Assembly: GCA_017524805.1 (NCBI GenBank)
Contig: JAFXUX010000037.1
Location: forward strand, 1-64,000
Origin: Candidatus Methanomethylophilaceae archaeon
Lineage (GTDB): Archaea; Thermoplasmatota; Thermoplasmata; Methanomassiliicoccales; Methanomethylophilaceae
Length of the DNA stretch: 64,000 bases
Reading direction: 5' to 3'
Positions within the stretch are counted from its first letter, which is position 1, and every line of letters starts with the position of its first letter. This document shows, piece after piece, positions 1-64,000 of the stretch. Under the pieces are notes generated by a model, which worked only from the letters and a program-made list of their open reading frames with translations, was not told the DNA's origin and made no database searches. The translations under genes were made by a program, and so were the position numbers.

Positions 1-153
1 CCATCCTGAATCAACGACGCTATGGATTATTGTCCAATTTTTGCAGAGTGCTGGCTAGCCTCATTGGACAGTTAGTTTCATATATGACGATTTCACGAAA
101 AAAACGGGTTCCGAAGCAAAGTCTGATGTCCAAGTCAAGATTATATCCAGTAC

Positions 154-510
154 ATGGACAAATACACTGTCGTCTCGGTATCCGGCAACACCTGCGAGGT
201 CAGGAAAAACAGCGAAACGGCCACCACGTCCATGAGCAAGCAGGATTTCCTCAGGCTCCTATCCGCAAAAGAGCAGTTAGCCAGATACTTCAGCGGATCG
301 TACTATTCAGTATCGGCGCACTATGAAAAAGATGAGAGCTACGGTTCCCTGAGATATTTCGAAGGCGAAGTCCGCACCGACAGATACGGTTTCATGGACG
401 AATTCGACATCGACATGTTCATAGATTCCCACAACATCCTCGAAACCGTTGATATCGAAGATTTCGGGATCTGGAGCCTCAGGACCAACCTTCCCTTCAT
501 CAATTTCTGA
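154..510 (+). CDS. hypothetical protein, 118 aa
   Basis: An open frame from ATG to TGA encodes an acidic, soluble 118-residue protein with no signal peptide or membrane segment. I do not recognise a family. The C-terminal half is rich in Asp, Glu and aromatic residues, and the N-terminal third looks like a small beta-rich module. It reads in the same direction as the membrane protein and CotH genes downstream, with a gap of about 115 bases to the next likely start. An overlapping frame at 30-326 has a basic, low-complexity composition and looks like a shadow. The gene is plausible from codon use but unproven. Confidence 0.5.
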   Translation: MDKYTVVSVSGNTCEVRKNSETATTSMSKQDFLRLLSAKEQLARYFSGSYYSVSAHYEKDESYGSLRYFEGEVRTDRYGFMDEFDIDMFIDSHNILETVDIEDFGIWSLRTNLPFINF

Positions 511-626
511 TCCAAACAGCTGGATTGCGGACCGTTCGCGATCCGGCCCCTTCCTCTTCTGAAATATCGTCCGCGAATCGACTGGCTGCCATCAATGTTT
601 TTATCGGCAGAGCACATCGTCCAGCC

Positions 627-1322
627 ATGTGGCAATGGATGGCGGCTGCTTTCATTGGGATGGCGCTGTTGCTGGCCGTCTGCATTGGCCGCAGACGCGG
701 AGCCGTCGAAGACAATGCTCTGATCTCTCTGCTCGGAGTGATCTCAGGAATGGTTGCGTGCATCATTCTGGCTTCGTTCGGCGGATTCATCTATCCGTTC
801 GGAGCGTTCGGGATCCATCTGTCCATCCCTTTTCTCGGAGCCGTCGCCATAATAGAGTCCGTCCGGTCCAGAAGCGAGCATTGGCCCTTGGTAGCCGTAG
901 CCGGATGCGTATCGATAACAGCCATAGCGCTGATATACTCAGGGCATGCGGGCCTGTATGTGGGAACCCTCATCTCGATGGCCGCCGTGACGGTAGCGCT
1001 GGTGCTCTCCGATCTCGGGGACTTCATAATCAAGCCCAAACAGAGCATCCCGCTGAATGCGCTCGCAGTTCTCGCGGCCGCCATCGGGATTGCGCTCCTA
1101 TGGCTCGGGATCATAGGCACCTCAACTCTCCTGACGGATTATCTGGACGTCCTCAACATCGCATCAGGAATCTTCTTCGCGGCCGCGGAACTCCTGGCGT
1201 GCGTCTCAGCGTTCCGTTGCGGAGGGCATAAGACAGCCGCATCTTCGGCTTTGGCTATGTCTCTGCTGGCAGGAGCCGTCTGCGTATTCTCGTTCATCGC
1301 TATGGGAGACCTGATCTATTGA
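627..1322 (+). CDS. polytopic membrane protein of unknown function
   Basis: About 231 residues and almost wholly hydrophobic, with roughly eight predicted transmembrane segments separated by very short loops. The frame is open from 525, but the first 34 codons are polar and lack membrane character, so I prefer the ATG at 627, which begins directly with the first hydrophobic segment (MWQWMAAAF). The stop codon overlaps the likely TTG start of the CotH-family gene, so the two are probably co-translated. No transporter or enzyme motif is visible. A role in the envelope alongside the CotH protein is inferred from the overlap only. Confidence 0.65.
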   Translation: MWQWMAAAFIGMALLLAVCIGRRRGAVEDNALISLLGVISGMVACIILASFGGFIYPFGAFGIHLSIPFLGAVAIIESVRSRSEHWPLVAVAGCVSITAIALIYSGHAGLYVGTLISMAAVTVALVLSDLGDFIIKPKQSIPLNALAVLAAAIGIALLWLGIIGTSTLLTDYLDVLNIASGIFFAAAELLACVSAFRCGGHKTAASSALAMSLLAGAVCVFSFIAMGDLIY

Positions 1323-2515
1323 ATCAGACCGTTGCGAAAGCGTTGATTTCTCTGGTGCTGATCGCTTCCATTGCTGCGGCCCTCATAACTTCCGAGCATC
1401 CGGAACCGGAGCACGATGAGAGCTTCCCCTGCCTGAGCATAGACACCAGAGGCGTAGCCATCGAGACCAAAGACGCATACATCCGCTGCACGGTCGACGC
1501 GGAATCCGGACAGGGAGACATCTCCCATGCGGAAGCGGGCATCAAGGGCCGCGGGAATTCGACCTGGGAACAGCCCAAGAAACCGTATGCCGTCAAGTTC
1601 AGCGAAAAGACCTCTCTCTTCGGGAACGGTCCCTCCAAAACATGGGTCCTTCTGGCGGATTACTTGGACAAAAGCATGCTCAGGAACAGAATGTCCCAAT
1701 CGGTAGCGGAAACTCTGGGCGTGGATTCCCTTTCGTCGCAATACGTCAGCCTATACCTCAACGGCGAATATATGGGGCTTTATCTGCTCATCGAGAAGAT
1801 CGGACTGGATGACGCAGACGAATCGGGTTTCATATTGGAGATGGACTCGCATGCAGCCTCGGAAGGCACCGAGGGTATTGATTACTTCTCGGTCAACGGA
1901 AAGGACTATGGGATCAAGGATTTGGATTGCACTCCGGAGCGGACCGCCGAGATAAAGGGATTCATGGAAGCCATATGGGATGCCATCGATTCGGACGAAT
2001 GGTCTCGGGTTCAGGAGATGCTGGACCCGGAATCTTTCGCGGCGACGTACATTGTTGAAGAACTGTTCCACGATGCCGACGTCAACCTCTCCAGCTTCTA
2101 CTTCCATTTGGGCGAGGACGGGAGATTATGCAGCGGGCCGATATGGGACTTCGACCTTTGCGCCGGCAATTACAACACGATGCATGCCAATGACCCGGAG
2201 TTCATGTACGTCGCCCTGATGAGCGATTGGTACTCATCCCTTCTGGGATACGATGAGTTCCGCGCCTTGGTATCGGAGATGCTGAAGGATAAGGGGCAGT
2301 ACATCAGATCGGCGATAAACGAGACAGTAGCATATGCGATCCAGCATGACGGCGATTTCCTGAAGAACTACGGGAAATGGTCCACCTTAGACCGGCATGT
2401 TGATATGAATCCGCTGGCGCTCATGGCCTTGGACACTTGGAAAGAACACGTTGATCTTCTGGCCGCCTGGCTGGAAAGAAGCCTGGAATCCATGCTGAAG
2501 GAATACTGCGGATGA
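1319..2515 (+). CDS. CotH-family exported protein (kinase-like fold)
   Basis: 398 residues. A hydrophobic segment at residues 5-21 is a signal peptide or anchor. The body carries the CotH signature blocks: IKGRGNSTW near residue 77, WVLLADYLDKSMLRNR near 109-124, YVSLYLNGEYMGLYLL near 141-156, and a GPIWDFD block near residue 278 that matches the metal-binding DFD position of the family. CotH proteins have an atypical protein-kinase fold. In spore formers CotH phosphorylates coat proteins, and related proteins occur in gut microbes and fungi. Here it is probably extracytoplasmic. The start is a TTG that overlaps the TGA of the preceding membrane-protein gene. Substrate unknown. Confidence 0.85.
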   Translation: MNQTVAKALISLVLIASIAAALITSEHPEPEHDESFPCLSIDTRGVAIETKDAYIRCTVDAESGQGDISHAEAGIKGRGNSTWEQPKKPYAVKFSEKTSLFGNGPSKTWVLLADYLDKSMLRNRMSQSVAETLGVDSLSSQYVSLYLNGEYMGLYLLIEKIGLDDADESGFILEMDSHAASEGTEGIDYFSVNGKDYGIKDLDCTPERTAEIKGFMEAIWDAIDSDEWSRVQEMLDPESFAATYIVEELFHDADVNLSSFYFHLGEDGRLCSGPIWDFDLCAGNYNTMHANDPEFMYVALMSDWYSSLLGYDEFRALVSEMLKDKGQYIRSAINETVAYAIQHDGDFLKNYGKWSTLDRHVDMNPLALMALDTWKEHVDLLAAWLERSLESMLKEYCG

Positions 2516-2540
2516 CAGTGTCAAAATCTAATAGAAAATC

Positions 2541-2548
2541 TTATATAA
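2541..2548 (+). promoter_or_regulatory. TATA box for 5S rRNA
   Basis: TTATATAA lies in an AT-rich stretch, and its centre is about 25 bases before the inferred 5' end of the 5S rRNA. This is the spacing expected for an archaeal TBP site, so the 5S gene has its own promoter. Confidence 0.6.
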
Positions 2549-2569
2549 AATGAATATATCCAAGGTTTC

Positions 2570-2693
2570 GGCAAGACGGCCATAGCGGCGGGGAAACACC
2601 CGGTCCCATCCCGAACCCGGCAGTAAAGTCCGCCCGCGTACCTGTCTGTACTGTATTGCGCAAGCGTACGGGAACTCAAGCACGCTGTCTGCC
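2570..2693 (+). rRNA. rrf: 5S ribosomal RNA, solitary
   Basis: The sequence begins GGCAAGACGGCCATAGCGGC and keeps the hallmark internal segments of archaeal 5S rRNA: GGGGAAACACCCGGTCCCAT, CCGAACCCGG and GTACGGGAACTC. The first eight bases pair with GTCTGCC at the 3' end with one bulge, giving helix I, which sets the ends to within one or two bases. Overall it resembles Thermoplasma-type 5S RNA. No 16S or 23S rRNA gene is adjacent: protein genes for CotH and GalE flank it, and it has its own TATA box. Unlinked rRNA genes are characteristic of Thermoplasmata. Confidence 0.92.
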
Positions 2694-2794
2694 ACTTCTT
2701 CATTCTATTCTGTCAGATTGCTTGCTGCGAACATCCCATCTCCAAAACAGAAATAAATGGTCAACGTTCATAACAGCGCAGAAAGGGACGGAAC

Positions 2795-3805
2795 ATGTCG
2801 GCGATACTCGTGACCGGAGGATGCGGATACATAGGATCCCATTGCGCATTGTCCCTTTTTGACAGCGGATACGACGTCATCATTCTGGACGACTTCTCAA
2901 CAGGTTCGCCTTCCATCGGGAAATCACTTGAATCCTCTTCCGAACGCATTAGAATCGCCGAAGGGAGCCTTCTCATCCCCGCGGACATAGACCAGATCTT
3001 CGATAACGGAGATATCGGCGCCGTAATCCATCTGGCCGGCTCCTCCCAAGTCGCCGAATCCGTGTCCGACCCCGGAAAATACTATCGCAACAACGTCGTA
3101 GGGACGGTGAACCTTCTGGAATCCATGAGACTCCATGGGATAGGAAAAATCGTGTTCTCGTCCTCAGCCGCGGTCTACGGCGAGCCGGAATACGTCCCGA
3201 TCGACGAGTCTCATCCCCTGAATCCCATAAACCCCTACGGAATGAGCAAGCTTATCGTAGAGCGCATCCTGGAAGACTATGATCGGGCTTATGGGATGAA
3301 AAGCGTCCGTCTCAGATACTTCAACGCAGCCGGAGCCGATTCGAAAGGGCGGGCGGGCGAATGCCATGAGCCGGAGACCCACCTCATACCGTGCATAATA
3401 AGGTCTGTTTTGGATGGGAACTCGAAATTCAGCCTTTTCGGCGACGATTATGACACCAGAGATGGCACCTGCGTCAGGGATTACGTCAACGTGGAGGATC
3501 TGGCGGAAGCCCATCTGCTGGCTCTGCGTCATTTGGATGCCGGAGGTGAATCCGGAAGCTTCAATCTGGGGACGAGCAGCGGCAGCACGGTCAAAGAAGT
3601 CCTGGCCGCCTGCGAAAAAACTATGGGAAAGCCCGTCCCGACAGAAATCAGAAGCCGCCGCCAGGGTGATCCGGCAATCCTGATAGCGGACAACAGGAAA
3701 GCGAGGGAAATCCTTGGCTGGGAGCCGAAGAGAACCCTCGAAGACAGCGTCCGTACGGCTTATGCCTGGGAGCTGAGAAGAAGGGGGCTCACATCGTCCC
3801 CATGA
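2795..3805 (+). CDS. galE: UDP-glucose 4-epimerase (GalE)
   Basis: 336 residues, the usual size for the short-chain dehydrogenase-type epimerases. The N-terminal Rossmann motif GGCGYIGSH (residues 8-16) binds NAD. The catalytic serine block SSSAAVYGEP and the YxxxK pair (NPYGMSKLIVE) are intact, followed by the substrate loop YFNAAGAD and the RDYVNVEDLAEAH motif. It interconverts UDP-glucose and UDP-galactose for surface glycans in the cytoplasm. Its 3' end overlaps the convergent rfbA-like gene by 17 bases. A GGGACGG stretch just before the ATG may serve as ribosome-binding site. Confidence 0.93.
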   Translation: MSAILVTGGCGYIGSHCALSLFDSGYDVIILDDFSTGSPSIGKSLESSSERIRIAEGSLLIPADIDQIFDNGDIGAVIHLAGSSQVAESVSDPGKYYRNNVVGTVNLLESMRLHGIGKIVFSSSAAVYGEPEYVPIDESHPLNPINPYGMSKLIVERILEDYDRAYGMKSVRLRYFNAAGADSKGRAGECHEPETHLIPCIIRSVLDGNSKFSLFGDDYDTRDGTCVRDYVNVEDLAEAHLLALRHLDAGGESGSFNLGTSSGSTVKEVLAACEKTMGKPVPTEIRSRRQGDPAILIADNRKAREILGWEPKRTLEDSVRTAYAWELRRRGLTSSP

Positions 3806-4676
3806 ATTTGATGACGCCTTTGTAGTAATCGCCCTCTTTCATCGGCTCGATCCAGGCGGCCATCTGTTCCTTCGTGACGTAGCCCTTTCTGAGGGCTTCG
3901 ATCTCCGGGCAGAGGATCTTCGTCTCCCTCCTGACATCCATGTCCTTGATGTAATTGGCGGAATCCAGAAGGGAATCGAACGTCCCTGCGTCCATCCAGA
4001 CGGTGTCGTCGCTGACCGTCTTCACCTTCAGCCTCCCCTCCCTGAGATACATCAGATTGAGGTCGGTGATCTCCAGCTCCCCGCGGGCGGAAGGCTTCAG
4101 AGTCTTCGCTTTCTCCACCGCATCCCCGGGCAGGAAATACAGGCCTATGACGGCATAATTGGACTTGGGATTCTTGGGCTTCTCCTCCAGGGAGATGACA
4201 TTCCCGCCGCGATCGAACTCCGCCACACCGAACCTCTCCGGATCGGGGACCCAATGGGCGAATACGGTGGCGTTCGAGACGTCTTTCGATGCCTCCTCCA
4301 TGAGCCTGTCCAGATCCTCCCCGTGGAATATGTTGTCCCCGAGTATCAGGACGCAGGGGCCCCCGTCGGTGAACTTCTCTCCGATGATGAACGCGTCGGC
4401 TATCCCGCGCTGCACCTGCTGGACCTCGTAGGTTATCCTGACGCCGAACTGGGAGCCGTCCCTAAGCGTCCTCTCGAAGTTCAGCCTGTCTCTCTCGTTG
4501 GTGATTATCAGTATGTCCCTGATTCCGGCGGACATCAGGGTGAACAGAGGGTAGTACACCATCGGGCGGTCATAAACCGGGAGAAGTATCTTTGATATCG
4601 GGAACGTGGAAGGGTAAAGCCTGGTCCCCGCCCCTGCGGCGAGGATTATGCCCTTGGTTATCTTGGACGGAGGCAT
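3789..4676 (-). CDS. rfbA: glucose-1-phosphate thymidylyltransferase (RmlA/RfbA type)
   Basis: 295 residues, typical for the short nucleotidyltransferases. The nucleotide-binding signature GIILAAGAGTRLYP is at residues 9-22. It is followed by the sugar-phosphate block SKILLPVYDRPMVYYPL, the DGSQFGVRITYEVQ segment diagnostic of RmlA rather than GalU, and LGDNIFHGED with the metal-binding Asp. It activates glucose-1-phosphate to dTDP-glucose (some archaeal homologues accept UTP) for deoxysugar and glycan synthesis. It is convergent with galE and lies on the same strand as glmM upstream, so the three genes form a nucleotide-sugar cluster. The rest of the rhamnose pathway is not in the window. 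Confidence 0.85.
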   Translation of the reverse strand: MPPSKITKGIILAAGAGTRLYPSTFPISKILLPVYDRPMVYYPLFTLMSAGIRDILIITNERDRLNFERTLRDGSQFGVRITYEVQQVQRGIADAFIIGEKFTDGGPCVLILGDNIFHGEDLDRLMEEASKDVSNATVFAHWVPDPERFGVAEFDRGGNVISLEEKPKNPKSNYAVIGLYFLPGDAVEKAKTLKPSARGELEITDLNLMYLREGRLKVKTVSDDTVWMDAGTFDSLLDSANYIKDMDVRRETKILCPEIEALRKGYVTKEQMAAWIEPMKEGDYYKGVIKFMGTM

Positions 4677-4697
4677 ATGCCGTTATTAGGGACGGTG

Positions 4698-6074
4698 CTA
4701 TAAATGGTTCGTGGATCGACGGCGCCCGATGATATCGGATGCCTCCATGAGGAACTCTCTGGAGCGCCTCTCCGCGGCAGCTTTGTCCTTCGATTCAGAA
4801 TATACCCTGAACTTAGGCTCCGTCCCCGATGGGCGCATCAGGACCCAGCCATCGTCATAGTCTATCCTGAGGCCGTCGGTAAGGTTCGCTCTCTCGCCTT
4901 CGTGGCGCCTGGCTATATCGTTTATGACAAGGGATTTCAGATCGTCGGGACATTGCACGGCAGCTTTGATCGTGAAATATTTGGGCAAAGAATCCACCTG
5001 GGAATCCAAAGACCCATCCTTTGCCACAGCCTCCAGCATCTTGGCTATGGCCATCGCCCCGTCGCGGCAATACTGGTGGTCGGCGAATATCAGACCTCCG
5101 TTCTCCTCGCCGCCGAAGACCGCACCGTCGGCCATCATCTCGCGTGCGACTATAGGGGATCCGACGGCGGTATAGACGATTTCGCCGCCCGCAGACACCA
5201 CGGATTCCTCGATCACGCGCGACGCGGCCACGGTGGTCACGACTTTGCCGCCCCCGTTCTTAGATATGGCAGAGCGCCCCAATATTGCCAGAGACTGGTC
5301 TCCGGGGACATATCTTCCGGAGCCTGTGACGAAGACGCACCGATCAGCGTCCCCGTCGTGGGCCATGCCGAGATCGCATCCGGATTCTGCGGTGAGCCTC
5401 TTCAGATCGGCCAGATTGTCCTCGGTGGGCTCCGAATAATGGCCTGGGAACCTCCCATCTGGGGAGGCGTTTATGGTCAGCGCCTTCACGCCGAGCTTCT
5501 TCATCAGCAGAGGGGAAGTCAGCGAAGCGGCCCCGTTGGAGCAGTCCAGGCACACCTTCAGCCCGGCTTCCCTTATGAGTCCAGCATCGACTTTGGAGAC
5601 GACCGCGTCTATATAGGCCTCTCCCGCATCGGAAATGCGCGTGATCGAACCGACTCCGTCCCACCCAGGGCATTCCAGATCCATTTCGTAAGCGCTCTCT
5701 ATGGCGGCCTCCTCCTCATGGGAGCATTCGGTGCCATCGGACGATACGCATTTGATGCCGTTGAACTCCGGAGGGTTGTGGGAGGCGGTGATCATCACGC
5801 CCGCAGCGACATTCGGATGGGTTCTGACGTAATACTGCAGCGCCGGAGTCGGGACCATGCCCAGATCCATTATGTCTATGCCCATCGACAGAAGACCGGA
5901 TTCCACGGCGCAGACGACCATGTCCGAGGACGTGCGGGTATCCTTGGCAATAGCTATGACGCCAGGCCCCAGCACTTCCGCTATGGCTTTGCCCACTTTC
6001 AAGGCGAGCTCCGGAGTCATATACCCGTTGACTATCCCGCGTATGCCGTTCGTCCCGAACATCTTCATGGTCAT
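4698..6074 (-). CDS. glmM: phosphoglucosamine/phosphomannomutase (GlmM-type)
   Basis: About 458 residues, alpha-D-phosphohexomutase family. From the chosen ATG: MFGTNGIRG near residue 5, the phosphoserine loop TASHNP with Ser98, the metal site DGDADR at 240-245, the sugar loop GEENGG, and the C-terminal phosphate-binding RPSGTEPKFR. It isomerises hexose or hexosamine phosphates between the 1 and 6 positions, feeding the neighbouring nucleotide-sugar genes. The frame is open to a TTG at 6086, but ATG ACC ATG AAG ATG at 6074 fits the family start better. The gene ends in TAG, rare in this window, and TAA TAA follows in frame three codons later. Confidence 0.88.
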   Translation of the reverse strand: MTMKMFGTNGIRGIVNGYMTPELALKVGKAIAEVLGPGVIAIAKDTRTSSDMVVCAVESGLLSMGIDIMDLGMVPTPALQYYVRTHPNVAAGVMITASHNPPEFNGIKCVSSDGTECSHEEEAAIESAYEMDLECPGWDGVGSITRISDAGEAYIDAVVSKVDAGLIREAGLKVCLDCSNGAASLTSPLLMKKLGVKALTINASPDGRFPGHYSEPTEDNLADLKRLTAESGCDLGMAHDGDADRCVFVTGSGRYVPGDQSLAILGRSAISKNGGGKVVTTVAASRVIEESVVSAGGEIVYTAVGSPIVAREMMADGAVFGGEENGGLIFADHQYCRDGAMAIAKMLEAVAKDGSLDSQVDSLPKYFTIKAAVQCPDDLKSLVINDIARRHEGERANLTDGLRIDYDDGWVLMRPSGTEPKFRVYSESKDKAAAERRSREFLMEASDIIGRRRSTNHL

Positions 6075-6372
6075 ACGGAAAAACAACGCCGTAGATAAAT
6101 GATGACGAAGAAGAGCCTCATGCTTGTCCGTCCCCTATCCCTGCGGATCGTCTCAGTTTGTTCGGAAGGACAATTTTTTTTACCAATCATTAATGCCGTT
6201 TCCAGGGACGATTTGTATTGTTCACCCGCTGGAAAAAGATTTGAAAAGAGTTTTAAAACGCATTTATTTCCATTAATGCGGTCTGAAATCGACGGTGAAG
6301 CCAGGAAAGGTTGTGTCAGCACGCCGACCTCGTTTTATTTGGTCTTCCGATTTATCTGTCCCTTTGTCCTTA
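6075..6372. other. AT-rich intergenic region, no convincing gene
   Basis: Short open frames on both strands here have no recognisable product. The region holds upstream sequence for glmM on the minus strand and the 3' end of the cohesin/dockerin gene. Around 6258-6284 the sextets CGCATT and AATGCG form a small inverted repeat in an AT-rich setting. I see no RNA gene. Confidence 0.4.
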
Positions 6373-8868
6373 TCATCTGTAATTGTAGTAGAGAATAATG
6401 TCACTGGTGATTGGCCCAAAAATAACCTCAGTGTTAGCTAAATCGATAACGTTGAGGGTCAGAGTGGATCCACTAAAGGTAGTGGTGACGGGAGCATAGC
6501 TGTACTTTCCGTACTCTTCGAAGGCGAATCCCATCTTCTTTCCGACGTTGTCTCCGTAGGCCTGGATGACCTGGTTGAAGTCATCGCCGTAGTTGACATC
6601 GAAGGAGAGGTTGTATCCGGGATCGCCCTGGAGCCACAGCAAGACGTGCTGCTTGATGTGATCGAACTTGAACTCGATGGTATTAACAATCTTGCTTCCG
6701 GTGGGGTTGGCCTGGACGGTGATGGTGTACTCCTCGGCGGAGATCAGGACGTATCCTTCGAATGCTTCGGGAGCAGCGGGAACCCCTTTAGAGGGGTATC
6801 CAGGATAATCCATGTAATTGTAGGTGAATGCGGAGCCGTAATCCCGAGCAAAGGAAATGCCTGGAACGATTTCCTGTCCTTCGCAGGTGAAGATGACGTT
6901 TACTGCGTACTTCAATGGAGCCCTATCAAAATATGCATAGATAACCAAATTCTTGGTGACGGTTTCAGGGACATTGACCCAGCCTACAAAGCCATAGGCA
7001 TAATCTCCTAACGTTGATACTGTTGGAGTGGCAGTTATAGTTCCATACTTCCCTATCGAAATGGCATTGCCATCGATAGTGAGCTCAGTGCCATGTTCAA
7101 CGGTGATAGAAGCCCTATTGACAGACCCATATTTTTCTGGATACGCAACAAAACTTACAGTGTGACGATTTGCATATCCAGAATCATAATTGTAGTAGAG
7201 AATAACGTTCTCAGTAATTGGCCCATAGATGATCTCTGTATTGGCGGCGTCGATAACATTGAGGGTCAGAGTAGATCCATTGTGAGTTACAGTAGAAGGG
7301 GCATAACTATAAGTTCCGTACTCTTCAAAGGCGATTCCTATTTTCTTTCCGATGTTATCTCCGTAAGCAGCAATGACCTGGTTGAAGCAGTCGCCATAAT
7401 TGACATCGAAGGAGAGATTGTATCCGGAATCCCCCTGTAGCCATAACATGACATGCTGCTTGGCATGATCAAACTTGAACTCGATGATGTTCACGATCTT
7501 GCTTCCATAGGGCTTGACCTGGACGGTGATGGTGTATTCCTCATCGGAGATCAACACGTATCCCTTGAACGCTTCGGGCGCGGCAGGAACTCCTTGGGAT
7601 TGATCCCCCGGATAGTCCATGTAATTGTATGTGTATTTGGAGCCGTAATACTGGGAAGTGGTAATGCTGGGAACTATTTCCTGTTCGTTGCAGGTAAATT
7701 TCACGGTCACATCATATTTGTTCAGCTTCCAATGTGCATACAGAATCGTATCCGAATCTATGGAAGTGGTGCTGAAATCAAACTTGTCGCCCCCATAAGG
7801 TTCTGTGTACCATCCTTTGAAAGTATACCCCTCTCTTGAGGGAGACCCGGGATCGGCGGCGTTCTCCCCGGATATGACGGTCTGAGCATAAGACACCGGA
7901 GATCCTCCGTTGGCATCGAATTTTACCGTGTATGTGATGACCGGAGGCACATCGGTGATGGTGATGGCCAATTCCTTGCTGGCGGGCATGTCGCTGGCTT
8001 TTACTGTCCCATACAGAGGGACGATCAGATTCTTTTCGGAAGTGATCCCGTTTATCGTCTGGGTTGAATCGCCATAGACCACGGATGCGACGACATCGCC
8101 GGCAAAGATTCTCTTCCCGAGGCCGACATCGATTTTCGCGAGATGCTTCTTTATCATGAGGGAATCTAGCCCGTTTATCTTGCCGTTCCTGTCGGCGTCG
8201 GCATTCTGCATTACTATGGGAATGTCCCACTTGGCGAGATATTTCTTCAGAGCGAGCGAGTCTAGCCCGTTGATTTTGCTGTTTCCGTCGACATCGCCCA
8301 GTATTCCTCCGCCGGAAGCTATCGCGGAAGACTTGACATTGCATCCTATCTCATCCCCGCTGACATTGAAAACGATTATATCGCTGAGAAGCAGGGCAAT
8401 CTGGTTGCTTTCCATATCGGTTTTGATGTCGAATCCGAGCGCCAGCAGCACTCCGTTTTTGCTGACATCCTCGAATCCGGAAGCTTCCCCGTATATTCCG
8501 TAAGTTCCGTTGTTATCTGCGCCCGCTGTCATCTCGAGTATGCTGCCGGAGACGATGCTGTTTTGATTGAGCGACATCGCTTCAGAAGGATAATTGAGGG
8601 TCATCTCGATGGACCAAATACCAGGGTTATTCTCCAGGGACACTTCGACTGCGGCGTAATTTCCGCTCAATGTATTGCTGACATTGATCTGGAAATCCGA
8701 TGACGCATCAGATTCTCCCATTGACGAGACTGCCGCTATGGAAACCACCGCGACAAGGACCAGCAGAAATGCTGCTGACAGATTCAGATGTTCATTCTCC
8801 CCTCCCTCTTGCATTTTTCCGCGGGAAAGCGGGCGGAAGAATCCGGCCATTGTTTTTGACATGATCAT
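6373..8868 (-). CDS. exported cohesin-dockerin-InlB repeat protein
   Basis: 831 residues. After a hydrophobic export segment (about residues 30-48) comes a cohesin-like domain (about 58-195). A dockerin pair follows near 200-262, with two Ca-loop motifs, DVDGNSKINGLDSL and DADRNGKINGLDSL, each followed by a KK(Y/H)LAK helix. Next is a Listeria-Bacteroides repeat (about 315-385, GYTFKGWYTEPYGG...ILYAHWK), and then two copies of a ~175-residue module of unknown type (about 388-570 and 655-831). The modules share blocks such as GVPAAPEAF, GYVLIS, EEYTITVQ and YNLSFDVNYGD, and a second repeat-like segment lies between them. The protein is probably displayed at the cell surface. The C-terminal duplication and the presence of both a cohesin-like and a dockerin module in one chain are unusual. 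Confidence 0.82.
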   Translation of the reverse strand: MIMSKTMAGFFRPLSRGKMQEGGENEHLNLSAAFLLVLVAVVSIAAVSSMGESDASSDFQINVSNTLSGNYAAVEVSLENNPGIWSIEMTLNYPSEAMSLNQNSIVSGSILEMTAGADNNGTYGIYGEASGFEDVSKNGVLLALGFDIKTDMESNQIALLLSDIIVFNVSGDEIGCNVKSSAIASGGGILGDVDGNSKINGLDSLALKKYLAKWDIPIVMQNADADRNGKINGLDSLMIKKHLAKIDVGLGKRIFAGDVVASVVYGDSTQTINGITSEKNLIVPLYGTVKASDMPASKELAITITDVPPVITYTVKFDANGGSPVSYAQTVISGENAADPGSPSREGYTFKGWYTEPYGGDKFDFSTTSIDSDTILYAHWKLNKYDVTVKFTCNEQEIVPSITTSQYYGSKYTYNYMDYPGDQSQGVPAAPEAFKGYVLISDEEYTITVQVKPYGSKIVNIIEFKFDHAKQHVMLWLQGDSGYNLSFDVNYGDCFNQVIAAYGDNIGKKIGIAFEEYGTYSYAPSTVTHNGSTLTLNVIDAANTEIIYGPITENVILYYNYDSGYANRHTVSFVAYPEKYGSVNRASITVEHGTELTIDGNAISIGKYGTITATPTVSTLGDYAYGFVGWVNVPETVTKNLVIYAYFDRAPLKYAVNVIFTCEGQEIVPGISFARDYGSAFTYNYMDYPGYPSKGVPAAPEAFEGYVLISAEEYTITVQANPTGSKIVNTIEFKFDHIKQHVLLWLQGDPGYNLSFDVNYGDDFNQVIQAYGDNVGKKMGFAFEEYGKYSYAPVTTTFSGSTLTLNVIDLANTEVIFGPITSDIILYYNYR

Positions 8869-9133
8869 CAGCTCCGATTCAGATGCTTCCCCGATATTAT
8901 ACCCAGAGAAGCGTCAGTAACAACCGTTGTATGGGAAAGTGAGAATAAATACTGTAGTCCAACCGAACTGGCCCCGATATTTCGCTTCTTCGATTGCGGG
9001 AATCCCGTTTCACGTCGTAACCAGCTATCGCAAAATCAGACCTGGCTCATAGCCTTAGCCTGACCAAAAAATCTCATCCGGACGGATTGACGGCCAGATG
9101 TTAAAGCGGGGGATAAGTCCCCCGCAAACAGTT
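8869..9133. other. intergenic region between por operon and exported protein
   Basis: No gene is visible. It contains upstream sequence for the minus-strand exported protein (ATTATACC near 8896) and, at its far end, the hairpin that follows porB. Confidence 0.4.
9106..9125 (-). terminator. hairpin after por operon
   Basis: A perfect 7-bp stem, GCGGGGG with CCCCCGC, around a 6-base loop, begins 8 bases after the porB stop codon. It is likely an RNA 3'-end or stability element. The T-rich tract expected of an archaeal terminator is only weak. Confidence 0.55.
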
Positions 9134-10084
9134 TCAGAATTCCTCGGAGAGCTTCACGAGCTTGTTCCATCTCTTGTCGACTTCGTCCTGGATGGACTCG
9201 ACGACAGGCTCCCACCTGTCCTGCAGAAGGTGCTTGAACCTGCCCTGGGACTTGATCCACTCGATGACCGGCTTCTTCTCCGCCTTGCCATCGGCGATCC
9301 TGGCGCTCTCTGCCGTGAGGGTGTAGGCGCCGTTGACAACTTCGTACAGAGGCCAGACGCAGGTCTCCACACCGAGCTTGGCCATGGCGATGGTGTCCTC
9401 GGACGCGAACCTCCAGCCTCTGGGGCAGGGGGAGAGCGCGTTGATGAAGCTCGGGCCGTCCGCGGCGAATCCCTTGGAGGCCTTGGTCACGGTGTCCCTC
9501 CAGTTGTGGGGAGATACCTGAGCCACGTAGGGTATATTGTGGGCGACCAGGATCGCAGTCAGGTCCTTGGGGAACTCCTTCTTTCCGTAGGCCATGGATC
9601 CGGCCCAGGAAGTGGTGGTGGAAGCTCCCATCCCGGTAGCGGAGGACCTCTGGATGCCTGTGTTCATGTAAGCCTCGTTGTTCAGGCAGACGTACATCAT
9701 CTTGTGGCCCCTCTCCATGGCGCCGGAAAGCGCCTGAAGGCCGATGTCGTATGTGGCCCCGTCTCCGGCGAAGTTGACGAACTTCAGGTTCTCGCCGATC
9801 TTGCCCTTCTTCTTGAGCGCGGTATAGGCCGTCTCGACTCCGGCGCAGGTGGCCGCCCCGTTCCCGAACGCGGTGTGGATGTACGGGACATTCCACGAGG
9901 TGTAAGGGAAGATGGTAGTGGAAACTTCGAAGCATCCGGTGGATCCGGAAACGACGATGGGATCCTCGGTTCCCATGAGGATCTGCTTCGCAATGATGGA
10001 CTCGGCGCATCCCGCGCAGAGCCTGTGCCCGCTGACGAGCCTTTCCGGCCTCTGCGTGAGGTCTTTGAGAGACAGAGAAGTCAT
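9134..10084 (-). CDS. porB: pyruvate/2-oxoacid:ferredoxin oxidoreductase, beta subunit
   Basis: 316 residues. This is the thiamine-diphosphate-binding subunit: HRLCAGCAE (Cys at 23 and 26) supplies iron-sulfur ligands, and FAGDGATYDIGLQAL is the GDG...N-type ThDP/Mg motif, completed by LNNEAYMNTG. With the alpha, gamma and delta subunits it oxidises a 2-oxoacid, most likely pyruvate, with CoA to acyl-CoA, CO2 and reduced ferredoxin, or the reverse for assimilation. It is last in porC-porD-porA-porB and overlaps porA by four bases, so translation is probably coupled. Specificity for pyruvate rather than 2-ketoisovalerate is inferred from subunit sizes and order. Confidence 0.9.
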   Translation of the reverse strand: MTSLSLKDLTQRPERLVSGHRLCAGCAESIIAKQILMGTEDPIVVSGSTGCFEVSTTIFPYTSWNVPYIHTAFGNGAATCAGVETAYTALKKKGKIGENLKFVNFAGDGATYDIGLQALSGAMERGHKMMYVCLNNEAYMNTGIQRSSATGMGASTTTSWAGSMAYGKKEFPKDLTAILVAHNIPYVAQVSPHNWRDTVTKASKGFAADGPSFINALSPCPRGWRFASEDTIAMAKLGVETCVWPLYEVVNGAYTLTAESARIADGKAEKKPVIEWIKSQGRFKHLLQDRWEPVVESIQDEVDKRWNKLVKLSEEF

Positions 10085-11244
10085 ATCTTCACCCCCAGAT
10101 AGGTAATCTTGGAAGCGGTCCCGGCGGAGACCTCCTCCATTATCTTCTTGAATCCGCCCACGGTGGCGTCCGCACCTCCGAGGCCGTATATGACGTTGAA
10201 CATCTTCGGCAGCCTGTCCAGATCGGAGCAGGCCGCGGCTATCTCGGGGAACATCGGTCCGTATGCGCCTATGCTGAGATGCTTGTCGAAGACGACCACG
10301 GACTTCTTGCCGGCCAGGGCCTTCGCGATCGCGGCGGCGGGCCAGGGCCTGAACACGCGGGGCATGAGGGCTCCCGCCTTGATGCCGGCGTCTCTGAGCT
10401 GGTCGATGGTCTCCTTCATGGTTCCGAAGGAAGATCCCAGAACGACAGCCACGATCTCCGCGTCGTCGCAGCGGTACTCATCCAGGAGATGGTATTCCCT
10501 TCCGGTGAGCTTCCTGAACTCCGCGAACACATCCTCCGCGACTTCCAAAGCCTTCTCCATCGCGATGACGGACTGGACTTTGTGTGGATAGTAGAAATCG
10601 GGCCCGTCCATGTTGCCGTGGGAGACTGGGTGCTTCACATCGAGCAGAGGGTAAAGCGGCTTGAAGTCGCCGACGAACTTCTTGACGTCGGCGGTGTCCA
10701 CCATGGTCATCCTCTCGATGGCGTGGGTCAGTATGAAACCGTCCAGATTGACCATGCAGGGCAGCTGGACGTCATGGTGCTCAGCTATCCTCGGAGCGAT
10801 GATCGAAAGGTCGTAGGCCTGCTGGACGTTCTCGGAGAACAGCATGACCCATCCGCAGTCGCGGGCGGACATCGCGTCTCCGTGGTCGTTGTTGATGTTG
10901 ATAGGCCCGCTGACGGTCCTGTTGGCGACGGCCATGATAAGAGGCGTCCTCATCGCGGCGGTGATGGGGAGCATCTCCCACATGTACGCGAGGCCCTGGG
11001 ACGCGGTGGCGGTGAAGGTCCTCGCTCCGGCGGATTCGGATGCGGTGCACAGAGTGAGGGCAGAGTGCTCGGACTCCACGCACACGAATTCGGTGGTGAC
11101 CTCTCCGTTCGCCACATACTCGGCGAATTTCTCGACTATGATGGTCTGAGGCGTAATCGGATACGCCGCGCACATGTCAGGATCGATCTGCTTCCAGGCG
11201 AGAGCGACTGCGTTGTCTCCATTTATCGCTATGTCCATTGCCAT
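10081..11244 (-). CDS. porA: pyruvate/2-oxoacid:ferredoxin oxidoreductase, alpha subunit
   Basis: 387 residues from ATG 11244, which is preceded by a clear GGAGGAG ribosome-binding site. A longer in-frame extension upstream overlaps porD and is basic shadow sequence. It carries the pyrimidine-binding and transketolase C-terminal-like domains of PorA: AAYPITPQT near residue 25, the invariant Glu segment EFVCVESEHSA near 50-60, and SQGLAYMWEMLP. It forms the catalytic core with PorB. The 3' end overlaps porB by four bases. Confidence 0.92.
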   Translation of the reverse strand: MAMDIAINGDNAVALAWKQIDPDMCAAYPITPQTIIVEKFAEYVANGEVTTEFVCVESEHSALTLCTASESAGARTFTATASQGLAYMWEMLPITAAMRTPLIMAVANRTVSGPININNDHGDAMSARDCGWVMLFSENVQQAYDLSIIAPRIAEHHDVQLPCMVNLDGFILTHAIERMTMVDTADVKKFVGDFKPLYPLLDVKHPVSHGNMDGPDFYYPHKVQSVIAMEKALEVAEDVFAEFRKLTGREYHLLDEYRCDDAEIVAVVLGSSFGTMKETIDQLRDAGIKAGALMPRVFRPWPAAAIAKALAGKKSVVVFDKHLSIGAYGPMFPEIAAACSDLDRLPKMFNVIYGLGGADATVGGFKKIMEEVSAGTASKITYLGVKI

Positions 11245-11246
11245 CT

Positions 11247-11522
11247 TCACTCCTCCTTCATGGTTATGGCCTTCTTGGGGCAGACCTTGGAGCAGATTCC
11301 GCACCCTTTGCAGTGCGTGAGCTTGATTCCGGACATCTTGTTGTCCCTGAACACGATGCTGTTGTCGGGGCAGTATATCCAGCAGGTCATGCAGTCGATG
11401 CACTTGTCCTGGTCGACCACCGGGACGAAGCTTCTCCAGTCCCCGGTGTAGAATTGCTCGGAGGATCCGGGCTTGATTATGCGCCCTCCGACGACGAGGT
11501 CGCTTGGGTTGGCCATCACCAT
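11247..11522 (-). CDS. porD: pyruvate/2-oxoacid:ferredoxin oxidoreductase, delta (ferredoxin-like) subunit
   Basis: 91 residues with two CX2CX2CX3CP motifs (CIDCMTCWIYCP and CKGCGICSKVCP), which bind two [4Fe-4S] clusters that carry electrons from the ThDP site to external ferredoxin. ATG 11522 has GGAGGTG five bases upstream and overlaps the porC stop by a few bases; ATG 11516 within a TGATG overlap is an alternative. Two bases separate its stop from the porA start, so it is tightly embedded in the operon. Confidence 0.92.
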   Translation of the reverse strand: MVMANPSDLVVGGRIIKPGSSEQFYTGDWRSFVPVVDQDKCIDCMTCWIYCPDNSIVFRDNKMSGIKLTHCKGCGICSKVCPKKAITMKEE

Positions 11523-12079
11523 CGCTGCACCTCCTTGTATCCCCTCTTGAGGGCGGAAAGGTTCTTCACTATGACTTTGTCGGAAAGCTTGCCTGTGAAT
11601 TTGGTCGTGATCTGATCCTCCAGCTTGTCGTACGGGATTATCGGGCAGACCTTGTCCAGAGCGCCGAGCATTACGGTGTTGACGGTAGGCTTTCCGATCT
11701 CCTCGATGGCGATCTTGTTGGCGTCCAGAGTGTGGCACTCCACATCCACGCCGAGGGCTGCCTCGAGCTCCTTGGGGGAGCCGCCGTAGTTCGCGAGGAT
11801 GATGGAATTCTTCTTGATCCCCTTGGCCACGTCGACTTTCCCGACGAGGGTCCCGTCCATGATGATGACGATGTCTGGCTCGTAAACCTGGCTGTGGACC
11901 CTTATCGGCTTCTCGGAGATCCTGGTGAATCCCCTGATGGGGGCTCCCATCCTCTCTGGGCCGAATTCCGGGAACGCTTTGACGTATTTTCCGGCGGCGA
12001 TGGCGGTTTCGGCGAGAATCTCGTTCGCTGTGACGAGACCTTGGCCTCCTCTCCCATGCCAACATATCTCCATGTCCAT
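11516..12079 (-). CDS. porC: pyruvate/2-oxoacid:ferredoxin oxidoreductase, gamma subunit
   Basis: About 187 residues from ATG 12079; a GTG three codons earlier is possible. The family motif ICWHGRGGQGLVTAN is at the N-terminus, with the downstream FPEFGPERMGAPIRGFTRIS segment typical of PorC. It is the first gene of the porCDAB operon. The upstream TATA-like TTTAAAATATA puts the start of transcription within a few bases of the start codon, so the message is probably leaderless or nearly so, whereas the downstream operon genes use GGAGG-type sites. Confidence 0.92.
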   Translation of the reverse strand: MDMEICWHGRGGQGLVTANEILAETAIAAGKYVKAFPEFGPERMGAPIRGFTRISEKPIRVHSQVYEPDIVIIMDGTLVGKVDVAKGIKKNSIILANYGGSPKELEAALGVDVECHTLDANKIAIEEIGKPTVNTVMLGALDKVCPIIPYDKLEDQITTKFTGKLSDKVIVKNLSALKRGYKEVQRW

Positions 12080-12107
12080 GAGTACCACTCTTGTCAGACG
12101 GATATGA

Positions 12108-12122
12108 TGGATATATTTTAAA
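12108..12122 (-). promoter_or_regulatory. TATA box of por operon
   Basis: On the minus strand the stretch reads TTTAAAATATA, centred about 35 bases before the porC ATG. Standard archaeal spacing puts the transcription start next to the start codon. Confidence 0.45.
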
Positions 12123-12220
12123 CCCTTTGCGCATGATTTCGGTTGTCCTGCAATTTACGGATTCTATTCGACGAAAAAAGTTTTGATTATGACTTAACTC
12201 TACGATTTTCGTATTATCTA

Positions 12221-13486
12221 TTATTGATATCGTAGCAATGTGGCATCAAATCGACAGACGCCCCGGAAGGCCCGCCGGCGCACGGTCCGGAGACATCGGA
12301 ACATCATCAGAAAATCGGTAAGCTTCACGCACTTTATGCCGTCCATATCAGCATCCAGATGGGAATTCTCCAAGACTACCACGAATTTTGGGTGGCTATC
12401 CCGCACCTTTCTGAGGCTCCCGAACTCTCTGTCGACAACCTTTTCATCCGCAAGCCTGGTCGTCGCTTGGATATAGACAGAATCGGAGCCTTTCCTGCAT
12501 ATGAAGTCGATCTCCTTTCCCAGGCAGTCTCCTATCCAAACGTCGTAGCCCCTCGACCTCATATGCAGAAAAATAATGTTTTCCACGTATCCCTGGATGT
12601 CGTCCGGCCGAAATCCGCAGACGACATTCTTGATCCCGACATCGGCAGGGTAATACTTGTAGGCGGAAGTCAGAATCCTCTTTCCTTTGACATCGTACGC
12701 TTCTGCCTTGTATATCAGGCATGCGGATTCCAGATGGGATACGTAAGAATACACCAGATCCTTGGACAGCTTCCCCTCGGTCGAAGACAACGCCGCATGG
12801 ATGCTGTTTATCGAGACTCTGCTGCCCATAGTGTCGCACAAGAACCTCAGAATCTTCTCCAACAGATCTGGCCTCCTTATGTCGTAGCGCGATACGATGT
12901 CGCGCATAAGGATGGAATCCACGATGCCTTTGACCTCCGAGAGCGCTTCAGATTCTGAGTATTCATTTTTCCATACGGATGGGAATCCCCCGACCCGAAG
13001 AAACCTATCCAACACGGCGTAGGCGCCAGGATTCTGGCGATCCCCTGCGAATTCGATGCATTCCGGGAAGGTCAGCGTGAACATTTCCATCATGTTGTAC
13101 CTTCCGGTCAGAAGCGTGGCAAACTCTCCCGACAAAAGCTTGGAGTTGGAACCGGAAATGAAAATATCGCAATTCTGCTCTGCAATCAGAGATCTGACGA
13201 CACCCTGCCATTCCTTGACATCTTGTATCTCATCTATCACTATCGTCCGATAGCCATCATCTATCGCAGAGCGGATGCGGCGATAAAGAGAATCTGGATC
13301 CCTGAGGGCTCTATTCTCCCACAGCTCCATGTCGATGCGCAAAACCTTCCCTTCGACGATGCCATCGAGCCCGCGGAGAAACGTGGATTTCCCGGATCTC
13401 CTGATTCCCGAGACGATTTTAGCGTTCCCATTTCCGACGAACGGCCGCATGCGCCCAAGATATGCTTTGCGCTCGACATATTCCAT
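12221..13486 (-). CDS. DUF4143-type AAA ATPase
   Basis: 421 residues. An N-terminal AAA_14 domain has the Walker A motif GIRRSGKST (residues 27-35), Walker B TIVIDEIQDV (near 85-94) and a sensor-like ISGSNSKLL. The C-terminal third matches the DUF4143 arrangement, including the conserved GKEIDFICRKG nuclease-like core followed by IQAT. Such ATPases are common, often laterally transferred, and of unproven function. The gene sits alone between the por operon and an ABC-transporter operon, has a TAA stop, and is preceded by three regularly spaced direct repeats around its promoter, which suggests self-regulation. Confidence 0.88.
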   Translation of the reverse strand: MEYVERKAYLGRMRPFVGNGNAKIVSGIRRSGKSTFLRGLDGIVEGKVLRIDMELWENRALRDPDSLYRRIRSAIDDGYRTIVIDEIQDVKEWQGVVRSLIAEQNCDIFISGSNSKLLSGEFATLLTGRYNMMEMFTLTFPECIEFAGDRQNPGAYAVLDRFLRVGGFPSVWKNEYSESEALSEVKGIVDSILMRDIVSRYDIRRPDLLEKILRFLCDTMGSRVSINSIHAALSSTEGKLSKDLVYSYVSHLESACLIYKAEAYDVKGKRILTSAYKYYPADVGIKNVVCGFRPDDIQGYVENIIFLHMRSRGYDVWIGDCLGKEIDFICRKGSDSVYIQATTRLADEKVVDREFGSLRKVRDSHPKFVVVLENSHLDADMDGIKCVKLTDFLMMFRCLRTVRRRAFRGVCRFDATLLRYQ

Positions 13487-13487
13487 G

Positions 13488-13580
13488 TTTCTGTTATACC
13501 CGTAAATAGTATAAATTTATATTGATAATTTCTGTTATAATACTAAAAATACTCTAAAATTTCCTTATATTTCTGTTATA
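13488..13580. repeat. three 11-bp direct repeats at 41-bp period
   Basis: TTTCTGTTATA occurs at 13488, 13529 and 13570, with exactly 41 bases between starts. The first copy abuts the DUF4143 gene start codon, the second lies just beyond the palindromic TATA stretch, and the third lies inside the last codons of the ABC ATPase gene. The regular period, about four helical turns, suggests binding of one protein to the same DNA face. Confidence 0.7.
13510..13521 (-). promoter_or_regulatory. palindromic TATA element for DUF4143 ATPase
   Basis: TATAAATTTATA is a perfect 12-bp palindrome centred about 30 bases upstream of the ATPase ATG. It fits a TBP site for a leaderless or nearly leaderless message and is flanked by two of the 11-bp repeats. 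Confidence 0.5.
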
Positions 13581-14429
13581 CCAGGAAATATCAGGATTCC
13601 GTCGTCGGCTCTGCCTGTCCCTGCCTATCAGAGTCACCGAGATGCCGCCCATCTCCTCGTCATAGCCGACCCTCGCCCTCATGCCGAAGACTTTGCGTAT
13701 CATCTCGGGGGTTATGACCTCTTCCGCGGTGCCCATGGACTCGATGACGCCGCCTTTCATCACGATGATCCGGTCGCAATACCTCGCGGCCAGCTGCAGA
13801 TCGTGGGTCACGATGACCACCAGCATCCCGCGCTCCGACGCTATCTCCCTGCAGAGGTCCATGAGATCGAACTGATGATTGATGTCCAGATGGAGCGTGG
13901 GCTCGTCCAGGAGAAGTATCTCCGGCTCCTGAGCCAAAGCCTGGGCGATCATGACCCTCCTCCATTCGCCTCCTGATAGTTCATCGACTCCGCGGGCGCT
14001 GAACTCCAGGACTCCGACGGATTCCATCGCGGAGCATATCACTTCGATCTCGGATTCGGAGCCTTCGTCGAGAATCCCTGAGCGGGAATACCTGCCCATC
14101 CTGACCACCTCCATGACGGTGAACGGGAAGTTCATGGAAGAGTTCTGTTCCACCACGGCCATCACCCTGGAGCGGTCGCGGTCGGATAGGTTGCGGACGT
14201 CGATCTCCCCGAGGAATCCGGCTATGTCCTGGGACAGATCGGTCAGAACCACCTTCCCTCTGTCGGGGCTGTACTCAGATCTGATGCAATTCAGCAGAGT
14301 GGTCTTTCCCGATCCGTTCTGGCCCAATATGCCGAGGACCTCGCCTTTGGAAGCTCCGAATGTGATCCCGTCCAATATCCTCCTTTTGCCGTGCGAGAAT
14401 CCGACACCGTCCACTTCCATATTGGCCAT
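13554..14429 (-). CDS. FecE/BtuD-type ABC transporter ATP-binding protein (set 1)
   Basis: 291 residues with all ABC motifs: Walker A GILGQNGSGKTT (residues 33-44), Q-loop VVEQNSS, signature ELSGGEWRR, Walker B EILLLDEPT and the H-loop IVTHD. It energises uptake through the permease encoded immediately upstream; its ATG lies two bases beyond the permease stop. It ends in TAG, unusual in this window, and the last ~15 residues are encoded in AT-rich repeat sequence next to the DUF4143 gene, so the original 3' end may have been altered. If TAG were read through, the frame would continue 19 codons to a TAA. Confidence 0.9.
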   Translation of the reverse strand: MANMEVDGVGFSHGKRRILDGITFGASKGEVLGILGQNGSGKTTLLNCIRSEYSPDRGKVVLTDLSQDIAGFLGEIDVRNLSDRDRSRVMAVVEQNSSMNFPFTVMEVVRMGRYSRSGILDEGSESEIEVICSAMESVGVLEFSARGVDELSGGEWRRVMIAQALAQEPEILLLDEPTLHLDINHQFDLMDLCREIASERGMLVVIVTHDLQLAARYCDRIIVMKGGVIESMGTAEEVITPEMIRKVFGMRARVGYDEEMGGISVTLIGRDRQSRRRNPDISWYNRNIRKF

Positions 14430-14430
14430 G

Positions 14431-15489
14431 TCAGCTCCTCCAGACCTCGTTCTTCCTGGAGCGGAGAATCCATAGGAAGAATGGGGCTCCGATCACAGAG
14501 GTCACCGTTCCCACAGGGAGCTCGTATGGAGGCATGGCCCCGCGGGCGAACGTATCCACGAGCATCAGGAAGACGGCCCCGCCCAGCAGGCATATCGGCA
14601 CCAGCCTCCTGTGGTCCGGCCCGACGAGCGTCCTGAAGATGTGCGGTACGATGAGCCCGACGAACCCTATCACGCCGCAGAAGGACACGCAGGTGGCCAC
14701 AAGCACGGACGACCCTATCAGAACCATCAGACGCACCCTTCTGACGTTCACGCCCAGAGCCTTCGCTTTGGATTCTCCGGCGGTCATGAGATTTAGCGCG
14801 CGGGCGTTGAAAGCCACCAGCGCTATGCCTAAGATAATTGGCGGAAGCATGATCCTCAAGTCGCTCCAGCTCCTGCCGTCGAAGCTTCCGAGCATCCAGA
14901 ACACGATTGAGGTTACGGTGTCGGCGTCGGAGAAGAACTCTATCATCGATGTGAATCCGCTGAACAGAGCGCTCACCGCCATCCCGGCCAGGAGGAGCAT
15001 CGTGGTCTGCACCCCGCCAGCTTTCTTGTAGGCGAGCCCGTACACGAGCAGCATCGTGGCCATCGCCATCCCGAATGCGCAGAGCATCGTCCCGAATGAC
15101 GAGAGGATGATAGCGGAACCGTAAGCAATGTGAAACGCCGCCCCGAAGGACGCTCCGGAGGATATCCCGAGCACCGACGGGGAGGCCATCGGGTTGCGGA
15201 ACAGGGCCTGCATGGCCAGACCGCTCAGCGACAGCGCGGCTCCCACAAGAGCGGCGCAGGCCACCCTGGGGGCGCGGATATCGCAGACGATCATCTCATC
15301 GGCCCAGTTCGCATTTCCGGTCAGGGCGGCCCACACATCCGCGAGAGGCATGCGGACCGACCCTATGGTAATGCAGAGGACGTAGCCCAGAGCAAGAGCC
15401 GCGGTCAGAACCAAGACCGCGAGAAGAGACCTGCGCCTCCTCTTGCCGTCCAGCTCCACTGCCCTCTTTCTCAGCGCGTCCTCTGCCAT
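14431..15489 (-). CDS. FecCD/BtuC-type ABC transporter permease (set 1)
   Basis: 352 residues and highly hydrophobic, with roughly ten transmembrane segments, the size and profile of the FecCD family. Recognisable blocks are DIRAPRVACAALVGAALSLSG, LFRNPMASPSVLGISSGASFG, and near the C-terminus FCGVIGFVGLIVPHIFRTLVG, the cytoplasmic coupling region. It forms the membrane channel for iron-chelate, haem or corrinoid import with the ATPase encoded downstream and the large binding protein encoded just upstream (11 bases apart). The first ~25 residues are basic and cytoplasmic. Confidence 0.92.
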   Translation of the reverse strand: MAEDALRKRAVELDGKRRRRSLLAVLVLTAALALGYVLCITIGSVRMPLADVWAALTGNANWADEMIVCDIRAPRVACAALVGAALSLSGLAMQALFRNPMASPSVLGISSGASFGAAFHIAYGSAIILSSFGTMLCAFGMAMATMLLVYGLAYKKAGGVQTTMLLLAGMAVSALFSGFTSMIEFFSDADTVTSIVFWMLGSFDGRSWSDLRIMLPPIILGIALVAFNARALNLMTAGESKAKALGVNVRRVRLMVLIGSSVLVATCVSFCGVIGFVGLIVPHIFRTLVGPDHRRLVPICLLGGAVFLMLVDTFARGAMPPYELPVGTVTSVIGAPFFLWILRSRKNEVWRS

Positions 15490-15500
15490 TTCAAGAACCT

Positions 15501-18500
15501 TCAGGCGGCCCTCATCTTCTCGTCCATCGACCTGGTGTCAGCCTTGTAGAATCCGATGACGTCGGGCTGGGCTTTGATCACGTCCTCGTCGGACATCTTG
15601 CTGCCCATGAGGCTTCCGTCGAAGACGTTGTCCATCTTCAGGACGGACGCGAATATGCCGCCCATGAGCGTGTTGGATCCCACAGAGTTGCCGTTGGCCA
15701 TCTCGACGAAGAAGGTCTTCGGCCTGTAGGAGTCGTCGATGGTCTTCTGCATCATGTAGATCTTCGCCAGGATCCCGTCCATCATGGAGTCGGTGCTCTC
15801 GTACCCTATGACCTTGCCGAGCATCTCGATGGTGGAAAGCACCATGGCCGGAGAGTTGGAGAGCAGGTAGATGAACTGGATGTTGGAGGCGTTCGATTCG
15901 ATGGTGGTGTTGGTGCCCCACCAGGACGAGGTGTTGGTGGATCTGATGTTGTACTCGGACATGAGCACGATCAGCTTCTCGCTGGAGGGGAAGCTGCCGC
16001 AGTATCCGAGGAGATCCTCCTTGCCGGTCCCGATGACCTTGACGGAATCGGGGACATCCAAGCCGTATTTGCTGATCACTCCGCTCTTCACGGAGCTGGG
16101 CATGGCATCGATGAGGTTCCATAGCGCGGCGTACGCATTGGGGGTGTTCCCGGAGTGGGCGGTCTCGCCGTAATAGTCGCACAGGATCATGTATATCGTG
16201 TCGACATAGGCATCGGTGTAGCACAGGACCTTGGTGGGGGTGAACCTTATGACCTTGTCGGCGTAAGCCTCGGATGTCCCGACGCTGGTGTTGTCGAAGG
16301 TCTTCACGGTGAGAGTGCCGTCCCCGTTTTTCGTGACGTACGGGTTGTACGGGTACAGGTATTCAGCGGGGATAGACTCGCGGGTTATGCCGGAGCAGTC
16401 GGGGAGCTTCCCGTAAACGGTCTCGAAGACTTCCTGGGCGATGTCCATGAAGGCGGGAGTGCAGTTGGAGTAGTTGCCGTCGACGGTGACGACAGCAGGG
16501 TCCCATCTGTAGTATCCCTTCAAGCTGGAATCATGGGCGGCGAATTTGGTGGTGTATTTGTCGCCGGTGTAGTAGTAACCTCCCTGAGTCCTGACGTCGA
16601 CATCGGTGACGGTGAAGTTGTCATACCAATACTGGAGGGAATCCTGTCCCTGCCTCAGGGTGAACAGCTCGGGATAAATCATGTGGGCGGACATCATGAG
16701 GGACGCGAATCCGGAGTATCCGTCGAAGATGTACGAAGAGCTGAGGACTCCGCCGTTGTTGTAGGCCTTGGTGCCCTTGAAGTACTCTACGCTGTTCTCG
16801 AAACGCTTGTTGTACTCGCCCTGGGTGTAGAACTGCTCTCCGGGTATGGATGAGGTCTGGAATCCGGTGTAGACTTCCATGTCGAATATCAGATCGAAGT
16901 CCTGGGACAGAATCCATTCCTGGGTCCTGTTGGGGGTGGTGCTGGTCTCGCTGTTGTCGGTGTACAGGTCGGCGAACATCGAGAGGAGCTGGTAGCTTCC
17001 GTCGGTGTTGGCGCAGTTGACGAGGATACCTCCGTATCTGGAGATGTATCCGTCGTTGTCCTCGTACATCCTGGTGACGAGCATCTTGGGCTTCTCGGAG
17101 TTCTTGACGGTGCTGAGGCCCTCCTTCACGGTGTCGATGATTCCGAGGACATACTCCTCGTATTTCTGGGCCCTCTCCTCGGCGTCCATCAGAATACCGA
17201 GAGTCAGAGCGGACGACACGCATGACGCGCCTCCGATTCCGAGTGTGATGACGGGGACGTTCGGGAGATAGGTGTTGGCAACCTCGGTGACGGTTCCCTT
17301 GTACGGGGATCCGATGATGAGATCGACTCCGGCCTGGGCGTATCCCTCGCAGAACTCCTCGGTAAGCTTGCTGCTTCCGGTTGTACCGTAGCTGTAGGTG
17401 ATGTTGGAGAGGTCATACTGGTTGGACCTAGCTTGGGTGACCGATGCGTTGGCGGCGACGACGTCGTCCCAGTGGCCGACAAGATCGATGAGCTGGGCCT
17501 GCTGCCAATAGGTCACACCGATCTTCTTTCCGGTGACGGGGAAGTCGATGGACTGGACCTCTTTGTAGTAGTTCTCATACCAGACGGTACCGCGGCTCTT
17601 GCTGATGATCATGTTTACCTGGGCGATGTCCTTCGAATCGATGACACCGTCGTAATTAGCGTCCGCGTAAGGGTTGATGGACTTATTGAAAGTGATCTTC
17701 TTATCGATTATGTTCTGGATGAACTCGACGTCTTTGGAATCGATGCGGTCATCGTTGTTGGCGTTTCCGTACACTCTGGCGACGGTATCGACCTCGAACA
17801 CGTAGCCCTCGTTGAGGACTTTGTCGTCGGTGGGGGATTTGACGGTCACGTTGCAAGCGGCCATGAAACCGGAATCCTCTGTGGTGGCCAATATCAAGGC
17901 CGTTCCGGGGGACACTCCGGTGACCTTCCCGCTGGACACGGTGGCGACGGAAGTGTTGCTGCTGGTCCAGACGACGCTCTTGTTCGCGGCATTCGACGGG
18001 GAGACAGTGGCGGCAAGAGTCACGGACTCGCCCTGGAAGACGGTAGCCTGTTCCTTATCCAAGCTTACGCCGGTGACTTTCACGACGTTCGACGTTACGG
18101 TGACTTCGCACTGGGACGTGAAGCCCCCGTCATCGGTGGTCACGGTTATGATTGCCGTTCCGGGGGACACTGCGGTGACCTTCCCGTTGGATACGGTGGC
18201 GACGGAAGTGTTGCTGGTGGCCCATTTGACGCCCTTGTCGGTGGCGTTGGAAGGCACGACCGTAGCGGCAAGAGTCACGGACTCGCCCTGGCTCAGAGAA
18301 GCCTGCGTCTTGTCGAGAGTTACTCCGGTAACCTTCACTGCGTTCTGGGTGACGGTGACTGTGCATGTCGCTTTGTAACCCCCATCGTTGGTGGTCACAG
18401 TGATGACGGCAGCCCCAGGAGACACTGCGGTGACCTTCCCGCTGGATACGGTGGCCACAGACGCGTTGCTGGTGGACCATGCGACGGATTTGTCCTTCGC

Positions 18501-18701
18501 ATCTGTGGGTTTGACAGTTGCGTTGAGCGTGATGTTGGTTCCCACGACCAACGAGGCCTCGGTTCTGTCAAGGCTCACGCTCTGGACCTTGACTGTATCG
18601 TCGCCGCCATTCCCATTGTTTGTGAGAATGAAAGCTGCGGCAGCGATAGCGATTATCGCCACGATTATTGCCGCGACGATTGCTATATTCTTACTGCTCA
18701 T
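15501..18701 (-). CDS. giant BIG2-dockerin substrate-binding protein of FecCD-type importer
   Basis: 1066 residues. An N-terminal membrane anchor (5-27) is followed by three bacterial Ig-like BIG2 domains (about 36-118, 122-204, 207-290). A dockerin-like pair follows near 307-365, with NANNDDRIDSKD and DANYDGVIDSKD. The rest (~380-1066) looks like one or two periplasmic-binding-type modules, with segments such as GVDLIIGSPYKGTVTEVANTY and a WWGTNTT-containing C-terminal region. Position first in an operon with a FecCD permease and ATPase supports a ligand-capture role outside the cell. The Ig-like stalk plus dockerin on an ABC binding protein is very unusual. Ligand unknown; corrinoid or iron chelate are candidates for this transporter family. 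Confidence 0.8.
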   Translation of the reverse strand: MSSKNIAIVAAIIVAIIAIAAAAFILTNNGNGGDDTVKVQSVSLDRTEASLVVGTNITLNATVKPTDAKDKSVAWSTSNASVATVSSGKVTAVSPGAAVITVTTNDGGYKATCTVTVTQNAVKVTGVTLDKTQASLSQGESVTLAATVVPSNATDKGVKWATSNTSVATVSNGKVTAVSPGTAIITVTTDDGGFTSQCEVTVTSNVVKVTGVSLDKEQATVFQGESVTLAATVSPSNAANKSVVWTSSNTSVATVSSGKVTGVSPGTALILATTEDSGFMAACNVTVKSPTDDKVLNEGYVFEVDTVARVYGNANNDDRIDSKDVEFIQNIIDKKITFNKSINPYADANYDGVIDSKDIAQVNMIISKSRGTVWYENYYKEVQSIDFPVTGKKIGVTYWQQAQLIDLVGHWDDVVAANASVTQARSNQYDLSNITYSYGTTGSSKLTEEFCEGYAQAGVDLIIGSPYKGTVTEVANTYLPNVPVITLGIGGASCVSSALTLGILMDAEERAQKYEEYVLGIIDTVKEGLSTVKNSEKPKMLVTRMYEDNDGYISRYGGILVNCANTDGSYQLLSMFADLYTDNSETSTTPNRTQEWILSQDFDLIFDMEVYTGFQTSSIPGEQFYTQGEYNKRFENSVEYFKGTKAYNNGGVLSSSYIFDGYSGFASLMMSAHMIYPELFTLRQGQDSLQYWYDNFTVTDVDVRTQGGYYYTGDKYTTKFAAHDSSLKGYYRWDPAVVTVDGNYSNCTPAFMDIAQEVFETVYGKLPDCSGITRESIPAEYLYPYNPYVTKNGDGTLTVKTFDNTSVGTSEAYADKVIRFTPTKVLCYTDAYVDTIYMILCDYYGETAHSGNTPNAYAALWNLIDAMPSSVKSGVISKYGLDVPDSVKVIGTGKEDLLGYCGSFPSSEKLIVLMSEYNIRSTNTSSWWGTNTTIESNASNIQFIYLLSNSPAMVLSTIEMLGKVIGYESTDSMMDGILAKIYMMQKTIDDSYRPKTFFVEMANGNSVGSNTLMGGIFASVLKMDNVFDGSLMGSKMSDEDVIKAQPDVIGFYKADTRSMDEKMRAA

Positions 18702-18875
18702 TAAATCACTTGGATAATGAATCCAGTAAAGAATCAGGTTTATCGTATAAAATTGGAGCAGAGACTGGAATTACGCTTGTATATGTTATTTACTCCAACT
18801 ACACCAGATTCAGCTAACGATGACAGACAACGGAATATGAATTGTTTATCAACTGGATAATGCATCCATACAACG

Positions 18876-19994
18876 ATGTCGTCCAGAGGGATGGAAGGTA
18901 TCGAACAATCTGTGGACAGATGGATATCCCGGCGCGAAACCGACGGATCCGACCGCCACATGGCCGAGTACAACCGCTATATCGGAAAGAAACTGCTGTT
19001 CATAGCGATATGCATAGCGGCGGCGATATTGGCCGCCGGATACGATCTTACGATAGGCCCCTACGACATCAGCATCTGGGAGACTTACAAAGTCATCATC
19101 GACCATATCCTCGGCAATCCCGTGGAGTACAGCGACGACCTGGTGATCTGGACCATGAGGCTTCCTCGCATCGTCACCGGAGTTATCGCCGGATTCGGGT
19201 TGGCCATCGCAGGAGTAGTGATGCAGACCATCCTGCGCAACCCATTGGCCGATCCGTATACCACCGGAGTCTCCTCAGGCGCATCCTTCGGGGCCTCTCT
19301 GGCCATAGGGTTCGGACTGTCGGTGGCCGGCGGAGGGAGCCTCGGAATAGTGGCCAACGCATTCGCCTTCTCGCTCATACCGATGGCCGTCATTATCTTC
19401 GTCTCTAAGATGCGCGGAGCGTCCCCTGCCACCATGGTGATGGCTGGGATCGCGGTCATGTACATTTTCAACGCCATGACGACGATGATCAAACTGTGGG
19501 TGGACGCCGACACCCTGGCCAACATTTTCGCGTGGAGCGTCGGAACTCTGGATGTGAAAGGCTGGAGCCACATAGCCACGATGTTCGCGTTCACATTCGT
19601 CTCGGGAATCCTGCTTATGATTATGTCCCGCCGCCTGAACGTTCTGTCCACAGGTGACGAATCCGCCCGCTCGATAGGGATAAACGCCAACCGCCTGAGG
19701 CTGATATCTCTGTTCGTGGTGTCGATGCTCACTGCGGGAATCGTGAGTTTCACCGGCCTCATAGGATTCGTCGGGCTCGTCTGCCCGCACATAGCAAGGA
19801 TGGTCGTCGGATCGGACGTGAAATACCTCCTCCCCGCTTCGGGATTCTTCGGCTCCGCGCTTCTCATCGTCGCAGACATAGTCGGCAGGAGCGTCTTCGA
19901 AGGGAGCGCGCTGCAGGTCGGAGTTGTGACCGCATTCATCGGCGGTCCGATGTTCCTGTGGCTCATCATCAGGCAGAAGAAGGAGACGTGGTGA
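18876..19994 (+). CDS. FecCD/BtuC-type ABC transporter permease (set 2)
   Basis: 372 residues. About 45 polar N-terminal residues precede the first membrane helix, then a FecCD-type profile of about ten helices with IWTMRLPRIVTGVIAGFGLAI, ILRNPLADPYTTGVSSGASFGA and FTGLIGFVGLVCPHIARMVVG. It is divergent from the binding-protein gene, from which it is separated by about 175 bases, and forms an operon with an ATPase one base downstream. With set 1 it makes a locus with two import cores around one large binding protein. A start at the internal ATG 18960 would remove 28 residues and is possible. Confidence 0.9.
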   Translation: MSSRGMEGIEQSVDRWISRRETDGSDRHMAEYNRYIGKKLLFIAICIAAAILAAGYDLTIGPYDISIWETYKVIIDHILGNPVEYSDDLVIWTMRLPRIVTGVIAGFGLAIAGVVMQTILRNPLADPYTTGVSSGASFGASLAIGFGLSVAGGGSLGIVANAFAFSLIPMAVIIFVSKMRGASPATMVMAGIAVMYIFNAMTTMIKLWVDADTLANIFAWSVGTLDVKGWSHIATMFAFTFVSGILLMIMSRRLNVLSTGDESARSIGINANRLRLISLFVVSMLTAGIVSFTGLIGFVGLVCPHIARMVVGSDVKYLLPASGFFGSALLIVADIVGRSVFEGSALQVGVVTAFIGGPMFLWLIIRQKKETW

Positions 19995-19995
19995 A

Positions 19996-20769
19996 ATGTC
20001 TGAACCTCTGATAGAAGTCGAAGGGCTGACGTTCGGGTACGGCGAGCGCACGATACTCCATGACATCTCCTTCAGAATTGATAATCCCGGATTCTATTGC
20101 ATAATAGGCCCCAACGGCGTCGGGAAATCGACACTCATCAAATGCATAACCGGCCACATAAAGCCCGATTCCGGGTCCGTGAGGATATCCGGGAAAGACG
20201 TCCGCGGATACAAGCTGGACGAGCTCGCGAAGATCGTAGGGTACGTCCCGGTCATGAACGCGGATTTCAATGTGATGACCGTCCTGGACACCGTTCTGAT
20301 AGGCAGATACGCCCATCAGAAATGGAGGACCACGTCCGAAGATCTGGCCGTGGCGCATGGGGCGCTGGAATGCATGGAGATAGGGGACCTGGCAATGAGA
20401 TATTTCAGCGAGCTCTCCGCCGGGCAGAGGCAGAAAGTTTCGTTGGCCAGAGGTTTGGTGCAGGAACCGACGATATTGATACTGGATGAGCCCACCTCCA
20501 ATCTTGACGTCCGCCATCAGATGTATGTGTCGGCTTTCCTCAGGATGCTGTCCAAGAAAACCGGGATGACGGTGCTCATGATAAGCCACGACCTGAATCT
20601 GGCAGCCAAATTCTCTGACGAAGTCCTGGTCATGGAACCTCCAGGGAAATTATATGGCATGGGCAGCCCCTCAGAAATCGTAACCGCTGAAATGATCGAG
20701 AGAGTCTACGACGTGCCGTGCGAAATCATCGACGACCACGGATCGCCGCATGTCATCCTTCAACTATGA
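19996..20769 (+). CDS. FecE/BtuD-type ABC transporter ATP-binding protein (set 2)
   Basis: 257 residues, the standard size. Motifs: Walker A CIIGPNGVGKST (near 35-46), Q-loop YVPVMN, signature ELSAGQRQK, Walker B ILILDEPTSNLD and switch LMISHD. It starts one base after the permease stop. Compared with set 1 it is shorter and ends at the normal family position. It may work with the adjacent permease and share the large binding protein encoded divergently. Confidence 0.92.
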   Translation: MSEPLIEVEGLTFGYGERTILHDISFRIDNPGFYCIIGPNGVGKSTLIKCITGHIKPDSGSVRISGKDVRGYKLDELAKIVGYVPVMNADFNVMTVLDTVLIGRYAHQKWRTTSEDLAVAHGALECMEIGDLAMRYFSELSAGQRQKVSLARGLVQEPTILILDEPTSNLDVRHQMYVSAFLRMLSKKTGMTVLMISHDLNLAAKFSDEVLVMEPPGKLYGMGSPSEIVTAEMIERVYDVPCEIIDDHGSPHVILQL

Positions 20770-21214
20770 GGCTTCCAACATAGAACCTCTTGATCGGCCA
20801 TACGACCAATAAGAGGCATACGAAACGCCGACGAAAATGCATCATCTCATTCGATGCAACTATTCCAGAATCAGGCATAGTAATCTCTACAGGATGGCCC
20901 ACGGGTTCGCTTCTTGATTTATAGTGCAATTATTGCACCAATGCTTCTGTATTTTGCGCCATAAATTGCACAGATCATAGAAACGTTGCACCATAAATGC
21001 AAGAAAGAAAAGCTTAACTTTGAATCAAAATCATTTGTAATGAATGCCTGGGGAATTCTGGAGTGCGTATTTCCCCCTTTGCGAACACGCTCGAACACGC
21101 TATAGCATCGGAAATCTGCGAAAAAAAAAGGCTTTTTAGAAGCGGCAGATAAGAAATAGGTCAAGCTATTTCGCCGACAACTGTTAAGACTGATTATCCT
21201 GTTGCGGTGTTCGG
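20770..21214. other. intergenic region upstream of top6B
   Basis: No convincing gene; an open frame on the minus strand (20919-21233) has no family features and overlaps top6B. The stretch has a perfect 15-base palindrome at 20924-20938 and further TTGCAC copies, then AT-rich sequence before the topoisomerase operon. Confidence 0.45.
20924..20992. promoter_or_regulatory. TTGCAC operator-like cluster
   Basis: GTGCAAT-T-ATTGCAC at 20924-20938 is a perfect inverted repeat. ATTGCAC recurs at 20965-20971 and GTTGCACC at 20985-20992, and CCATAAAT follows or precedes these units. A repeated symmetric site of this kind suggests a regulator-binding region, either for the ABC operon end or for top6B. 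Confidence 0.4.
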
Positions 21215-23248
21215 ATGCCTTCTGACGAATCAATCGAAAAACCGGCCGCGCCGAAGAGGAAGAAGACCCCTACGGCGGAGCAGATGGCCGCCAAGCAGCA
21301 AGAGATCTCCGTCACGGAGTTCTTCGAGAAGAACAAGCAGATCCTCGGGTTCGATTCCCGCTCCAAATCGCTTCTCATGGGGATCAAAGAGGCCGTGGAC
21401 AACTCCCTCGATGCCTGCGAGGAAGCCAATATCCTTCCGGACATAGAGGTCTGCATAGACAAGTTCGGCGACGAGGATTACCACATTTCCGTCGAGGATA
21501 ACGGCCCCGGAATCGTGCACAGGATGATACCGAACGTCTTCGGCCGCCTTCTGTACGGATCCAGATTCCACGCCCTGAGGCAATCCAGAGGGCAGCAGGG
21601 AATCGGGATATCCGCGACCGTCATGTACGGAAACATCACGACTGGGAAGCCCGCCCATGTCCAATCCAAGATCGAGGGCGAGGACGAGGTCGCCTCCGGG
21701 ATGGACATCGTCATAGACACGAAGACCAACCGCCCCATCGTCTCCAACGACAAGCCGTTCGACTGGAAAGGCAAGGAGCATGGTACCAAAATCGAATACA
21801 CGATCAAAGGGCGCTACATAACCGGGAAGCAGTCCGTGTTCGAATACCTGAAGGACACCGCGATAGTCAACCCGCACGCGGAGATCGTGTTCCGCGACCC
21901 GGACGGGAAGAAGTACACGTTCGAGAGGGCCACGGACATCATGCCTCCCCGTCCCAAAGAGATCAAGCCCCACCCCGAAGGGATGGAGATCGGAGACCTC
22001 CTGAAATATTCCTCGGCATCCGCCCAGAAGACCGTATCCGCCTTCCTGAAGAACGATTTCTCCAGGATAACTGACAGGATCGCCAAAGAGATCGTCCAGA
22101 AATCCGGGGTCGACGGTGACAAGAAACCCTCCGCCATAACCCGCGAGGACGCCATCGCCATACTGGCCGCCATCGCCGACGTGAAGATAATGGCGCCTCC
22201 TACGGATTGCCTGTCGCCTATCGGAGACACCCTGATCAAGAAAGGTCTGATGCACGTCTTGGACGGCCTCCGGCCAGAGTATTATGCCACCCCCGTGACC
22301 CGCTCCCCCAAAGCCGTGAACGGCAACCCGTTCGTCGTGGAGGCCGGGATAGTCTACGGCGGCGACATCCCATCGGACAGCCAGGTCCAGATCCTCAGGT
22401 TCGCCAACAGGGTCCCGCTCCTGTACCAGCAGGGCGCGTGCGCCATAACTAAAGCCATCTCCGAGATGGATTGGAGGAGATATGGGCTGGAGCAGAGGGG
22501 AGGGAAAGGCATACCGTTCGGGCCGGCCATCATCCTTGTCCATGTGGCATCCACGAAGGTCCCGTTCACCTCCGAAGGCAAGGAAGCCGTCGCCAGTTTC
22601 CCCGAGCTGCAGAGCGAGATCGGCCTCGCCCTGAGGCTGTGCGCCAGGAATCTCAAGAGCCATCTGAACAAGATGGAGCGCAAGAAGAAGACCCACGCCA
22701 AATTCGAGATCGTCCAGGAGATCCTTCCGGACATGGCGAAGAAGGCCGCCGACCACCTCGGGAAGCCCGTGCCCAACTTGGACAGGACCATCACCCGCAT
22801 CATGAACGTCGTTTGGGTGGAGCCGTCGATGAAGAAGGAATCCAAGAAGCGCTCCATTACCTACACAGTTTACAATTACACCAGCACGGTCCGCACCTTC
22901 AGGCTCCACGCTCAGCTCCCGAAGGAATCGCTGAAAGACCTTTCGATCTATACATCGCCTTATTTCCTGGACATTAACGATGAAGGCAAGGCCAACTGGG
23001 AGATACGCGACATCCAGCCGTCCGCGCACGTGGAAGTTTCGTTCGACCTGGTCGGAGACATGGCGGACACGTTCGACCCCGATGACATCTACTTCTCCGG
23101 CCTCAACCCGGTGATGGTCATGGGCGCGGAGATGCTCCCCGGGGACTGGGGAATCAAAGGCATGGAGATTATCGAATCGGCGGACGATTACGTCGTGGAC
23201 GACGAAGAGGAGAAGGAAGAGGAGGAAGAAGACCTTGACGACGAATGA
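21215..23248 (+). CDS. top6B: type II DNA topoisomerase VI subunit B
   Basis: 677 residues. The N-terminal GHKL ATPase has KEAVDNSLDA (residues 58-67), EDNGPGI (94-100) and SRGQQGIGIS (124-133), followed by the helix-2-turn-helix and transducer domains of Top6B. The last ~25 residues are a Glu/Asp-rich tail. With Top6A it forms the archaeal A2B2 topoisomerase that passes DNA duplexes to relax supercoils and decatenate chromosomes. The 3' end overlaps top6A by 14 bases, so translation is coupled. Confidence 0.95.
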   Translation: MPSDESIEKPAAPKRKKTPTAEQMAAKQQEISVTEFFEKNKQILGFDSRSKSLLMGIKEAVDNSLDACEEANILPDIEVCIDKFGDEDYHISVEDNGPGIVHRMIPNVFGRLLYGSRFHALRQSRGQQGIGISATVMYGNITTGKPAHVQSKIEGEDEVASGMDIVIDTKTNRPIVSNDKPFDWKGKEHGTKIEYTIKGRYITGKQSVFEYLKDTAIVNPHAEIVFRDPDGKKYTFERATDIMPPRPKEIKPHPEGMEIGDLLKYSSASAQKTVSAFLKNDFSRITDRIAKEIVQKSGVDGDKKPSAITREDAIAILAAIADVKIMAPPTDCLSPIGDTLIKKGLMHVLDGLRPEYYATPVTRSPKAVNGNPFVVEAGIVYGGDIPSDSQVQILRFANRVPLLYQQGACAITKAISEMDWRRYGLEQRGGKGIPFGPAIILVHVASTKVPFTSEGKEAVASFPELQSEIGLALRLCARNLKSHLNKMERKKKTHAKFEIVQEILPDMAKKAADHLGKPVPNLDRTITRIMNVVWVEPSMKKESKKRSITYTVYNYTSTVRTFRLHAQLPKESLKDLSIYTSPYFLDINDEGKANWEIRDIQPSAHVEVSFDLVGDMADTFDPDDIYFSGLNPVMVMGAEMLPGDWGIKGMEIIESADDYVVDDEEEKEEEEEDLDDE

Positions 23249-24329
23249 AAGGCAGCAGAAAGCGCTGGAAAGCCTCACCGACGTGGTCGAGGGCATCTAC
23301 GACCAGCTTGACGGCGGGGAGATACCCTCTATGGAGCTTCCCCTCAGATCGAAGAAGAACATAGAATTCGACACCCAGCACAACGTCTGGACCTACGGGG
23401 ACATAAAGACGTCGCGCACCGCGAAGACCGTGAACGGCGCCGTGATGATGCTGAGGACTGTGTACACCTCGGACTTCATCAACGACATGATCCGCGACAG
23501 CAAATCCTCCACCTTAAGGGAGATGTACTACATCTCTGAGGGATGGAACAACGCAAAATTCCACAGCCAGGACGAGAGCAACCTTCTTGCCGAAGATCTG
23601 GAAACTATCACCGGATGCATGAGGGAGGATTTCAAGCTCCGCCCGGAGGAATCCGGCGCCCACGTCTACGGGGACCTCAACTTCACCACCATGACCAAGA
23701 AAGGCATGAAGACGATGAACTGCATCGACGACGTCTCCGAGGCCGGATTCGCCGTCCCGTACAAAGTCGAGGAAGATACGTTCCAGATCGATCCCGGGAA
23801 CACGAAGTTCATCATGGCGATAGAGACAGGAGGTATGTACGCCAGGCTGATCGAGAACGGGTTCCCGGAGAAGTATGGGTGCACTCTCGTCCACCTGTCC
23901 GGACAGCCCGCCAGATCCACCAGAAGGCTGATAAAGAGGCTGAACGAGGAATACAACCTTCCTGTGACCGTGTTCACCGACGGCGACCCGTGGTCGTTCA
24001 GGATCTTCGCCTCGGTGGCTTATGGGGCCATCAAGACTGCGCACATATCCGAGTACCTCGCCACGCCCACTGCCCAGTTCATAGGCGTCACCGCTTCGGA
24101 CATCCTGAACTACGACCTCCCCACGGACAAGCTCAACGACAAGGATATCGGGGCGCTCAACGCCGAGCTCAGCGACCCTAGGTTCGCGGACGAATTCTGG
24201 GTCACGGAGATCCAGGCGATGCTGGAGATGAAAAAGAAATCTGAGCAGCAGGCGCTGGCCAAATACGGCCTGGACTACGTCACGGACACGTACCTTCCTG
24301 AGAAGCTCACCGACATGGGCATCCTGTGA
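23235..24329 (+). CDS. top6A: type II DNA topoisomerase VI subunit A
   Basis: 364 residues, the Spo11-related cleavage subunit. The catalytic tyrosine is in STLREMYYISEG (Tyr98/99). The Toprim domain shows IMAIETGG with the metal-binding Glu and FTDGDPW with the DxD pair. The start is a TTG inside the end of top6B, preceded by the purine-rich GGAGGAAGAAG; the next ATG would delete about 30 conserved N-terminal residues, so the TTG is favoured. It makes the transient double-strand break for TopoVI. Confidence 0.95.
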   Translation: MTTNERQQKALESLTDVVEGIYDQLDGGEIPSMELPLRSKKNIEFDTQHNVWTYGDIKTSRTAKTVNGAVMMLRTVYTSDFINDMIRDSKSSTLREMYYISEGWNNAKFHSQDESNLLAEDLETITGCMREDFKLRPEESGAHVYGDLNFTTMTKKGMKTMNCIDDVSEAGFAVPYKVEEDTFQIDPGNTKFIMAIETGGMYARLIENGFPEKYGCTLVHLSGQPARSTRRLIKRLNEEYNLPVTVFTDGDPWSFRIFASVAYGAIKTAHISEYLATPTAQFIGVTASDILNYDLPTDKLNDKDIGALNAELSDPRFADEFWVTEIQAMLEMKKKSEQQALAKYGLDYVTDTYLPEKLTDMGIL

Positions 24330-24385
24330 TCCAAAAGGCCGGTGTCTACGCGAATGCCGTATGGCACTGAGGAAAACGTTTTGCG

Positions 24386-24430
24386 CCCCGCATATCCGCA
24401 GAGGGATGCGGGGGGACCTTTCCTTTTTAT
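24386..24430. terminator. hairpin with T-rich tail between top6A and K+ channel
   Basis: CCCCGCAT pairs with ATGCGGGG (24386-24413), and CCTTTCCTTTTTAT follows. It lies between convergent genes and probably ends the topoisomerase transcript. Confidence 0.55.
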
Positions 24431-24446
24431 AAGGCTCCGTGCGGGC

Positions 24447-24893
24447 TCACTTGATCCTGAACTTCTTGGCCCTCTCGGATAGGCTGACTAGCTCCTCATG
24501 GGACAGTTCCGGCAGACGCTCGAGCTCGTCAAGGAATTCTGTGGCGCTCTCATGGGCCCTCAGCTTCATGATCTCGACATAGAATCCAGCGATGACACCT
24601 GTGAAGATGGCCACGACCGCTATGGAGTATATCGAAAGAATGACGGTGAGGACCCTGCCCAGATTGGAATCCACCAGCAGGTCGCCGTACCCTATAGTCG
24701 TCGCCGTCTCGAAGGTGAACCAGAGCGCATCGGAGAGGTCTTTGATGTCCGGGTCGCAGAGCCAGATGATCAGGGAGAACACCACGTAGACGATCAGATA
24801 CGTCAGCAGAATGAGATGGAAATTGATCGACAGAAGGCTCTTCAGGAGCATCCGTCCCTGTTTTACCGTCGTGCTGAGCAGCCTCAGGGCCAT
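24447..24893 (-). CDS. two-helix potassium channel (Ion_trans_2)
   Basis: 148 residues. TM1 is at about 25-45, a pore loop with the selectivity filter TTIGYGD at about 65-71, and TM2 at about 80-105, then a ~40-residue acidic cytoplasmic tail. The topology is that of minimal KcsA-like channels, which assemble as tetramers. No RCK ligand-binding domain is present, so gating may be by voltage, pH or the short tail. It is a single-gene unit convergent with top6A. Confidence 0.9.
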   Translation of the reverse strand: MALRLLSTTVKQGRMLLKSLLSINFHLILLTYLIVYVVFSLIIWLCDPDIKDLSDALWFTFETATTIGYGDLLVDSNLGRVLTVILSIYSIAVVAIFTGVIAGFYVEIMKLRAHESATEFLDELERLPELSHEELVSLSERAKKFRIK

Positions 24894-24989
24894 GCTATAG
24901 CATCATCGTATCGGCTGATAATCATGGCGGTGCCCTCCAGAACCTGAGCGGGGGCGAAATAAGCCATTTTCGTTCACCCGTCAATTCAT

Positions 24990-24997
24990 TTTATATA
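24990..24997 (+). promoter_or_regulatory. TATA box of UvrD-like helicase
   Basis: TTTATATA is centred about 31 bases before the ATG at 25025. The inferred transcription start is within about 5-10 bases of the ATG, which suggests a leaderless message. Confidence 0.5.
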
Positions 24998-25024
24998 CGG
25001 ATTGGATTTGAAAGAACCGTTAGC

Positions 25025-27070
25025 ATGTCTGCCGCCAAAAAGCCCGACACAGAGGCCGACAACGATGCCATATTCGTCAGAGGCCATACCCTCGACAGGC
25101 AGCAGACCGCAGTCGTCAGAGACGAATCGTTCACCCAGCTTGTCGTCGCCGGAGCCGGCACAGGCAAGACCACCACCCTCATCGGGAAAGTGAAGTATCT
25201 GGTGGAGCACGACCGCGTGGAGCCCGGACGGATCCTTATGATCTCGCTGACCAACAACTCCGTCGCCGACCTCAGGAAAGCGGTCGAGAAAGAGTTCGGC
25301 CCGGGATTCGGGGCGGATATCATGACGATCCACGCCTTAGGCAACCGCATCCTCCGCAAGAAGCCCTGCGTCGGAACACAGAAAGCGAAGCTTATCGGCG
25401 GCATATGCGACGAGCTGGTCCAGACGGACAGGAAAAGCGCCGAAGCGATGATGTCTTACATCGACGGGCTCCGCAAGACATCTTACTCCTATCTGTCGTA
25501 CAACGGCAAGAGCATCGGCAACAAAGGGCTCAGAGCCGTGGCCGATGCCCTGTTCAAATGCGGCATCGACTGCGATTACACCCGGCCGGTCTAGTCCGAG
25601 ACCGACAGCAAACCCGGCTTCATAACGGTGAAGCTTAAGAATTCGTCGTTCAAGGTTTACTCCGATTCCTCTGGCGTATCGGAAGCCGGAAGAGATCCGG
25701 AAGAGGCATGGGCAATCTTAAAGGCGAAGAAAGTGCCGATGAAAGCGCTGAACGTCAACGATCTGGCTTCTAACGTCATGCAGGCATGGGGGCTCAAAGT
25801 ACCGGAATCCTTGGGAAACCTGATATCCAGATGCAAATGCGCTGGCAAGAGCATCCGCGACCTGCTCAGGGCCAACGGAAGGAACCCCACATCCGTCCGC
25901 GGCGGCGCGGAGATCAAGATCAATCTTCTGGACAGGGTTTGGGACATGTATTCCATGGCCTGCGCGCAAGGAGATCTGGCAGACTACGAGGACATGGTCA
26001 TACAATCGACGGACATCGTCCGCAGGGGAGGGTTCGCCGGCAAGCGCTACGAAGCCGTCCTGATCGACGAATACCAGGACGTGTCGAAGATCCTGGTGGA
26101 TCTGGTGAAGGCCCTGAGAGGCGCAATGCGCTTCAGGCTGTTCTGCGTCGGTGACGACTGGCAAAGCATATACTCCTTCAGCGGAGGGGACGTGTGGCAG
26201 ATGTTCGACTTCCGCCTGATATGGGCGGGATGGGGGAGCATGAAGATCTCAAAGATCGAGAAGACATACAGGTCCCCCAAGCAGATGGTGGAGATGACGA
26301 ACCGCTTCGTGTCGAAGAATCCGGCGCAGATCAGGAAGGTCATAAAAGGGCTCCCGGCGACCAGGATCCCCCCGGTGCAGCTTCTGCCGGTGTCCGCGGA
26401 CAAAGACATAGCGAAGATGATTGCCAACCGCTTGGAATATGTGGATCCCGAGGACTCGGTCTTCATCATAGGCCGCACGCGCAAGGACCTCTTCGCGCTG
26501 GGATTCGGCAACGGGCCGTTCCTCTTCGATCCTGCGAACCCGGATTCCGGGTCGGTGAAAGTGGTTTACAGGGAATACGACGAGACCACGAAAGAATGGA
26601 AGCCCATCAGGGATCTGACATACCTCACCGCGCATTCTTCTAAAGGGCTCGAAGCGGACGTGGTTTTCCTGCTGGCCGACAGGGAGCGCGGAGGCTTCCC
26701 CAACGACGTCGAGGACGACTTCGGCATCCTGTTCGCCGGAAGAGAAGAGGGGATAGAATACGCCGAGGAACGCAGGGTGTTCTACGTGGCGATGACCAGA
26801 GCCAGAAAAAAGCTGTTCATGGTCAACAGAATGGCTCCCGGAGACAGCGCCCTCTCGTCGGATTCGCCGTTCATGAGCGAGATCATCTCGGACAACCTGG
26901 GAATGCTGGAGAAATCGACGCCCTGCTGCCCGCAATGCGCCGGGCCGATGATGATCCGCGACTCCCCGAAGACGGCGTTCTACGGCTGCCTCAATTATCC
27001 GGCATGCAAAGGCACCCTGCCGTTCAAAGGGCTGCGATGGATTGGCCTGGGTCTCAGAAGCGAAGGATGA
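25025..27070 (+). CDS. UvrD/Rep-family helicase with in-frame UAG (candidate pyrrolysine)
   Basis: The frame opens at ATG 25025 and meets TAG at 25592-25594. The same frame then continues without any other stop to TGA at 27070, giving 681 residues if UAG is decoded. Both parts belong to one superfamily 1 helicase: Walker A VVAGAGTGKTT (residues 40-50) lies before the TAG, while Walker B VLIDEYQD (about 345-352), the VGDDWQSIYSFSG block, the TAHSSKGLEADVVFL block and EERRVFYVAMTRAR lie after it. The C-terminus has a four-cysteine topoisomerase-type zinc ribbon (CCPQC...CLNYPAC). The UAG is codon 190, in the segment between motif Ia and the rest of the core. Neither fragment alone would be a working helicase. 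A pseudogene or sequence error remains possible. Confidence 0.82.
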
Positions 27071-27107
27071 TGGCCAAGACCTTGTCCGCCTCCGACTGAT
27101 AATTGGT

Positions 27108-27128
27108 TTTATAATAAAGTATAAATAT
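27108..27128 (+). promoter_or_regulatory. TATA region of htpG
   Basis: TTTATAATAAAGTATAAATA offers two overlapping TATA-like sites 55-75 bases before the htpG ATG. Between them and the gene lies TAGTACTTCGCACTA, a short interrupted palindrome (27138-27152) that could be a heat-shock operator. Confidence 0.45.
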
Positions 27129-27181
27129 AACATCTGTTAGTACTTCGCACTATTATCCGCAGAGCGGAAGAAGGCTTGGAT

Positions 27182-29089
27182 ATGGCGAAGAAGCAGTTCA
27201 AATCCGAATCGAAGCAGCTCCTGAATCTGATGATCAATTCCATCTATACCCACAAGGAGATCTTCCTGAGGGAAATGATCTCCAACGCGTCGGATGCGAT
27301 CGACAAGCTCCATTACAAATCGATGACCGACAACCTTCCCGTCGCCAGGGAGGATTTCAAGATCGTCGTCTCCTGGGACAAAGACGCCCGCACGATAACC
27401 GTCTCGGACAACGGCATCGGAATGGACAAAGAGAGTCTGGACGCGAACCTCGGAGTCATCGCGCACAGCGGATCCCTGGATTTCAAGAAGGCCATGGAAG
27501 AGAAATCCGATATAGACATCATAGGGCAGTTCGGCGTCGGGTTCTATTCCGCATTCCTCGTCTCCGAGAAGGTCGAGGTCATCTCGAAGCCTTACGGATC
27601 CGACCAGGCATGGATGTGGGTCAGCGAGGGAGCCGACGGATACTCCATCAAGGAATGCCAGAAAGATGGCTGGGGAACCGACGTCGTGATGCACATCAAA
27701 CCTGACGCGGACGGCGAGAACTACTCCGATTTCATCGACGAATACAGGCTCAAAGAGCTAGTCAAGAAATATTCCGACTATGTGAGATGGCCGATCCACA
27801 TGACCCTCGAGAAAGGGGCGATGGAGGAGACCGGGGAGACCGGCGAGGACGGCAAGCCCAAGAAAGAGTGGAGAACCCATCTGGAAGACACCGTGGTCAA
27901 CAGCATGGTGCCCATCTGGCAGCGCCCCAGGAGCGACGCTTCCGACGAGGACTGCATCAAGTTCTACAAGGACAAGTTCCACGACTACGAGGATCCGGTC
28001 TCCGTCGTCAGGATCAACGCAGAAGGCGCCATAAGCTACAGGGCAATGCTCTTCATCCCGAGGGTGGCGCCGTACAACTTCTACAGCCGCGACTTCGAGC
28101 CTGGGCTCCAGCTCTATTCCAACGGCGTCATGATCATGGAGAAATGCAAGGATGTCCTCCCAGACTGCTTCAGATTCGTGAGAGGCGTGGTGGATTCCCC
28201 CGACCTCTCCCTGAACATCTCGAGGGAGATACTCCAGCACGACCGCCAGCTGGGCATGATAAGAGCGAACATCGAGAAGAAAATCAGGAAAGAGCTCGAG
28301 ACCATTCTCGCCGATGACCGCGACAAATACCTGGAATTCTACAAGAGCTTCGGCACCCAGCTGAAATACGGCATCGTCGAAGACTACGGAGCCAACTCTG
28401 ATATTGTCAAAGACCTGGTGATGTTCCACTCGATGGCCCAGGACAGGCTCATCACCCTCAAAGAGTACAAAGATTCAATGGCGGAAGGCCAGGAGAAAAT
28501 CTATTATGCGTCGGCAGAAAGCATCTCCCGCGCCAAGCAGCTGCCCCAGGCCGAGCAGGTCAGGGACAAGGGGTACGACATACTCTGCATGACCGAGGAC
28601 GTGGACGAATTCGCTATCCGCACGCTCAGAGCTTATGATGAGAAGGAGTTCTGCGACATATCCGGAAACGACCTCGGCATCGAGACCGAAGAAGAGAAGA
28701 AAGAGGCCGACGAGAAGGAGAGCAGCGAAAAGGAGATACTCGACTTCGTGAAGGAGACCCTCGGAGACAAGGTTTCGTCGGTGAAGCTCTCCCGCAAGCT
28801 CAAAAGCCACGCGGTCTGCCTCAGCACCGAGGGCGATGTCTCGCTGGAGATGGAGAAATACTTCGCCAGCATACCCGGCGGTTCTGACATTAACCAGATC
28901 AAAGCCAAGCGCATCCTGGAGATCAACGGATCGCACCCCGCGTTCGAATCCCTCAAGAAAGCTTACGAAGAGGACAGGGACAAAGCCAAGGACATGGCTA
29001 ACATCATGTACGTCCAAGCGCTGCTCATCGCCGGGATGCCCGTGGACGATATCATGGAATACTCCGACCTGGTCTTCAAATTCTTCTGA
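27182..29089 (+). CDS. htpG: HtpG, Hsp90-family chaperone
   Basis: 635 residues from ATG 27182, which follows a purine-rich GGAAGAAGG; a TTG two codons upstream is an alternative. The N-terminal GHKL ATPase contains EMISNASDAIDKL, VSDNGIGM and IGQFGVGFYSAF. The middle domain has RDFEPGLQLYSNGV and LNISREILQ, and an acidic linker precedes the C-terminal dimerisation region. It refolds and remodels client proteins in an ATP-dependent cycle. Hsp90 is widespread in bacteria and eukaryotes but patchy in archaea. This copy is bacterial in layout, with no charged linker of the eukaryotic type and no MEEVD tail, which suggests lateral acquisition. Confidence 0.94.
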   Translation: MAKKQFKSESKQLLNLMINSIYTHKEIFLREMISNASDAIDKLHYKSMTDNLPVAREDFKIVVSWDKDARTITVSDNGIGMDKESLDANLGVIAHSGSLDFKKAMEEKSDIDIIGQFGVGFYSAFLVSEKVEVISKPYGSDQAWMWVSEGADGYSIKECQKDGWGTDVVMHIKPDADGENYSDFIDEYRLKELVKKYSDYVRWPIHMTLEKGAMEETGETGEDGKPKKEWRTHLEDTVVNSMVPIWQRPRSDASDEDCIKFYKDKFHDYEDPVSVVRINAEGAISYRAMLFIPRVAPYNFYSRDFEPGLQLYSNGVMIMEKCKDVLPDCFRFVRGVVDSPDLSLNISREILQHDRQLGMIRANIEKKIRKELETILADDRDKYLEFYKSFGTQLKYGIVEDYGANSDIVKDLVMFHSMAQDRLITLKEYKDSMAEGQEKIYYASAESISRAKQLPQAEQVRDKGYDILCMTEDVDEFAIRTLRAYDEKEFCDISGNDLGIETEEEKKEADEKESSEKEILDFVKETLGDKVSSVKLSRKLKSHAVCLSTEGDVSLEMEKYFASIPGGSDINQIKAKRILEINGSHPAFESLKKAYEEDRDKAKDMANIMYVQALLIAGMPVDDIMEYSDLVFKFF

Positions 29090-29096
29090 TACAAAC

Positions 29097-29141
29097 GCCG
29101 GGGCTCTCCCGGCACCTTTCTACCGTGAAAACGGCTTTTTT
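29097..29141 (+). terminator. double hairpin and T-run after htpG
   Basis: GCCGGG/CCCGGC (29097-29113) is followed by CCGT-GAAA-ACGG (29123-29134) and six Ts, eight bases after the htpG stop. This is a good candidate 3' end for the htpG message. Confidence 0.6.
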
Positions 29142-29290
29142 GGTTCCGCCGCACTGTTCTAAGCCTCGTATCAAAGCAATGGAGGCTATTGTGCTGAACA
29201 CACGGTTCGTACATGAGCCACTCATTCCGTGCGTAAATGCGGCGATACGATGGAATTAAACTTGAAATTATAATAGATGCTCAGATTTCT

Positions 29291-29412
29291 GCCGGCCCTG
29301 AACGGCCGAAAGAAGTTTACTTCGCCTTTAGATGGCGAGCCTTAAGAGTTCAGCGATGAGGCGCAGAACCCCAAGGACCAGGAAAAATTTTGCGTGTACT
29401 CCTGGTCCTTTT
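29291..29412 (+). ncRNA. candidate structured non-coding RNA
   Basis: In the 534-base gap between htpG and uvrA, three hairpins follow in order: CGGCC/GGCCG near 29293-29308, TCGCC/GGCGA around a TTTAGAT loop near 29321-29337, and an 11-bp perfect stem AAGGACCAGGA/TCCTGGTCCTT (29372-29382 with 29400-29410) that is followed by TTC. An AAATTATAAT element at 29265-29274 is at the right distance for a TATA box. I cannot match it to a known RNA family. The small open frame at 29332-29586 has no protein features. The rest of the gap (29142-29290 and 29413-29623) shows nothing else apart from the uvrA promoter. Confidence 0.35.
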
Positions 29413-29594
29413 CATCATCCAGGATTTTCACCTCCTTTCAGATTGCTCAGGCCCCGAATTGTCGTAGCTGTGCGAAGAATTCACAATACATCACTCGACG
29501 GAAAAAGACTGGATTCCAAGAACTTCTCACACATGGATGAGGCTGAGCTGAAATCAAAGCGGCTATTCAAAAGCCGCGTGCAGTAACGTTCCGT

Positions 29595-29604
29595 TTATTA
29601 ATCT
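29595..29604 (+). promoter_or_regulatory. TATA box of uvrA
   Basis: GTTTATTAAT is centred about 25 bases before the uvrA ATG at 29624, the expected TBP position for a leaderless transcript. Confidence 0.4.
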
Positions 29605-29623
29605 AACGTGCATAGCGCGTGCC

Positions 29624-32104
29624 ATGAAGATTCCCGATCGCATCGAAGTGCGCGGAGCCAGGATCCATAACCTCAAAAGCATCGACGTCGACGTTCCGCT
29701 CAACAGAATAGTCGGGATCGCTGGCGTGTCTGGATCCGGCAAATCTTCGTTGGCCCTCGGGACTCTGTATGCGGAAGGCTCCAGACGCTATCTGGAGTCG
29801 CTTTCCACTTACACCAGAAGGCGCATGACCCAAGCCGCCCGGGCCGACGTCGATGATGTGCGCTACGTCCCTGCGGCTCTCGCGCTGCATCAGCGCCCCG
29901 GGATCCCAGGGGTCAGAAGCACTTTCGGGACTTCCACCGAACTTCTCAACAGCTTGAGGCTGATGTTCTCCAGGCTGGCGAACCATAGATGCCCCAACGG
30001 CCACTATCTGAAGCCGAGCATAGACTTCGCCGCCATGTTCGAGATAAAATGCCCCATATGCGGAGAGATTGTGACGCCTCCGAGCGCGGAGGAGCTCTCA
30101 TTCAACAGCACCGGCGCCTGCAGGAAATGCGATGGGACCGGAGTCGCATACGAAGTGGACGAATCCACTTTGATTCCCGACGAATCCAAGACGATCGATG
30201 AGGGGGCGGTAGCGCCATGGCAGACTTTGATGTGGTCCCTAATGAAGGATCTGGCCAGGGATATGGGGGTCCGCACCGACGTCCCGTTCAGGGATCTCAC
30301 CGAAAAGGAAAGGGAGATCGTTTTCCACGGGCCGGCAGAGAAGAGACATATCCTGTATTACAACGAGAAATCTGGGAACGCCGGCGAGATGGATTTCACA
30401 TATTACAGCGCCGTGCACACGGTGGAGAATGCCCTGTCAAAAGTCAGAGACGAGAAGGGGATGAAAAGGGTGGAGAGATTCCTGAAGATGGGAGTCTGCC
30501 CCAGCTGCGGCGGATCTAGGCTGTGCGAGGCGGCCCGCGCCCCTTTGCTGAGAGGGATCTCTCTGGATAAGGCGTGCGAGATGACTCTCGATGAGCTTGT
30601 TCAATGGGTGGCCGGAGTGCCCGGGACGCTCCCCGAGGAGATGGTCCCGATGGCGGAGAGCATATGCGAATCCTTCGCCGACGCCTCCAAACGCCTGCTG
30701 GACCTGGGATTGGGATACCTTTCCCTGGACCGCCCGACGTCCACCCTATCCACCGGCGAAAGGCAGCGCTCCCAGCTGGCCAGATCCGTCCGCAACCGCA
30801 CCACAGGAGTGCTATACGTGCTCGATGAGCCTTCCATAGGCCTCCACCCTTCCAACATCGAGGGATTGGTGGGAGTCATGGACGACCTCGTCTCCGACGG
30901 GAACACCATCGTTTTGGTCGACCACGACACACAGGTGCTGTCCCGCTCCGATTGGATGATCGAGCTGGGACCGGGAGCCGGAGCTGATGGCGGAAGGGTC
31001 ATCGCCCAAGGGACGGTCGAAGATCTTGAAAGAAACGAAGCCTCGAAGATCGGGCCGTTCCTAAGGGACAAAAACCGCACACTGCGCCCTCGCGCGTCAA
31101 GAGACGCCATCTTCTCGGAAGGCGAGATATCGATGTCCACTACGGCTATCCACACAGTCAAACCGCTGGAAGTCAGGATCCCCAAGGGCCGGATGACCGT
31201 GGTGACCGGAGTGTCCGGAAGCGGCAAGACCACCATGGTCCTGGACAGCCTGGTCCCCGCTTTGGAAGCGCTGCTCTCCGGGAAAGAACTGCCGCCTCAT
31301 GTCAAGTCCATCTCCGCCAATGGGATGGCCCGCGTCAGGCTCATCGACGCCGCTCCCATCGGAATCAACGTCCGCTCCACCGTGGCCACATATGCGGACG
31401 TCCATGACGAGCTACGCAAAGCCTTCGCGAAAACGCCGGAAGCCAGAAGCGAAGGCATCAAAGCCGGAGACCTTTCGTACAACACCGGATCGATGAGATG
31501 CCCCACGTGCGACGGCACCGGAACCGTGAGCTTGGACATACAGTTCTTGGCGGACGTCAACATGCCATGCCCAGATTGCGGAGGCTCCCGCTACCGCCAG
31601 GAAGCGCACAAGCTCATAAGAAGATCGAAGAACGGAGATTCGCATTCCTTGCCTGAGATCATGGGCATGAGCGTGAACGAAGCTCTGGAAGCCTGCTCGG
31701 ACATGCCGCTGGTCTGCTCGAGACTGCAGACCCTGCGCGACGTAGGCTTGGGATACCTCACCTTAGGCGAAGCCACGCCGGGCCTGTCCGGAGGGGAAGC
31801 CCAGCGCCTGAAGCTTGCCAGCGAACTCAGGAAAGGGCAGGGAGACGCCATCTTCGTGTTCGACGAGCCTACCATCGGACTCCATCCTCTGGATGTGGAG
31901 GTGCTCATGGGTATCTTCCAGACCCTGATAGAATCCGGGGCGACTGTGATAGTGATAGAGCATGACCTCGACGTCATCAGGAACGCCGATTATATCGTCG
32001 ACATGGGGCCGCGCGGAGGGGAGGAGGGCGGGACGATAGTTGCGTCCGGCACGCCGGAAGAGGTCGAAGCTAACCCTGCCAGCATCACGGGAAAATACAT
32101 CTGA
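29624..32104 (+). CDS. uvrA: UvrA-family excinuclease ATPase (short form)
   Basis: 826 residues, about 110 shorter than classical UvrA. Two ABC modules are present: Walker A GVSGSGKSS (near 34-42) and GVSGSGKTT (near 527-535), signatures STGERQRSQLARS and LSGGEAQRLKLAS, Walker B VLDEPSIGLHP and VFDEPTIGLHP. Zinc-binding cysteine pairs occur in CPICGE...CRKCDG and CPTCDG...CPDCGG. The shortening lies in the region of the UvrB-binding and insertion segments, so it resembles the UvrA2 class associated with damage tolerance rather than complete UvrABC repair; no UvrB or UvrC is in the window. Its 3' end is convergent with and overlapped by dinB. Confidence 0.88.
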   Translation: MKIPDRIEVRGARIHNLKSIDVDVPLNRIVGIAGVSGSGKSSLALGTLYAEGSRRYLESLSTYTRRRMTQAARADVDDVRYVPAALALHQRPGIPGVRSTFGTSTELLNSLRLMFSRLANHRCPNGHYLKPSIDFAAMFEIKCPICGEIVTPPSAEELSFNSTGACRKCDGTGVAYEVDESTLIPDESKTIDEGAVAPWQTLMWSLMKDLARDMGVRTDVPFRDLTEKEREIVFHGPAEKRHILYYNEKSGNAGEMDFTYYSAVHTVENALSKVRDEKGMKRVERFLKMGVCPSCGGSRLCEAARAPLLRGISLDKACEMTLDELVQWVAGVPGTLPEEMVPMAESICESFADASKRLLDLGLGYLSLDRPTSTLSTGERQRSQLARSVRNRTTGVLYVLDEPSIGLHPSNIEGLVGVMDDLVSDGNTIVLVDHDTQVLSRSDWMIELGPGAGADGGRVIAQGTVEDLERNEASKIGPFLRDKNRTLRPRASRDAIFSEGEISMSTTAIHTVKPLEVRIPKGRMTVVTGVSGSGKTTMVLDSLVPALEALLSGKELPPHVKSISANGMARVRLIDAAPIGINVRSTVATYADVHDELRKAFAKTPEARSEGIKAGDLSYNTGSMRCPTCDGTGTVSLDIQFLADVNMPCPDCGGSRYRQEAHKLIRRSKNGDSHSLPEIMGMSVNEALEACSDMPLVCSRLQTLRDVGLGYLTLGEATPGLSGGEAQRLKLASELRKGQGDAIFVFDEPTIGLHPLDVEVLMGIFQTLIESGATVIVIEHDLDVIRNADYIVDMGPRGGEEGGTIVASGTPEEVEANPASITGKYI

Positions 32105-33334
32105 TAAGGATCGCCCGAATATCCTGCGGAGCCTCATCTCCTCGGCCAGACCGTGGAGATCCTCCATGCGATGCATGTATCCCCTGTCGCCGACAAAATC
32201 GATTCCGTAACGTCTGCCGAGCTCCTTCAGAGCGTCCTCCAGAGCCGCGTCCGAATCCGCGGGGCCGGACCCGAAATCCTCATCCAAAGTTGTCTGGCGG
32301 GTCCTTCCGCTGGAAAGATTGTAGATCCCGACGCCGATGAGCCTCACGCCCTGCTTCTTAACCGTGGAAAGAAGCCCGACGGCCGCCCGATGTATCGACA
32401 GAGCATCGTCGCAGCGGACAGAGGCCTTGGACCTGGTGATGCTCCTCATGTTAGAGAACGTGATCTTCAGCACCACGCCGTTGCCGTGGAGCCTGTGCCG
32501 TTTGGCACGCTCTACCACACTCATCGACATCAGCAGAAGGACGTCCTCCAGAAGCTTGTAATCGTGCACATCCCTCTGGAACGTGAGCTCGCGGCTGATG
32601 GACTTGGCGTCCTCGGGCCTGTAAGGAATGACTTTCCTGCCGTCTATCCCGCGGGCCAGCTGAATCAGAATGCTCCCTTGCCTTCCCAGTAGCTCGATGA
32701 CTTCGTCTTCCCTGTCCAAAAGATTGCTGACGGTGTATATCTCTGCGCCATAGAGCTTGTCAGCGGTCCTCTTTCCGACGGAGAAAAGAACTTTGACATC
32801 GCGATCGATGACCAGATCCATGAAATCCTGGGGAGTCAGAATCTCATAATACCCATCGGGCTTCTTCTCCTCGCTGGCAGTCTTAGCCGCGGCCTTGGAA
32901 TACGCCAAACCGACAGAGCATGTAAGGCCCAGCTCCGCGGCGGTGCGGCGCTTTATCTCCTTGGCGATCTCCCTCGCCCGATCGAAATTGCCGGCGATCT
33001 CGGTGACATCCAGATATGCCTCATCCAATGCCACGGTCTCGGAAGCCGAAGCATATGAATCCCAGATATCATGCAGCCTATCCGAGACTTCCTTGTATTT
33101 GGCGAAATTCGGATGCATGTAAATGCCGTCCGGGCAGAGTTTATAGGCGTCCTTTATGTTCATAGCGGAATGCACGCCGAACTTCCTGGCCTCGTAGCTG
33201 CATGTCGAGACGACGCCCCTTTCGGTGGGAAGGGAACCGATGATAAGCGGCTTTCCGCGCAGAGTCGGATTGTCGCGGGCTTCCACGGAAGCGAAGAAAG
33301 CGTCCATATCGACGTGGATTATGATCTGCTCCAT
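31763..33334 (-). CDS. dinB: Y-family DNA polymerase IV (DinB) with antisense C-terminal tail
   Basis: From ATG 33334 (MEQIIIHVDMDAFFASVE) the frame gives 523 residues. The palm carboxylates are in HVDMDAFF and ETVALDEAYLDV; the little-finger domain follows. It performs translesion synthesis. Family members usually end near residue 350-420. Here residues ~408-414 read GRSLSDVF, which resembles a PCNA-binding PIP box, exactly at the convergent uvrA stop codon. The frame then runs on for another ~110 residues antisense to uvrA until TAA at 31763. That tail has no family features and is probably a by-product of stop-codon loss. The longer frame upstream to 33421 is disfavoured. Confidence 0.88.
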   Translation of the reverse strand: MEQIIIHVDMDAFFASVEARDNPTLRGKPLIIGSLPTERGVVSTCSYEARKFGVHSAMNIKDAYKLCPDGIYMHPNFAKYKEVSDRLHDIWDSYASASETVALDEAYLDVTEIAGNFDRAREIAKEIKRRTAAELGLTCSVGLAYSKAAAKTASEEKKPDGYYEILTPQDFMDLVIDRDVKVLFSVGKRTADKLYGAEIYTVSNLLDREDEVIELLGRQGSILIQLARGIDGRKVIPYRPEDAKSISRELTFQRDVHDYKLLEDVLLLMSMSVVERAKRHRLHGNGVVLKITFSNMRSITRSKASVRCDDALSIHRAAVGLLSTVKKQGVRLIGVGIYNLSSGRTRQTTLDEDFGSGPADSDAALEDALKELGRRYGIDFVGDRGYMHRMEDLHGLAEEMRLRRIFGRSLSDVFSRDAGRVSFDLFRRAGRNYRPALLPSARPHVDDIIGVPDDVEVMLYHYHSRPGFYQGLEDTHEHLHIQRMESDGRLVEHEDGVSLPFPEFAGKLQALGFPSGQARRGFA

Positions 33335-33509
33335 ATGGGAACCGCCCCTCTCACCGGAACAGGATTGACCGAAGCGTATAGGGTTCTTTCGGCGGAGGTG
33401 GCTGGCGCTCAGCACGCTCACCCTTCTGGACGACCGTTTATGGGGAGCTGACAGGATTCTCCGCGTAAACGGAAACAGAATTCGTCACACATGAGATAAT
33501 AAATGATAA

Positions 33510-33517
33510 TTTATAAG
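33510..33517 (+). promoter_or_regulatory. TATA box of Shango-like operon
   Basis: TTTATAAG is about 40 bases before the ATG at 33554 in an AT-rich stretch. It puts transcription start about 15 bases before the first gene. Confidence 0.45.
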
Positions 33518-33553
33518 CAAAACACGATACCGCCCGCGCATCGGAGACAATAG

Positions 33554-35692
33554 ATGGCAGGAAAAATACACCCAGACGATTCATTCAAGGAAGGCCGCGC
33601 GATGGATCTTACCATTGAGGCAATGGAAAAGTACTGGAGATACGGAGGGGAGCCTTGCGAATATGTCCCCAGCCTGATCCTCCATCCGGGGTACAGAGAA
33701 TTGGAGTGGAAACGCCTGAGATACTATCTCCATTGGAGGTCCGACGTCTTCGATGGGCTCTACGGAGACACAGATTCCGGATACATATGGTTGCATTCGA
33801 TGGAGCTCCTGCTGGTGAATGATGACCCGGAAGAGGCCGACAGGTGCTTCAGAGGGATGATCGAAGCCTACAAAGGGCAGAACAATGCCGTGGACTACAT
33901 TCTCACGGCAACCAGCGCATTCCACCAGGCCTCGAACCACATGATGATATCGGATTATCCGGCCCTGAACAGAAGCCTCCGCACCCTCAGAATATGCATG
34001 ATCCTGTCTTCCGAAAAATTCGTCCCGCTGTCCGCCGAAGACATCAGATTCATAACCGGCCGCAAAGGGACCAAAATAGACAAGTACGCAGATGAAACGG
34101 CCATTATAGTCAGCGCCGCCCTCCATGAGATAGGGAGATGGCAGAAGCCCAACGGGATCCTCAGCCTCTGCGCGCGCCCTCTGGATACCTACGAAAAATA
34201 CCCGTTCGCATACGACATCTGGTACATCCCTAAGGAACTGAGATTCAGGTGCAGGGACATCAAAAACTCGGAGATATTCGTGGACCTGACCAAAAAGCTG
34301 CACAAAGCCTGCGTGCTGTACCTCGCCGGAAATGACGACATCGATTCCTTGGCCGGAAAATACGCTGCAACCCTCAGAAAGTGCATAGAAGCGCACAAAA
34401 ACGGAACCCTCGGCGAGATAACCGCGCCGTACAGGAAAACCGGGTCCCCATGGGATGAGACGATGCACAGCCATAACGGAAGATTCGAGGCCCATCGCAA
34501 GGATGGGGTATGGCCCAGCTACCGTTTCCAGTCGAGGATGAGGGAATACAGCATGGTGATGGTGCCTTCGACCGGGAGGATCGACTCCAACCCCCCTCCG
34601 GAACCGTGCTATTCCAGTATGACCCTTGGGATGTTCGGCGAATACCAATCCTGGAAAGACAGCGTTCTGAGGGGAGAGAAAACGATCGGCAGATGCCGCG
34701 GATTCTCATGGCTTCTGTCCCAGGAGATCCTCTGCGACCCGTCGCTCGACCCAGAATCAGCCATCCATGCGCTCACGCTCTGCAAAAACAATTCGGATTC
34801 GCCCATTGACAAGAGAATAGACAACGCAATCATTGAGCTGTGCCTCATCGACGATTTAAATCCCCCGGAGCTGGACAGATACTCTGACCTCGTCCGCGTC
34901 GAAGCTCTGACGACGCGCGCGCTTCTTTCGGAACCCCCAAGAGACCTGTCATCGGAACAGATAAGACGCTGCTGGGACGGAGAATCGGACGATCCCGCCC
35001 TAACCGATGCGGTCAATGCCTCCCTGAAGCTGCTCCATTCCAAAGGCTCGAGGCTCAGCACCATAGCGGACATGAGGACGATCACCCAGACCATATCGAC
35101 GTTCGAAGGATTCGCAGGCATGCCCATCTCCGTGGATGTGAAGATTTTCGGCCCCGGAAACAAAGATTTCGTCAGGATCATATCTTCCATCTGCAAAATC
35201 GCGTCCGCCGCGATTTCCGGGGAGAAATGCCCGCGCTGCCCCTCCGGATTCGGCTCCAATAACCGCGATATTGTGTGCGAAGCAACTCTCATAGCCCTGA
35301 AAGAAAGGGAGAGCAAAAAGCGGAGGGAATCCATGGCCAATATGCGCTTGGATATGTCAGCGATAGAGGAGGCGGAGAACGACCTCAGAGACATCGCGAA
35401 GATGCTGGGCGCGGAAGTCGAAGATGAGCCCCTGGATATTGGTAAGACTATAGTGAATATAGAAATTAAGACTATAGTGGAAAAAACGGGAGACCCCTGG
35501 AAAGACTTCGCAGCCATGCTCACCGAGGAACAGAAACAATACGCCAAAGAATGCCTTGAAGGGACGAAGGTCAACAGGACCTTGGAGAGGGCGGTCAACT
35601 CTGCCGCAGCCGACACAATAGGGGATATTGTCCTGGACAACGGCACCGCCATCGAAGATTACGCGCAGAAACTCAAAGAAACTGTTTGCTGA
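33554..35692 (+). CDS. sngA: TerB_N/TerB_C protein, Shango SngA-like
   Basis: 712 residues. The N-terminal part has the TerB_N pattern LRYYLHWRSDVFDGLYGDTDSGYIWLH (about 55-81, shown here only as landmark residues W62, R63, G74, Y77) and helical repeats after it. The last ~120 residues, ending in a DPWKDFAAMLTEEQKQY block, match TerB_C. A CPRCPSG motif near 559 could bind metal. TerB_N and TerB_C flank many stress and conflict systems, and in the Shango antiphage system a TerB-domain protein is encoded with a DUF2791 ATPase and a helicase. Here those two genes follow directly: the ATPase ATG is 11 bases after this stop and the helicase overlaps the ATPase. The downstream ATG at 33602 is an alternative start. 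Confidence 0.78.
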   Translation: MAGKIHPDDSFKEGRAMDLTIEAMEKYWRYGGEPCEYVPSLILHPGYRELEWKRLRYYLHWRSDVFDGLYGDTDSGYIWLHSMELLLVNDDPEEADRCFRGMIEAYKGQNNAVDYILTATSAFHQASNHMMISDYPALNRSLRTLRICMILSSEKFVPLSAEDIRFITGRKGTKIDKYADETAIIVSAALHEIGRWQKPNGILSLCARPLDTYEKYPFAYDIWYIPKELRFRCRDIKNSEIFVDLTKKLHKACVLYLAGNDDIDSLAGKYAATLRKCIEAHKNGTLGEITAPYRKTGSPWDETMHSHNGRFEAHRKDGVWPSYRFQSRMREYSMVMVPSTGRIDSNPPPEPCYSSMTLGMFGEYQSWKDSVLRGEKTIGRCRGFSWLLSQEILCDPSLDPESAIHALTLCKNNSDSPIDKRIDNAIIELCLIDDLNPPELDRYSDLVRVEALTTRALLSEPPRDLSSEQIRRCWDGESDDPALTDAVNASLKLLHSKGSRLSTIADMRTITQTISTFEGFAGMPISVDVKIFGPGNKDFVRIISSICKIASAAISGEKCPRCPSGFGSNNRDIVCEATLIALKERESKKRRESMANMRLDMSAIEEAENDLRDIAKMLGAEVEDEPLDIGKTIVNIEIKTIVEKTGDPWKDFAAMLTEEQKQYAKECLEGTKVNRTLERAVNSAAADTIGDIVLDNGTAIEDYAQKLKETVC

Positions 35693-35703
35693 AAGGAGAG
35701 GAA

Positions 35704-37005
35704 ATGGAAGACGACAGCGGAAAGACCCCGGCAGTCCCCAAAAGGACGCTCAACATAATGATGAACGCGCTTTCCTCGGGCGTAGTCCCGCGCAGAGGCC
35801 TGGAATTCATAGCCGTGGGAAGGAAAGCCGAGACGGCGACCTTCGTGCGCGACATGGAGGACACAGCGGAAGGTGGCGGAGCATTCAGATTCATATCCGG
35901 CCGCTTCGGAAACGGGAAAAGCTTCCTGACCCAGATGATACGCACCAACGCCATGGACAAAGGATTCGTGGTCATGGACGCGGATCTGGCCGACAGCCGC
36001 AGGCTCACCGGATCCAAAAAGGAAGGCCTGAACACCTACAAAGAGCTGATAAAGAACATGGCCGTCCGCACCCGCCCGGACGGCGGAGCGATCGAAAGCG
36101 TCCTGCAGGAATGGATCGACGCGGCCACCGAAGAAGCTACAAAGAAACTCGGTAAGAAGCCGGACGACGACGCGGTGGAACTCATCCTCAAAGAATCCGT
36201 TGCAGATCTGGGCGGCCTTCAGAACAGCCGCGATTTCGCCAAGGCCCTGCTGAGCTACTGGAAGGACCTCTCCGAAGGCAAGGACGACATCCCCGCGCTG
36301 AGATGGCTGAAGGGTGAGATCGAGCTGAAGAGGGATTCTAGGAAGCTGCTCGGCGTCGATTCGACCATAGGGGACGACAACTGGTACGGATTCGTGAAGC
36401 TCTGGGCCAGATTCGCCGTCAATATCGGATACAAAGGGCTGATAGTCTTCCTCGACGAGGCCGTCGTCCTCTACAAGCTGCAGAACAAAGTCGCCAGGAA
36501 CAACAACTACGAACGCATCCTCTCGATATTCAACGACATAATGCAGGGGAAATCGTCGCATCTGTCCGTGTACATGTGCGGCACCCCGGAATTCATCGAG
36601 GACCCGAACCGCGGGCTCTACAGCTACGAAGCCCTCAGATCCAGGCTGGTAGGCGGCAGATACGAGAACGGCTACGACAACTTCCTCGGCCCGGTCATAA
36701 GGCTGCGCCCGCTCACCAACGAGGAGATCTACGTCCTGCTCAGGACCATCAGGAACCTGCACGAGCAGAAATACGAGTACGCATCCAAGGTCACCGACGA
36801 GAACCTGAAGGAATACCTCGCGGCGATCCTGTCGTCGGTATCGGCGTCGATGCTCACGCCCAGAGAGATAACCAGAGATCTGATCAGCCTGCTGGACGTC
36901 CTGAAGCAGAATCCGGACGCGAAATTCGAGGATCTTGTGACTGGAAGGACTTTGGAGCCCGATCGCAACCCGGACGACGACCTGATCGATGATTTGGAGA
37001 TATGA
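35704..37005 (+). CDS. sngB: DUF2791 (BrxD-like) P-loop ATPase, Shango SngB-like
   Basis: 433 residues from ATG 35704, chosen because AAAGGAGAGG lies five to eight bases upstream; an ATG at 35686 overlaps sngA. Walker A GRFGNGKSF is at 66-74 and Walker B LIVFLDEAV near 246-254. A sensor-like YMCGTPEFIEDPNRGLY block and RPLTNEEIYVLL follow, as in the DUF2791 ATPases found in BREX (BrxD) and Shango. It probably couples ATP use to sensing or loading of the helicase. Its stop overlaps the ATG of the helicase gene (ATGA). Confidence 0.85.
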   Translation: MEDDSGKTPAVPKRTLNIMMNALSSGVVPRRGLEFIAVGRKAETATFVRDMEDTAEGGGAFRFISGRFGNGKSFLTQMIRTNAMDKGFVVMDADLADSRRLTGSKKEGLNTYKELIKNMAVRTRPDGGAIESVLQEWIDAATEEATKKLGKKPDDDAVELILKESVADLGGLQNSRDFAKALLSYWKDLSEGKDDIPALRWLKGEIELKRDSRKLLGVDSTIGDDNWYGFVKLWARFAVNIGYKGLIVFLDEAVVLYKLQNKVARNNNYERILSIFNDIMQGKSSHLSVYMCGTPEFIEDPNRGLYSYEALRSRLVGGRYENGYDNFLGPVIRLRPLTNEEIYVLLRTIRNLHEQKYEYASKVTDENLKEYLAAILSSVSASMLTPREITRDLISLLDVLKQNPDAKFEDLVTGRTLEPDRNPDDDLIDDLEI

Positions 37006-39140
37006 CCGACAGATTCGACAGCCTCCCGTGGTTCCTCCGCGAATACATCCATGCCAACCGCTGGGAATCATTCAGAAGCGTCCAAGAGAAAGCGTTCGAC
37101 ATCCTTTTCGGGACGGACCGCCACCTTCTGATATCATCGGAAACGTCCAGCGGAAAGACCGAGGCCGCCCTCTTCCCGGCGATATCGTCGATATACAGCA
37201 ACCCGCCCAGAAGCGTCGGAGCCCTTTATGTGGGGCCGCTGAAAGCGCTCATCGACGACCAATTCGAAAGGCTGGAGCCGATGCTGAAGGATTCCTACAT
37301 CGAAGTCACCGGCTGGCACGGGGACATAAGCCTCCAATCCAAGGCGAAGCTCCTGGAAGTGCCCTCCGGGATCCTGCAGATAACCCCAGAATCCCTGCAG
37401 AACATCGTGGCTTCCAGGCCGGAGGATCTGGAGAGGCTGTTCGGAGATTTGAGATTCGTGATCATAGACGAAGTCCACGCATTCATGGGCTCGGACCGCG
37501 GCCAACAGCTTCTGTGCTGCCTTGAGAGACTTGATATGCTGGCCCATTGCGAGCCCAGACGGATAGGCCTCTCTGCCACCATCGCAGATACGGGATCCGT
37601 TGCGGAATGGTTATCAGCCAACACAGGAAGGGAAACGGCGGTGGTTACCGACCGGCCGACGGCCAAAAGAGATCTCATCATCTACTACAGCCGCTTCCCT
37701 TCGCCCGCAGAGGATCCCAACCCGAGAAAGAAGTCCGTCAACTCGTTCTATAAGCTACTGTACAAAGAGATCCGCGGCAGGAATTGCATTGTGTTCACCA
37801 ACAGCAGGGTCACCGCGGAAAGGACGGCCAGATCCCTCAAGAAGATGGCCGAGGACGCCAAAGATCCCGACGTCATCCACGTCCATCACGGCAGCATATC
37901 CAAGGAGCTCAGAAAATCGGCCGAAGAAAACCTAAAGGACCCTTCCAAGAAAACGGTGACCGTTTCGACCGTCACCCTGGAGCTTGGGATCGACGTGGGA
38001 TCCCTGGACGCGGTGATCCAGATCGATACCCCATACACCTGCTCCAGCTTCGTCCAGAGGATGGGGCGCTCAGGCAGAAGAGGCGGCGCCCAGATCATGA
38101 GGATGTTCTGCCGGGAAGACCAGGAGAAATGGTGGTCATCGGTCGAGGGCGTGTCCATGGACCTGATAAAAGGCATAGCCATAGCGACGCTGGCCGAAGA
38201 GGGCTGGACCGAATCCGAATCGGAGCCTTCCCTGCCGTATGGTCTCCTGTTCCATCAGACCATGGAATGCATGAGGCACGGTACCGGGACGAAATTCTCC
38301 CGGCTTCTCTCCGACGTCCTGCCGATGTATCCGTTCAGGAACATAAAGAAGGAAGAATACGCCGAGCTGGTCAGATACATGATCTCCGTCGGCATCATCA
38401 TGAAGATGGACGACGGGACCTTGCTGATCACCGACAAAGGAGAGAAGATCTCTTCGGACAGGGATTTCTGCTCCGTATTCACCGTCAAAAAGGAGATAGA
38501 GGTCAGCTGCGACGGCAAAGGGGTGGGCACCATCCAGGAGATGCCCAAGCAGGGAGACCTGATCCAGCTGGCCGGAAGAATCTGGAAGGTCGTGGAAATC
38601 AACGGGAAATCGCGCTCCGTGGAAGTGGAGGAGACCGAGGGATCCGCGGACACCCTGTGGAAATCCGGGGTGCCGGAAACCGACAACAGGATTATGGAGC
38701 GCATGCGGGAGATCCTGTCCTCGGATGAAGGATACGGTTTCCTCGACGCGTCGGCCTCGGAAGAGCTTTCGGCGAGCAGAAGGATGGCGATCCAATCAGA
38801 AATGCTGAAAGGCATAGTGGAAACTGATTATGGGTATCGCATCTACCCCTGGATCGGGACGAGAGCGTTCGATACCCTGTGCAGAGTCCTGAGGATGGTA
38901 TGCGACAAGGTCCTGGAAAGGCCGCCTTATTTCGCTGACGTGATGACCGAATTGGATTGGGGAGAGCTTCTGGAATACATCGAAAGGTATTCCGACAAAC
39001 GTTTCGCCGCCGACCTCATCGGAGATGACAGGCTGGAATTCGGGAAATACGACCGCTATGTTCCAGAAGATCTTTTGATGAAATCTTTGGCCGAAGACAA
39101 GCTGGATTTCTCGTATCTGGATGTTCTTAGGGATTTCTGA
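37002..39140 (+). CDS. sngC: Lhr/BrxHI-like DEAH helicase, Shango SngC-like
   Basis: 712 residues. The superfamily 2 motifs are intact: SSETSSGKTEAAL (Walker A, near 44-56), ITPESL, FVIIDEVHAF (DEVH, near 158-167), LSATIAD, VTVSTVTLELGIDVGSLDAVIQ, and motif VI RMGRSGRRGG. The remaining ~300 residues form the winged-helix and C-terminal parts of Lhr-like helicases. It closes the three-gene operon, overlapping sngB by four bases. In Shango and BREX type 2/3 loci a helicase of this group acts with the DUF2791 ATPase on invading DNA. The product is predicted to be cytoplasmic. Confidence 0.87.
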   Translation: MTDRFDSLPWFLREYIHANRWESFRSVQEKAFDILFGTDRHLLISSETSSGKTEAALFPAISSIYSNPPRSVGALYVGPLKALIDDQFERLEPMLKDSYIEVTGWHGDISLQSKAKLLEVPSGILQITPESLQNIVASRPEDLERLFGDLRFVIIDEVHAFMGSDRGQQLLCCLERLDMLAHCEPRRIGLSATIADTGSVAEWLSANTGRETAVVTDRPTAKRDLIIYYSRFPSPAEDPNPRKKSVNSFYKLLYKEIRGRNCIVFTNSRVTAERTARSLKKMAEDAKDPDVIHVHHGSISKELRKSAEENLKDPSKKTVTVSTVTLELGIDVGSLDAVIQIDTPYTCSSFVQRMGRSGRRGGAQIMRMFCREDQEKWWSSVEGVSMDLIKGIAIATLAEEGWTESESEPSLPYGLLFHQTMECMRHGTGTKFSRLLSDVLPMYPFRNIKKEEYAELVRYMISVGIIMKMDDGTLLITDKGEKISSDRDFCSVFTVKKEIEVSCDGKGVGTIQEMPKQGDLIQLAGRIWKVVEINGKSRSVEVEETEGSADTLWKSGVPETDNRIMERMREILSSDEGYGFLDASASEELSASRRMAIQSEMLKGIVETDYGYRIYPWIGTRAFDTLCRVLRMVCDKVLERPPYFADVMTELDWGELLEYIERYSDKRFAADLIGDDRLEFGKYDRYVPEDLLMKSLAEDKLDFSYLDVLRDF

Positions 39141-39430
39141 GCAGTTTGGCATATAGCACTATAGTATGATTACTCACACATATCATAAGCCATAGCTTTC
39201 AGCAATCGTAATCACTATAGTTCTATGAAAAGTTCTGGACAGATGCGATGATGATAGCACTATGGTGAAAAAGGCGTCCAGGCTGATTTTGTAATTATCG
39301 CCTGCCATAAATTCAAACCGATTTGCTGACGAAATCTGACTATTTCTGCTGAGTTTCAAAGACGGAAAGACAGCCGCTTAAAGGCCGATTTCAGTATGAT
39401 ACTTATGCTTTGGACAGACTATCCATGCTC
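39141..39430. other. intergenic region with CACTATAGT motifs
   Basis: No gene is visible in these 290 bases. CACTATAGT occurs at 39157 and 39213 and the variant CACTATGGT at 39258. The core ACTATAGT is palindromic. The region separates the Shango-like operon from the DUF2130 gene and probably holds the promoter of the latter (AT-rich near 39290-39320, CTTAAAGG near 39377). Confidence 0.5.
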
Positions 39431-40891
39431 ATGTCAGAAATCAGATGCCCCCACTGCGGAACTCTGTTCCAGATCGACGAATCAGACTACGGCAAGATTG
39501 TCAGCCAGGTTCGCGATGCGGAATTCTCCAAAGAGATGGAGTACCGCGTTCAGCATTACGAGAAAGAGAAAGCCGATGCGATATCCCTGATCAAAGCCGA
39601 AGATGAGAAGATCCGTTCCGAACTCCTGACGAAAACCAGAGAAGAGCTTACCAAAGAGATCAGCTCGAAAGACTTGGAAATAGCGGAGCTGAAAGCGAAG
39701 ATCGGCAGCTTCGAGATGGAGAAGACTATGGCCGTCAAGTCCGCGGAAGAGGCCAAAAACAGGACAATCCAGAAAATGGGCTCCGATATCGCGGAGCTGA
39801 AAGCGAAGATCGGCAGCTTCGAGATGGAGAAGACGATGGCCGTCAAGTCCGCGGAAGAGGCCAAGAATGATACGATCCTCAAGAAGGATGCGGAGATAGC
39901 GGAGCTGAAGGCCGAACAATCGAAATGGGACAGCGAGAAAAAGCTGGCGCTGTCGGAAGCCGAGAACAGAAAGATAGAGGAGATCAACTCCAAAGACAGG
40001 GAGATAGCCGATCTCAAGGCCAAGATGGAACAGGACGAGATCACTAAGAAGATCGAACAGGAAAGAATGAAAAGCGTGTACGAAGCTCAGCTGAAAGCGA
40101 AGGATGAGGAGGTCGAGTTCTACAAAGATTTCAAGGCAAGGCAGAGCACCAAGATGATCGGGGAATCGCTAGAGAGATTCTGCGAGAACGAATTCAACAA
40201 GCTCCGCCCCGCCGGGTTCCAGAACGCCTACTTCGAGAAGGACAACGAGATCTCCAAATCCGGCTCTAAAGGGGATTACATATTCAGGGAATCCCTGGAC
40301 GGCATCGAATTCGCCAGCATAATGTTCGAGATGAAGAACGAAGCCGACCAGACAGCCAGCAAACATCGCAACGAGGACTTCTTCAAAGAGCTCGACAAAG
40401 ACCGCAACGAAAAGGGATGCGAATATGCGGTGCTTGTCAGCATGCTGGAACCCGACAGCGAGCTGTACAACACGGGCATCGTAGACGTCTCGTACAGGTA
40501 TCCGAAGATGTACGTCATCAGGCCGCAGTTCTTCATTCCCATCATCACCCTGATAAGGAACGCATCGAGAAGCTCTCTGGAATACAAGCAGGAGCTGCTG
40601 GTGGTCAGGAACCAGAATCTGGATATCACCCATTTCGAAGAGAACATGAACGCCTTCAAGGACGGATTCTCGAGGAACTATCGCATCGCGAGCGAGAAGT
40701 TCTCCAAAGCCATCGAGGAGATAGACAAGACCATCGACCACCTTCAGAAAGTGAAGGAGGGACTGATCGGATCCGAAAGACAGCTCAGACTGGCCAACGA
40801 CAAGGCCCAGGACCTTTCCATCAAGAAGCTGACGAGGAACAATCCGACGATGGCGAAGAAGTTCGAGGACCTGAAGCAGGACAGCGATTGA
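39431..40891 (+). CDS. DUF2130 coiled-coil protein with nuclease-like core
   Basis: About 486 residues from ATG 39431; ATG 39425 and TTG 39410 are in-frame alternatives. An N-terminal CPHCG...F zinc-type motif is followed by a long coiled coil (about 35-225). The coil contains an exact internal repeat of ~26 residues ([20 protein letters not shown] occurs twice), also clear in the DNA at 39690-39868. The C-terminal half matches DUF2130. The segment [10 protein letters not shown]...[13 protein letters not shown], with spaced Asp, Glu and Lys, resembles a PD-(D/E)XK endonuclease core. It lies 290 bases after the Shango-like helicase on the same strand. A DNA-processing or defence role is an inference. 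Confidence 0.75.
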
Positions 40892-40939
40892 AATAGCCAG
40901 AAGGCAACGGAATCGATTCGAAAGGATAAGAAAGAAAAT

Positions 40940-40966
40940 GGGGAGAAACCTCTCCCCTTATTTTTT
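40940..40966. terminator. bidirectional terminator hairpin
   Basis: GGGGAGA-AACC-TCTCCCC (40940-40957) is followed on the plus strand by TTATTTTTT. It sits between the convergent DUF2130 gene and the giant surface-protein gene and can serve both. Confidence 0.75.
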
Positions 40967-40970
40967 GGGT

Positions 40971-43900
40971 TTATGCCACGCGGCTGAGAACCTTCCCGTC
41001 TCCGGCGAAAGACTTCCCTGCGAGGTTGCTGGCGGTCGGGTCGAGTTTGCTCACCCCATCCATGAACGTCAGACCATAGAACGCGTTCTTGCCTACGTCG
41101 AAAAGGTCCCAGGAGAAAGTCGCGAAAGCCAGAGGCACGCCGCTGAATGCGCTGGCCCCTATAGTCAAGGCCGAAGAGAGATCCATGCCGTACAGCTTGG
41201 TGCATCCGAAGAACGCGTAGCTTCCGATGCTCTTCGCCGATGTGTTCACGTAGACGAGCCCGGTGCATCCTGCGAAAGCCTTGAATCCAACGGTTTCGAC
41301 GTCTCCGAGGTAAGCGTAGATCAAAGTCTCGCACTTGTAGAACGCCTGGTCCGCGATGGCCCTCACCTTGAATGAAAGCGAGCCGTACTTGACCTCGCTT
41401 AGGACGGAGATCGCGGATATGCTGCCTTCATAGCCCACCAAGGAAACCTCGTTGGGCATGATGGAGGTCACGGAATAGACCAGACCGTCGACGGTTATCT
41501 TGGCGCCGACCTTGGGGCATTCGTAGAGCTTGGAATCCGCTCCCATGAAGGTCTTGCCTGCAAGCCCGGCGGCGTCCTCGGTGATGGCCGCGCCATCGGT
41601 AGAGTAGAAGAATGCCCTGAAGAAGGCGTTCTTCCCGACGTATGCGAGCGAATCGGAGAATACGAGCGATTCCAACGCTCTGCACTCGCTGAATGCGCTG
41701 GCATCGATCGTCACGACGGACGTGAGGTCCAGATTCTTGAGGGGGCATCCGAAGAAGCAATATGTTCCGAGATATGGTGCCGAGACCTTCACTCCAACGA
41801 GACTGGTACAGTTCGCAAAGGCCCTATCGCCTATCATGGAGACCGCACCGAGATCGGCGTATTCCAGGGTGGTGCACCCATAGAACGCCTTTGCAGACAC
41901 GGAATCCACGGTGTAAGCCGATCCGCCGTAGCTCACGCAGACCGGGACGATAAGGCTGGATATGCTTCCCTCATACCCGGTGATGGTAACGCTGGATTCG
42001 CTGTCGATGGAATACTGAATGCCGTCCATCACGAAGGAGCTACCCACGGAAAGGCGCTCATAGAGCTTGGAATCGCTTCCGACGAAGGTCTTCCCCTTGA
42101 GGTCGCTGGCCGTCACCTTCAAAGCAGAGCCGTCGGCCCCGTAGAACGTCACGGCATTGAACGCATTGGAATAGACTTTGGACAGCTCATCGGAGAATGT
42201 TATGGAATAAATCCCAGAGGTGTTGTGGAAAGCATATGCTCTAATCTCCTTGGACCCGGAGATGTCGACGTATCTGAGCGATGGGCAATCCAGGAAGTAG
42301 TAGCCCCTGAGGACCTCCATATCCACGACCGCGGAAACGAGGCTGGAGCAGTACTCAAACACTCTGGTGCCGCTGGCCGGAATCGCCGATATATCGGCGA
42401 AAACGATTGAATTGCATTTATAGAAGGCCTTGTCGGCGATGTACGTGACCTTGAATTCGAGGCCCTTGTACTCGACGTGATCGGGCGCTATGACGACGGT
42501 TGGGTTGCCCTGATATCCGGACAGCGAAACTTCCAACGGTACCGCGGAGGTGATCGTGTACTTGAGGCCGTCGACATAGAATGTCTCACCGACTGCGATG
42601 TCGACGCATTGGAGGACTCCGTCTATGACGTAGAATTCCTTGCCGGCGAGGTTTCCGGCGGTCTTCCTGACTTCGGCGCCATCGACCATGAATTTGAGAG
42701 AGCCGAGGGCTTGGGTCCCCAGATCGGTGAGCGCATCGGAGAATTTGATGTGCGTGATGGCCATGCTTCCGTAGAATGCGTAGCCCATGATGCTCTTGGC
42801 GCCGATGGTGACATCGGACAGCGAGGGGCTGCTGGCGAAAGCCTTCATCCCTATGGTCGGAACGCTTCCGGTGTCGACGGAAACGAGAGAGCTTCCGAAG
42901 AACGCCTTCTCGCCTATCGAATCCACTGAGAACTTGTAGAGTCCCACTGACACCTCGGAAGGCACGGTGAGTTCCGTGATCTTCTCTTCGCTTCCGGTCA
43001 GAGAGACGGAGCCATCGGAGATCACAGTGTAATTCAATCCTCCCACGGAGAACGTCTCCCCGATTGCAGGGACGGCCATCAAAACGGAATCAGAACCGGT
43101 GAACTCCTTTCCAGCGAGGTTGGCGGCGTTCTTCTTCAGCTCATTCCCGCTGAAATCGAGGAACTTCAAGGATCCGAGGGCTTGGGTCCCCAGATCGGTG
43201 AGCGCATCGGAGAATTTGATGTGCGTGATGGCCATGCTTCCGTAGAATGCGTAGCCCATGATGCTCTTGGCGCCGATGGTGACATCGGACAGCGAGGGGC
43301 AGCTGGCGAAGGCCTTCATCCCTATCGTCGGAACGCTTCCTGTATTGACGGAAACGATGGGACTTCCGAAGAACGCCTTCTCGCCGATGGATTCGACTGC
43401 GAGAGCCTTTCCTTTGTAGGTCACAGATGCGGGCAAAGATACTTCAGTCTTGTCCGAGGAACATCCCGTGACGGACACAGACTTCATGTCCTGGAGGACC
43501 GTGTATTCGATGCCGTCGAACGAGAAGACTTCGCCCTCTGTGATATCTGAGGCTTTCACGACTTTGACCGTGCAGGTCGCGGTCTTGGCGCCATCTACGG
43601 TGGTGACGGTTATGGTAGCAGTCCCAACCGCAACCGCAGTGACGACTCCTGACGCGGATACTTTGGCGACAGCCGTCTTGCTGGATTTCCATGTAACGGA
43701 CTTATCGGTCGCATCGGAAGGCAACACAGTGGCCGTCAAAATCGCAGTAGATCCTTTTTCGATCGATATGGACGAAGCATTCAGAGTCACTCCGGTGACA
43801 TTGACCGTCGGAGCGACCACTGTCACGACGCATGTGGCGGTCTTGGATCCGTCATTAGTTGTGACTGTAATCGTTGCTGTTCCGGGCGCGACCGCGGTGA

Positions 43901-46262
43901 CAACGCCTGCCGAAGACACTTTGGCGACGGCTGTCTTGCTGGATTTCCAGGTTACCGATTTGTCTGTCGCATCGGAAGGCGACACGGTAGCGGTAAGAGT
44001 GTGCTTTTCTCCAGCCTCCAAAGAGAGCTTAGAGGAATCAAGCGAAACACCGGTGACGTTGACCATCGGAGCGACCACTGTCACGACGCATGTGGCGGTC
44101 TTGGATCCGTCGGTTGTTGTGACAGTGACTGTCGCAGTTCCGGGCGCAACAGCTGTGACAACTCCTGACGTGGATACTTTGGCGACAGTAGTCTTGCTGG
44201 ATTTCCAGGTCACGGACTTATCAGTTGCATCGGATGGTGACACGGTGGCTTTAAGAGTGTGTTTTTCTCCGGTCTCAAGGGAGAGCCTGGCAGAATCAAG
44301 CGATACGCCTGAAACTGGAACATTGGGGTTAGTTACGGTAACCAAACTAATGTCCGAGAAACTCCCGTCTTCGGTGGTCACAAATATGTTGGCTTTGCCT
44401 TCCTTGATTGCTGTGACCACTCCAGTAGAACTTACGGTTGCGACGCCTGCATCACTGGACCTCCAGCTCACATTCTTGTTGGTTGCGTCGGAAGGCGAGA
44501 TGTTCACAGTCAGATTCGCGGTCTTACCGACATCGAGCGAGAGCGTGTCGGGCTTGATATCCACGCCTGTGACTCTAATATCAGAAGATCCAATAACCAC
44601 TGCACCCTCCACGAGGTTGGGCGAAATTAACTCACCAGCAACATTGAACATCTCGGTGCGGACGATCTTGACTGGGAGGCTCCCGGAAGCATCTCCTACG
44701 ACATCGAACACCAAAGTCGCCAGAACCCCGGTCGAAGTCACGTCGCTCACGGCTGAGTTCTCAGCATAGAAGAAATACGGGTTGATAGTGTAGTCTTCGT
44801 TGGGCGTGATGGCCATCAGGGTGCCGGATTTGAGCTCCTTGAGCGTAAGGCCCTGGCCGTATTCTATTTCGAAATCCGATCCGAAGAATCCCCCGTTGGA
44901 GTCTACGGTTATATTGACTTCGACATTCTTAGCTCCAGGCTCGGACTGGACCGCATCGACGCTTATTGATACGCAATTAGATGAGGCATTCCTCGTTACG
45001 ATGACCTTGCAGGTTGCTTTATAACCGCCATCTGAAGTGGTGACAGTTATCGTTGCCGTTCCGGTGGAAACGGCTGTAACAGTCCCATCGCTCACCGTGG
45101 CAACAGATGTGTTGCTTGATTTCCAAGTCAAATTTTTGTTTGTCGCGTTAGAAGGGTTCACAACGGCGTTGAGATTGGTTTTTTCTTTGACTTTGAGACT
45201 GAGAGAGGTTTTGTCCAATGACACTCCTGTGACACTGACGACTTTCTCTTTGACCTCAACAAGACATATCGCCGGAATAACGTCTCCTCCAACTGAGGTT
45301 GCTATTATATAAGCGGAACCTGCCGATTTGGCAGTGACCTTTCCGTTGGAATCCACAGAAACGATGTCGCCCTGACTGGAAGTCCATGTCACCCTCTTAT
45401 CAGTGGTATTTTGAGGCAGAACCGTGGCTTTGAGAGTGAAAGTATCGCCGGTTTCTAAGCTGAGAGAATCGGCGTTAAGAGTTATGCTGGTGGCTTTGAT
45501 CCCTGCATCCACTGTTACGCGGCAAACACTGGAAAAACTGCCATCCTGGGTAGTGACAAATATTGATGCCGTACCAGACGACATGCCGGTGACGACACCA
45601 GTGCTGCTAATAGTAGCCACATCTGGATTGCTAGATCTCCATGATACATTTTTATTAGTCGCATTAGACGGGGACACAGATGCGGTAAGGGTGGCCGTTT
45701 GGCTCGCCTTAATAGAAACCGTGGAGGGAATCACACTCACTCCCGTCACAGGGACACGAACGGTAGACGTGACTATCGCTCCGTCCTCGCAGATGACTTC
45801 CACATCCTTGCCAGCAACATTGAAAACTTCCGAAAAATCAAGTATTATCGGGAATTCCCCCGATTTGCCGCTAGGCGCATCGAAATACAATGTAACCAGC
45901 AAACCCTTCTGATCTATATCGTCGATAGACGAGTTCTCAAGGTAGAAAGGGTACGGATTCATGCTGTAATTATCATTCGGAGTGAGCGGCATTACCCCGG
46001 CACTTATTCCTGTGAGAGTAAGATTAGAATCGTATCCAATCTGGAATTCTCCGCCGAAGAATCCGCTGTTATCTTCGATAATTATGGGGACTTCGATGGA
46101 ACTGTCCCCACTCGTAGCATAAACGGTATCGATTATTATTATCAACTGCGGATTTTCCTCCGCATCAGCTTCTGACTCGAAGCCGATGAGAGCCGCAGAA
46201 AACAGTGTTATTGCCAACACGGCGATGAAGCCGTAAATGGCCGATTTCGTTTCGCATGCCAT
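40971..46262 (-). CDS. giant surface protein: cohesin-like, BIG2 and BspA leucine-rich repeats
   Basis: 1763 residues. A signal or anchor segment (about 9-27) is followed by cohesin-like domain 1 (38-168), three BIG2 Ig-like domains (171-424), cohesin-like domain 2 (427-560) and four more BIG2 domains (562-900). Then comes an ~860-residue array of BspA/LRR_5-type leucine-rich repeats, visible as recurring IGEKAFFG, IGMKAFASCPSLSDVTIGAKSI and AFYGS units. No C-terminal membrane anchor is seen. The domains are of adhesive or scaffolding type and typical of host-associated microbes. The gene shows recent internal duplication: 42703-42829 and 43174-43300 are identical. It is a tandem paralogue of the BIG2 protein encoded immediately upstream. 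Confidence 0.85.
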   Translation of the reverse strand: MACETKSAIYGFIAVLAITLFSAALIGFESEADAEENPQLIIIIDTVYATSGDSSIEVPIIIEDNSGFFGGEFQIGYDSNLTLTGISAGVMPLTPNDNYSMNPYPFYLENSSIDDIDQKGLLVTLYFDAPSGKSGEFPIILDFSEVFNVAGKDVEVICEDGAIVTSTVRVPVTGVSVIPSTVSIKASQTATLTASVSPSNATNKNVSWRSSNPDVATISSTGVVTGMSSGTASIFVTTQDGSFSSVCRVTVDAGIKATSITLNADSLSLETGDTFTLKATVLPQNTTDKRVTWTSSQGDIVSVDSNGKVTAKSAGSAYIIATSVGGDVIPAICLVEVKEKVVSVTGVSLDKTSLSLKVKEKTNLNAVVNPSNATNKNLTWKSSNTSVATVSDGTVTAVSTGTATITVTTSDGGYKATCKVIVTRNASSNCVSISVDAVQSEPGAKNVEVNITVDSNGGFFGSDFEIEYGQGLTLKELKSGTLMAITPNEDYTINPYFFYAENSAVSDVTSTGVLATLVFDVVGDASGSLPVKIVRTEMFNVAGELISPNLVEGAVVIGSSDIRVTGVDIKPDTLSLDVGKTANLTVNISPSDATNKNVSWRSSDAGVATVSSTGVVTAIKEGKANIFVTTEDGSFSDISLVTVTNPNVPVSGVSLDSARLSLETGEKHTLKATVSPSDATDKSVTWKSSKTTVAKVSTSGVVTAVAPGTATVTVTTTDGSKTATCVVTVVAPMVNVTGVSLDSSKLSLEAGEKHTLTATVSPSDATDKSVTWKSSKTAVAKVSSAGVVTAVAPGTATITVTTNDGSKTATCVVTVVAPTVNVTGVTLNASSISIEKGSTAILTATVLPSDATDKSVTWKSSKTAVAKVSASGVVTAVAVGTATITVTTVDGAKTATCTVKVVKASDITEGEVFSFDGIEYTVLQDMKSVSVTGCSSDKTEVSLPASVTYKGKALAVESIGEKAFFGSPIVSVNTGSVPTIGMKAFASCPSLSDVTIGAKSIMGYAFYGSMAITHIKFSDALTDLGTQALGSLKFLDFSGNELKKNAANLAGKEFTGSDSVLMAVPAIGETFSVGGLNYTVISDGSVSLTGSEEKITELTVPSEVSVGLYKFSVDSIGEKAFFGSSLVSVDTGSVPTIGMKAFASSPSLSDVTIGAKSIMGYAFYGSMAITHIKFSDALTDLGTQALGSLKFMVDGAEVRKTAGNLAGKEFYVIDGVLQCVDIAVGETFYVDGLKYTITSAVPLEVSLSGYQGNPTVVIAPDHVEYKGLEFKVTYIADKAFYKCNSIVFADISAIPASGTRVFEYCSSLVSAVVDMEVLRGYYFLDCPSLRYVDISGSKEIRAYAFHNTSGIYSITFSDELSKVYSNAFNAVTFYGADGSALKVTASDLKGKTFVGSDSKLYERLSVGSSFVMDGIQYSIDSESSVTITGYEGSISSLIVPVCVSYGGSAYTVDSVSAKAFYGCTTLEYADLGAVSMIGDRAFANCTSLVGVKVSAPYLGTYCFFGCPLKNLDLTSVVTIDASAFSECRALESLVFSDSLAYVGKNAFFRAFFYSTDGAAITEDAAGLAGKTFMGADSKLYECPKVGAKITVDGLVYSVTSIMPNEVSLVGYEGSISAISVLSEVKYGSLSFKVRAIADQAFYKCETLIYAYLGDVETVGFKAFAGCTGLVYVNTSAKSIGSYAFFGCTKLYGMDLSSALTIGASAFSGVPLAFATFSWDLFDVGKNAFYGLTFMDGVSKLDPTASNLAGKSFAGDGKVLSRVA
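42703..42829. repeat. 127-bp direct repeat, copy 1 (partner at 43174-43300)
   Basis: The two 127-base stretches are identical, 471 bases apart, within the leucine-rich repeat region of the giant surface gene. Perfect identity across synonymous sites indicates a recent duplication or gene conversion. Confidence 0.85.
43174..43300. repeat. 127-bp direct repeat, copy 2
   Basis: Partner of the identical stretch at 42703-42829; the two differ only beyond the ends of the repeat. Confidence 0.85.
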
Positions 46263-46384
46263 TTTGTAACCTAGGGGGCAATGCCTGTAATATGATTTAA
46301 CTTTCTATCATGCTACAGATTCTTGGTAAATCATACATCATGACAGATGTGTACGATACCAATGATTTTTACGGAACGCTGGCT

Positions 46385-46409
46385 AAAAAAAGAGGGGGCA
46401 ATTCCCCTC
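46385..46409 (-). terminator. terminator after BIG2 surface-protein gene
   Basis: On the minus strand TGAGGGG and CCCCTCT pair around AATTG, and a run of seven Ts follows (46391-46385). It begins 8 bases after the stop codon. Confidence 0.7.
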
Positions 46410-46416
46410 AAAAGTT

Positions 46417-48525
46417 TCAGAACTTCTTGGAGTGCCTCATCCAAGCGAGAACAGCAAGAAGGATCACGATGATGACGATCGCAATTCCGATGTAAAGCAT
46501 GGTGTTGTCGCTGGAGGACGAAGACTCTTTCACGGTCACTTTGCAGGTATCGGTGTGGGATCCATCGGCGCTGGTAACGGTTATCGTGGAGATACCGACG
46601 GTAACTCCTGTAACGGTTCCGTTCGACACAGTGGCAACGGAAGTATCGCTGGAAGACCATGTAACATCCTTGTTGGTCGCATTGGAGGGAATCACATCAA
46701 CGGTCAGCTTCTGTGTCTTGCCCTTCTCAATTGTCAGCTCGTGAAGACTAAGCTTGACTTCGGTTACGGCTATAGCCTCGACTGTGACATTGCAGGTCGC
46801 AGTCTTATTACCGTCTGCAGTGGTGACAGTGATGGTGGCGGTACCGGCGGAGACACCGGTGACAACTCCGTTGGCTACAGTTGCAACCGAAGAGTTGCTG
46901 GAAGACCATGAAACATTCTTGTTGGTAGCGTCTGCGGGCGCCACGGTAGCGACAAGAGTCTCGGTTGAACCGATTGTAATCTTGGCTGTCGTCTTGTTGA
47001 GGGTCACTCCGGTGACAGCTATAGCCTCGACAGTGACATCGCAGGTCGCAGTCTTGTTGCCATCTGCGGTTGTAACAGTAATCTTGGCGGTACCGACAGA
47101 TACTCCGGTGACAACTCCGTTGGCTACAGTTGCGACTGCAGTGTTGCTGGAAGACCAAGCAATACCTTTGTTGGAGGCGTCTGCGGGCGCCACGGTAGCG
47201 ACAAGAGTCTCGGTTGAACCGATAGCGATATTGGCGCTTGTCTTGTTGAGAGTTACCCCGGTAACCGGAACAGGAGCGGTGACGGTGTATTCGCAGCTCG
47301 CAGTATATCCTCCGTCCGCGGAAGTCGCAGTGATCTTGGCAGTACCGGCGGAGACACCGGTGACAACTCCGTTGGCGACGGTAGCAACTGCGGAGTTATC
47401 GGAAATCCATGATACACCCTTGTTGGAGGCATTCGAAGGCGCTATTGTGGCCGTCAAGATATCAGAAGATCCTACGGCAATGCTTCCAGAACTCTTGTTA
47501 AGAGAGATGCCGGTAACAGGAACCTGCTTCTCTGGGACAGTAACAGTGCAGGTCGCAGTTTTGGCACCGTCGACGGTGGTGACGGTTACGGTGGCGGTAC
47601 CGGCGGAGACGCCGGTGACAACTCCGTTTTCAACGGTTGCGACTGAAGGTTTGCTTGAGGACCAAGCAAGGCCTTTGTTGGTTGCGTCAGAGGGCTTGAT
47701 GGTGGCAGTCAGAGTTTCCGTGGAACCGACATCAATTGTGATGCTGGTTTTGTCTAGAGTCACTTCCGTCACTGGAATGGATTGGGCGTTGACAGTGACG
47801 ACGCATATATCCGAGAAACTCCCGTCGACGGTGGTCGCGAATATGTTGGCTTTGCCTTCCTTGATCGCTGTGACCACTCCGGTGGAACTTACGGTTGCGA
47901 CGCTTGCGTCGCTGGATCTCCAGCTCACATTCTTGTTGGTTGCATCATCAGGCGAGACGTTCGCGGTGAGATTCGCGGTCTTGCCGACCTCAAGCGAAAG
48001 CGTATCGGGCTTGACGTCCACGCCGGTGACTTTGATCTCAGAAGACCCTATGACCACAGCGCCCTCCATGAGGTTGGGCGAAATTAACTCACCAGCAACA
48101 TTGAACATCTCGGTGCGGACGATTTCAACTAAGAGACTCCCGGAAGCATCTCCCGCAACATCGAACACCAAGGTCGCCAGGACACCGGTCGAAGTCACAT
48201 CACTAACGGCTGAACTCTCAGCGTAGAAGAAATACGGGTTGATAGTGTAGTCTTCATTGGGCGTGATAGCCATTAGGGTGCCGGATTTGAGCTCCTTAAG
48301 CGTGAGGCCCTGGCCATAATTAATTTCGAAATCCGACCCGAAGAATCCGCCGTTGGGATCTATGGTTATGTCGACTTCGACGTTCTTAGCTCCCGGTTCA
48401 GACTGGACCGTCTCGACGCTTATGCTTACATTTCCTTCTGCGTCCGATTCGGAAGCAGGGACGGCGATGAAAGCGAAAGCGGCGATCGCGGCTACTGCGA
48501 GAGCCATTATTCCGTATCTGTTCAT
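46417..48525 (-). CDS. membrane-anchored cohesin-BIG2 surface protein
   Basis: About 702 residues from ATG 48525 (MNRYGIMALAVAAIAAFAF), which starts with a signal peptide and has GGAG about ten bases upstream; the open frame extends to 48636 but that part is polar and unlikely. The order is signal peptide (3-22), cohesin-like domain (about 32-165), six BIG2 Ig-like domains, then a Ser-rich linker and a C-terminal transmembrane helix ending in RHSKKF. It should stand out from the membrane and present the cohesin-like domain. The cohesin-like and first BIG2 region is nearly the same as residues 427-645 of the giant protein downstream, including 54 identical bases. Confidence 0.85.
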   Translation of the reverse strand: MNRYGIMALAVAAIAAFAFIAVPASESDAEGNVSISVETVQSEPGAKNVEVDITIDPNGGFFGSDFEINYGQGLTLKELKSGTLMAITPNEDYTINPYFFYAESSAVSDVTSTGVLATLVFDVAGDASGSLLVEIVRTEMFNVAGELISPNLMEGAVVIGSSEIKVTGVDVKPDTLSLEVGKTANLTANVSPDDATNKNVSWRSSDASVATVSSTGVVTAIKEGKANIFATTVDGSFSDICVVTVNAQSIPVTEVTLDKTSITIDVGSTETLTATIKPSDATNKGLAWSSSKPSVATVENGVVTGVSAGTATVTVTTVDGAKTATCTVTVPEKQVPVTGISLNKSSGSIAVGSSDILTATIAPSNASNKGVSWISDNSAVATVANGVVTGVSAGTAKITATSADGGYTASCEYTVTAPVPVTGVTLNKTSANIAIGSTETLVATVAPADASNKGIAWSSSNTAVATVANGVVTGVSVGTAKITVTTADGNKTATCDVTVEAIAVTGVTLNKTTAKITIGSTETLVATVAPADATNKNVSWSSSNSSVATVANGVVTGVSAGTATITVTTADGNKTATCNVTVEAIAVTEVKLSLHELTIEKGKTQKLTVDVIPSNATNKDVTWSSSDTSVATVSNGTVTGVTVGISTITVTSADGSHTDTCKVTVKESSSSSDNTMLYIGIAIVIIVILLAVLAWMRHSKKF

Positions 48526-48661
48526 TTGAATCATTCTCCGCAATGCGTTTTTGCGCATCGGATTTGGGAACCTTTCGGTTACTGATGGCGGGTAAAGGTT
48601 CACAGAATATATTATCGACGATTGGAATCGCGACAACCTAAAGAAAGGGCGGAAATAAAGG

Positions 48662-48680
48662 CGCGGGGAAGACCCCCGCG
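48662..48680 (-). terminator. hairpin after lipid operon
   Basis: CGCGGGG (48662-48668) pairs with CCCCGCG (48674-48680), 8 bases after the stop of the geranylgeranyl reductase gene. Confidence 0.5.
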
Positions 48681-48688
48681 GAAAGGTT

Positions 48689-49882
48689 TCAGATGAGGTC
48701 CTCGAAGCCTTCTACGACCTGAGGATACTTCTGTTTGATGACTTTGAGGAGATTGTAAACGTTGACCTCGGAGATATCCGAGCTGCTGATCATCTTGATG
48801 ACGTTGTCTATGACCTCGTCATCCAGGGTCGCCAGCTTCTCCTTGGCCATCCAGTTCCTGAAGAGCTTGTCCTCCATCCTGTCGCGCCACATCTTCTCGT
48901 AGGGCATGAGAGCCTCTTTGGAGAAATCGTTCTTCTTGGCGCATTCCGTGAGGACCTTGCCCGCATACATTCCGGTCCTGCAGGCGTGGCAGATGCCTCC
49001 GCCGGTGATGGGGTCGATGACCCTGGCGGCGTCTCCTACGAGGATTACATTGTCTTCGACGGCGCAGTCGAGCCCGGGACAGGTCGAGACGAATCCGCCC
49101 ATGATCTCCAGGCATTGGCCTTTGGAGAACCTGGGATCCTCCGCGATGAACTTGTCCAGATAGTACTTGGCATCGGCGCCTTTGGTGCATTTGGAGCCCA
49201 TTACGCCGATTCCGACGTTCGCAACCCCGTTGCCCTTGGGGAAAATCCATACATACCCTCCGGGGGCCACGGAACCGATGATGAACTCGCAGAAATCAGG
49301 CTCCACGTCTATGTTGCACATCCTGTACTGGATGCACGAGTCGATGTCGCTGAGCTTGAGGGTGGTGTCGATGCCTGCCCACCTGCCGACCTGGCTCTCA
49401 TAACCGTCGGCGGCGACCACGGCCTTGGCGCGGATCTCGATCTCCTCGCCCATGGACTTCCCTTTTATGCCGCATACCTTCCCATCGGGGCCGCGGAGCA
49501 CTCCGGTGGCGGATGTGCGCAGCATAATCTTAGCTCCGGCTTCGGCCGCATCCCTGGCGAGGGCCTTGTCGAAGAGATGCCTTTCCAGGACGTATCCCAC
49601 CTCGGACCCGGCTTTGGACTCGTCCAGACGGAATTCGGTGCCCTGAGCGGACTTGATGATCGCGCCTTTCATGTCGCCGCGGATCCAGACGGGGTCCGGC
49701 TCGATTCCGACCTCGGCGAGCCATTTCTTGGACACGCCCTCGGCGCATCTGAGAGGGGCTCCGATCTCGGCTTTCTTCTCTATCAGAATGGTGTCCAGGC
49801 CGCCCTGGGCGCAGAATTTGGCCGCCATGCTTCCGCCGGGGCCGGCGCCCACGACGACGATATCGCACTGGTATGTCTTCAT
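48689..49882 (-). CDS. geranylgeranyl reductase (archaeal lipid saturation)
   Basis: 397 residues, FAD-dependent. The N-terminal dinucleotide site is VVVGAGPGGSMAA (9-21). RCAEGVS near 45 is the conserved cysteine motif of archaeal geranylgeranyl reductases, and DNVILVGDAARVIDPITGGGI is the second FAD-binding block. It hydrogenates the double bonds of geranylgeranyl chains in archaeal glycerophospholipids, taking electrons from ferredoxin. The gene encoding a small 2[4Fe-4S] ferredoxin is four bases upstream, and the tetraether synthase gene precedes that, so this is a lipid-maturation operon. Confidence 0.92.
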   Translation of the reverse strand: MKTYQCDIVVVGAGPGGSMAAKFCAQGGLDTILIEKKAEIGAPLRCAEGVSKKWLAEVGIEPDPVWIRGDMKGAIIKSAQGTEFRLDESKAGSEVGYVLERHLFDKALARDAAEAGAKIMLRTSATGVLRGPDGKVCGIKGKSMGEEIEIRAKAVVAADGYESQVGRWAGIDTTLKLSDIDSCIQYRMCNIDVEPDFCEFIIGSVAPGGYVWIFPKGNGVANVGIGVMGSKCTKGADAKYYLDKFIAEDPRFSKGQCLEIMGGFVSTCPGLDCAVEDNVILVGDAARVIDPITGGGICHACRTGMYAGKVLTECAKKNDFSKEALMPYEKMWRDRMEDKLFRNWMAKEKLATLDDEVIDNVIKMISSSDISEVNVYNLLKVIKQKYPQVVEGFEDLI

Positions 49883-49886
49883 CGGA

Positions 49887-50051
49887 TCACCCTTTAGAGA
49901 GCGCGGCCACCGGGCAGAGCCTGACGCAAATGCCGCAGCCGATGCAGTCGTCGTTGAATTCGAGGACGAAATCGTTCAGGAATATGGCGTTCTTGGGGCA
50001 GGAGCCCACGCATCCTCCGCAATGGAGGCATTTGTTCTCGTCTACTTTCAT
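49887..50051 (-). CDS. 2[4Fe-4S] ferredoxin for lipid operon
   Basis: 54 residues from ATG 50051. Two CX2CX2CX3CP motifs, CLHCGGCVGSCP and CIGCGICVRLCP, bind two [4Fe-4S] clusters. Flanked within 4-5 bases by the tetraether synthase and reductase genes, it is the likely electron donor for both enzymes. The same gene order, radical SAM, ferredoxin, reductase, is known from Methanosarcina. Confidence 0.93.
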   Translation of the reverse strand: MKVDENKCLHCGGCVGSCPKNAIFLNDFVLEFNDDCIGCGICVRLCPVAALSKG

Positions 50052-50055
50052 GGTA

Positions 50056-51678
50056 TCACTGATCTTTGGGCACAATAAGGGCTTCCTCGAGCTCCTTGGC
50101 CTGTTTCTGGTGGCTCTTCTTCCACTCTTCCAAGGGAACGGAGAACTGGTCCTCCACCGCCCTGCGGAATTCCGGCCCGCTGTTGTAGGCGCAGAAAGGA
50201 ATTACGCGGCAATCGGGCGTGACGTAGTGGATGCAGCAGCGCCTGACCCTTTCGATATCGTAATTGTAGCTGTCCTGGAAGTGCATACCTGCGATGAGCA
50301 TCATTTTCCACGAGAAGGAAGCGAGGGCCTCCTTGGACTTGTGGCCCATGACGGAGGAGATCATCTCGACGAATTTCTTCTTGGTCAGGCCTTCGGGCAT
50401 CTTGCTCTCGTCCACGCAGGAGTTCAGCAGCTTGATCAGCTTGATCGCGTAGAGCTTCTTGAACTTGGCCTGATCGACCTTGTCCGCGATTTTGTCGAGC
50501 TCGCTGGAGAACCTCTCTATGTCGACGAACCTGGGGAAGGGCACGGCATTCCCTTTTTCGTCCTGGAAAATGTAGGTCGCGATACCGCAGTGGGGGTGGG
50601 TCGTGAAGGTGACTTTGTTCTCTCCGAGGAATGCGGAAGCGAATTTGGATATCGGCGCGACCACTGGGACGGGGTACCAGTCGTCCTTGGTGGCGTATCC
50701 GGTCTGCTCGTCCACGCACCTGATGAGGTCGGTGAGAGTGAACCTTCCGGTGGAGACCTCCTCCTGGGTGACGCGCCCGGTGAACGCGACGGGCTGGAAG
50801 TTGACGCCTCTGATGATGTCAGCGTTGTCAAACGCGAATTTTATGATGTCTCCGACCTCGTCGTCGTTCATCCCGGTGACAATGACCGGAACGAGAACTA
50901 TCGATGGGCTGTGCAGGCCCTCTTCGTTTAGCTTCCTGCAGTTCTCGAGGACCTTCATCTTCACGTCGAGCATCTTCCTGCCCCTGGAACGCATGTAAGT
51001 CTCGTCCCTGAGGGTGTCGAACTGCAGATAGATGGTGTTCAGCCCGGCCAGCTTGCATGCCTTCAGGAATTCGTAGTCCTGGGCGAACTTTATTCCGTTG
51101 GTGGCGACCTGGATCTGAGCGAAATTCAGGGATTTTGCGTCCGCGAGAACGTCGACGAACCTGTCGTAGACCGTGGGCTCCCCTCCGGCGAACTGAACCG
51201 CAGTGCATTTGATGGGCTCCTCGGACCTCAGAGTGACCAGCATGTCATGGACCTGCTCGAAAGAAGGCTCATAGACATACCCCTGCTGATTCGCGTTCGC
51301 GAAGCAGATGGGGCAGTTCATGTTGCATCTGTTGGTGAGATCGATGTTCGCGAGGGCCGTAGCGGAGAGCATATCGATTCTGTTGCCGTCGATGACTATG
51401 TGAACGGCGTTGTCATCGCCCTCTTTGAGGGTTTTGTCGCAAGGGTTGCGGAGGCCTATCCCATCGTGGGCGAACTTCTCAGCTTTTAGATAATAATCGG
51501 CATCCGACCAATATACGTCGCTGAACTTCCCGTGCTCGGGACATTCCTTCGCCATGTAGACTTTCCCGTCTTTGGCGAATAGCTCTGCGTCCAGAACCTT
51601 GCCGCATTCCGGGCAGAGCGACTTGGTTTTCTTTGGGAGACCAGTCGCGCTAGAGTAATCCCTTGAAGTTGTTGTCAT
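50056..51678 (-). CDS. tes: radical SAM tetraether lipid synthase (Tes)
   Basis: 540 residues. The N-terminal zinc-type region (CPECGK at 22-27 and CPEHG at 46-50) is followed by the radical SAM CX3CX2C motif in RCNMNCPICFANAN (Cys118, 122, 125) and AGGEPT. A C-terminal region with CCIHYV and CRVIPFC carries more cysteines that could hold auxiliary clusters. Layout and motifs match the Tes/MJ0619 family, which joins the phytanyl tails of two lipids into GDGT tetraethers. It is first in the operon with ferredoxin and geranylgeranyl reductase. The TATA element ends about 30 bases before the ATG. Confidence 0.88.
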   Translation of the reverse strand: MTTTSRDYSSATGLPKKTKSLCPECGKVLDAELFAKDGKVYMAKECPEHGKFSDVYWSDADYYLKAEKFAHDGIGLRNPCDKTLKEGDDNAVHIVIDGNRIDMLSATALANIDLTNRCNMNCPICFANANQQGYVYEPSFEQVHDMLVTLRSEEPIKCTAVQFAGGEPTVYDRFVDVLADAKSLNFAQIQVATNGIKFAQDYEFLKACKLAGLNTIYLQFDTLRDETYMRSRGRKMLDVKMKVLENCRKLNEEGLHSPSIVLVPVIVTGMNDDEVGDIIKFAFDNADIIRGVNFQPVAFTGRVTQEEVSTGRFTLTDLIRCVDEQTGYATKDDWYPVPVVAPISKFASAFLGENKVTFTTHPHCGIATYIFQDEKGNAVPFPRFVDIERFSSELDKIADKVDQAKFKKLYAIKLIKLLNSCVDESKMPEGLTKKKFVEMISSVMGHKSKEALASFSWKMMLIAGMHFQDSYNYDIERVRRCCIHYVTPDCRVIPFCAYNSGPEFRRAVEDQFSVPLEEWKKSHQKQAKELEEALIVPKDQ

Positions 51679-51707
51679 GGTACCTTGAAGTCCGATTGTA
51701 CTGATTC

Positions 51708-51719
51708 TATAAAAATAAG
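51708..51719 (-). promoter_or_regulatory. TATA box of lipid operon
   Basis: On the minus strand TTATTTTTATAG is centred about 35 bases before the tes ATG, giving a leader of some ten bases. Confidence 0.5.
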
Positions 51720-51814
51720 GTTATAAGTATTCCTGAAAAACGCATATAAAACGGCATGGGACGACAGCCTTCCGATGCATTGTGTCCAGAGTTTGCGTGC
51801 GCGCACAGGCCTTC

Positions 51815-51822
51815 GTTATAAG
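51815..51822 (+). promoter_or_regulatory. TATA box of giant exported protein gene
   Basis: GTTATAAG is centred 28 bases before the ATG at 51846, so the transcript is probably leaderless. A perfect 10-base palindrome GTGCGCGCAC lies just upstream at 51797-51806. Confidence 0.5.
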
Positions 51823-51845
51823 TCCCGCACGCCAAAAGGCCTCCC

Positions 51846-54800
51846 ATGAACGATAGGAAAGGCGCTATGCCATTCGCCGTGATAGCGGTGCTGATACTGA
51901 CGATATCGGTTGCTTGCGGCGCGATGGCGGCTGGATACGAAAGGGCTTCGGAAGAGACCCGCAACGGAGAGAAAGACGCTGCCGCGGTGGATGCGGCGCT
52001 GGACAGCATGACAGCATTCGTCGACAGGGGCCTGGCGGAGATCATATGGAGCGTCTCCGTAGGCTCCGGGGGAACCGTAGAAGACAGAGAGGCCGAATTC
52101 GGGAGGAAAGCGGAGGAATGGCTCGATTACCAGTTCCCGATGGTCGATAACGGAGTCCGCGCGGAGCTGAGGGGAAGCGACATAAAGCTGTCCACGCAGG
52201 CGCTCAGCGTGGCGTCAACGGGCATCCCGGACGGAGGATACCTTCCGGCGTACCTGAAAGCGACCGGAACAGTGGACGTGAAAATATCCACCGGGACCGG
52301 ATCGGCGGATTCGACCCTGCAGATATCCACCGACGGCAGCTGTGCCCTCCCATTGGCGGCGGAGCAAGGCTCCCTGTTCGAGAGCATGGCCGCCGAAGGC
52401 TCCGTGACCTTGGAGCAGATGATGAGATACCAGCTGTCGAATCTGGCTCAGATACGCATTATGAACGGTTATGGTTCCACATCCGCCTATGGCTTATACG
52501 GGACGGACGGGATCCTCACGAAGCGTGACGTCCTGGACGCCTACGCCGTTTGCGTAGACCTCCTGTCCCTGGCATGCTTCCGCGACGGCGGCGGGCCGAT
52601 GGCCTCGGAAACATCCGCAGACCCCGCCGAAATCCTCCTTTCCGAAGGGGGATGCGTCACCGTCGACCTGCAGGCCGCCTACGCCCAGGCTTTGATGGGC
52701 ATGGTGGACGACATGGCCCTCAAATGGCGCGAATACTTCTGCGGGGACGGAGCCATACCCGTCCTCCAGGCCAAACTCAGCATATACAGGAACGCCGGGA
52801 TGCTCCTGGATTCGTTCGTCTCCGGGAGGGACCCGTTCGATGCCGGCCCATATCTGAGGGCGGTGATGGAGGTCAACGGGTTCGATGAGAGCGACTACAG
52901 ATTCCCGGGATCGGGGACCACCAGCATAACCGTCGGCGGCATTACGTTTGAGATCGAGAACCCCGCGGCGGACGTCTACGAATCGGCATGGCTCAAGAAG
53001 TTCGCCAAAAAAGGGATGAGCTCCGACAACTGGCTCAAGGAATACATCAGATCGATTCTGGTATCGGCGGCGATGGAAGTCGCGGAAGGGTCCGGGCTGG
53101 GAGCGTACAGGGTCATGGCCGACCCTTACGACGGAATCAGGCTGGCGGATACCATAGCTGAGAGCATAGGCCCGATGCTGGACGGCTGCGGGAGCGATTT
53201 CCAGCGGTCCATCTCATCCTCCCTGAAGTCCGCGGAATTCTCGGATCCGCTTTACGGAGCGGTTTGCGACGAAATCGTCAGAAGAAGCGGATCCTACGTC
53301 TTGGAAGGGGAATTCGCCGGCAGGGTTCGCGCGGCACTCTCCAAGAGCCTCCCCGAAACGGCCGTAGAGGAATTCATGTCCGGTGAAGGATACGAGAAAG
53401 CCCTGTCCCTCTATCGCTCCGCCGTTCTGGACGACCTGGAGGTTTTCGAGGATCCGGAAAGGATGCCTCAGGGAAAATCTGGATTCTTGGGGTGGGCGAT
53501 GTCTGAGATCTGCGCCTTCGGGCTCGACGCATCCGGGATAACCCAAGGGGTCAGAGAGAAGATGGCGGCCATGTGCGAGGAGATGTGCGACCTGTGCGAC
53601 GCCAACGCCATGGGAGGGGAGATCGAACTCGCCGGGATCGGCACTTTCGACGTCGTCAGAGAAGGTGGAGGGATATCCAAAGAGAGGCTGGAAGCTTCCA
53701 TAACAACCTCCCCCAAGACCGCAGACCCGAAGATCAGCGAGAAGAAATGCACCCACACCGTAGGCTTCAGGGAAAGCGCCGTGGCCGCGTATTCCACGGT
53801 TTTCGAGGTGTCCCTGCAAGATACGGTGAGATATTCGATAAAAGAAGCGGGGGCGATGTCCTCGGCGCCCGGCTCGGAATCCTGCCTGATCTCCGGGGAA
53901 TTCCCCGTGGACATCTCATTCGAGGTGGCCGCGGCGAGCTGCTGGGCGCTTTCCGGCGTCAATTACAGACCGAGCTGCAGCTTCCTGGACGACGCATGGG
54001 AAGCCGCGATGCCTCTGATAGAGCCCATACTTGAGCCGCTCCTGGAAACCCTGAAGATCGTTGAGAAAATCATGGCGGCGATCGGTGAGGATGTCGCGGA
54101 AGCGGCGAGATACGTCCAGGAATACGTGGAGAAGCTGAACGGGGAGCTGATGGAATGCCTCGAAACAATAAAGGAATGGGCGGCGGCCTACCTGGAGCCC
54201 TTCATCACGGAGCTCTGGGACAGCGTAGGCGTGAAGATATGCCTCAAAGACCAGTCGATAGAGATGACAGTCATGGGGTACAATCTGAAGATAACGACGG
54301 ACGCGGCCTCTCTGGCCGGGAAGACGAAGACCCTTTTCACGTTCGAGATCGGCACCCAGGAAGGAGACCGCAGGATCACCGCCGGAGTTACTCTGAAGAC
54401 GACCGGAAAGATCAACGGCGACGACATCCGCATAACCGGATTCGGAAGCATAACCGACCCGGGCGACAAGGAAACCGGCAGGGAGCCCTGGAAGGTCAAG
54501 ATAAAAGTCGACCCGTTCATGAAGAGCAGCAAGCACCTCATCACGGCGGACGGCCGCGCCGGTAAAGTCAGCGTATCTCTGGCCATCCCCGAGATAGTCC
54601 AGTACCATGAGCTCGGGATGAAACTCTCCGATGTTCCCGGGTTGGGAGAGATCCTGTCAAGCATCCCCATTCCGCTGGTCGGCCTCAAAGCGGAGCTGGA
54701 CGCCGGATTCAGCCTGAAATACAGCGCACCGGTGAAGTTCGGGCTCCTGATCAACGAGTTCGAATCCAACCCATCCGGCGACGACAAGACTGGGGAGTGG

Positions 54801-55805
54801 GTGGAGCTGCTGAACAACACCGACTCCACCATAGAGCTCGACGGATACACCCTGACAGCATCCTCGGATTGGAAGACCAAGATAATGCCTCTTTCCGGAA
54901 GCATCGGCCCGGGAGAGATCCTGGAGCTGGATCCTACCTTCACCATGGTGAATTCGTCCGGAAAAAGGACGAAAACCGGGGAGGCTCTGACGCTCAAGGA
55001 CCCGGACGGCGCAGTAATCGACAAGACGCCGACCTTGAAGGACGACAAAGACGACTCCAGGACCTGGCACAGGGAATTCGACGGCGGAACAGAATGGGTG
55101 TTCGGGGAAGGGACGGAAGGGACGAGCAACGGAAGCATGCTCCAAGCCGCGATATCCGCCGGCGACCTGAAGGACATCGCCTGGGAATCGGTGCAGAAGG
55201 CATTCGACGAGGTCGGATACATAACCGACTCGGAATCTTTGGCAACTTTCATGAAAAGCCTCGTGAAGCATACTGTCGACGGCACCATAGAGAAGGTCAC
55301 GGGATGCATAGTCGAGGCGTCGGTGTATGTTAAGGCGGACATCACAGACCTGGCTTCGATGGCCGAATGCGGGTTCACTATAGCTCTCAGGACCGATTCC
55401 CAGCTCGCGGAGGATTGCCTGAAATACGTCGCCGGGAAACTGGAATCGATGATCCTGGGCATGGACAACCCGTATTCCATCGATATCGGAGAGGCTTTCA
55501 TGGAAGACGTGGACCTCGAGATCGACATCCGCGCCGGCGTCGGGATACCCCAAATCCTGTACGCTGGATCGGAAGATCCCGAAGCCGACGTCGAAGCCGT
55601 GTTCAGGACGAATCTGTCCGCGATTTCGAAGCTGATAGGAACAGACGCTGGGAAGCCGGAGCTGGTCTGCGGGCTGAGGATAACAGGCTGCCCGCTGGCC
55701 TGCATACCGGACGGAGTGAAAGCCGACAAAAACATGGACAGAGACCTCTGGCTGGTGAAAGTGTCGATAAAATGGCGAACGGACAGCGAGGCATCCGCCC
55801 AATAA
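51846..55805 (+). CDS. giant exported protein with lamin-tail-like domain
   Basis: 1319 residues. The N-terminus DRKGAMPFAVIAVLILTISVACG resembles an archaeal type III (pilin/TadE-like) or uncleaved anchor signal: basic residues, Gly, then a hydrophobic helix at 7-28. Most of the protein is alpha-helical and of no recognised family, with a helical segment near 720-790. From about 985 to 1095 it has a lamin-tail domain (LINEFESNPSGDD, GEWVELLNNT, ELDGYTLT, EWVFGEGTEGTSNGS), an extracellular beta-sandwich often found in secreted proteins. It is transcribed towards the Nog1-type GTPase with a short gap. Function unknown; an extracytoplasmic structural role is inferred. Confidence 0.75.
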   Translation: MNDRKGAMPFAVIAVLILTISVACGAMAAGYERASEETRNGEKDAAAVDAALDSMTAFVDRGLAEIIWSVSVGSGGTVEDREAEFGRKAEEWLDYQFPMVDNGVRAELRGSDIKLSTQALSVASTGIPDGGYLPAYLKATGTVDVKISTGTGSADSTLQISTDGSCALPLAAEQGSLFESMAAEGSVTLEQMMRYQLSNLAQIRIMNGYGSTSAYGLYGTDGILTKRDVLDAYAVCVDLLSLACFRDGGGPMASETSADPAEILLSEGGCVTVDLQAAYAQALMGMVDDMALKWREYFCGDGAIPVLQAKLSIYRNAGMLLDSFVSGRDPFDAGPYLRAVMEVNGFDESDYRFPGSGTTSITVGGITFEIENPAADVYESAWLKKFAKKGMSSDNWLKEYIRSILVSAAMEVAEGSGLGAYRVMADPYDGIRLADTIAESIGPMLDGCGSDFQRSISSSLKSAEFSDPLYGAVCDEIVRRSGSYVLEGEFAGRVRAALSKSLPETAVEEFMSGEGYEKALSLYRSAVLDDLEVFEDPERMPQGKSGFLGWAMSEICAFGLDASGITQGVREKMAAMCEEMCDLCDANAMGGEIELAGIGTFDVVREGGGISKERLEASITTSPKTADPKISEKKCTHTVGFRESAVAAYSTVFEVSLQDTVRYSIKEAGAMSSAPGSESCLISGEFPVDISFEVAAASCWALSGVNYRPSCSFLDDAWEAAMPLIEPILEPLLETLKIVEKIMAAIGEDVAEAARYVQEYVEKLNGELMECLETIKEWAAAYLEPFITELWDSVGVKICLKDQSIEMTVMGYNLKITTDAASLAGKTKTLFTFEIGTQEGDRRITAGVTLKTTGKINGDDIRITGFGSITDPGDKETGREPWKVKIKVDPFMKSSKHLITADGRAGKVSVSLAIPEIVQYHELGMKLSDVPGLGEILSSIPIPLVGLKAELDAGFSLKYSAPVKFGLLINEFESNPSGDDKTGEWVELLNNTDSTIELDGYTLTASSDWKTKIMPLSGSIGPGEILELDPTFTMVNSSGKRTKTGEALTLKDPDGAVIDKTPTLKDDKDDSRTWHREFDGGTEWVFGEGTEGTSNGSMLQAAISAGDLKDIAWESVQKAFDEVGYITDSESLATFMKSLVKHTVDGTIEKVTGCIVEASVYVKADITDLASMAECGFTIALRTDSQLAEDCLKYVAGKLESMILGMDNPYSIDIGEAFMEDVDLEIDIRAGVGIPQILYAGSEDPEADVEAVFRTNLSAISKLIGTDAGKPELVCGLRITGCPLACIPDGVKADKNMDRDLWLVKVSIKWRTDSEASAQ

Positions 55806-55836
55806 GCATTTATCCATGAGAAAAAATGGAGATTGC

Positions 55837-56838
55837 ATGGCCGGGATGGATTACAAGGTACCCACTGTGCTGTCGGCTGATGAGCTCATGGAGAAGGCAT
55901 TCCACAGGGCATCCAAAATCACCAAGAACGGCACAAACCCATTGGACTCGCGCAAAAAGACGGCCCTCGCGAAGGTCACAGCCGCCGGAGACATCATAGT
56001 CACGGCGCTGTCGTCCTACGTGGACAGGTTCCCCAGAGTGGACAAGGAAGACGATTTCTTCCCCCAGCTGATGGACGTTGTCATAGGGGTCGACAGATAC
56101 AAGAAGGCCTTGGGAGCCGCCAATTGGTGCGCCGTCAGGGTCGAGAAACTGAAGAACGAAAGCCTCTACAACATAAGGAAGACCAAAGACCCCGAAATAA
56201 TCGAGGCACAACGCAGGGGCTTCTATGGAAGGCTCAATTCGTACGTCAAACGCATTTCCGACGATCTGGAATTCCTCCAGGACGCCAGGGAGAAGCTCAA
56301 GAGGATCCCGTCGGTGGACCCGAAGATCCCCTCCCTGGTGGTCGCCGGTTTCCCCAACGTGGGGAAAAGCAATCTGGTCACCGTCCTCTCGTCCGCGGCG
56401 CCCCAGATCGCGCCCTATCCTTTCACGACGAAAGGGATAATCGTGGGCCACAGGCAGGACGACTGGAGGAAATACCAGATCATAGACACGCCCGGGCTCC
56501 TGGACAGGACGTTCGACGAAAGGAACGCCATTGAGAAGCAGGCGGTTCTGGCCCTGAGATACCTGACCGACGTCATGCTGTTCGTCATCGATCCCTCCGA
56601 GACCTGCGGATACGGCCTCGATGTCCAGGAGAAGCTCCTGAGAAACATAGAAGATAACTTCTCTGGGGTCCCGATCATAGTGGCGGAAAGCAAATCCGAC
56701 ATCATGAAGAGGGAAAACGACCGCATCTCGTTCTCCGCCCAATCCGGAGACGGGATGGAAGAGCTCACGGACATCGTGCTCAAAGAGCTGAGAGCGGCAT
56801 TCCGCAGGAAAGCGGCAGAAGCCGAGGAAGAAGACTGA
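55837..56838 (+). CDS. Nog1-type OBG-family GTPase
   Basis: About 333 residues from ATG 55837, which has GGAG six bases upstream; an in-frame start at 55816 is possible. An N-terminal helical domain (1-150) is followed by the G domain: G1 AGFPNVGKSN, G3 DTPGLLDR, and the ribosome-type sequence PFTTKG. It matches the archaeal Nog1 group involved in large-subunit ribosome assembly, with a nucleotide-binding cytoplasmic role. The stop is one base before the ATG of the DP2 gene, so the two share a transcript. Confidence 0.88.
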   Translation: MAGMDYKVPTVLSADELMEKAFHRASKITKNGTNPLDSRKKTALAKVTAAGDIIVTALSSYVDRFPRVDKEDDFFPQLMDVVIGVDRYKKALGAANWCAVRVEKLKNESLYNIRKTKDPEIIEAQRRGFYGRLNSYVKRISDDLEFLQDAREKLKRIPSVDPKIPSLVVAGFPNVGKSNLVTVLSSAAPQIAPYPFTTKGIIVGHRQDDWRKYQIIDTPGLLDRTFDERNAIEKQAVLALRYLTDVMLFVIDPSETCGYGLDVQEKLLRNIEDNFSGVPIIVAESKSDIMKRENDRISFSAQSGDGMEELTDIVLKELRAAFRRKAAEAEEED

Positions 56839-56839
56839 C

Positions 56840-59800
56840 ATGCCAGGCCCCGCCGCCAGCCCAGAGATGGAGGCCTACTTCAGCCTCCTGATGTCGATGA
56901 AGGACGAATGCTATTCGATAGCGGAGAAAGCCCGCTCCATGGGATTCGACCCCGAGACCCATGTGGAAATCCCCCAGGCATCAGACCTGGCCTCCCGCGT
57001 GGAGAAGCTTCTGGACGAATACCACGTCGAAGGAGTAGCGGAAGAGATCAGAGAGCTCACCGCAGAATACGGGAACCGCGAGCTGGTCGCCCTGATGGTG
57101 GCCAAAAAGATGGCGAAGAAACTCTTGGACCAGGGCAGAAATCTGGAGACCGCCTTGGATACCGCCACAAGAGTGGGCCTTGCGGTGCTCACCGAAGGGA
57201 TTCTCGTCGCTCCATTGGAAGGAATAGCATCCACGAGGCTCCGCAGCAACAGCGACGGCACCAACTATGTGGACCTGGTATTCGCCGGCCCCATCCGCGC
57301 GGCAGGAGGTACCGGGCAGGCCATGAGCGTCCTGATTGCGGACGTGGTAAGAACCGAGCTCGGGATCGGGAGATACATCCCAACCGAACAGGAGATAGGC
57401 AGGTTCGACGAGGAGATACCTCTCTACAAGCAGAACCAGCACCTCCAATACACGCCGACCAGCGAGGAGATAGACCTTATCGTCAGGAACTGCCCGGTCT
57501 GCGTCGACGGAGAGGGCACCGAGCAGGTGGAGATATCCGGATTCAGGGACCTCCCCCGCATAGACACCAACCGCGTCAGAGGCGGAGCGTGCCTGGTCAT
57601 CGCCGAAGGCATGTGCCAGAAGGCAGCGAAACTGAAGAAGCACGTGGACAAGCTGGGCCTTAAAGGATGGGAATTCATAGGGAAATTCCTGGATGCCCAC
57701 AAGACCGTGGACAAAAAGGCGGATGACGCCCCTAAAACGGTCCAGCCGCAGGAGAAATATCTGAAAGACATCGTTGCCGGGCGCCCCATATTCGGCCATC
57801 CCTGCCGCGTGGGCGGGTTCAGGCTGAGATACGGCAGGGCAAGGACATCCGGCCTCGCCTCCCTGGCTTACAACACCGGAAGCATGTATGCCATGGACGA
57901 GTTCATGGCCCTCGGAACCCAGATCAAAATCGAAAGGCCGGGGAAAGCCTGCGTCGTAACCCCTTGCGACATGCTGGAAGGCCCGACCATCCTGCTGAAG
58001 AACGGGGACCTGGTCTACTGCCACACCAAAGAGGACGTTTTGGAAATCAAAAACATGATCTCGGAGATCGTCGACAACGGGGAGATCCTCGTGCCGTTCG
58101 GGGAATTCTGCGAGAACAACCACGCATTGGTGCCTTGCGGCTACCCGATAGAATGGCACAAGCTGGAGCTCAGAGGGAAAGGAGAGCTTCCTGAAGATTG
58201 GGAAGACCCAAGCTACGAAAGGGCGAAAGAGATGAGCGCCAAGCTGGGCGTCCCGATGCACCCGAAATTCAACCTTTTCTGGTCGGACTGGCCGTTGGAA
58301 AGGATCAAAGCCCTCCGGGAATACGTCCTGGCTAACGGCTCCTTTGATAATGGCATCCTGTCTATGCCCAATGACCCGGCGGCCAAGCGCATGCTCGAAG
58401 ACCTGTGCGCCCTCCACACGCTCCGTTCGGGCATCATCCATATCGATAAGAAATACTCCGAGCCCATCCTTGACTGCCTGGGCATCGCGCATGACGGCGG
58501 AAAGCTCTCTCCAAGGGCCGAACTCGATGGCGAGACGGTCTTGGAAGCCATAAGCAAAGCCGCCGGATACGAAGTCCGCGCCAGAGCTATGACCCGCATA
58601 GGCACCCGCATGGCCCGCCCGGAGAAAGCCAAGGAGAGGGACATGACCCCCAAAGTCTTCTCTCTCTTCCCGGTCGGAAAGGACCCGGATGCCAACAAGG
58701 AATTCCAATCGGCCATAGCCGCTGCGAAAGCCATACCCCCTCTGGGTAAGGCGGAGATCGAGACCGACGTGGCCAACAGGGTCTGCCCCACGTGCAAGGC
58801 CGCCACGTTCCGCAACTGGTGCAGGGAGTGCGGCTCGCACACCGTGTACGTGCCGAAGAAGAATTCATTCGGATCGGAAGGGCCGGCCCCGATGAAGATT
58901 GATCTGGAGGAGGAGTTCAAAGCCGCATGCGAATCGCTCGGCGAGAGGCCGCCTGTGGAGCTCAAAGCTCTGGACGCCCTCATCTCCAGGACAAAGACCA
59001 CCGAGGCCATAGAGAAAGGGATACTCAGGCGCAAAAACAACGTCTCCACGTTCAAAGACGGGACCATACGCTTCGACATGACCGACATCCCGATCACCCA
59101 TTTCAGGCCCAGGGAGATCGGCCTCAGCATAGAGAAAGCGCATGAGATGGGCTACACCCACGACTGGAACGGCGACCCTCTGGAGGATCCCGAGCAGATT
59201 TGCGAGCTCAAAGCCCAGGACATCATACCGTCCTCCGACTGCGGAGCTTACATGGTCAAGGTGGCAAAATACGTCGACGATGAGCTCGAGGAATTCTATC
59301 ATCTGGACCGTTTCTACAACGTCGAATCCAAAGAGGATCTGATAGGCCAGATAGCGTTCGGGCTGGCTCCGCACACCTCAGGATGCATCCTGTGCCGCAT
59401 CATAGGGTATGCCGAGGTCCGCGGATGCTATGGCCACCCGTTCTTCCACGCATCCAAAAGAAGGAACTGCGACGGCGACGAGGACTGCATCATACTTGCG
59501 ATGGACGGCCTCCTGAACTTCTCCAGGACTTTCCTCCCGGACAGGCGCGGAGGCCTCATGGATGCGCCTCTGGTCCTGACCACCAAGCTCGATCCGAACG
59601 AAATCGACAAGGAAGCCCACAACGTGGACTGCCTCAGGGAATACCCCCTGGAACTGTACCGCGCGGCAATGGAGATGAAGGACCCGAAGGAGATCGAGAA
59701 GATCATGGACCTCGTCGGAGGCAGGATCGGAACTCCCGACCAGTACGAGCATATCGGGTTCACCCACGACACCCACGACATATCGTACGGCCCCAAATAC

Positions 59801-60595
59801 TCGGCTTACACCACGCTGGAAACGATGATGGACAAGATGGACGCGCAGCTCTCCCTCGGGAAGAAGATCCGCGCAGTGGACGAGATAGACGTGGCCAGAA
59901 GGGTCCTGAACAAGCACTTCCTGCCGGACATGATAGGGAACCTCAGATCGTTCTCCACCCAGACCGTCAGATGCACGAAATGCGGGGAGAAATACCGCAG
60001 AATCCCTCTCAAAGGGAAGTGCGTCGCCTGCGGGAACGACCTGACCCTGACCGTCCACGAGGCCAGCGTCAAGAAATATCTGGAAGTTTCGAAGGCCATC
60101 GGCGAGAAATACGGTTTGGACACCTATACCCGCGAAAGGATCGACATACTCGAGATGAGCATGGACTCCGTCTTCAACAACGACAAAGTCAAGAAATGCA
60201 AGCTCTCAGATTTCTTCCGATCGGGAATTCATCCGATCGCGGATATTCGCCACCAGATCGGCGATATCCTTCCCCTTTTCGGTGAGCGACACCATCTTCC
60301 TGAACGGGCGGACCGTCTCCTCTTCGACTCTGACGAGTTCCGCCGATTCCAGATCGTCTATGCGGGTTTGGACCGACCCCGCCCCGGATGCGATCGCTTC
60401 CAAGAGCTCGGTCTTATTGAGCGTCTGCCTTTCGCGGAGCACCAGCAGCACCTTCAGCGCGTGCTTCTTTTCCAAGACTTCCATATCGTTGTAGGGGATG
60501 ACGACCCTGCGGGCGATGTTTCCTGTCCTATAGAAAACGCCGTTGGGATTCATGCTGGACGATTGATAGTTGACCATATAAAGTATGTGTTATAA
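56840..60595 (+). CDS. polC: DNA polymerase D large subunit DP2, with antisense C-terminal extension
   Basis: 1251 residues in the open frame. DP2 features are clear: an N-terminal domain, FAGPIRAAGGTGQAMSVLIAD near 150-170, an intact core with the catalytic-type NCDGDEDCI (Asp pairs) near 875-890, and two zinc regions (CPTCKAATFRNWCRECG and CTKCGEKYRRIPLKGKCVACG). No intein is present. The natural end appears to be the PIP-box-like KCKLSDFF near residue 1122. The frame then lacks a stop and continues ~124 residues antisense to the convergent winged-helix gene to TAA at 60595. It makes the catalytic subunit of the main archaeal replicative polymerase, acting with DP1, whose gene is not here. 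Confidence 0.93.
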   Translation: MPGPAASPEMEAYFSLLMSMKDECYSIAEKARSMGFDPETHVEIPQASDLASRVEKLLDEYHVEGVAEEIRELTAEYGNRELVALMVAKKMAKKLLDQGRNLETALDTATRVGLAVLTEGILVAPLEGIASTRLRSNSDGTNYVDLVFAGPIRAAGGTGQAMSVLIADVVRTELGIGRYIPTEQEIGRFDEEIPLYKQNQHLQYTPTSEEIDLIVRNCPVCVDGEGTEQVEISGFRDLPRIDTNRVRGGACLVIAEGMCQKAAKLKKHVDKLGLKGWEFIGKFLDAHKTVDKKADDAPKTVQPQEKYLKDIVAGRPIFGHPCRVGGFRLRYGRARTSGLASLAYNTGSMYAMDEFMALGTQIKIERPGKACVVTPCDMLEGPTILLKNGDLVYCHTKEDVLEIKNMISEIVDNGEILVPFGEFCENNHALVPCGYPIEWHKLELRGKGELPEDWEDPSYERAKEMSAKLGVPMHPKFNLFWSDWPLERIKALREYVLANGSFDNGILSMPNDPAAKRMLEDLCALHTLRSGIIHIDKKYSEPILDCLGIAHDGGKLSPRAELDGETVLEAISKAAGYEVRARAMTRIGTRMARPEKAKERDMTPKVFSLFPVGKDPDANKEFQSAIAAAKAIPPLGKAEIETDVANRVCPTCKAATFRNWCRECGSHTVYVPKKNSFGSEGPAPMKIDLEEEFKAACESLGERPPVELKALDALISRTKTTEAIEKGILRRKNNVSTFKDGTIRFDMTDIPITHFRPREIGLSIEKAHEMGYTHDWNGDPLEDPEQICELKAQDIIPSSDCGAYMVKVAKYVDDELEEFYHLDRFYNVESKEDLIGQIAFGLAPHTSGCILCRIIGYAEVRGCYGHPFFHASKRRNCDGDEDCIILAMDGLLNFSRTFLPDRRGGLMDAPLVLTTKLDPNEIDKEAHNVDCLREYPLELYRAAMEMKDPKEIEKIMDLVGGRIGTPDQYEHIGFTHDTHDISYGPKYSAYTTLETMMDKMDAQLSLGKKIRAVDEIDVARRVLNKHFLPDMIGNLRSFSTQTVRCTKCGEKYRRIPLKGKCVACGNDLTLTVHEASVKKYLEVSKAIGEKYGLDTYTRERIDILEMSMDSVFNNDKVKKCKLSDFFRSGIHPIADIRHQIGDILPLFGERHHLPERADRLLFDSDEFRRFQIVYAGLDRPRPGCDRFQELGLIERLPFAEHQQHLQRVLLFQDFHIVVGDDDPAGDVSCPIENAVGIHAGRLIVDHIKYVL
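60206..60577 (-). CDS. winged-helix transcriptional regulator
   Basis: 123 residues, small and basic-acidic mixed. The region about 38-105 forms a winged helix-turn-helix: LLVLRERQTLNKTELLEAIASGAGSVQTRIDDLESAELV is the recognition part, with a wing and a final helix after it. The fold resembles MarR/HxlR-type regulators. The start is ATG 60577 or the internal ATG 60553. It is wholly overlapped on the other strand by the extended DP2 frame; its stop falls inside the PIP-box codons of DP2. An inverted repeat upstream could be its operator. Confidence 0.75.
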   Translation of the reverse strand: MVNYQSSSMNPNGVFYRTGNIARRVVIPYNDMEVLEKKHALKVLLVLRERQTLNKTELLEAIASGAGSVQTRIDDLESAELVRVEEETVRPFRKMVSLTEKGKDIADLVANIRDRMNSRSEEI

Positions 60596-60619
60596 TAATA
60601 AAATCTGGACGAATTATAA

Positions 60620-60649
60620 CAAATCAATCATCGAATTAATGTTGATTTG
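60620..60649. promoter_or_regulatory. inverted repeat upstream of winged-helix gene
   Basis: CAAATCAA (60620-60627) and TTGATTTG (60642-60649) form a perfect 8-bp inverted repeat in an AT-rich tract, 43-72 bases before the regulator start. It could be an autoregulatory operator. Confidence 0.35.
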
Positions 60650-60743
60650 ATAACATATAACCAATCCAATAGCGGATACGGTTCGACGATGGCGACGGAA
60701 AAGATGGCCGCCCAGCGCCTGGGCCGGACGGCATCAAATGGTT

Positions 60744-61694
60744 TCACTCAGAGCCGTTCTGAGCCTCTTCGGAATAGTCTTCCTCGGGGGCTTCCTCGAC
60801 TGGCGCAGGGTAGAGGGAGGATTCGGGACCGATGTTCTCGATCATGTCCGCGAATTCGCGGGCCTCATCCCTGAGTATCTTGAGGGCTTCGTCCAGAGCC
60901 GCCTGGGCGGTGTATGAGCCGTCGGTCTCGTATTTGAAGATGAAGCACGTGTCATCCCCTTCTACCGTGATGGCATTCTTGTTCCTGATGCTGTCGACGC
61001 ACGCTTTGCAGAGGCTGCAGTCGTACGGGCGCTCAGCCTTCAGGATCTCGGACCCGTCCGGATTCTCGTAGACGGAGAAAACGTTCTTGGGGCATATCTT
61101 GGCGCACTCGAGCACGTCTTCCTTGCCTGCCGAAGCGGGGTCCACCTCCACGCGGGGGAGATACTTGTACCCGACTCCGTTGCAGACCTGCCATTTGACA
61201 TGCTTCCTGGCGGTGCCCATCACCGCGGTGGCGATGACATTGATCCCCTGCTCGTTGGCAAGCTCGACGATCGGTATGAACTCGTCCTTGACCTTGAACG
61301 CCTCCCTGTGCTCAGGGGCCGCCATGGGGAGGAGATCTCCCGACAGCACGGTGCAAGGCCCGGATTTGTTCAGGAAGTACTCGATGGTGCAGTTGGGACA
61401 TCCTACTCCGCCGCAAGAGCATTCCTCCTGCGGCACGAAAAGGCTCAGGTCTGTGGGCACAGGGACCATTCCCAGCCTGTGGGCTATGATCTCGTCGAAC
61501 AGGGGCGTGTTGCTCTCGTACTCCTTGCCGGTCCCGTCGGTAAGGGGCCCCAGATGGAACTCCACCTTGTGGATCGCCATCTTGGGCAGATCGGACAGAA
61601 GCGTCCTCCTGAGAGCGTTTGCCATGGCCGGCGAGGAATTCCTGAGGATGAACCTGGCCTTCCTCTCAGCCATTTCGAGAATCTCTATGTCCAT
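60744..61694 (-). CDS. rpoD: RNA polymerase subunit D (Rpo3)
   Basis: 316 residues, longer than the usual ~265 because of an acidic tail of about 35 residues. N-terminal alpha-like assembly sequences (NSSPAMANALRRTLLSDLPKMA) are followed by a CSCGGVGCPNC cysteine cluster (92-102). An inserted ferredoxin-like domain near 190-240 has CP at 201 and CSLCKAC at 226-232, enough ligands for one [4Fe-4S] cluster. It forms the assembly platform with subunit L. It is last in the conserved rps13-rps4-rps11-rpoD operon, 12 bases after rps11. Confidence 0.95.
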   Translation of the reverse strand: MDIEILEMAERKARFILRNSSPAMANALRRTLLSDLPKMAIHKVEFHLGPLTDGTGKEYESNTPLFDEIIAHRLGMVPVPTDLSLFVPQEECSCGGVGCPNCTIEYFLNKSGPCTVLSGDLLPMAAPEHREAFKVKDEFIPIVELANEQGINVIATAVMGTARKHVKWQVCNGVGYKYLPRVEVDPASAGKEDVLECAKICPKNVFSVYENPDGSEILKAERPYDCSLCKACVDSIRNKNAITVEGDDTCFIFKYETDGSYTAQAALDEALKILRDEAREFADMIENIGPESSLYPAPVEEAPEEDYSEEAQNGSE

Positions 61695-61706
61695 GAGGGA
61701 TCCTCC

Positions 61707-62093
61707 TCAGACCCTGCGTCCTCTGCGCCCGCCCTTCTTCTTGGTACCGTCGTGCGGTATGGGTGTGACATCCTCGATGCGGCCGATCTTGAGGCCGGCT
61801 CTGGTGAGGGCACGGATGGCGGCCTGGGCTCCAGGTCCGGGGGAAGCGGATCTGTTTCCTCCGGGAGCGCGGACTCTGACGTGGATTCCCACGAATTCCT
61901 TCTCCTTGGCGGCCTCGGCGACTTTCTCAGCCGCTTTCTGCGCCGCGTAAGGCGAAGACTCGTCCTTGGCCTGCTTGACGACCATTCCGCCGGTGGCTTT
62001 GGTGATGGTCTCAGCTCCGGTGATGTCGGTCAGGGTGATCATGACGTTGTTGTAGCTGGCGTAAATGTTGGCTATTCCCCACTTTGCTGTCAT
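61707..62093 (-). CDS. rps11: 30S ribosomal protein S11
   Basis: 128 residues with the full family sequence, including [22 protein letters not shown] and the C-terminal [29 protein letters not shown]. It binds 16S rRNA in the platform of the small subunit. Its ATG overlaps the rps4 stop (TGATG), so translation is coupled. Confidence 0.97.
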
Positions 62094-62740
62094 CAGTTCT
62101 CACCGTCCTCTGCCGTGATTCCCGCCTCGGCGGCGTCTGCCCTTGCTGCCGCGGCATCGGCTGCGGCCCTCTCGGCTTCGGCCCTGGCCTTTATGGCTGC
62201 GTTGGCCGCCGCCTGCTCGGAAGAGATCCTCATCGGGTGCATCTCGTCGGTGAAGGGAGATGCGGGGTTGTATTCGATGGTGGACTCCTCGTATCTGGAC
62301 ACGATGTAGCCGGGAACGGTGACCTTGTGGCCGTTCATGAAGATGTGTCCGTGGGTGATCATCTGCCTGGCCTGCTTTATGGTGCTGGCGAATCCCTTCT
62401 CGAACACGATGGTCTGAAGGCGGCGGGACAGAACGTCCTCGTCTTTCAGGGTGAGGATGTCGTTCAGGTTGGATCCGACGGCCAGATATCCGAGGCGCCC
62501 GCATTTGGCGAGAAGCGCATCGGCTTCGATCTGGGCCTGCTTGTCTCCGAGCCTGAGACGGGCCTGAAGGTCCCTGGACTGCTTCCTCAGGTTCCTGAGG
62601 ACGGTCTCGGCCTTCCAGACCTCGGTCTTGTTCTTCAGCCCGAACGCGCGTACGACTTCGACTTCGGCTTTGATCCTCTCTCCCTGCCAAGGGTGGGAGG
62701 GAGTGTCGTAGGTCTTCCTGGAAAATTTAGGGTCTCCCAT
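62093..62740 (-). CDS. rps4: 30S ribosomal protein S4
   Basis: 215 residues. The S4 RNA-binding core includes [37 protein letters not shown]. The last ~35 residues are an Ala/Glu-rich extension ([31 protein letters not shown]), longer than in most archaea. It nucleates small-subunit assembly. It lies 10 bases after rps13. Confidence 0.97.
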
Positions 62741-62750
62741 TCAAATCGCC

Positions 62751-63227
62751 TCAATTGGATTTCCTCTGGACTCCCATGGTAAGTCCGTGCCTGCCGTTGG
62801 AGCGGGTCCTCTGTCCTCTGACCTTGTGGCGGCCTTCGTGCCTGATTCCGCGGTAGCAGCGGATCATCTTCATCCTGTTGATGTCATCTTTCTGGATGAT
62901 GTCGAGGTCATTCCCGAAAAGGTGCATATCGGCTCCGGACTCGTAGTCCATCTGCCTGTTGATAGCCCAGTTGGGGGCGTACTCGACGTAGGACTTGACG
63001 AGATCCTCGATCTCCTTGACTTTCTCGTCGGAGAGGGAACCGATCTTCGCGGCGGGGTCGACGTTCGCTCTCTTGGCGACGATCTGGGCGACCCTTTTTC
63101 CTACGCCTTTGATGCTCTGCAGTCCGATGACGGTCCTTTTCTGTCCGTCGATATCGGAGTTGACGATACGGACGATGAAGTTGAAGTTCTCGTCCTCCGT
63201 CTTCTGGTCTTTCTTTGCTTTTGCCAT
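62751..63227 (-). CDS. rps13: 30S ribosomal protein S13
   Basis: 158 residues, first gene of the operon. Family blocks FIVRIVNSDIDGQKRTVIGLQSIKGVGKRVA and RCYRGIRHEGRHKVRGQRTRSNGRHG are intact. It bridges the two ribosomal subunits. GGAGGACAACGCT directly precedes the ATG and is a strong ribosome-binding site. The operon is downstream of tRNA-Leu, an arrangement conserved in many euryarchaea. Confidence 0.97.
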   Translation of the reverse strand: MAKAKKDQKTEDENFNFIVRIVNSDIDGQKRTVIGLQSIKGVGKRVAQIVAKRANVDPAAKIGSLSDEKVKEIEDLVKSYVEYAPNWAINRQMDYESGADMHLFGNDLDIIQKDDINRMKMIRCYRGIRHEGRHKVRGQRTRSNGRHGLTMGVQRKSN

Positions 63228-63394
63228 AGCGTTGTCCTCCGTAAATGATCCCCCAAAAGGGAAGCAACCAAGCTCCGGTTCCTGGCCGGAAGGAGCTCTC
63301 AGTTTTGTTTTTCCTCGGAAAAACGGATCCTGAGTTTACGTGGTTCGAGCGGAAGCCCTTATTATTAATATATATTCGCACAGAAAGCATCAGG

Positions 63395-63479
63395 TGCCGG
63401 AGGCCGGATTCGAACCGGCGAACTCCTACGAGAATGGATCTTGAGTCCATCGCCTTTGACCAGGCTTGGCAACTCCGGC
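63395..63479 (-). tRNA. tRNA-Leu (CAA)
   Basis: On the minus strand the acceptor stem GCCGGAG pairs with CTCCGGC, followed by discriminator A. The anticodon arm ATGGA-CTCAAGA-TCCAT carries anticodon CAA. A long variable arm (TCTCGTAGGAGTTC) fits class II tRNAs, and the T arm GCCGGTTCGAATCCGGC is standard. No intron is present, and CCA is not fully encoded. A TTAATTACC sequence about 27-33 bases upstream may be the TATA element. Confidence 0.93.
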
Positions 63480-63513
63480 GGCAAGCAGGGATAAAGGGTT
63501 TGGTAATTAACGT

Positions 63514-64000
63514 TTATGGGAGCGTCGTAACTTCGCCGCGGTTACCGTCGATGTAAAAGGTGTACTCGTGCTGGGATACGATGCCGCCCTTGACTTCGAT
63601 GAGTTCGGCATAGCTGGATAGGACGCCGTGGCGCACCAACGTTTTCACATGCCTCTCAGCGTCCGGGAAATCGCAGCTGCGTGCGCAGAAGGGGAACGTC
63701 TTGAACTCCCCTTTGACGTACTCGAAAAACTCGGCCGCTTTGGGGTCTGCTATCTTCCTTTCCCTGGCGATGCGGACGATGTTGCCTGGCTTGCCGTTCC
63801 TGACCTCGCCCGCCCCGTTGGTGGCGAATGGCTCGATGGCCACGACCATGCCGGCCTTGATCCTCTCCTCGGCCCCGTTGTCGCAATTCGGCACCGAGAG
63901 CCCCGCATGGAGATTGTACGGCTCGATCTGATGGCCGCAGAGGTTGATGATGGGCGAATACCCGGCGGAGTTGATGGTCCTCTCGACGGTCCTGCCGATC
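63514..64000 (-). CDS. map: methionine aminopeptidase type 2 (C-terminal part, runs off window)
   Basis: The last ~162 residues of the protein are present; the frame is open to the window edge, so the 5' end lies outside. It reads CGHQIEPYNLHAGLSVPN, containing the metal-site His, then GMVVAIEPFATNGAGEV with a metal-binding Glu, and near the end QHEYTFYI with another Glu. These are the type 2 methionine aminopeptidase motifs. It removes the initiator methionine from nascent proteins. It lies 35 bases upstream of the tRNA-Leu gene on the same strand. Confidence 0.93.
   Translation of the reverse strand, partial: IGRTVERTINSAGYSPIINLCGHQIEPYNLHAGLSVPNCDNGAEERIKAGMVVAIEPFATNGAGEVRNGKPGNIVRIARERKIADPKAAEFFEYVKGEFKTFPFCARSCDFPDAERHVKTLVRHGVLSSYAELIEVKGGIVSQHEYTFYIDGNRGEVTTLP

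Follow-up and report, generated by a model that had tools for sequence, protein, structure and literature searches.

An in-frame UAG, probably a pyrrolysine codon, in a UvrD/Rep-like helicase gene of a Methanomethylophilaceae genome

A helicase gene on the forward strand of the window (the whole 64,000-nucleotide stretch of DNA analyzed here) very probably encodes one full-length protein with pyrrolysine at its single in-frame UAG, codon 190. In the host, a Methanomethylophilaceae-type metagenome-assembled genome of 1.95 Mb in 47 contigs, the window is contig C37; the named near relatives of this host are rumen Methanomethylophilaceae and Methanomassiliicoccaceae assemblies. The product would be a UvrD/Rep-like helicase with a C-terminal zinc ribbon, its UAG decoded as pyrrolysine by tRNA-Pyl(CUA) charged by a short PylS, through simple translation and without a special signal. 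Pyrrolysine as the inserted residue, and efficient read-through to full length, are what we infer from the sequence. The codon looks like a tolerated tyrosine-to-pyrrolysine change rather than a special switch, because dozens of the host's genes contain such a TAG, including one for RNA polymerase, and the helicase is just one of them.

Helicase reading frame and domains

Translation bore out the predicted frame, which runs from the ATG at 25025 to the TGA ending at 27070 and comprises 681 residues when its single internal stop, the TAG at 25592–25594 (codon 190), is read as sense. The original prediction had also held that the two pieces form one protein, and the domain evidence agrees. The Walker A motif AGAGTGKT (residues 42–49, 25148–25171) lies 5' of the TAG, and motif II (Walker B) DEYQD (residues 348–352, 26066–26080), SSKG (residues 538–541, 26636–26647), and TRAR (residues 591–594, 26795–26806) lie 3' of it, all seen in the translation and with their invariant residues present. 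The Pfam UvrD-helicase match spans residues 24–396 and crosses the TAG (E = 4e-38), and 18 orthologues from the family align through codon 190. A topoisomerase-type C4 zinc ribbon (PF01396) was matched at the C-terminus (26927–27028). All of these features are on the forward strand.

Walker A, DExQD, motif VI, and a UvrD fold were all found, as in superfamily 1A helicases, and comparisons of both sequence and fold place the protein nearest to the solved structures of UvrD, PcrA, and Rep. These proteins and DNA helicase IV share the superfamily 1A motifs and fold with the helicase studied here, which differs from them in having an extra strand-rich insertion and the C-terminal zinc ribbon. It scored well below every NCBIfam equivalog cut-off for UvrD, Rep, PcrA, and helicase IV; the top model was DNA helicase IV, with 202.7 of the 543 bits needed. 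In the AlphaFold2 model (mean pLDDT 80.7, pTM 0.71), residue 190 is predicted to fall within a short-stranded region (183–212) between the first motifs and DEYQD, and the overall TM-scores of ~0.5 probably reflect uncertain domain placement. A role in defence was considered and rejected, given that the similarity to GajB and RTasHel is weak and would be expected of any UvrD helicase. Elsewhere in the window, three genes at 33503–39140 (+) match PADLOC SngA (weakly), SngB, and SngC (both strongly) and so make up a Shango-like locus for defence, here in an archaeal genome, and a 1,763-residue open frame at 40971–46262 (−) has no PADLOC match.

UAG decoding in the host genome

A search for the pyrrolysine genes, on which the proposed decoding depends, found all of them. 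Contig C25 carries a complete pylT-pylS-pylB-pylC-pylD cluster, with tRNA-Pyl at C25:7127-7197 (anticodon CUA, cta in the DNA) followed by pylS, pylB, pylC, and pylD, and the four proteins each pass curated NCBIfam cut-offs. The PylS is short, at 277 aa, a form already described for the order (PMC3941956). The TAG-interrupted methylamine methyltransferase genes served as positive controls: mtbB and mttB lie downstream of the pyl genes on C25, mtmB is on contig C38, and in each the match continues through the in-frame TAG. The genome also has one normal aRF1 gene.

To count TAG usage across the genome, genes were called with a home-made dicodon model in which TAG was allowed as either sense or stop. 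A stop was assigned to 1,656 genes: TGA for 1,416 of them, TAA for 216, and TAG for only 24 (1.4%). A simple gene call in the window gave 34 TGA, 5 TAA, and 1 TAG terminators for 40 genes, so the observation that TAG is almost absent as a terminator there extends to the whole genome. The dicodon caller overcounts weak TAG sites, and its 154 raw internal sites were reduced to 60, in about 57 genes, by taking those with a coding signal above 8 nats on both sides; a few of the 60 are doubtful, such as C23:26093, which has negative local scores. In a control for which 40 open, coding-like codons were present on each side, we observed 35–46 TAG, 9–11 TAA, and 38–50 TGA sites. Most genes end in TGA, and tandem genes in the same frame should raise the internal TGA count. 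TAA ends nine times as many genes as TAG, yet has fewer internal sites, and when scaled to use as a terminator, TAG is found internally more than thirty times as often as TAA or TGA. Internal TAG therefore exceeds chance. Some termination at UAG is possible as well, since the aRF1 is normal and TAG seems to be the terminator of 24 genes.

Four further genes with TAG codons were noted. The sole called window gene ending in TAG is a phosphoglucomutase/phosphomannomutase (4698–6074, −); its next stop is three codons on, and read-through would add only four residues. An ABC transporter ATPase (13494–14429, −) has TAG at codon 292 and 19 more codons to a TAA, and its TAG may be either a terminator or a pyrrolysine codon. 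Citrate synthase (L103:13319-14722, −) and FeoB (L057:15951-17861, +) are TAG-interrupted at codons 76 and 153, respectively, and for both of them the genome holds a second homologue at another locus.

Two essential, single-copy genes are decisive. The tsaD/kae1 gene (C6:57447-58427, −) carries TAG as codon 119, immediately after the HxxxH stretch; its product can be aligned over its full length to archaeal Kae1 proteins of known structure and scores above the arch_KAE1 cut-off, and relatives have CAG, CTG, TTG, or CTC (Gln or Leu) at this codon. The rpoA2 gene, for RNA polymerase A'' (C7:52161-53633, −), has a TAG at codon 100. This TAG occupies one column in seven species (the window genome, G026, G027, G018, G006, G002, and G001) that form one fully supported branch on the rpoA2 tree, and elsewhere the column holds Lys, Met, or other residues. 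The alignment to solved A'' chains starts only near residue 110. Orthologues from across the order, however, can be aligned from residue 1 onward, which makes the segment upstream of the TAG part of the protein in this lineage. Retention of the UAG in seven species would be difficult to account for without its translation. With internal TAGs in both of these single-copy genes, UAG is almost certainly a sense codon in the host, and RNA polymerase and TsaD appear to depend on its being decoded.

The seven-species pattern points to a need for pyrrolysine in transcription throughout this clade. We lean towards a wider reading, in which UAG would have become an obligate sense codon in a rumen lineage of about seven sampled species through a fixed pyrrolysine codon in RNA polymerase A'', pyrrolysine would be needed for all transcription, and further UAGs, such as that of the helicase, would accumulate through drift at former Tyr, Gln, Leu, and Lys codons. 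Should the readings of RNA polymerase and TsaD hold, these rumen methanogens could not survive without pyrrolysine on any substrate, and annotation pipelines would truncate such proteins. The conserved rpoA2 TAG, which was not found in the literature searched, including the available passages on TAG-containing genes of relatives, is a more interesting lead than the helicase.

Origin of codon 190 and competing explanations

The alignment of helicase homologues across codon 190, proposed as a check on the original prediction, came out in two ways: the orthologues do align through the codon, but the near ones have tyrosine and none has TAG. A clear orthologue was found in only 19 of the 102 family genomes scanned, and none of the 18 besides the host carries the TAG. 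A broader residue comparison with one relative, over 210 kb, yielded few orthologues. A helicase with the same TAG was also absent from a scan of genome contigs. Codon 190 is TAT or TAC in the five nearest relatives, including an 89%-identical sister (TAT), and more distant relatives have Tyr, Phe, His, Val, Gly, Asn, Lys, and others in this variable column. The conservation of TAG among orthologues that is seen in the methylamine methyltransferases was therefore not found for the helicase; its TAG occurs in one species only, and the codon by itself is not conserved.

These comparisons place a change from tyrosine to TAG in the lineage of the host species. Both TAT and TAC are one base from TAG, and a single base change would have sufficed; the position is variable and is predicted to lie in a strand-rich segment between the helicase motifs. 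G026, G027, G018, G001, and G002 have the rpoA2 TAG and keep tyrosine in the helicase, so, on this distribution, the helicase TAG is younger than the rpoA2 TAG and arose in cells already reading UAG. By the time of the change, the cells would already have been decoding UAG as a matter of routine, since their RNA polymerase relied on it; TsaD of the host species relies on it too. The change was probably nearly neutral, given that column 190 is variable.

A recent nonsense mutation in a dying accessory gene, one that is missing from most relatives, is improbable, although it is the best of the alternatives. It would account for a TAG unique to the host genome and for the few family genomes with an orthologue. 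Loss of purifying selection downstream of the TAG was looked for, and constraint was seen to persist. Against the 89% sister, dN/dS was 0.12 before the TAG and 0.085 after it, as averaged over the whole branch, which leaves room for a very recent nonsense mutation. The helicase's own branch has 18 silent and 7 replacing changes before the TAG and 41 silent and 12 replacing changes after it, and no frameshift or second stop occurs in the 491 codons past it. Judged by these substitutions, both halves are under purifying selection. A TAG is also not a null mutation in this host, because UAG is evidently sense in tsaD and rpoA2. With the pyl genes present, this constraint past the codon upholds the core idea that UAG is read as pyrrolysine.

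Rather less likely is a sequencing or assembly error at a true TAT or TAC. The sequence comes from a metagenome assembly in which a base error at codon 190 is possible, and the TAT of the sister is one base off. Such errors would yield TAA and TGA too, whereas internal TAG stands far above TAA relative to terminator use, and many of the TAGs sit in real genes.

The suggestion of a conditional switch on the helicase, with a truncated product made without methylamines and the full-length protein with them, fared worse still, and we regard it as very unlikely. It draws on the published view of competition between Pyl-tRNA and release factor at UAG, in which early-terminated products are degraded; by the same account, UAG can be read as pyrrolysine without any special signal (PMC9499178). 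No PYLIS-like stem-loop beyond chance was found in the 100 nt after the helicase UAG (z = −0.63). The codon is also absent from the orthologues, which have tyrosine or a variable residue there, and RNA polymerase A'' and TsaD would need UAG to be read constitutively. In the available passages on 'Candidatus Methanomethylophilus alvus', very low use of TAG as a stop is taken as a sign of constitutive pyrrolysine expression (PMC4153887).

A split helicase made as two polypeptides, with termination at the UAG and re-initiation at the first in-frame start past it, GTG 25628, can practically be dismissed: this GTG does open a second frame, but no purine-rich ribosome-binding site is present in the 15 bases before it, none of the relatives aligned has a split gene, and the cut would fall inside a domain.

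Comparison with known systems

The reading we prefer for the helicase, a full-length protein with pyrrolysine at codon 190, has the same proposed mechanism as in the 'Pyl code' archaea, with UAG as a sense codon genome-wide. In those archaea, every TAG codon is reported to specify pyrrolysine (Kivenson et al., Science 2025). Because 24 apparent TAG terminators remain, the host, unlike them, stands short of demonstrated full reassignment.

Two members of the same order offer closer parallels. Ca. M. alvus has a complete pyl set, as does the host. In the available passages of its report, TAG makes up 1.6% of stops, 16 pyrrolysine proteins are predicted besides the methylamine methyltransferases, one of them annotated as a prophage helicase, and the authors argue that amber codons arising in frame are stably kept as mutations in cells of this type (PMC4153887). 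The host's count of genes with an internal TAG is higher, although the counting methods differ, and the present helicase was not identified in the portion of the alvus list available. The rumen isolate ISO4-H5 has TAG genes like the host's: 46 genes with in-frame amber codons are described, housekeeping genes among them (PMC5011839), and the helicase, rpoA2, and tsaD are not among the genes named in the passages available. With about 57 such genes in the host and 16 or 46 in these relatives, the helicase is not the unusual pyrrolysine protein outside the methyltransferases that it was first taken to be. Taken alone, it adds a further probable pyrrolysine protein to an order for which TAG-containing genes of this kind are already known from Ca. 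M. alvus and ISO4-H5. Beside them, it offers a datable case, in which a TAG that is younger than the UAG fixed in RNA polymerase of the host's clade would act as an ordinary sense codon in place of tyrosine.

Follow-up and report, generated by a model that had tools for sequence, protein, structure and literature searches.

The 64,000 nucleotides of a Candidatus Methanomethylophilaceae archaeon analysed here (the window) carry an operon that we read as a complete Shango system of an archaeal subtype. We place the probability of this reading as a whole, including the mechanism proposed below, at roughly 0.65; the narrower statement that positions 33,554 to 39,140 belong to Shango is, judging from the profile matches of the predicted proteins, nearly certain. 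A sequence-only reading had proposed Shango, and when the PADLOC check was run all three profiles matched in the right order. Neither a first gene outside the TerB families nor an assignment of the genes to another known system, the two contrary results named beforehand, turned up. By the account in PMC10250203, the Shango systems (sngABC) of Pseudomonas aeruginosa PA14 and E. coli are likewise three-gene operons of a TerB-type protein, an ATPase and a DEAD/DEAH helicase, and that of P. aeruginosa restricts phages. Shango in archaea is not new, as an Asgard case is described in PMC11291487. What is new, relative to open-licence PMC papers, is the form displayed here: a doubled TerB_N module, genus-wide presence, a separate clade, a fast-diverging SngA and, elsewhere in the genome, a relative that lacks the helicase.

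The three genes lie on the forward strand, in one direction and in the order A-B-C: sngA (33,554-35,692, 712 aa), sngB (35,704-37,005, 433 aa) and sngC (37,002-39,140, 712 aa). The coupling noticed in the sequence-only reading was confirmed, with sngA and sngB nearly touching (11 bp) and the stop of sngB overlapping the start of sngC by 4 bp in an ATGA read in the sequence (37,002-37,005). The mechanical list of open reading frames begins sngB at a TTG at 35,686; we preferred the ATG at 35,704 because AGGAGAGG precedes it. The arrangement is not due to chance, as this A-B-C order is found again in archaeal relatives and in bacteria. A putative TATA-like box (TTTATAAG, 33,510-33,517, forward strand) is a match to the consensus only; an alignment with the close relative G084 shows its flanking TAAT and ATAAGCA retained. 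A 25-bp leader ahead of sngA (33,524-33,548, forward strand) is identical in G084.

The second gene encodes, as had been proposed, a BrxC/BrxD-like AAA+ ATPase (PADLOC SngB 2.5e-150, Pfam BrxC_BrxD 1.6e-134), for which no solved fold was matched by sequence. Its Walker A motif, GRFGNGKS (35,899-35,922, forward strand), holds residues G66, G69, G71, K72 and S73, all invariant in alignment A1. The third gene encodes an Lhr/BrxHI-like SF2 helicase (PADLOC SngC 8.5e-200) whose motif II, VIIDEVH, is read in the sequence at 37,458-37,478 on the forward strand. The catalytic motifs are intact in both proteins, as proposed, with DEVH, SAT and QRMGRSGR all present in SngC. The distribution of SngC scores across 147 genomes of the order has two modes, with Shango loci at 580 bits or more (one broken copy at 399) and Lhr-type genes at 323 or less; the window helicase is therefore SngC and not Lhr.

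The first gene required a revision. The TerB_N and TerB_C domains originally proposed were upheld, and the protein matches the PADLOC SngA profile (3.2e-14, spanning profile positions 104-525 of 528), but its make-up is in fact TerB_N-TerB_N-TerB_C, and in the window protein the Pfam scores fall below their cut-offs (TerB_N 23.8 bits against 25; TerB_C 14.2 against 26.3, E 0.052). The TerB_N cut-off is passed by all four archaeal relatives tested (L109, L112, L138 and L121), the TerB_C cut-off by one of the four. A first TerB_N-like module (33,620-34,417) is recognised by profiles, its model reaching a pLDDT of 93.3, and a second (34,580-35,311) when the family profiles are compared by hhalign (254 columns, E 1.8e-45). 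The TerB_C domain (35,315-35,686, residues 588-711; all three on the forward strand) was detected with a home-made profile (E 1e-6). In the AlphaFold model of SngA (pLDDT 82), both modules display the same order of helices and hairpin. Taken together, profile, Pfam and model define a predicted protein of two tandem TerB_N modules followed by TerB_C.

Module counts covered 46 archaeal SngA copies of at least 250 aa and 55 bacterial SngA frames, using a profile partly trained on the modules being counted; the hhalign comparison and the Pfam scan are free of such circularity. A single TerB_N module was found in 53 of the 55 bacterial proteins and in eight archaeal copies, at least one of which is cut by a contig end (G046). 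A profile built from bacteria only recovered the two modules together in some archaeal copies, whereas in the window SngA it recovered just the first. A module tree agrees only in part with a single origin of the two modules: module 1 lies mostly apart from module 2, but in the window's subclade the two are apparently swapped, with weak support (80, 87). With Foldseek at a threshold of E 0.001, neither SngA nor its module had a match in PDB, and SngA had none in BFVD. The best VIA-align Z values (6.2 for SngA, 5.1 for the module) are within the tool's stated background, and a PDB sequence search with the SngA alignment yielded chance-level rows only.

The double module separates the window type from the Pseudomonas and E. 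coli systems, as does the lack of a recognised middle TerB domain (PF05099), which is present in the Sulfitobacter relative. The window type also differs in forming a separate archaeal clade, fixed in its genus and not located in hotspots or on plasmids. In the gut Bacillota and in three Methanomethylophilaceae loci (G034, G040 and G085), Shango has the same three genes in the same order, but SngB is only about 40-49% identical to that of the window, and SngA has a single TerB_N module in G034 and G040, the two readable copies of the three. SngB from these three loci nests within bacteria, while archaeal-type SngB forms a single clade, distinct from the closest bacterial Shango included, in an unrooted tree that holds 42 of the 63 bacterial loci, drawn from the 80 loci nearest to the query, and no Proteobacterial Shango. 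No SngB match was found in 50,697 phage records or in viral contigs; distant matches occur in 681 plasmid records, all below 60% identity.

Defence genes are normally patchy, coming and going between genomes. It is therefore unusual that every one of the 31 genomes sampled from the genus has SngB, the archaeal type being present in 30; two other defence families of the same genus occur in 10 and 13 of the 31. Across the phylum sample, SngB was found in 2 of 155 genera. The locus does not lie in a defence island, and its neighbours are repair and housekeeping genes (hsp90, a uvrA-like gene and dinB, with sbcCD-like genes in relatives). Both the genus-wide presence, so unlike the usual spread of defence genes, and this setting count against a defence role. 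We nevertheless consider it probable that the operon serves antiviral defence. In 17 of the 31 genomes an hsp90 gene is found no more than 10 kb from sngB. Hsp90 was rejected as a partner, since genera that lack Shango have hsp90 too, and the RpoB tree needs 5 changes to account for the linkage, compared with 6.7 when shuffled; we treat its proximity as a mark of place only. A DUF2130 gene (39,410-40,891) was likewise rejected as a fourth member, being absent from the other neighbourhoods examined and matching in PADLOC only LmuB (0.0081).

These observations bear on the best surviving alternative, namely that a Shango-derived operon was domesticated in the genus as a genome-maintenance or stress module, in which helicase and loader act on the cell's own damaged DNA and antiviral action is secondary or lost. 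The recovery of SngB in 31 of 31 genomes, against 25 of 31 for rpoB, is consistent with it, as are the repair genes nearby (uvrA-like, dinB and sbcCD-like), the purifying selection on SngB and SngC, and an SngB identity that follows RpoB identity (Spearman 0.79), with several deep RpoB clades kept in the SngB tree. However, the hypervariability and tandem duplication of SngA do not resemble a housekeeping subunit; G085 yielded the bacterial type only, and both types occur in G093; and Shango was not found in 27 of the order's 30 genera. On balance, we regard domestication as improbable. Strict vertical descent was rejected: only 7 of 18 splits agree between the RpoB and SngB trees, and a well-supported RpoB clade (G082, G083 and G088; 99/99) is broken in the SngB tree. 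For these reasons, we claim for the archaeal Shango of the genus only a largely vertical descent.

Two further readings fare worse. TerB-type domains are named after the tellurite resistance (Ter) system, and the operon might accordingly be a tellurite or metal-stress complex of the Ter type with no role in virus defence. Besides that name, the Pfam TerB_N and TerB_C matches, sub-threshold in the window protein, would favour it; but the SngA-type genes found adjoin a BrxD-like ATPase, with a helicase after it in most loci, no other ter gene was found among ten neighbours scanned in Pfam, and PMC10250203 reports phage restriction by bacterial relatives with the same make-up. We consider it very unlikely. 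As for type 2 BREX (Pgl), its BrxD and BrxHI are described in PMC12839542 as a linked dyad of AAA+ ATPase and SF2 helicase, like SngB-SngC, with BrxD proposed to load BrxHI; there the dyad goes with PglW, BrxC, PglX and PglZ, in the window with SngA. That the operon is what remains of such a dyad once PglX, PglZ and PglW had been lost is largely refuted and has next to no probability: SngB and SngC do match BrxD (1.7e-47) and BrxHI (2.3e-124), but the Shango profiles match far more strongly, the NCBIfam BrxD model gives SngB 159.7 bits against an equivalog cut-off of 350, the archaeal loci and most of the bacterial ones begin with a TerB-type gene, and PglZ has no match in the window's genome (98% complete), which bears out the original claim that this is not a BREX fragment.

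Within the Shango reading, we tentatively postulate, at somewhat less than even odds, that SngA acts as the sensor and that SngB loads SngC. SngB, an ATPase of the ORC/Cdc6 kind, would assemble on invading or abnormally replicating DNA and load or activate SngC, an Lhr-like translocase, which would unwind or strip the target DNA and so block viral replication. SngA would license the SngB-SngC pair, its two TerB_N modules offering a variable sensing surface and its TerB_C domain coupling to the SngB ATPase. SngA shows lower identity than either SngB or SngC in 153 of 153 archaeal pairs, in an identity table that excludes SngA, SngB and SngC below 550, 400 and 650 aa as well as G085 (rpoB from 22 genomes). 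The same holds in 903 of 903 bacterial pairs, which come from those 43 of the 63 bacterial loci where each of the three genes had sufficient length. Such divergence is as expected of a sensor under pressure, but can also mean weak constraint. None of the three genes is decaying, since dN/dS is below 1 in all 35 computable of 36 gene-pair comparisons; the maximum, 0.94, comes from one pair in which a tandem sngA copy was probably exchanged. Tandem duplicates of sngA occur in several species of the genus.

The open-licence PMC text consulted offers no explanation of the Shango mechanism. Three findings offer handles on it: SngA diverges fastest of the subunits in every pair compared, it carries its front module twice, and its tail domain turns up again, with a different front, next to an SngB-type ATPase. 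Together they point to a predicted sensing part and a predicted coupling part. The fixation of the operon across a genus of gut methanogens also raises the question of whether genes for defence may join the core genome, and with what role then.

The recurrence of the tail domain comes from a second SngB-type ATPase in the same genome, in a pair that we call SngA'/SngB' (G000:C25:377-2777, L077). This pair resembles Shango in its ATPase (PADLOC SngB 2.6e-103) and TerB_C domain, but has no adjoining SngC and no TerB_N. The N-terminus of SngA', to which TerB_C is joined, is unlike that of SngA, being repeat-like and seemingly beta-rich; SngA' had no match in plasmids. Shango could be a sensor-swapping platform, a more speculative and rather unlikely proposal, with a constant core of TerB_C and BrxD-like ATPase, an optional helicase and a sensing N-terminus open to replacement or multiplication, whether as one to three TerB_N modules or as a repeat-rich domain of a different kind. 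In this genus one version would have joined the core genes, its sensing module present twice and its sngA accompanied in several species by a further tandem copy. If so, the sensor would differ from species to species while the machinery behind it stayed almost unchanged. Common to Shango and the helicase-less pair, as predicted from their sequences, is TerB_C adjoining an SngB-type ATPase.

The sequence-only reading had placed a Shango operon at 33554-39140 of the window, and all three genes were recovered there as open reading frames on the forward strand: sngA (33554-35692), sngB (35704-37005, after an 11-bp gap) and sngC (37002-39140), which is joined to sngB by the predicted ATGA overlap. 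The proposed Shango composition was borne out by PADLOC profiles matching all three products (E-values of 3.2e-14 for SngA, 2.5e-150 for SngB and 8.5e-200 for SngC). The profiles of BrxD and BrxHI also matched SngB and SngC, respectively, both much more weakly than the Shango profiles, and no PglZ was found in the window's genome, in line with the earlier view that this is not a BREX fragment. Across the order (147 genomes), SngC scores were two-peaked: 580-916 bits at Shango loci, apart from one broken copy at 399 bits, and no more than 323 bits for Lhr-type genes. The catalytic motifs were intact as claimed (Walker A in SngB; motifs II, III, and VI in SngC). The TATA-like box described for the operon is present upstream of sngA and is followed by a 25-bp leader that the relative G084 carries unchanged; G084 also keeps the start ATG at 33554. 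The operon has the compositional features of Shango examined, and we infer that it works like Shango.

Since Shango was reported earlier from Asgard archaea (PMC11291487, excerpt), an archaeal Shango operon is not in itself new. Our literature search found no description of Shango in Methanomethylophilaceae, of a doubled TerB_N module, or of genus-wide fixation. We file the operon as a Shango variant that is new in form.

Both domain kinds attributed to the first gene, sngA, TerB_N and TerB_C, appear in its structural model, while the front unit is present as two TerB_N-like modules, not one. In the window protein as modelled by AlphaFold (mean pLDDT 82, pTM 0.52), a helix series, a hairpin, and closing helices make up a pattern that occurs twice (residues ~52-282 and ~358-596), and TerB_C comes after the second copy. 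A profile built from the first half of the genus SngA aligned with one built from the second half over 254 columns (E-value 1.8e-45), and Pfam detected two TerB_N stretches in the relatives L109 and L112. A single module was predicted at pLDDT 93.3, and its model had no clear match among solved structures. Two modules occur in 38 of the 46 archaeal SngA copies. Meanwhile, 53 of 55 bacterial SngA frames had one module, one had two, and one had three; multiplication of the module is thus found in bacteria too, albeit rarely. The bacterial SngA proteins with two and three modules belong to L168 and L180 (Oscillospiraceae and Clostridiaceae). Two plasmid-derived Proteobacterial SngA have a single TerB_N each, one with a middle TerB domain besides. 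Several loci carry a tandem second sngA (G080, G092, G090, G037, G041, and G096). G095 has a single sngA, and this gene most resembles the distal copy in G096, which points to differential loss or exchange.

SngA is also the fastest-changing subunit. At RpoB identities of 80-85%, median identities were 22.6% for SngA, 67.5% for SngB, and 53.8% for SngC. SngA was the lowest of the three in all 153 archaeal pairs and fell below both SngB and SngC in all 903 bacterial pairs; hence its fast change characterises all the Shango loci that were compared, not the archaeal clade alone. Between the window and G084, dN/dS was 0.19 for sngA and 0.07 for both sngB and sngC. All 35 computable ratios (36 were tried) were below 1, although sngA reached 0.94 for G095 versus G096.

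The named near relatives are Candidatus Methanomethylophilaceae MAGs, most of them from the guts of ruminants and other animals. SngB was present in 42 of the 147 genomes of the order (3 of 30 genera): all 31 of the window's genus, 8 of 14 and 3 of 6 in the neighbouring genera g7 and g12. In a phylum sample of 389 genomes, it was found in 17, from 2 of 155 genera, both of the window's family. For comparison, in the 31 genomes of the window's genus, rpoB was recovered in 25, N6_Mtase in 10, and AbiEii in 13. The fixation of SngB in the genus is unlike the patchy spread of archaeal defence systems reported in the excerpted text of PMC12988326. Archaeal-type SngB occurs in 30 of the 31; in G085 the bacterial type alone was found, and its SngC has one internal stop. 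SngC reached at least 580 bits in 29 of the 31, the copy of G093 at that level being of bacterial type. In G079 sngC is split between frames (L039, 9056-12642), which reflects either a recent loss or an error of assembly; the copy of G089 is cut by the contig end.

In a quick, unrooted SngB tree of 88 rows, whose bacterial rows are only those nearest the query, 38 archaeal-type rows lie on one side of a branch with support 86, while the three bacterial-type archaeal rows (G034, G040, and G085) fall within gut bacteria. SngB identity tracked RpoB identity in the genus (Spearman 0.79, 153 pairs). The SngB and RpoB trees have 7 of 18 splits in common, among them those of clades with 8, 6, 5, and 4 genomes, but the SngB tree breaks an RpoB clade supported at 99/99. 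Descent in the genus is thus largely vertical, with some exchange.

A two-gene relative, in which a TerB_C protein gene precedes a SngB-type ATPase gene with intact Walker A, adjoins the archaeal-type rows of the same tree on a long branch. It is confined to the window's subclade, in 5 of the 31 genomes (G000, the window's own, at L077, contig C25, 377-2777; the other genomes are G080, G084, G091, and G092, and the other loci L074, L075, L076, and L078), and no SngC was found beside it. The last 120 residues of its first protein match the SngA end (for L077, PADLOC 4.5e-11, profile positions 401-526 of 528). The front is repeat-like and apparently beta-rich, with no TerB_N; Pfam gave one sub-threshold Flg_new match (0.11) among the five proteins and nothing else. 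Near the locus in the window's genome are a radical SAM gene and a PylC-like match, which look like pyrrolysine genes.

Bacterial Shango restricts phages (PMC10250203), SngC may form a clade of defence helicases together with BrxHI, DruE, and DpdJ (PMC12278908), and BrxD, an ATPase of the ORC/Cdc6 type, has been proposed as the loader of BrxHI (PMC12839542; excerpts in each case). We postulate that SngB would assemble on invading DNA and load SngC, and that SngA would license this; its TerB_N modules would be turned towards the virus and its TerB_C towards SngB. Such a division of labour fits the two-gene relative, since the latter keeps TerB_C and SngB and changes the rest.

The genes beside sngB are common to the members of a clade and differ from one clade to another. 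Full-length Hsp90 is uncommon in archaea; its gene is present in 60 of the order's 147 genomes, and 17 of the 31 genomes of the genus have it no more than 10 kb from sngB. In the window, a full-length, HtpG-like copy occupies 27176-29089. Directly 3′ of sngC is a gene for a DUF2130 coiled-coil protein (39410-40891), whose place is taken by sbcD/sbcC-like genes in other genomes of the subclade. Further downstream, at 40971-48636, are two large surface-protein-like genes, one of which (46417-48636) encodes six Big_2 stretches.
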